Below, one piece after another: positions 1 to 30,812 of a DNA stretch of 30,812 nucleotides (position 1 is the stretch's first letter; every line of letters begins with the position of its first letter). The position numbers and the translations under genes are program-made. Source of the stretch: Saccoglossus kowalevskii. Taxonomy: Eukaryota > Hemichordata > Enteropneusta > Harrimaniidae. Where the stretch lies: NCBI RefSeq assembly GCF_000003605.2, contig NW_003121911.1:585500-616311 (forward strand). Direction: 5' to 3'. Under the pieces are notes generated by a model that was given only the letters and a program-made list of their open reading frames with translations, did no database searches and was not told the DNA's origin.

Positions 1-204
1 TACAATTAACCCCAATAACCAATCACTCTGAAAGTAACCAGCAGAATATAACTTATTGAATAATTTAACTAGTAAAACTGTAAATTCGGTGGGACATTTT
101 TTTAACAATTCAACTGGAATGCCAACATACCCTGTAGCTTTACCCCTTTTCATGTCATGAATTACTTTGTTAACTTCCTCTTTCGCTCCCAAGTTCGTCA
201 CAAT
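1..204 (-). mobile_element. LINE (non-LTR retrotransposon) reverse-transcriptase fragment, cut by the window edge
   Basis: Read on the minus strand, about 62 codons are open from near position 190 down to 1 and continue past the left edge. The peptide has the layout of the N-terminal part of a non-LTR reverse transcriptase: a helix EEVNKVIHDMKRGKATG, then GIPVELLKKC, then KLFNKLYSAGYFQSDW. The family pattern is roughly GKApGpDGIPxELlK followed by LFNxxxxxGxxPxxW. Here the usual P-D-G is Y-V-G and P before the final W block is Q, so this is probably a diverged or dead copy. No stop codon is seen in the visible part. The clade (CR1, RTE, Jockey) cannot be told from so short a piece. It appears unrelated to the neighbouring genes. 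Confidence 0.8.
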
Positions 205-258
205 TAATATGGTTATAATCCTGGTCACTTTCTTGAAAGTTAAAATTTGAAATATTTA

Positions 259-380
259 GAGTCAATGGAAATGTGATCATGCTAGGCAGTTACATCACCA
301 TTTTTGGGACACTTTCCCGCGATATTTATGGCGTATGTGAAACCTAACCAACCTAACTTGTTGACAAGAAAGTACGAACT
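259..380 (+). repeat. Diverged second copy of the cytokine-gene promoter region (dispersed repeat)
   Basis: The segment starting GAGTCAATGGAAATG is repeated at 1140. Shared blocks occur in the same order: GAGTCAATGGAAATGT, TTACATCACCAT, CACTTTYCC, a TATA-like AT run (GATATTTATGG here), TATGTG, and AGAAAGTA followed by AACT. The copy spans the equivalent of the TATA box and 5' UTR of the downstream gene, but no first-exon coding sequence or splice donor is recognisable after it. Two readings fit: a relic of a tandem gene duplication, or two copies of an unrecognised transposon, one of which supplied a promoter. Similarity was judged by eye. Confidence 0.55.
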
Positions 381-1139
381 TGAACTCGGCTCAGAACTGT
401 CCGCAATGAGGCAATGTTGACTAGTAATCAACAGGTGTTCTCTGCACGTAATGTGACGATTCAAATACTTGGGGTCATATTTATGTCTTGAATATTATTT
501 CAGGGTAGACGCGGCATGTTTACGGACAATTTAGAAACATTACACATTATCGATATTTCCAGTGAGATGTTCCATTCAATAAATTGAAAGGAACAAATAA
601 GAATAAGGGATGTCCTAGCTTGTGATTTGTGACTTTGTCATAGCGCTGAGCAATACTGTTAAAGTGATCAGCATGTAAACAACTGGTCATGAGATTCGTA
701 ATGCAGAAACAAGTTCAGCTACTCCGAGCAGTTTTTTTCAGTGACTTTCTAATCACCAGCCACGCGATGCCGGGAAACCATTAACAACATTTCAGGAAAC
801 TCCTGTGCCTGGGTGTGTGAGCCGAGTTCGTTCTTAAATCAAGTTATTCACCGGTGCGTTCACTGCAACCCACGTCTTTAAAACGAGGGCTTTAAATTTA
901 CCGGGCGGGAATTTTCGACTACTATATACTGACTATTCAAGTACGCCACGCAATGACAACACGGCGTTGATATTTTGGTTTGTCCTAAAGATATTGTGAC
1001 AAAATTTCCCCGTTCTAATATATTAAACAGTGTCGCCATGACGATGTCACACTAACTTTTACATAATAACATATCTATTATGATATATTTTTGATATTTT
1101 TAGACAAGCGGAATAGGATATCCTGTGAGTAGGATAGCG
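381..1139. other. Gene-free stretch
   Basis: No long reading frame, RNA gene or delimited repeat is seen. There is a good acceptor-like site at 731-742 (T-run then CAG), but it is followed by only a dozen open codons and no donor. I see nothing else that can be supported. Confidence 0.5.
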
Positions 1140-1262
1140 TGAGTCAATGGAAATGTTGTTATTCCTGATAATTACATCACCATTCGGTTCGGGCCACTTT
1201 TCCAGTACTATATAAAAACCTTGGTCAGTATGTGTAAAATATTGTCAGTCGCATTTTGTCGA
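1140..1262 (+). promoter_or_regulatory. Core promoter of the helical-cytokine-like gene: TATA box and initiator
   Basis: TATATAAAAA lies at 1209-1218 and a TCAGT initiator at 1245-1249, with the A at 1247 the likely start site, 36-38 bases after the TATA box (slightly long). The start codon at 1321 follows an inferred 5' UTR of about 74 bases with no upstream ATG. Upstream, TGAGTCA at 1140-1146 is a textbook AP-1 site, followed at once by GGAAA (1149-1153), a minimal NFAT-like core. This block is duplicated at 259-380. A TATA-type, tightly placed promoter suits an inducible gene, but inducibility is inference. Confidence 0.55.
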
Positions 1263-1320
1263 GAAAGTATCAACTCTGATTCATTTAGAACGCACTTTCA
1301 AACTCGATTTTTGGAAGAAA

Positions 1321-3584
1321 ATGACTACATTTCAAGGTGAGTAAAACATCGACTCGCGTTATTTTTGTGTTCAAAGAGCTTGTTATAGTGGGCAGTTTGT
1401 GTAATAAGTGCAGATAAAATACATTATTCCTATTTGTGCATCGACTCTCGTTCACAGTTGATAAAAACATATATTTAACTTTTTGAGCGCCATGATCGGG
1501 TTGCCTCGTCAACTTGAGTCGGTGCACCATTTTCCATGTATTGTTAATTTATTTGATAATTTTTAACCAAATGGACATACTTTCCTACTGGCTACATTAA
1601 TTTCATAACAAATTTAGAAACAAATATGTGAGAAAAAATTATTGGGGTGAATTTGGCACGAGAATATGTGTTCGTGTTATTTATCTACTCGGTTTCTGTG
1701 TTTATGTTTTACATAAATGTTGTACAAACTTTTATTTTGAAGATTCGCTGCTACGTGTCACTTGCTATATCCTAGTAGTCATGACGTCACAAACAATCGG
1801 CACGCCCATCGTCACACCGACGCTGTTACCATCGAGCTGTGGTGAGACCTGTGAAACGCTTGGCTTGTTGGGACAGGCAGGACATACCCTAAAGACCTAC
1901 GGAGTTTTGACCTGGCAGAAACATGTACGTATTAAAAACGTAAGTCACCATGACAATTAATGACGTTGAGAAATCCATTGATTTAGGGAGATCTAATGTG
2001 AATAAAATATAGTCTCATTAACGTCATATTGGCTTGACGGATGACTTTCTAAATTCAGAGACTGACTGAGACTCCTCGTGATTTGTCGTATACAATTTTA
2101 CAATTCGATACGATAGCGGAAATACCATGATGAACTTGTTCACGGCGGCATACAAAGAGCGGTGCGATTACCGCTAGATTATAAGGGGTGCTGCTCTACA
2201 CTAAGTCAACACGTTTGAGTATAAATCATGAAGACAGTTCAGTTTACTGTAGTGGCCATAACATACCAGAAGTGTGTTAAAACAGCCGGCAAGTTTGTAC
2301 AAGATCTAACAATACAGCGTACAGCATTTCATTCAGTTGACACGATCTAAAAACCCGTGGCTTCGTGACGCCAAAAATAGAACATTTTCCAGGAAACTAC
2401 GTCCACTCAGTTTTTCTTTTGATGTTTACCTACTTACGTGGTTAATAAAGAGTGCTACATTCACTACAGCCTCGCTGAATAATAACAACACAAAGCTAAT
2501 TCAATTACTCCGCTTTCTATGTTTAGCAAGAACAGAGACCGGAGACTGTAGGCTACAACTTCGAACTGCCGTCGTTGCCCCGCATTACTCCGCCTTTTAT
2601 TCGCCGTCGCTGGTCGGTAAGTATTATATCTGCAGTATTTGCATTACGGTTACTGACACTATCGGGTAGTACACGATATACGATGACATTACCACGTGAC
2701 CTGAAAATCAGGGCAGTTTTGGATAACGAATTAGCGTACCACATTCCATTTGTTTTGAAATTATAGTGATTTTGTTTAAATTCTAGAATGGAAAGTGTAC
2801 ATTATCATTATACATATTGAAAGTCCCAGCAATGAAACCGATTCAGTCACGCCGATACCTTGAATTCCGTCTTCAATCTAAGCTAAAATTAGTCTGGTAT
2901 CATAGTAAATAAAACAACATATAGAGGGGATTACATTCATACCATTATGAGTCCTATTTCGCTGTAATGTGAAACCGTTAGTCCATTTTTCAGAGGATGT
3001 CTGCTTTATAATTTTATAATTTGTTCGTGTGATTTAACAGGAAGTTGACATACTCGTGTACCACAAGGAGAGTTTGGAGTCATACAGAGAACATTTCGTG
3101 CAATTAAAAGAAGAGGAATATCTTGCAATCCCAAGTTTTCATGATGATTTCCGGAACATGACGTTTTTGTGTGACAGAACTATCACAAAAGTCAGATCAG
3201 CGGTAAGTATATATTTGCTAGCCATATGTGTATGATAACAGTAGACGGTGTGTTGACATCGTTCAATGGCGACTGACAACCACGATGTAATTTTCCGCTG
3301 ACAATGTTTGCGTGTGTTATTAATGAATAACAGGACATTCGAACACGCACATGTACGATCGTGCATTTTAATAACTCAATGTCATAATTTTTCAGTTATG
3401 TGTACATGAGTTCGATGACAGTCCACCTACCCAAATCGATCTTGAAGAGATTGAAAGCGATGACCTCCGATTCTGGAGACAACGGAAAGTTCTGAAGACT
3501 TTCATTGACTACGTCGCTGGTGTACAGCAGGATGCAGAACGAATCCGTTTCGAGGTTCACATGTGTCCTTTCCCTGGCAACTAA
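1321..3584 (+). CDS. Putative secreted class I helical cytokine, IL-6/CNTF/CLCF1-like (4 exons)
   Basis: Coding exons are 1321-1336, 1743-1924, 3041-3202 and 3396-3584 (stop TAA). Splicing gives 182 residues. Intron phases are 1, 0, 0. Donors are GTGAGT, GTACGT and GTAAGT; acceptors end GAAG, ACAG and TTCAG. The ATG has A at -3. Residues 1 to about 25 form a leader whose first five codons sit alone on exon 1 (hydrophobic core VTCYILVVM). Four predicted helices follow: A about 42-72, B about 76-95 (SLESYREHFVQLKEEEYLAI), C about 99-126 and D about 142-175. Helix D begins DDLRFWRQRKVLKTFIDYV, the place where LIF/CNTF-type ligands carry site III contacts. Five cysteines remain after the leader (C38, C42, C110, C122, C177), with one N-glycosylation sequon at N105 (NMT). 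Known for the family: class I cytokine genes often have a phase-1 leader intron and then phase-0 introns. Inference: a secreted ligand for a gp130/LIFR-type receptor. A second donor at 1940 would add five residues. It is well supported as a gene; the cytokine assignment rests on pattern, not on a search. Confidence 0.7.
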
Positions 3585-3725
3585 AATTCAGATCACCCGA
3601 GTCTTATTTTAGTATAGTAGTGTTAGTAGTGCAGTATGTCATCACAACTAATAGCTTTGTGCACGAAATTGGCCGCTGATGTCTCGTTCAGAGCGAGATA
3701 CCTCGAGACTTGCACTTACTTCTCG

Positions 3726-3731
3726 AATAAA
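3726..3731 (+). terminator. Polyadenylation signal of the cytokine-like gene
   Basis: AATAAA lies 142 bases after the stop codon, giving a short 3' UTR of about 160 bases. No cluster of ATTTA instability motifs is seen in it. Confidence 0.6.
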
Positions 3732-5017
3732 GACCCATTCTCTTCCGTCTCCGCACCCACTGCTTCATTGACCAATGTCATCATTATCTTTTGAACAGTG
3801 AACGTGTTGGCATGGGAGAAGAACAAAAGTCTCGCGGCTCTCACACTCTGAGCAAAATCTCGACAGTCATTTGTGTTTATTGTATATTGTGAGGGTTCAA
3901 TTTTGTTTGTTGGCACTGTGATGACATGATGCTTCTCTTGTTGTTTTTTTGACTAATGGGATCAGATTATGATGGCCTATTTCAGGCCAAACTTCACCAA
4001 GTAATGGTAAATATTATTAACACGCGATCCGCAAGCCTGAGTTCTATCTTGTTTTTGGGGGGTATTTTTGTTTTTGAAAGAATTCCGTTCTAATCGGCGA
4101 ATAAGTATAATCTATATATATATATTGATAGTTTTTTTGGAACTCATAAAAACGAATACAAGAAATGATATATTTCACCGTCGAGGGCGCGACATCCGAC
4201 GCAATTTGTATTGAAAGTGAGATAAAATACCCCAAATAAAACGAGAATATTATTTAAGGCTTGTTGGTCCAAAATGTAAGCGGTATTCGCTTCTATTAAT
4301 CACATTTGTATGGATGATTATAATATTTATATTACATCCGCGTTGACGACATTAGTTGTAACAACTTGAAAGTTCTTTGGGAATACTGCAGGCATTAGAC
4401 TACTTGAAATTCGCTAAAGTTGATCGCAGCCATTTTGAATCACATATTTCATATTGTAAAGGCAGCCATACTATCATTATTTCTTCTTCTTGTAGGAGTA
4501 CAGACGTTAAACGACATTAACAAAAGAGATTAGTAGTTGTATGTATGCATATCATCAAATATAACCAAGTGTATACCAAATATTTTACATAATTTTAGAT
4601 TTTGTTCGATTTATTTTGTTATACGGCTACCTTTATTAATATTTGAACACATTTTCGCCGACGTGCGAAAACAATTTTAACTCAGTTTTTGACCTACGCT
4701 GTAAATCGGGGCCTAACAGGGGCATATGCTTTGCAGGGCATTATTCAGCCATTATTAATATTTATAAATAAAATTGTTAACAACATATTATCGTGTTTTC
4801 TCGTCTTTTCATCACCATTATCAAATATATGTAGTTGTTTTCGATTATCATACAATAAGAAGCTCCATCTCTCTAAGTACAGTGTCTTTAAATGGGCAGT
4901 GACATACTCCGAGTCAGTAGTTAAATACATGTATTTGAATTCGACTCGCACTGCCGTGAATTAGGCCAAACTGAGAATATTATGAGAAGGAAACCATAAA
5001 ACACTAATCAGAAGTTG
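3732..5017. other. Intergenic spacer between two convergent genes
   Basis: AT-rich with a short TA run near 4115-4127. A 52-codon open stretch without a start (about 4361-4519, + strand) and a 60-odd-codon minus-strand frame ending near 3716 are both within what AT-rich DNA gives by chance. No RNA gene or repeat is recognised. Confidence 0.5.
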
Positions 5018-5023
5018 TTTATT
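5018..5023 (-). terminator. Polyadenylation signal of the deiodinase gene
   Basis: TTTATT on the + strand is AATAAA on the minus strand, 158 bases past the deiodinase stop codon. The candidate SECIS element lies between the two, as a 3' UTR element must. Confidence 0.6.
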
Positions 5024-5048
5024 CACCAGTCAAATGCAGTACTCATAC

Positions 5049-5118
5049 AGGTAGTTTGGGGGATTCAGCCACATCGGTCGTCATGGAGACGGCTACCTAA
5101 GTGACGTCATAAGTACCT
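5049..5118 (-). promoter_or_regulatory. Candidate SECIS element in the deiodinase 3' UTR
   Basis: On the minus strand an ATGA (5110-5107) can form the SECIS quartet with a GA at 5066-5065 (TGAA). Between them, GTCACTTAGGTAG pairs with CGACCGATGTGGC at 10 of 13 positions, one of them G-T. The apical loop then starts with CC (CCGTCTCCATGA) instead of the usual AA; CC loops are known in a few selenoproteins. Outside, AGGTA pairs with TACCT as a short helix I. Position is right: 63 bases after the stop codon and about 25 bases before the AATAAA. The mismatches and lack of AA keep confidence moderate; no folding program was run. Confidence 0.4.
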
Positions 5119-5180
5119 TGTACGGCGACATGTTGTGTCATATAGCATACAACCATGCAATTAAAATATAATACCAAAAG

Positions 5181-7390
5181 TTATAGTTTAGAATCCGGGA
5201 AGCGCTCTTCCAACCATTCACAAAGTTCATCTGTCATTAATTTTTCTGGTTCTTCTAACTGAATTAGTATACTCCTTCCTACATACGCAATCTTTCCCTT
5301 TTCAATTACATATACACGATCTGGAGAGGCAGCGTAACCAACCGAGAAATCATCCTCCATGTTGTCCACCACTACACGACATTTATTCAGACTCTCAATG
5401 TCGGACGTCAGAATATTAAATTTGTCCATTTTGATAAGCGATCTGAAAATAATGAGGAAAAAACACACAATTACACTGGCCCGGGGACTGAAATTAACTT
5501 GGTTTATACTAATCAGGGTCGTCGTACGATGGTTTCCCAGGGTGGCATTGTAAATAAACTGCACCACAGTTTGTACCAATCCCGATAAGTTATAACAATC
5601 CACATGTCGTATTATAAGAATAGCGAGGTTTTGTTCGATGGTCACTGATTACAACTATGCCCCCCCCCCATGACAGTGAATGCTTACCTGGCAGCTGCCA
5701 GTCTGTCTTCCAGCGTTCTGTGATTTTCAATGAAACTAAAATGCGATCCCATTCTCCATCCGTCTTTAGGATGAGCTTCTCTGATGTAAACAAATATAAA
5801 CTCTACTTTTTCTTTGTACCGATGCAACAGTACAGACAAGCCATCGCTGTGTACGATAGCCTAGCAACGATAAATATGATGAATAAATTAAGAGTTAAGA
5901 TTCATTTTTGATTAAAAAATAATTAGTAAAAGGTTTAATTTAACGTTTTCTTGCCTGGTAACTTACCCGAAGTGGAGGTCAGGATAAGGAACCTGCAATC
6001 ACCACGAGAGGTCTTTCTTTGTTCATCCAGAGATTTTCCATTTGTATTATTTGTTGCGTTTCTATGGATACCAAACCAACATTTGGTGCTATGTCGCCAG
6101 GATCAAGTTCAGAAGCTGTCACAGGGGGTCCAGTGTCCATCAACATTTCAATTATGCCCATTACCTGAAAGCAATACGCACATGTATAACATATAATGTA
6201 TGTTAGAGTATACGATTATCACGGAATCGTTTGGTTTCGGGCTTCATGATGGATGAACGTTACTCGAATATATACCGTGTATAATAATATATTTTTAGAA
6301 GAATGTCATAGAACACTAAACCAAATCGAGAATAATTTATAAAGCTAACCACACCTTTTATTAACACTAGAGGTGTATAATATTTTCAAAATAAAATTGA
6401 GCCGTTACAGTTCTGATATATATATTGCGCTGAGTATGTGTTGGTTGCTTCTCGCTCAGGTAAGAAATATCTCCGCTGTACACATTTTTTTTTCAATTTG
6501 AGAAACAAGTCCAGCACGCTGATGAATTGAATACATAAATTTGATGTAGAAAATAATTACAATTCAGAATAGCGTATTAAATGAAAATCACTTTAGGTGA
6601 ACATGATAAAGCTGCCCTTTTTGAGCTGCACAAAGAGGAAGCCGTCTTATCCGGAGTCAAAAATATCTTCACTTTTTACCAAAAATGACAAAATATTCAT
6701 CCACACTAATGAATTGAACATATCGTCACAAAAGACAACTCAATATATGCTGAACATCAAAACAATTAGACTTAGTATGACGTTTTATCAAAAATGACAA
6801 AACTATTCGTCAACATTAGAGAACTGAAGATATTGTTACAAAATGAACAAATCAGAGACAGGTCAACCTGAGATACCTATATATGTTTAGTACCGAAGCA
6901 ATTAGGTTACTAGTATAAAAAATGACAAAACATATTTTTCACAATTAGAGAATTAAGGATATCATCACGGAATTAACAAATATTATAAAAAAAGATGTAC
7001 ATTTGTCGTGAGTATGAAACCCATATAGCTGGCCGTTTTTAAGAGGAAGTTGGCCACGAACATGTATCTAAAGACCATAGACGGCGCCCTCTTTAGGCGT
7101 ATTTTTTTTAAAACAATGTGCCATGTTACCTCCTGATCGGCACCATATAGTGATAAAATGTGGACCATAAATGGCATCTCTAGCACACCAGGATCCACGC
7201 CGTTCTCCAGCAAGCACTGACGTTCAACGCGTCTGATAATTTTCTTATTCGTCTTGACCAACATTTTCGGATTTACTTCCGGATTCATCATCCTGTCATA
7301 TTTTTCTAGCGTGTCCGCTTCGTGCAAAATCTCCACAAATCGGCGGAGAATTTTCAATACAAGCGGCCGATCGTTAAAAGGTTCTGCCAT
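5181..7390 (-). CDS. Iodothyronine deiodinase, selenocysteine enzyme, complete (4 exons)
   Basis: Exons on the minus strand are 7390-7130, 6164-5967, 5860-5688 and 5442-5181 (stop TAA), intron phases 0, 0, 2. Donors are GTAACA, GTAAGT and GTAAGC; all acceptors end in AG. Reading the UGA at 5981-5979 as selenocysteine gives 297 residues with Sec149. Family hallmarks: ERPLVVIAGSLS-Sec-PPLR (vertebrate enzymes have GSCT-Sec-PPF), FIFVYIREAHPKDGW with E181 and H183, ENHRTLEDRLAAAR with H200, CRVVVDNM, and the tail PDRVYVIEKGKIAYVG then ELCEWLEERF. It would remove iodine from thyroid hormones or related iodotyrosine derivatives with a thiol cofactor; inner- or outer-ring preference cannot be read. 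Odd points: no N-terminal membrane anchor is visible, and residues 1-90 form a soluble, charged helical region unlike the vertebrate N terminus. The start chosen has GAAG before ATGG. A T-run ending GGAG just upstream could be an acceptor, so an upstream exon remains possible. A paralogous exon relic lies at about 9600-9770. Confidence 0.93.
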
Positions 7391-7835
7391 CTTCTCCAAA
7401 AAAAAAGAACATGTTATCGCATGTATAATATGAGTTTTACCAATCCAACATTGTTGTTACATTAGCATCCCATATTAGTCGGCGTTGGGTATGAACATAC
7501 ATTATTGTACATGTAAATGTTATGTTTTATGATTTATTTGTATCCAGACATGAAATAGTATGTTTGTTTATGGGGATACAAATGATGAGATCAGAAAGCC
7601 TATCATCTGTCCCTCCTTATCCCCAGTCCTCCCAAGGCAAATACAAGTGACTGTTCCCTTATCACTGTCACGATTGCTGTGTTTCTCCGTAATATACTTT
7701 TGATAACGACAATCACAAGGACGGGGTGGCCTCAAAGTGACCCTGGTCAGACTGCATACATCTCTATCAGTCTGAACTAGGCACTTTGTTGTATGACAAA
7801 GCGTATCCTTCAAAATACAATGAATCATTTGGTGT
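7391..7835. other. Region upstream of the deiodinase start
   Basis: Holds the expected 5' UTR or an intron. On the minus strand TTCTTTTTTTTTGGAG directly before AAGATGG looks like an acceptor, which would put an intron in the 5' UTR or move the true start upstream. No TATA box is recognised. The minus-strand open frame starting inside the neighbouring transposon is not supported as coding. Confidence 0.4.
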
Positions 7836-7843
7836 AAGTATAT

Positions 7844-8011
7844 CAGTGGCGGATCCAGCACAATGTATTGGGGGGGGGGGGGAGCTTCGCTTAAAATTAT
7901 GGAGCGTAAATTGCAGATAAACTATGCGTAATCCAGATAACATGATTCGTCATGCGATTTTTTGGGGGGAAATGCCACCCCCTGTCCCCCCCCCCTTTGG
8001 ATCCGGCACTG
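7844..8011. mobile_element. hAT-like MITE with perfect 8-bp target duplication
   Basis: The ends are inverted: left CAGTGGCGGATCCA, right (reverse complement) CAGTGCCGGATCCA, 13 of 14 identical. AAGTATAT occurs immediately outside both ends (7836-7843 and 8012-8019), the 8-bp target duplication typical of hAT transposases. The 168-bp body has poly-G and poly-C tracts and no transposase. The perfect duplication suggests fairly recent insertion upstream of the deiodinase. The small open frame in it is not a gene. Confidence 0.88.
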
Positions 8012-8355
8012 AAGTATATGCCGTTATAATTATGCTATTGTGCTATGCCATATATAAATATGTTGTCAGCAACAAACAGCAACATTGCGATATGTTCCGT
8101 AGATCTGCACACCTGGGTAGAACTAGGGCTCGCACATGAACATGAGTTGTACATCAACACGCAGGGATAGTTGATTGCTCGCATGGTTCTAAAGATTAGC
8201 CGCTTCTTCCCAGGTTATTTCGTCCAATGGTCATATACAAGCTACTGGCAACTTTGCTATATTTGGTGATATATATAAAATTGGGATCGTCGCGCAATGC
8301 CCTAACAGTTATTCAAAGTCATGTCGTTTTTTTTTGTATTTCTAACAAGATTGCT

Positions 8356-8460
8356 TTCTTACCTTAGTACAAATGTTTTCTGCTCAAAATAGGTTGACAG
8401 GAATCGGACTTTTCTGTACGATGTACCGTGTGTACGCCGAGCTCGACACTATCAACGACG
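8356..8460 (-). other. Possible 5' non-coding exon of the deiodinase gene
   Basis: On the minus strand a strong donor, TACTAAG followed by GTAAGA, occurs with the exon side ending at about 8356. The sequence upstream of it is not open for long, so it would have to be untranslated. It could pair with the T-rich acceptor just before the deiodinase ATG, giving an intron of about 960 bases. The left boundary given is arbitrary. Only transcript data could confirm this. Confidence 0.15.
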
Positions 8461-8564
8461 AAATAACATAAAGAAAGATCGCCGTGGGTAGCACACACTA
8501 CCGATTAGCATAATTATTAAAACTACTGACACCTAGGGGGTCATATGACACTGCAGAAGGGTAC

Positions 8565-8708
8565 GCACAGACTCGGATTTAGGGCACGTGGATTTAGGGG
8601 GCGCCCCAGGCACGCGCCCCTCCCTTCAGCCCGGAAAACAAATTGACAAACCCAGCCCAACCGAGGCCACGTCAATAGGAGCGCGCTTTCCCTCTGGATC
8701 CGCCAATG
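8565..8708. mobile_element. Second, diverged hAT-like MITE
   Basis: The right end, read on the reverse strand, is CATTGGCGGATCCAGAGG, matching the end of the 7844-8011 element. The left end CACAGACTCGGATTTAGG is a decayed version. AAGGGTAC (8557-8564) and AAGGGTGT (8709-8716) flank it and agree at 6 of 8 positions, as expected for an aged 8-bp target duplication. The body is GC-rich, with GGGGCGCC and GGGCGCG blocks, and non-coding. Confidence 0.6.
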
Positions 8709-8716
8709 AAGGGTGT

Positions 8717-9595
8717 CTTTACATGACGTCATTACCGAATCGCATTATGGGATATACGTGTGTGAGCGAAGAATGTTTTAGCGGGGCGTGTTTCATCAAG
8801 TGTACCACTCTTAATCTGCCCGTAAATTCAGGATGAGTGGCATGAACGTTACTATGTCAATACGCACACTTTTATCGTTCAAACATCGTCGTTTTTAATT
8901 ATATGTAAAAAGGTCATCATTTAGTTATTAAGTAACTATATGGTAATTTATATTCGAAATAGATCGATACGATCTGATTCATTGACAGCAGCAATGCAGC
9001 AACTTGAATGACATGGAAGTATTTCAACAGATAACTACCAATTAATAATGATGTCAAAGTCGAGCAATGGTGAATGAAGAAACTCGAACCATTACGACAC
9101 CCGGGCAACTTACTGCTAAATACACCATTGTTCTAATTTCGCTTTGGTGTTTATTCTATGCCCAGACGTCTGCCCTATTGACACCGTCCTCGATTTAGTG
9201 CGGTTCAGATTTATATATAGGGTACTCAAAAGTTCACATCAGAAGTGTATCATGGTACGCTTCATTTCAATGACGGTCACATTTTCGTGTTTGTAAACAC
9301 TACAACTGCACAAGCGCAGTAAAAGAGATCCAGGTCACTGGATTTGGATTTAACTACAGGTAACACCACAGGAAAAGGGGTGTTGCGAGGGCGAAGCCAT
9401 ATATATACTTGCTGCTTCAATTTAATTTGCTTCTCGAGGCAAGGTCAACCTAATTTTCCTATCAACAGATAATTCTCTAATTTCCACCACCTGTTGACAC
9501 TGACCACTCAGCAGTCAGAATCTCACTTGCTTAATAGGAAAGTAAGAGTATGTATCACATATTTTAAATATACATGTATAACGCTTCATTGTTTT
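8717..9595. other. Gene-free stretch
   Basis: No exon could be supported. A tRNA-like B-box (minus strand GGTTCGAGTTT near 9085) has no convincing A-box or cloverleaf. I looked here for relics of deiodinase exons 3 and 4, expected if the neighbouring exon-2 relic came from a whole-gene copy, and found none by eye. Confidence 0.4.
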
Positions 9596-9599
9596 TACG

Positions 9600-9770
9600 T
9601 ATCCAGCGTTGGTGTCAGGATAGAAAGCTACAATCGCCACGAGAGGGCGATCTTTCGTTGATATTATTACATTACGTTTTTCCCTGGTTTTTCCATAAAG
9701 GCAAACTCAACACGTTTTACTAAGTCGCCAGTACATATAAAAGCGAAGGTTGCTGTTTGGTATTATTTTG
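9600..9770 (-). pseudogene. Decayed copy of the deiodinase active-site exon (exon 2)
   Basis: The + strand block GTCAGGATAGAAAGCTACAA followed by TCGCCACGAGAGG matches the active-site part of the functional exon (5974-6008 region). The second block GTCGCCAG matches near 6089, at almost the same spacing (68 against 73 bases). Translated on the minus strand it still reads DRPLVAIVAFYP where the working gene has ERPLVVIAGSLS. It has lost one base before the TGA, so the selenocysteine codon is out of frame. It also has a stop further upstream in the aligned frame and has no GTAAGT donor. It is thus a broken paralogous exon, about 3.6 kb from its counterpart, evidence of a past tandem or segmental duplication. 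Exons 1, 3 and 4 of the copy were not found. Confidence 0.65.
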
Positions 9771-9779
9771 ATGAACTTA

Positions 9780-9984
9780 GGCCAAAAAAAACAACAACAA
9801 CTTATGTTGCCCTCAAGTCGGAAAATTAAAAAATCGGGTCGGTCGGTCGGATTTTTTTTTTAAACTCGTCGGTGAAAACTAATGGTATCGTAAATAGCCG
9901 AGGTACGTGGAAAAAAAAAACGCGACCCGATATTTCATATTTTTCGGTCGGTCGCTGAGGGCAACAAAACACTTTTTTTTTGCC
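9780..9984. mobile_element. Palindromic MITE with TTA target duplication (Harbinger-like)
   Basis: Left end GGCCAAAAAAAA and right end (reversed) GGCAAAAAAAAA are inverted. Further in, GTTGCCCTCA occurs on both arms, followed by GTCGG/GACCGACCG-type blocks and CGGGTCG near the centre. TTA flanks both sides (9777-9779, 9985-9987). A 3-bp TWA duplication with GG-starting ends is typical of PIF/Harbinger elements. The 205-bp body has no coding capacity. It sits next to the decayed deiodinase exon. Confidence 0.7.
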
Positions 9985-9987
9985 TTA

Positions 9988-11849
9988 CACAGTTTTTTGT
10001 ATCCAATCAATGAAACATTAAAACTCTCTAGCATATATATTGATATTTGGTAACCATAACAACAGTCACTGCATATTAGTATGCGTGTGTTTATTTTTCA
10101 TGGAACGAATGATATATAATGTGATGAGAAAGTAACATTCCTTATTTAACGATGAATCATAACCTCAGCACTCAACATGAAGTATCCTACTCCAATGTCA
10201 TAAAATGTATGTACAATCCGCTATATCTAGAACCGTATTTTGGCGAATATGATTCAAAAACCTGAGTATAGAGAGACGAGTTCGCACAAATTGAACAATC
10301 ATTGTTTACATAATTACCACGTGACAAAAAAAAAAATAGCGAAACTTGTAAAAATTACTAAATCCGCGAGGATTGCGAAAGCACACTACGGAATTTCAGG
10401 GTGAAATTTGCGCCATTCATTGTCCGTAATCAAGTCCATTGAAATGTGTCCCCAATAATGAAGACCTATTCTTCTGATTTCTACGCAGAATTGTTTTTGT
10501 TGTCCCCTAATTATTTCATACTTGGCACCTTTAACAGACTATTATTCTGTGACAAAGCATTTTCTTAAAAAACCCAGACATATTTCGCACCGTCATTATC
10601 TTGTGAACTATAAATTATGTGTTCACAATTCCATGTACATAAGTTGTTGACAATCATCCCATTGGCGTCCGTCAGGCTAAACCCCATCGTATCAGCAGCG
10701 TGTTGTGTTATTAATTAATTAGCAATCGAGTTTCAGCAAATGACGATCGAGTTAGATACATGAATTCAACTATATTCTGACCATTACTCTACTACGTTGC
10801 GATTTTTGCCAAAATGGCAGTTAGAATAAGTTTACAAAGACCGTGGCTGATTGATAAACTTAATTTATTTTGTGATATGAGAGAATAACCGTAAAGCTGG
10901 ACAAGCAAAACCGGCATACAAATTAGTATTTGAAGTTTGTGTCAGTGAACTTAGTTAGATTGAAAAAAAAAAAAACGTGACCAAAGATGGCGCGGCATTG
11001 CAGATATGCGTAGGATGAGTGCAAGGTGTGATAGGAACATGTAGCACAGTTGCAATAGTATTTTCAAGTCTTTTATCACTAAGCTGACAAACTTCCGATG
11101 ACACGGGAGAGTTAGACTGCTATAAATATAGACTCGACACAGCTCCTCACTGCTGCGAGCGTTTCAAACTAATGACGTTGAGGGCAGCATTCATCTTGAA
11201 CAGCCAGCCGAGGCAATGCGGGACATACCGATGATATACGGACAGCAAATCGAGTCTACTATAAACGTAGTAAAACATTAATATTCGCGCATACTTTACT
11301 ACTTAACACTAACCACTAAGTATTTACTTGCTGGAATGTGTCACTAATATAAATTGCCTGGTCGTTACACAGAATAAATTTCGACATTTACTAGGGCGAA
11401 TAGTATTAGGGGGGGGGGCATTTCACGACACAACAGCAGACTTGCAGCATACATTAAAGTGGGACTACAAAACACGTCGGTTAATTGTTCCTGGTTTCAT
11501 TTCGGAGCCGGCCGACCGAATGAAATAAAAAACAACAGTATTCGTTGAAAGAAATAGTTCGAATTTGAAACTCACGCAGTGAAAAGTGAACAAACGATTC
11601 CTAATAGAAAACTCGCCCTCAACGACTGATGCGTGAAAACCGGATTTAGAGGGGGGCGCACCTAGCTGTTGTAATGTGCCCCAATAGCAAACCATGCATG
11701 CAACTTTCACGATCGTATTTCCAATGATTTCCTTTGGGTTGCGATACACTGTTCACGCAAGACTATATACCGACCGAACACTCGAGTATTATTTCAACAT
11801 GCGGCCCGAGTCTCTCTTGTCATGGTCACATCCTCATTTTCTTAGACTT
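9988..11849. other. Gene-free stretch with transposon debris
   Basis: No exon is supported. A run of G at 11410-11418 and a CCGGATTTAGAGGGGGGCGC block near 11640 resemble pieces of the hAT-like MITEs seen at 7.8 and 8.6 kb, but ends and duplications could not be delimited. The rest is AT-rich single-copy-looking sequence. Confidence 0.4.
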
Positions 11850-11851
11850 TA

Positions 11852-12059
11852 CTGTAAAATGACTAATTTTCACTAGGTTTAAATTTTGCTGATTTACCAT
11901 TTCAGGTATATTCTGTGGGTTTTAAATTCACGGTTTTGTCATTTAGATAATGCGTTCTATGCTAAATTTTACATATTCACTGTGTTTTAATTTAGCGCAT
12001 TTTTCCAGTCAGCGAAATAAGCTAAATTAAAACCCAGTGAATATTTACCCCCTTTACAG
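11852..12059. mobile_element. MITE with TA target duplication (Tc1/mariner-like)
   Basis: Inverted ends: left begins CTGTAAAATGACTAATTTTC, right (reversed) begins CTGTAAAGGGGGTAAATATTC. After the first bases both share TTCACTRGGTTT and an AATTTWGCT block, so similarity runs about 45 bases. TA flanks each side (11850-11851 and 12060-12061). The 208-bp element also holds three direct, imperfect copies of an ATTC-(A)CTGTGGGTTTTAAATT-like motif, so it seems built from repeated terminal segments. It has no transposase. Confidence 0.75.
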
Positions 12060-12061
12060 TA

Positions 12062-15000
12062 TCTAAAATGGGTACTAGTATATCGAATCAAATTTATAAG
12101 AGTTTCCTTATTGCAGTGCATGTATGTATGTAGGACAACTATCCCGTAGTATGATTTAAAGCTGTGACATGTGCGACATTTCTTTCGTTTGGCTTTAATA
12201 ATGTGTCCTAGCCCTAGCCGAACACTGTAAAAATGGTGCACTGGGACTGCAACATTGTGTACACATGGCATACGAGTATTTTGACTCCCATATAAACATG
12301 GCCCTCGGGCATGAGCAGTATTTTTTCCATCAAGACGGTTCTGGGTGCCCATTCTGGCTTACCTGTACTGTGTGGAACTTTGCATTGACAAGAAAATCGT
12401 GTTGCTCATCCCAGCCCTCTGATGTTCTTGTGATTATAAAATTGCACCGAAAACAAGCCTTTATTGAGTAAAACTTGTGCGACATCATGGTTAAGAGGCT
12501 AAAAAGTCCATCTTTCTCCATTAAACTCTCGCTTTGTCAACTGGAACAAGTGTAACAACCCATATGTTAAAACACAGCCCGTGTAGAGTTACTGAGATAA
12601 ACTACGCTCTAATCTCTTGGGAGTTTGAGAGGAACAAAGAAAAGATGCCACCATTCATTTAGTGTCGCCACCATGGTTGGATAAGTTGAACCCAACAAAA
12701 ATAAAATAGACTGTTTCTGTTTCCATGCAATGACCCGGCACCGACATTGTGGACGCGGCTCACTGCTCTGGCCTGGTATAGTCTGGGGGTCACCATCAAC
12801 GGGAGAGAGGCGACGAATGTTGGTGTCATTGAAACGCGCATTTCTCTAATTACATTAACTATGACCAACATCTGTATCGTGAAAGTGTCATCCGTAATAA
12901 TCATTTGGATAGAGCAAAATATTATGAGATCAAAGTTCAAGTTCAAATACGTGATCTAGTATTATTTAAATTAAGAATACCGTCAACATAATTACACTTT
13001 ACGAGTGTTGGGTCGCGGTAGAGCGACGAGTCGGAATTGTCGAACGGATAATAGGCGTAGGTACGAATCACTGAGATAAGGCATGATAAATTGACACTTT
13101 CTACAAACAATTTATCGAAGCCAATTACTTTGTGACAATTAACTGTTAAATCTTTTCGAAAGGAAGTTTTATAGTGTTTGGAAATAGCTTGCATTAAATC
13201 GCTGATTTAATAGAGTTAATCTGAATACGTGATCAGTAATTGTTACAGTAAATATCCAACTCTCCGCTTGTCCGTGCGACTAACTGCCTAATAACGTCAA
13301 TCACACGTACCGAAGTGAGGTGTGTATCTTAGGATAAAATGCATGACTCCCTCATATATTTGGTTAACGGGATATGGTCGTTATGATAGCTTGTTTGATT
13401 ATTAAGAAGAAGCGAAGAATTTCCAAACAGCTTTTTGGGACAGATACTGATAGTTTTAATGACACTTTTCTATGTATTTATTCAAATAGGTATTAAGTCT
13501 TATCAGTTGTCAAATGAAATGACAGTCTGTGGATGATTGGTGATCAAACGAACGATAAGAAAGTCCCATATCAATGTATCGTATTATCCCGTGTATAATT
13601 ATCGGCGATCAGTACGTATGCAAAATGGCGGGAACGTGCCTGTGTCATCCACTTTTGAAGCTTTGATAACTGATTGTTTATCACTGATTGAGTCAGTACA
13701 CTATTCGTCATTTTTTTGCAATGTGTGCATGTAACAGCGCCATCATCTAAATATACAATATGGGGGAATACATTTATTTTTTTGATACTGTAATTTATTT
13801 GCCAAATTGCGGAGAACACAAAAGTAATTGTTCGATGGACAATAAAAACAACAAACTGACTAATCATATGCAATGATTTTTATTGTACGTACTAAAAAAT
13901 GTCGCAAGAGAATACCATTGTTTCGTCGAACGAGTGCCCAGATGTGTGCTACAAATACTCGTTTAATGTTTTTACCAACATTTGTCAAACAACGGTAATT
14001 AAAATTGCTTGTTCTCATCCATATTGCGTACACGCCAGGTATCTATTATTAAATATTTCAGTAATAGCAATGGTATGTAGACATTCTCATCATTGTCAAT
14101 GAAGAGAAACAGTCATATAATGTGCACTCAAGTTTTTTTTTGCTAGAAAATGCCTAGGAAACTGGACCAACTGCAGTGGACCAATAGTGGCAGAAAACTA
14201 CTAAACCTATATTTGTTGTAAACCGCGGCAGTTGATCCGAGTTTTTACAAAAATACTGTGTTTTCTGCCGTTTGTTTTTCTGGGTTTTTATCTTTGCTAT
14301 GGGAAACAACGGACTCCATACGTTTAAATAACCTCTTTCATCATATAGTAATATAAAACTAAAGAACAACTTCTTAAACACAATTATACGACAGCCTTAG
14401 AATCTTATGGAAACTGCTCTAAAACCTTAAAACAGTTTTTTTTTAGTTATCGTAATCATCTATCTGTCTTATTTATTTTCGCGTTCGTGTAGACACAACG
14501 CTTTCTTAGTACTGTCATATTGCAGTATCCAACAGTCTATGCAGCTACAGAACTTATTTCTGTGATTATTACCATGCATGTCACGTATATATGAGATAAG
14601 TATTTAATTATTTTCTGTTGTTCACATATTTATTCACTCGTGTATTTATCTATTTGTGTTATTATTTTGTTAGTGGTATGAATTTCATTATTCATTCAAA
14701 AATTATATTTAGAAACACCCATTAAACTGTAGCGTCTGGTAACTTTTTAATGGATCCACGTACACACGCACGTATTTTTTATTGAACTCTCGTCATAATG
14801 ATGAGAATCCCGCGAATATCCAGAATTTTGCAAACATCGAGAACTGACCATCAATAATTTATATAGCCATGGTCGACAATAAATTCGCAGCGGGTCGACA
14901 ATACAGCTTGAGTTCAACAATGTTTTATTTTAGTAAAATTAAAATTGTTTTAGATATTTGTTCATACTCGGATGTTATAAACGGCAAGCGGAAAGTTGTC

Positions 15001-15142
15001 AGCGGATAAAAAACCTCTCTGGATGAAATTAGAATATTTTGGAGGAGATAACAGCCGAGCGTAAGCGGTCTTCTATTGCCAGATATAAGTAAGACCTTGT
15101 TCAGCCAATCATATGGCTAGATTCACCTTCAAGTTGCTGTAC
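12062..15142. other. Gene-free stretch
   Basis: Long AT-rich region without a supported gene. A strong minus-strand donor (GTACAG then GTAAGC, near 12358) ends a short open segment containing SEGWDEQHDFLVNAKFHTVQ, but its acceptor is weak and no partner exon was found. A Cys-containing 67-codon frame at 13899-14102 (+) has no splice, promoter or family support. Confidence 0.35.
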
Positions 15143-15330
15143 TAAATAAAGTGTAGCCGATCAGTTCAACGCTCGGGAGTCAGTCTGTGAGCGTACGTGC
15201 GTGGTAGGTTGTTTCCATCTGGAATTACGTACCCATATCACTGCATTATTGCAGATAATTGCAAGTAACGGTTATATACGGACATCGGTTTGCCCAATTA
15301 GTCGTTTTATCGCAATCATATAGTAAAACA
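15143..15330 (+). promoter_or_regulatory. Possible promoter and 5' UTR of an unassigned + strand gene
   Basis: TAAATAAA (15143-15150) and TCAGT (15180-15184) are spaced 39 bases apart (TATA start to initiator A), almost the spacing seen in the cytokine-like gene (38). The 149 bases from 15182 to the next ATG contain no upstream ATG. This is weak evidence, strengthened only by the coding exon that follows. Confidence 0.3.
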
Positions 15331-15416
15331 ATGAAGACGTGTCAATTTGCATCTAAAAGAGTTCCCGTAATCCGGGTTTCATTAAAGAAAATCCTCCTTT
15401 TTTCAATATTGGCCGT
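15331..15416 (+). CDS. Candidate first coding exon: leader or signal-anchor of an unknown protein (partial)
   Basis: ATG with A at -3 starts 28 codons plus two bases, ending at a strong donor (GTGTAAGTC, donor GTAAGT) in phase 2. The peptide starts MKTCQFASKRVPVIRVSLKK and then turns hydrophobic (ILLFSILA-V), so the exon ends inside a membrane-spanning or signal segment. A basic stretch before a hydrophobic core suits a type II membrane protein, such as Golgi enzymes, or a long signal peptide. The next exon is uncertain. One candidate acceptor at 16088 gives a short ending (WLGHKSLTIYAYG then stop). Another at 22719 keeps frame and leads to a further candidate at 23697. I do not recognise the protein. 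Confidence 0.3.
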
Positions 15417-18319
15417 GTAAGTCTTACATTGGGTTGACCTCTCGGGTCAATGTGGTCGTTTATAAAAATTGACTTATAAATGATATTGTATAATAACTCA
15501 CCAATGAAGCTATTTGAGATTAGGAACAGGCATACTCGTCTTCAGGGATCATCTCAAAAAACGAAATCCGGTCACGTTAAAATTCGGAGTTCGTCACGGT
15601 ATCTCAACTGACGAAGGGGTCGACTACTACTTCGGTATGCAGCGCTGTTATGCAACCAGTATTCCCAAATCTGATACATCAATATATAGAATGGTATACT
15701 TGTATCGCAGTTGCCTCAACAGCTCAAAAATTGGTTCTGTTGATCACATTTTTGTTTTCGTTTGTTTGAATAAACGTAATACCGAGCCAAAATTACATTT
15801 GTAGCACCAAATTAGTAAACACGATATTCTCGGCATAACAAACATGTGCCTTTCATCTTTTTTGAAAATTTCTAAATTCTATCTAAAACGGAAGCTTTCT
15901 ATTGGCCATTTGTATGACATTTGACCGTTTTCGGCGGACATTGTTGCATACCATGCACTCGTTGATTGGCTGGCTGGATACAACTGCCGTTTTTTCAAGT
16001 TAAAGATGAAAAGAAAGGGTTTGTTGTACCGAGAGTGTGATATAATTATGGTAATGATACGATCGACGATCAAAAATTCATTTTTCAGCTGGCTGGGTCA
16101 CAAGAGCCTGACGATCTATGCGTATGGCTAGTCAATACATGGACGACTATGGGCGGAACGACCGGAATGTCCCGGCACAGGGCCTTATCCTTGCCCAGGA
16201 ATGCGAATTGTGCCTAAAGGGCGCTCTACGCATGCGCATATACACATATACTAGTACTTAAGTAAATGAAATCTGGTACCAGAATGATTGTAAATGGTCA
16301 TATTTCGCTAGGAATGCACGATTTATAAGTAATCGGTCGATATTTTCTGATAGCCCAATGTGCTATCAGCCCACTAGATGGAATGGACAAGATATGTTGT
16401 TTTTTTATTTTCGTCGCTATTAACCTGAGAAAGAAGAGGCCCTGTTTCGGTCCGGGGACATACTCGTTACGCCCTATAGACATCCATGTATTGACTTCAG
16501 CAACCAACCAATGCAAACGAATAGATCGTCTGGCCCCTGCAGCCCGGGTTGCATAGCATGTAACATCCTATATGCGTTCATTTGAGTGGTACCCATATTG
16601 AGTAAATTGACAAAAATGCAGCTCATACCTTTTTGTTTTTGTCACGTGCAATTGAATGGCGGTTCCGTGATTTCAACGTCCCGTATCATGTGAATGAAAA
16701 AAAAATAGCGCGTCTCGATCTGCACCACCATTTCTGGCGCCGCGGTCTTTGCCTACGGAACGCGCGTTCGAATTGCATGTAAACCGAAACTTACAGTGTA
16801 TTTTATATGATATGCGTTGTATAAGTCACACGGTAATTGTCAAACCCTCTTGTCTTATATATTTCAGGTGGGAATTCCTGCGATGTTTGTTTTAAAGAAG
16901 TCCCCTATTCAAGACGACGTCCTTTCATTTCACAAAAAGTGACAGTTGAATTACGCTTTTCAAATTGATCTGATAATGTAAAATCCAGTCCCATTACGCG
17001 TTAACTGTTACTTTTAATTAGTTATTGCTAGTAAATCATAATACGATGAACTGTATAACTCATAGAAAACATGACATAGGACATTCCATTATGGTTATTA
17101 ATGACGGCGTTATGTTATGAATTGACGTTTAATTGTGTTATTATATTTAATACGTAGAGGGCGGAAAAGGAGACTGTTCGCGGCCCGGGTTCTCTGGTTT
17201 TACCGTCACTGAAACGTTTGAATTCCAATGCAGCACGGAGACTGGCAGCGAAGGCTAACACAGGCTTGTTTTCTCCCGGCAATTATATAAAAACACGTCA
17301 CATCGTTTACATAATAACTTGTCTCTTGAATCTGAGCTGAATCCTAAAAATAAGTAAACATGGTCACAAATGTCTTTACCCGTCACGCATCATAGAATCC
17401 ACCGAAGCTCTTATATTTAGATCTGATAAATTTGTCCCATATTTTTTCGCAGCACATCTAAGTGAGGAGAAAACATCCGCGAGTTGATACAAGTGAGTAC
17501 GCCATGGCAACGGTACGACACCGACAAAGAGTGTATTTGTTAAGTCATTACTTGGAATCAAATTGGATTTCAATATTATTGTAACTCACGACCTGAAATG
17601 ATTTTTCTGCGTGTTATAGAAACACATTATTAACATCCCGTTAAGTTTATCGCGGAAAGTTAAAAATATAATTACCATTCAAACGACGGGTTTAATCTGT
17701 GGATATTAGCGACGAACACGGGGAACGAAAACCCGTCGAAATATACACGGGGTTGTAATAAACATGCCATCATAGTAGCTATAACGAGGTAGCAGCATTG
17801 ATTTGTTTCAATTTATTGCCATTATGTTTTAGTATGAATATGAAATAGACATTATGAGATAATTTACCGATCTTAATCTGCGTGTGACGTGATACGCGTG
17901 TGAATAATCACCATGACAACATCGTATAAAACTATACATGGCACGAAATCGTAAGTTCTCTCACCGCCGTTAAATCACCAAACCTGGTCATCGCCCTTGG
18001 CATTATTACGAGGTTCAAGTACAATCCAATAACCAAAACAGATTACGCTTAGTTTTCAAAGTCGGAGATTTGTGATTATTTTTATCCATTGTGTGTGGGG
18101 CGCGGGGTGGGTGGGTAAGGCGTTAGTAGCAATTATATAAGCTTTAGGCTGTTTCGCGAAATTACTGACATGTACCTTGCCCCATTTCAGAAACCAAGTC
18201 TCATGATTCAAGTCAAGAGAAATAAACCAATTCGACAAATGAGAATGGGCAGCGAACATGTGTTGTGTACAAATTCAGATAAGGCGATGGCGGAGTGATA
18301 TTGTCAGGACGTTTTTTAT

Positions 18320-18343
18320 AAAGTCCACTTTTAAGTGGACTTT
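18320..18343. repeat. Short near-perfect palindrome
   Basis: AAAGTCCACTT, two T bases, then AAGTGGACTTT: an 11-base inverted repeat around a TT centre. It may be a foldback or a binding site for a dimeric protein. No gene context explains it. Confidence 0.7.
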
Positions 18344-20995
18344 AACTGTAACAGGAACATTTGTGTAAATCACGACACGAGAGTAGCTACAATTAATATG
18401 GCGGGAAGGGGATGGCGCTCTCACCATTTCCACAAGAACACGCGTATCACCGCTCACAAAGACTCGAAATATTATACATAAATCAGGTTACTGTTGTTAT
18501 GCGTAAGCAATCCGCAACGTTCAGTGACACTACACGGAAATATGATGGATTTGGTTAAAGTCTTTCTAATTTATGTAAATGTATATTTCGATGATAATAA
18601 CGAAATAAAGTTTGCTATATTCATAAACATGTATCGGGGGATTGATGCTAATCTGTGCACACTTGGCTGATGTTACCGGTGCTTATCTTAGATTAATCTC
18701 CTCAATTTGGAGATGATGCCGCGACAACAGGAAGTATATTAAAATAATACCCCAATGATGTGTTCCTCCAGCGTCATTTAACACTATAAACGCGATCTTA
18801 ATAAACGTCCCGGCACGATGAAGTAGTTTATAAGCCGATTGCCACGGTAATTGTCTCAATCATGGCATGAAATTTGTTTTCTCAATGTGAAATTGCTCGA
18901 ATGCTCTGGTCGTATTTGTGCGTTTTAATTCGCCGCAATTAGCAAGGGCAGCTGCATATACGAACGCGCACTTCATACGCCGTGGGAAAGCAGGACACAT
19001 TCCCATGTGGCACAAACAAATCATTTGGTCCGAACAAAGCTTTTCATGATTATAGAGAGCATTTGTCGCATCGCGTCTAGCTCGATGCGGGTCCCACGCT
19101 ACACATACAACGCGTGCAAAATGGATTTGTTTACACGAAACGAAACGACGACTGAGGCGTTTTTTTTTAAGTGTGAAATGTGTTACGAATGTGTTAAATA
19201 ATTCCAAACCCTCGGTGAATCAGTACAATTCAGTTCTTTTGTACCCATGCCCACATCGGTAAGCATGTTTGAATTGGTAAGCTCAAACAAACAACGCGAG
19301 ACTAGACATATCTGGCCTGAAATATCTTAAAATAACAGATCGTCAGATTGTCTTGACTTTAACAATGTGGCTCCATGTTTATGAATAATAAGACTTGATC
19401 ACTGATATATTTTTCGCATAGAATGGCCACTTAATAATCACAAAAATGGCGATTTTCAATCAATCATTGGTTGCTATGGTAACACCATATCCCCCTGATT
19501 TTGATTAAGTTGACACTAACTATTAAATTTGAATGATGTAATGTTTTGCTATATTTTTTGTCAAACTATTTTCAAAACAAGTATTTAACTTGCTTAATGT
19601 TTTGCACATGATTATTAGAAATTGATGCTCATTTCGTGAAAATGAACTGCGCAATACATAAAATGTGTAAAATATTGCTTTAACATTTTGTTGGGTAAAT
19701 CCATAACACGGGGCTCCGTGCGTTCGGGGTGGCTGGAGTGACCAACAATTTTGTATATCTGCACGAGATGCACACATACTTATCATACTTATATCTGTGT
19801 GGCTGACTCATATACGGACATGGGGAACGTGATATTGTTCCGTTTACCCAATAAATATTTTACAATTCTGTGCAAATTAGTTAAAATTCAGAGCGCTGAC
19901 TTAAAATTGTGCTCTTTGCACTGTCGCGTGTCTTATTTCTATAATAACCCCTCATAGGGATAACCAGGGAGACGGACTGGCCTTCCAACATGTCAACGTT
20001 ATCGAATGGTCAAATTTATTGTTCTTCGAATCTTAGGAATTACTGGGCGAATCACGTTATGAGATCAGGGTGCTCTGAATTATTTATAAAACGAAATCAT
20101 CATCGTGCTGGGATTATATTTCGTTTTCTGTTGCGGTACATCTTGAGTAATATCAAGCGAGGACGTTAAACGTACGGCGTGCTAGTGGGTTCGCGTTATA
20201 TCATCATGATCGGTAAATTGGTCGCGTATTTTTATTTTCTGTTGGCCATGAGTATGCATCGTGGTAATGGCTCTCCCTGAAAACTTGAAAACAAAAATAA
20301 ATGTGGCCAAGAGCAGGGAGTTTAGTAGTTCATCGAACGCATACTCTATTAGTGTGAAGAGTTATGGGTATCAGAATTCACATTCCTGAGCGATCCACAC
20401 TGTGTTGTCTTAGGAAACCCACTGGTGGTAATAGCTGAACTGGTGGCTGAATTGTTGTAAACAAGTCGAACGGCCTGCAGCTATTTAACCTTTGGAGTAT
20501 AAACTCCCCCTATGTTCTGAATTGTAGAAAGGAATTGTATCGGATTTGAAATGGCAGAAAAACACACACAATGAAAGCAAGTTCTGTCACGAGGTCATAA
20601 AAACAATGCAGAGTGACGAAATCATCATCTTGAACGAGGATAGACAACCTAGCAGCGGCGGCTTTGAGAAGTGACACTGCACACACATGAAGTTGTTCAT
20701 CGGTCTTATTTCAGTGGAAACTTTCATATCGTATATATTTCAAACGGTACTTTATTATTGCCACCCACCATACGAAAATGAACATACCGCCATTGCGGTA
20801 ACTAGTGACTGCCGAGGTTCCAAATGTTGCAATCGTTCCAGTACCAACATGCTCCCATTTAAAAGCTCCCACTCGCCAGTAGAATCATAGATCACTTCTT
20901 TTTTTATTCAGTGCATTATTAGTCATCAATTATCCGTTATATCTGGAATAAAAACCAGTTACAATTTGTCATCTTTTGAGAATCGATTTGTGGAA

Positions 20996-21081
20996 CACGT
21001 GTACACAAAGAGACACGTGTGGACACATGAAACCTCATATATACTATTAGGTTGGTGGAGTTATTACTCCCCTCTCACGTG
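20996..21081. promoter_or_regulatory. Cluster of three CACGTG E-boxes
   Basis: CACGTG occurs at 20996-21001, 21014-21019 and 21076-21081. The first two lie in similar contexts (ACACGTGT). CACGTG is the canonical site for MYC/MAX, USF and CLOCK-type bHLH factors. No gene start is recognised beside the cluster, so function is speculative. Confidence 0.25.
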
Positions 21082-21594
21082 TTACAAGGTCTGATTTCAC
21101 TATGTGTCAAGTTCATTTCCGAGGGGTGTTTGTGGCGCTACGATACGTGTCGGCAATGATGAAAATAGCGCGTAATCATAACGTGTTGCACAATCTCGCT
21201 GGCTAAGGATGCCACATCCTCGATCGTGACGACAACTTATCGATACCCGTAATGCTCCGGCCACTGTCATTCAAAGATCTACCACACTGCGCGAAACATC
21301 AAAAAATACCGCTATCAAAACCGTGTTTATAACATCAGTGAGCCGTATGATTTGTATGCATACTCAGATCCCTGGCCTTTGACGCTACCCACGTACAATT
21401 AACTTCTAATTGATTTCGTGCTCGTAAAAATCGCAAGATCAGGTTTCAGAGAAAATGGCAAGCGACGCCAAATATGGACGCCGCAATCAGCAACAAGTTT
21501 AAAAAAAGAAGATAGGAGACCACTCAAGTTGACAGAAAATTTCACCAAGCCCCTTGGGGATGTGTCCGCTAGGGGCGGGAAATCCCGAAAGTGT

Positions 21595-21627
21595 GTAATC
21601 TCACGAGCGTATCGCGGGTGAGATTAC
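21595..21627. repeat. Perfect 10-bp inverted repeat (hairpin)
   Basis: GTAATCTCAC and GTGAGATTAC flank a 13-base spacer containing GAGCGTATCGCGG. The stem is perfect over 10 pairs. It lies just after a short GC-richer stretch. No known RNA gene or transposon end is recognised. Confidence 0.6.
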
Positions 21628-22719
21628 ATAACTAATATTGTTGGTCTTAGAACGATTGTTGTCGTTGCCCGTGATCGGTTACTCACTGTAAATCACAGAA
21701 ATGATAAATTTATTGTGATACTGACATCAATCATGAGACAAAGCTAAGGCTGGGAGAGAATAATGTTAAAATAACAAACACTCATCGCCGTTCGCCTAAT
21801 AACAACAGCGTAATATAAACAACGGTTTTCAACTAATCGTTAAGGAGGTTACTGAGAAATACTGTCAAGTCTAAATCTAGATAGGTCGGGTACCGGTGAT
21901 CGCGGCAGAATCCCCACTGAGCAGGTCATAGTTTTACGGCAATGACCCGTCGCAATTCTGGTAAATCATTTCCCCCTAACAGATTTCTGTATGGTTTCCG
22001 TCTGCAGTGAATGCATTCGTATTCTCAAGGCGACCATGGAATGCCGAGATGGGTAAACCGTGTGATCTATCACTTCGGAAAATTCGGTTTCAATGTGTAA
22101 ATTCTATTTAATGGACTATTTCAGTTGTTCCCCCCTGTGTCTAAAGGCAACACAAAGATGTCAATTGGGCCGACCATTGCATCATTGCCGGGTGGCGGTG
22201 TTGTGGAAGTATTTGGGAGTGCAGTTACGCATCTTTAAATTAGATTAGCCAAATTTGGCGGAGAGTTAAATACCGTGATATGATTTATGCCCTCCCCGAC
22301 ACACTTAATCGTTACCCCTGAACGATGTGAGGGTCCTGTCATGATATATATGCTATCACGTCTAACGTTAATTGAGTTATTGTTTCTCATCAACTTTACT
22401 ATGATATCGACGAGCGATTGGAATTCCACAAGGAATGGCCACTCTGGAGCCCAATCAGTATGACTAGCATTCTTGAAGACAGAACACCGACCGTGCAGGC
22501 TGCGATGTGGATATAGAGTGTGGATAATATCATTGCATTGCCATCGGCTACAAAGATAAACGACGAAAACGATACTACCACTTAGCTCTCGATTAAGTCA
22601 GTAATACAACCAAAAGACACAAACTACTTTCCGACGCGAAGGCCAGTAGTGTGTTTATTTCACTGTGTCGCCTTTCCATTTCCACTCACACTCTTCACTT
22701 GTTTTGTCTCCGAGTACAG

Positions 22720-22804
22720 CAGTTTCTCCACGGGTCCCGCTACAATCAAGGCCACTTTTAGCGTTTCGTTTCCACGCCAAAGGATGGGTAGCTTTCATCG
22801 CGCT
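22720..22804 (+). CDS. Weak internal exon candidate
   Basis: A long pyrimidine tract (TTCACTTGTTTTGTCTCCGAG) ends in TACAG, and a GTGAGT donor follows 85 bases later. Entering in phase 2, as the 15331 exon leaves, the frame reads SFSTGPATIKATFSVSFPRQ then RMGSFHRA and exits in phase 0. A second frame is also open, and the minus strand has splice-like signals here too, so the assignment is weak. Confidence 0.13.
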
Positions 22805-23565
22805 GTGAGTTATATTGAATATAATACTGTTGCGCGAAAATACTCTGAGGCGTGAAAAAATAAGCAAACTTCTTCAAGCGTTTGATTTTAGTTTGGAGTT
22901 CCTCTGTCTAATCGCGTGGAAGCTACTGGAGCTATCCATGAGCGGGCCAGAGCGGCTTGGGCAAAGGCCGCTTGATTCACAGCACGTACATGCATTAGAA
23001 CACCGCGCTGTATTATTTAACTAATTGTTGTTGGTAATTAAAGTCACTGATCCCTAGAAAAGCAATACAAAGTTCATTAAAACGAGAGCGGTAATTTGCC
23101 AGTTACTTCATCTGCCTAAAATAATAAGGCGTCACTAAATACGCCGCCTTTATTCCGGTACGATTTAAAGTTCTTCTATTGATAAAAAAAAAGTTGCGCT
23201 AATTTGCATAAACCATTTATCGGATGAAAGAAGTGAAGCCATCCCTGTCTTTACATTGTTACAGTTGCTAATTCAACTTGAAGTGTTCGTCGTCTCACTG
23301 TTGCCGACATCAACCGCCATCAACAGTTTGCCGCCCATCAGTCCATCATGCCCTGTGTGACATCCACGAGTTGAACATTCCTTTATATTGATGTGAAATC
23401 TCTAGCTTGTTCTTGCGAGATCAGTGTATTTTACAACTAATCTCATTCTTCGTGGAATTTCAGATATTTAAAAAAAAATCAAATAGGTTGTAAAAAAATA
23501 AACATTTTTCTTGAAAGAGATAGTAAATCCTTCAGTTTTTGACCTTCTTCTTAAATTGTATTTTC

Positions 23566-23677
<112 letters not shown>

Positions 23678-23696
23678 TTTGTATTTGTGATTCCAG

Positions 23697-23783
23697 GCTG
23701 CTGGCACCAGTGGCGTCGAACCGTACCACAGGGGACTGGAAGGAAAGAAGCGGTCCAGAGGCCGTATGCTAGTAGTTGGATAA
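23697..23783 (+). CDS. Weak terminal exon candidate beside the microsatellite
   Basis: After an acceptor-like TTGTATTTGTGATTCCAG, 28 GC-rich codons read AAGTSGVEPYHRGLEGKKRS then RGRMLVVG and stop at TAA. Phase 0 fits the exit phase of the 22720 candidate, giving a hypothetical 85-residue secreted product with a GKKR processing-like site. The minus strand over the same bases also has an excellent acceptor (CTTCTTTCCTTCCAG) followed by an open frame, so even the strand is uncertain. Confidence 0.13.
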   Translation, partial: AAGTSGVEPYHRGLEGKKRSRGRMLVVG

Positions 23784-25580
<1,797 letters not shown>

Positions 25581-27399
25581 TGACAGCTATAGATTAAAAT
25601 TGTTAATTTATAATTTATTTGAAAACAACAACAATTAGTAACAGAAATATACGCGAAAGTGTAGAAACAGGACATCGTAAAGAGAAAGAAGACTATAGGT
25701 ACTGAAAACAAACGTGACGTTCAATCCCAGGTAACAAATACGATAATTTTGTTATTATGTTTGAATCACACAGTGTCAGTAACATATGAAACGACTAATC
25801 GGTATAACATGAGTCCCTCCCTGCATACCCTGGCTGAATGGTCAGTTCTATTCGATATGACCATCATCATAGCAGTACACCACTGCCGACTGATGTGATT
25901 GTTGAATATTACATGCGTGTATCGATTCGATCTCAGCATCTCCGCCACTTTGCAATGACCATGAACAGGAACTTTGATTAACCATTATGATGACAAATTT
26001 TGTTGAGCAAGTAACGACTGAATTATTTGATTACAAAAGATATTTCCATTCATAACTTTCTCAGCGGAGATCCTTTTTCAATAAATGCTTTGTTCGTGTC
26101 AGAGACGATAACATCAGTACCGTCCGTGCGTGTGCCAACTCCCACTGCCTTCAGCTTCCAAATTGAACTAAAGGCATCGATATATACTACCCATTTACGC
26201 GGAAAATAACACCAATATTTTTTTTTCTCATCAACTCCGAAAATTCAAGACAAATGAAGTGAGAATTAGTGTTCACTGGCCAATAAAGAGTTCACATTGC
26301 TAAAAAGGAAATTATTGCTTCCCAATCAAGAGGACACCCGACAGCGAATTAGAATTACTGACGTGGTAGTTTTTGTGCTTTATATTTACACAAATATACA
26401 TCAAAAGATTAATAGAAAGTGAAGTTCCGTTTGCATCATAAAATGTTGCCACCATGTGGGCAAAACTAATTTCGCCAAAACAGGTTTGATTATGACTTAT
26501 TTCATAGCGGTCCTCTGCTAAGCCGTATCATTAGCTGTGTTCTGGTAAAGTCGGAATAGGAACTCAATTTAGCAGTTTATTAAGACATTATGAACATACT
26601 GTTATATGATGGCAAAAATTCATCAATATCTTTAAAAAGCCGTGCATAACGAGCTCTGAGTGGATCGGAAACGCGGCATATATGTCCTCCTTATTAGAGT
26701 TTATTACTTAAGACAAACAACATGGAGAGGAAATATAGAAAAACCAATGAAAGCCCATGGGTTACCAAATTATTAGTAATTAATCTTTCGTCGCGATATT
26801 AGTTCGCTGAATATTACTCTCAGCGGCGACTGAAAGATAAACCATCCGGGGTAGCAGGGTTCCTATGGAAACTCATTAAAAAATAAAGTCGTAAAAAGTG
26901 ATGTTATTTCGCGGTGATTTGATGCGTGAGAGCACGCCAATAATGTTCATTTAGTTTTATGGATTTCTGTTTCTCTCTTCCGGAAAATAAGCCGAAAGGA
27001 TTTTTTACACTCAGTATTCATTGGCGAGAATGAATGGTGAGAAACTGTAATGACGACTTTCCTATATAGAATGGATATATACCCAGCGAGACGTACCACT
27101 GGGTCTTTGTCCAGACCATCGATATCATGAATTTCGTATAATATTAAAACATATCGCGTGACTCTTTCAATTCCTGTATCAATTTGTGTCGTTATATGGG
27201 GTACACGCTATAGGGGACTTTATTATGTCGTTTCAAGTTGTAACCTAAAACAACCGAAACAACTGATTTATTGTTTGTTCTCGCCTACTCTTTTTGTATA
27301 ATGTTTAAATCATTGCCGAGCGAAAAGAAAGAAGTAGAAAAAAAAACAATTCTATCGATTTAGTGCCATTAAGCAAATAGATTGGTGTTATTGTATTAG
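25581..27399. other. Gene-free stretch
   Basis: AT-rich with short open frames only. No delimited repeat, RNA gene or credible splice pair was found. Confidence 0.4.
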
Positions 27400-27740
27400 G
27401 GTCAAACAAATGCACGTACAAATGATATTCTGAAATTGTGCACGCTTCAGAGCGACCCGGCACAGTATACGGTGGTGTACATTCATCCACGGTGTAACGT
27501 AATTGTGTCTTCTGCAGACTTAGTCGAATTTACTGAGAAAAGAAAATATAGACAATGTTCCAGGCCGCGAAGAGAAATTCTGTTGACAATTGCTTAACAA
27601 TTCGAACGCAGAGTAAAGCTCATTTGCCCGGTTTCCGTGCATGGCACAATGGTGGCAATGGAAACGGGGGCAACCCGTATAAAATGAGCTACAACTTTCT
27701 GAAGACGAACCCCAAGAGGAAATCCGACCAGACTCAGTGA
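27400..27740 (+). CDS. Possible terminal exon of an unknown gene (two overlapping frames)
   Basis: Frame 1 is open for 65 codons from 27400 to a TAA at 27595, with protein-like content (SDPAQYTVVYIHPR, then CNVIVSSADLVEFTEKRKYR). It has possible acceptors at 27399 and, best, TGTGTCTTCTGCAG ending at 27517. Frame 2 runs from an ATG at 27555 to a TGA at 27738 (61 codons) and includes HLPGFRAWHNGGNGNGGNPY and a basic, polar tail ending KRKSDQTQ. The base composition is richer in G and C than the surroundings. The two frames differ by one base offset, so either one is real or this is a frameshifted relic. The protein is not recognised. Confidence 0.25.
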
Positions 27741-29696
27741 CCCACCCTTCCTATCATTGGTTGTATGCGGGGATCCGATACAATATTGTCTTTATATTAC
27801 CAATATTTTTCTTTGTGTCTGTGAAAAGCGAAAAAAAGAACAGCTCGAGGCAGTGAGTAGTATGAAGTAAAATGTTTTATATTGACATTGCGTGTATACC
27901 TTGCAGTTAACCAACGAGACCCGTTAAAGTTGATAAATCATTTTATTAAATTCATATTTGCTGACATCGAATGAATACAAATTGTGAGAATGAAAATAGT
28001 TTGATGGTGCCGTATGTCCACTTTTTTTATGGAAATAGCACACACGGCGGGTGAGATGGGCGCTAATCGGCAACTCGGCGTTGCAGTCGTTTTGATGTAT
28101 TCAATATTGGTTTACGATCGCCACTGGCTATGTAGATCATAACTATTACTGGTACAATACGGAAATTTTAGTCAACTGAGACGGTGGGAAATTAACTGAG
28201 GAAAAATAATAGCGACAGGCAAAGCATTCATCTCATGGTATATTACCGTTTCTTTATGAACCTAGGAAGTACTGGAGCATCTGACGAGTACTAGTAGTAC
28301 TGCGATAATTGTATTACTATATAGAGCGCACCTACATGATGAGACTTGTTTTGCCACGATACGGCGATGATCCCGCGTTTAAACCCAAAAACAATGTAGT
28401 AAAATGGCAGATAAACTCGTCGTCAATGCCATGTCTCCGCGAGGTCCTTGGAGCCCTGGTATCACGCAAAACGTATCAATGAAACATGCGCAATAACTTT
28501 ATGACACACACACAAAAAAAAAAACATCAACTAAAACACGAATAACGAAATGAGGCGGAATAAACCATAGCAATACTGCAAAAAGGAATGTGTGAAAAAG
28601 AGTGACACTTAACAAAATAAAAAAAATAAAATAAAATAAAAATCACTGATACATCTACGATGTGAAATTTCATCTTTTCAATTATAATTACATTATTCAG
28701 GGCTCGTAGTTAGGATTGTGTTGCGTGCAAACCAGACAAGTAATAGGGAAACTTACGGGGCTCTATTTCACTATTTATTACTCCCCAATTCTTCTTTCAT
28801 TATACATGATGATTTATGATTTATAGTATTTTATTGCTACGACATCGTTTTCTCTGTGGCATTCCCATATTAATGTTCCCGTATCCCTATTACTAGTTTC
28901 TACCACATTAGACTTAATTACCGTATTATCTTTTTGTATTGGTCGGGTACCATCTGATGAGGGTAAATGGCTTTTGGTCAAGCACGGCTGCGCATATTAA
29001 CAAGCAGGGTCATTTTGTCATAAATTAATTTTGCATTAAATTTATAATCCACACGCATATCTGGGGTAACTTTATGAGACGGCTGGTTCGAAATTACAGC
29101 TACATTTGAATTTACCCTGTTAGCTAAGAAAATACAGATAAGTACAACTGACAGGCGTTGAAACAATTATCTAAACGGTCGGTGATGCCATCAAAATACA
29201 AATAATTTCCATGTAAAATACTGATTAATTTTCTCGGTAAAGTCATGTTCAATATTATAAGTTCAATGTAACATTATATGGTGTTTGGTAAGTTTCTATT
29301 GAATACGGTGTTAAGAATGGTACGCTACTCAGATTACCTTCCAGATGGCGTAATATGTAAATATTTAACGCGAATATATGCCACGTCGTGAAACAACGAT
29401 GAAGAAAGCGAATCAAAAAAATGTTTACTTACTGTTGACAGTTTCGAGTTAGACAATTTGACGATGATATACGACATATACTATAATTTACGATATATAG
29501 CTATTCTAAATATACAACACTGTGTTTGGCATTCCGAAGTACCCCGTCAGTTATTGGATGTGATTCCCTGTCAACGTCTGATAATTCTATTGGCAATGTA
29601 GTAAACTCAATATTATAATTAAACATCTACCCATAATTTATTTAATATAATCTTTCAACATTGAAGATAGGTTCCTCGGATGTATTAAATATCGCT
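27741..29696. other. Gene-free stretch
   Basis: Contains an A-rich simple tract (about 28612-28642) and a short AC/A run near 28507-28524. A minus-strand frame (28978-29166) begins with a leader-like hydrophobic stretch but lacks an ATG. Nothing further is supported. Confidence 0.4.
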
Positions 29697-30812
29697 TCAT
29701 GTGGTCCATGAAGTATTGCAATAAGTCACTGGAGATATAGAAATATATTGATGTAACACCACATTATGTGGTTCATGATGTATTGATTATTGATTGGTGT
29801 CTATGATGTATTGATGTAACATTACTCCATGGTGTCCATAATGTATTTATTTTACATCACGCCATGGTGTATATGATGTGTTGAAGTAACATCACTCCAT
29901 GAGGTACATGATGTATTGATTTTACATCGCTCCATGGTGTCCATGATGTATTGATGTAACATCATTCAATGGGGTCATTGATGCATTGATGTAACATCAC
30001 TCCATGGGGTCCATGATGCATTGATGTAACATCACTCCATGGTGTCTATGATGTATTGATGTAACATCACTCTATGGGATCCATGATGTATTGATTTTAC
30101 ATCACTCCATGGTGTCTATGATGTATTGATGTAACATCACTCTATGGGGTCCATGATGTATTCATGTAACGTCACTCCATGGGGTTCATGATGTTTTAAT
30201 GTAGCAGGACTCTGTGGGGTTCACGGTGTATTGATGTAACATCACTATGTAGGGTTCATGACGTATTGATGTAACATCACTCCGTGGGGTTCATGATGTA
30301 TTGATGTAACATCACTCCATGGGGTGCATGATGTATTGATGTAACATCACTCTATGGGGTCCATGATGTATTGATGTAACATCACTCTATGGGGTCCATG
30401 ATGTATTCATGTAACATCAATCCATGGGGTTCATGATGTATTGATGTAACATCACTCTGTGGGGTCCATGACGTATTGATGTAACATCACTCCATGGGGT
30501 TCATGATGTATTGATGTAACGTCACTCTGTAGAGTTCATGATGTATTGATGTAGCAGGACTATGTGGGGTTCATGGTGTAATGATGTAACATCACTCTGT
30601 GGGGTTCATGATGTATTGATGTAACATCACTCCGTGGGGTTCATGATGTATTGATGTAACATCACTCTATGGGGTCCATGATTTATTGATGTAACATCAC
30701 TATATGGGGTTCATAATGTATTGATGTAACATCACTCCATGGGGTTCACGATGTATTGATGTAACATCAATATATGGAGTTCATAATGTATTGATGTAAC
30801 ATCACTTCATGA
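29697..30812. repeat. 35-bp minisatellite with higher-order structure, running off the right edge
   Basis: About 30 tandem units of 35 bases, consensus close to GATGTAACATCACTCCATGG followed by GGTTCATGATGTATT. Units are degenerate on the left (29697-29850) and well conserved to the right, continuing past the window. Two private variants recur exactly 350 bases apart: GTAACGTCAC (second half at 30171 and 30521) and GTAGCAGGAC (30201 and 30551). This shows a ten-unit block was duplicated. Another variant, TTTTACATC with GGTGTC, marks every second unit on the left (29851, 29921). The unit length is not a multiple of three and no long frame crosses it, so it is non-coding. Confidence 0.95.

Follow-up and report, generated by a model that had tools for sequence, protein, structure and literature searches.

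The locus at positions 1321–3584 on the plus strand of a 30,812-nt stretch of contig NW_003121911.1 from the hemichordate Saccoglossus kowalevskii (this whole stretch being referred to as the window) is very probably a real gene, and it likely encodes a long-chain class I (type I) helical cytokine, secreted and N-glycosylated, with 217 amino acids. A structure of five exons, and not four, is the most likely one. The locus splices as exons of 16, 197, 90, 162 and 189 nt, with phases 1-0-0-0 over the four introns, as follows:

1321–1336, plus strand: exon 1 (16 nt), with the start codon and the first 5 1/3 codons of the leader (MTTFQ), phase 1 donor GTGAGT
1743–1939, plus strand: exon 2 (197 nt), with the remainder of the leader, the N-terminal Cys38 and Cys42 and proposed helix A, phase 0 donor GTAAGT
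2527–2616, plus strand: exon 3 (90 nt), with the Pro-rich A–B crossover loop (QEQRPETVGYNFELPSLPRITPPFIRRRWS), phase 0 donor GTAAGT
3041–3202, plus strand: exon 4 (162 nt), with proposed helices B and C, the short turn between them and the sequon N140, phase 0 donor GTAAGT
3396–3584, plus strand: exon 5 (189 nt including the stop codon TAA), with the end of helix C, the C–D loop with Cys157, proposed helix D and the C-terminal Cys212

The preliminary description had recognised four of these exons (1321–1336, 1743–1939, 3041–3202 and 3396–3584), which do join in frame at consensus sites, but had missed the in-frame exon 2527–2616. The GC content of this exon (0.567) is the highest among the five and its acceptor ranks fifth of 138. 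The four-exon model was rejected, as exon 2527–2616 is open, in frame and followed by a GTAAGT donor, and as the A–B crossover is absent without it; it may nonetheless be skipped. The predicted protein has 217 residues with this exon and 187 without it, neither of which agrees with the 182 residues given earlier, and the phases described as 1-0-0 were right for a first intron of phase 1 followed by introns of phase 0, but with four introns they become 1-0-0-0. The split of the leader after five codons was confirmed, as were the single N-glycosylation sequon and the five cysteines, which in the present model fall in the mature part (residues 38, 42, 145, 157 and 212), with a sixth in the leader (Cys13).

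The predicted chain has a hydrophobic stretch close to its N-terminus, with an 18-residue Kyte–Doolittle mean of up to 1.36 at residues 7–24. The proposed helices are located in exon 2, in exon 4 (two, with a short turn between them) and in exon 5; a Pro-rich exon of 30 residues lies between helices A and B, and an acidic, Pro-containing loop between C and D. A long-short-long order of loops is thus seen, only with exon 2527–2616 included, and this order is what an up-up-down-down bundle needs, the predicted layout being consistent with a class I fold. Such a topology would bring Cys38, Cys42, Cys157 and Cys212 together at the same pole; that one of the five mature cysteines is left unpaired counts against the class I reading.

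Genes of class I cytokines follow a plan with a first exon of few leader codons and phases 1-0-0-0; the IL-6 and GH genes show these phases and the corresponding exon sizes, and a tiny first coding exon is found in the IL-6 family. The predicted transcript agrees with this plan in its five coding exons, its 1-0-0-0 phases and its first exon of few codons. Together, the tiny leader exon, the phases, a mature part of about 190 residues and the long-short-long loops fit the plan of a class I helical cytokine. The class I interpretation first proposed for this locus is upheld in part, by the gene plan and the loop order, but not by the similarity to CNTF and CLCF1 on which it had also drawn. According to the passages available from an earlier study, fish cytokines of very poorly conserved sequence were likewise assigned using exon organisation and predicted helices (PMC4690019).

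The resemblance to CNTF/CLCF1 was not significant at the sequence level, and neither the 217- nor the 187-residue model matched any Pfam family at E ≤ 10. The sequence search of the PDB gave no relative, its sole match being a peroxiredoxin (5ykj, E 0.67), and in the protein database none of the 85 and 6 candidates was a relative at E ≤ 10. Since a different protein from this contig is included in that database, no protein of 0.55–1.75 times the length of the candidate seems to be annotated at the locus; apparently, RefSeq has no protein of similar length for it. When the genome was searched for a second copy, the four matches obtained were all exons of the candidate gene itself. It should be considered that class I cytokines commonly lack sequence similarity to one another, and that at E ≤ 10 a PDB search with CNTF or with CLCF1 retrieves no other cytokine either.

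Within the class I reading, the protein could be a member of the IL-6/CNTF/CLCF1 subfamily, orthologous to the vertebrate ligands of gp130, a narrower assignment that we consider doubtful though worth keeping in view. As in the IL-6 family (IL-6, IL-11, CNTF, CLCF1, CT-1, LIF and OSM), the candidate falls in the secreted size class and has proposed helices A–D with long A–B and C–D loops, and it shares its count of five exons and four introns with the human genes for IL-6 and IL-11. In contrast, a comparison with two members, CNTF and CLCF1, gave no significant similarity to either, and control proteins reached up to 1.95. In addition to the lack of a Pfam match for the protein, the CNTF family model (PF01110) had no match in the S. 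kowalevskii genome, the control genomes being likewise without match, and genes of the GH and G-CSF types fit the same five-exon plan equally well.

A fast-evolving secreted protein, restricted to hemichordates and of unrelated fold, would also leave the Pfam, PDB and protein database searches without relatives of any kind, the 1-0-0-0 phases and the exon sizes being then coincidental. Simple measures do not demonstrate the helices. When helical moments were compared with those of shuffled sequences, helices A–D gave p values of 0.31, 0.76, 0.08 and 0.25, and of 0.13, 0.76, 0.10 and 0.51 with a second set of helix limits; the same test gave 0.33, 0.33, 0.12 and 0.36 for the known helices of CNTF and 0.02, 0.71, 0.04 and 0.27 for CLCF1. 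A crude Chou–Fasman prediction made B helical and assigned an extended state to much of A, to most of C and to about half of D, and the helices of CNTF and CLCF1 often failed in the same way. With phase frequencies of about 0.5/0.3/0.2, the 1-0-0-0 pattern alone would be expected in a few per cent of genes with four introns. However, a leader exon of 16 nt, three phase 0 introns, the exon sizes and the long-short-long order form a specific combination, and the absence of similar sequences is, as stated above, the rule among class I cytokines, so that an unrelated fold appears unlikely, while retaining an appreciable chance of being right.

The gene model itself was evaluated with a score composed of splice-site and open-frame terms, with no coding-potential term. 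The five-exon model scored 68.2, whereas no four-intron chain exceeded 64.4 in 1000 dinucleotide shuffles (0 of 1000 at 68.2), and when up to six introns were allowed the real sequence gave 79.3 compared to at most 71.1 in 100 shuffles. The plus strand of 1321–3584 contains exactly three GTAAGT and one GTGAGT, and these four are the donors of the model (seven of each are found on the plus strand of the full window). The donors rank 1, 2, 3 and 6 of 176, and the acceptors only 5, 9, 12 and 16 of 138. The GC content is 0.465 in exons versus 0.358 in introns. On the other hand, among 44 further pieces of the contig scored on both strands, from which the gene itself and any piece containing N were excluded, 1 also reached 68.2, and the real sequence has a different four-intron chain as its optimum, with 68.3: this chain starts at 1230, has 1841 as the end of exon 2 and 2393–2612 as its third exon, while sharing with the model the acceptor at 1743 and exons 3041–3202 and 3396–3584. 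Therefore, the score backs a four-intron gene but does not by itself pick the middle exons; exon 2527–2616 is found in full length in the top-scoring chains of five and of six introns. That frames and splice-like sites met here by chance, or that a real gene has partly other exons, would be in line with this alternative chain, with the one high-scoring piece and with the fact that no transcript or annotated protein was seen; nevertheless, the shuffles, the donor ranks, the GC contrast and the suitable placement of a TATA box and a poly(A) signal make it improbable. The signals detected around and within the gene were the following:

1140–1146, plus strand: perfect AP-1 site TGAGTCA, the only TGA(C/G)TCA in positions 1–4900 of the window, overlapping a 44-nt block at 1141–1184
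1209–1217, plus strand: TATA box (TATATAAAA), about 110 bases 5' of the start codon
2387–2395, plus strand: STAT-type site TTCCAGGAA in intron 2, the only TTCN3GAA in positions 1–4900
3726–3731, plus strand: poly(A) signal AATAAA, about 140 bases 3' of the stop codon

An initiator-like TCAGTC is also found at 1245. The block overlapped by the AP-1 site (GAGTCAATGGAAATG...TTACATCACCATT) recurs: its copies at 259–302 and 1141–1184 are 80% identical, and the stretch 241–341 has a further copy in the flank at −2061 to −1961, about 2.0 kb 5' of the window start (101 bases, 99% identity). It represents either a dispersed repeat or a duplicated promoter module. In addition, the 5' flank at 413–939 has a copy at about −5440 to −4942, approximately 5.9 kb upstream, with 71% identity over about 550 aligned bases. 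No exon copy accompanying these flank copies was found by tblastn in the window plus 60 kb of flank, some of it runs of N; the idea of tandem paralogues was therefore rejected, as the repeats of the 5' flank exist but a second set of exons was not found in that search. Within intron 1, positions ~1518–1656 resemble at least 39 other places of the genome (73–95% identity over 37–130 bases, among the 40 of 45 candidates that were scored), so this segment lies in a dispersed repeat. Further repeats of the window are a tandem array at 29795–30811, with about 29 copies of a 35-bp unit and 85% matches, and arrays of ACAG at 23568–23677 and of TAAA at 25433–25581.

A gene similar to iodothyronine deiodinases, at 7390–5181 on the minus strand, lies tail to tail with the cytokine candidate:

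7390–7130, 6164–5967, 5860–5688 and 5442–5181, minus strand: exons of the deiodinase-like gene, read by eye

It matches DIO3 (4tr3, E 9.3e-20) and DIO2 (9h48, E 1.3e-19), and contains an in-frame TGA at 5981–5979, which we take to be the position where deiodinases carry selenocysteine. Its first two exons encode the S. kowalevskii RefSeq entry LOC100366751 (148 amino acids), which looks like a truncated selenoprotein because it ends exactly at this TGA. As this Saccoglossus protein is encoded on the contig of the candidate, a vertebrate origin of the sequence was rejected. If read as selenocysteine, the codon needs a SECIS element; none that was convincing was found 3' of the gene (5181–2500, minus strand) with Rfam on 3500–5500 and two pattern-plus-fold scripts, the second of which gave one weak candidate, antisense within the other gene.

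Among the known systems to which the candidate can be compared, class II cytokines (interferons and the IL-10 family) are also helical and probably share its secretion, and fish type I interferons have five exons too, but a class II assignment is highly improbable, as the available passages on those interferons give four phase 0 introns (PMC4929537) as against 1-0-0-0 in the candidate, where the first intron, of phase 1, follows 5 1/3 codons. The amphioxus GHl protein is a type I helical cytokine of 208 amino acids from an invertebrate deuterostome, with low identity to the vertebrate members, and as such is similar to the candidate by description; it differs in being a chordate gene, reported as active and with a GHR-like partner, and according to the part of the review available, acorn worms and sea squirts yielded no gene of GHl type (PMC9010856). 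Likewise, the Unpaired (Upd) proteins of insects are invertebrate ligands of JAK-STAT, called IL-6-like in the passages available from reviews (PMC13203501, PMC8226699), but they form an arthropod family, and their likeness to the candidate is also one of description.

In the mechanism that we propose, the promoter with its TATA box and AP-1 site would drive the five-exon gene, the leader would be cleaved off and the mature, glycosylated chain would be secreted, folding as an up-up-down-down four-helix bundle. In this bundle, helix A (~41–68) would be followed by a long A–B crossover (~69–100, mostly from exon 3), helix B (~101–129), a short turn, helix C (~135–158), a long C–D crossover (~159–173) and helix D (~174–207), and disulphides among Cys38, Cys42, Cys157 and Cys212 could tie the N-terminus to the C–D loop and to the C-terminus. 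The ligand would then bridge two class I receptor chains similar to gp130/IL6R and thereby activate JAK-STAT.

As far as the available passages of two surveys go, ligands of the IL-6 family are placed in vertebrates only, the candidate being from a hemichordate: the survey of 2026 restricts them to vertebrates (PMC13203501), and that of 2021 gives no invertebrate member of the IL-6 superfamily (PMC8226699). Yet the tree of the 2026 survey includes an IL6R-like protein of Saccoglossus, and a JAK of S. kowalevskii is also reported there (PMC13203501), which makes the product described here a candidate ligand that can be tested. The BLAST cut-offs given for that survey (E ≤ 1e-5, identity ≥ 30%; PMC13203501) imply that a gene such as this one would be missed, and no such gene was found in print among passages of the open-licence literature. 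The S. kowalevskii JAK appears there with its kinase domain only (PMC13203501), which counts against a ligand of JAK-STAT. A genome search with STAT_alpha (PF01017) gave no match, a result of no weight since each exon is searched separately and the controls, too, stayed below the threshold. On balance, the chances seem even that the IL6R/gp130-like receptor of Saccoglossus has its missing ligand in this product, which would then be a true long-chain class I helical cytokine. The claim is testable at once, since a Saccoglossus RNA-seq experiment with poly(I:C) has, from the part of the source available, already been published (PMC10210618).

If the assignment is true, the origin of class I cytokine signalling would move outside the chordates, a receptor without ligand would gain a named one, and the full axis of ligand, receptor, JAK and STAT would be older than the split between Ambulacraria and chordates. 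Such ligands would then have been overlooked elsewhere because only the gene plan and the fold, and not the sequence, survive, and the 1-0-0-0 exon plan together with the long-short-long loop layout would provide a way to find more of them.
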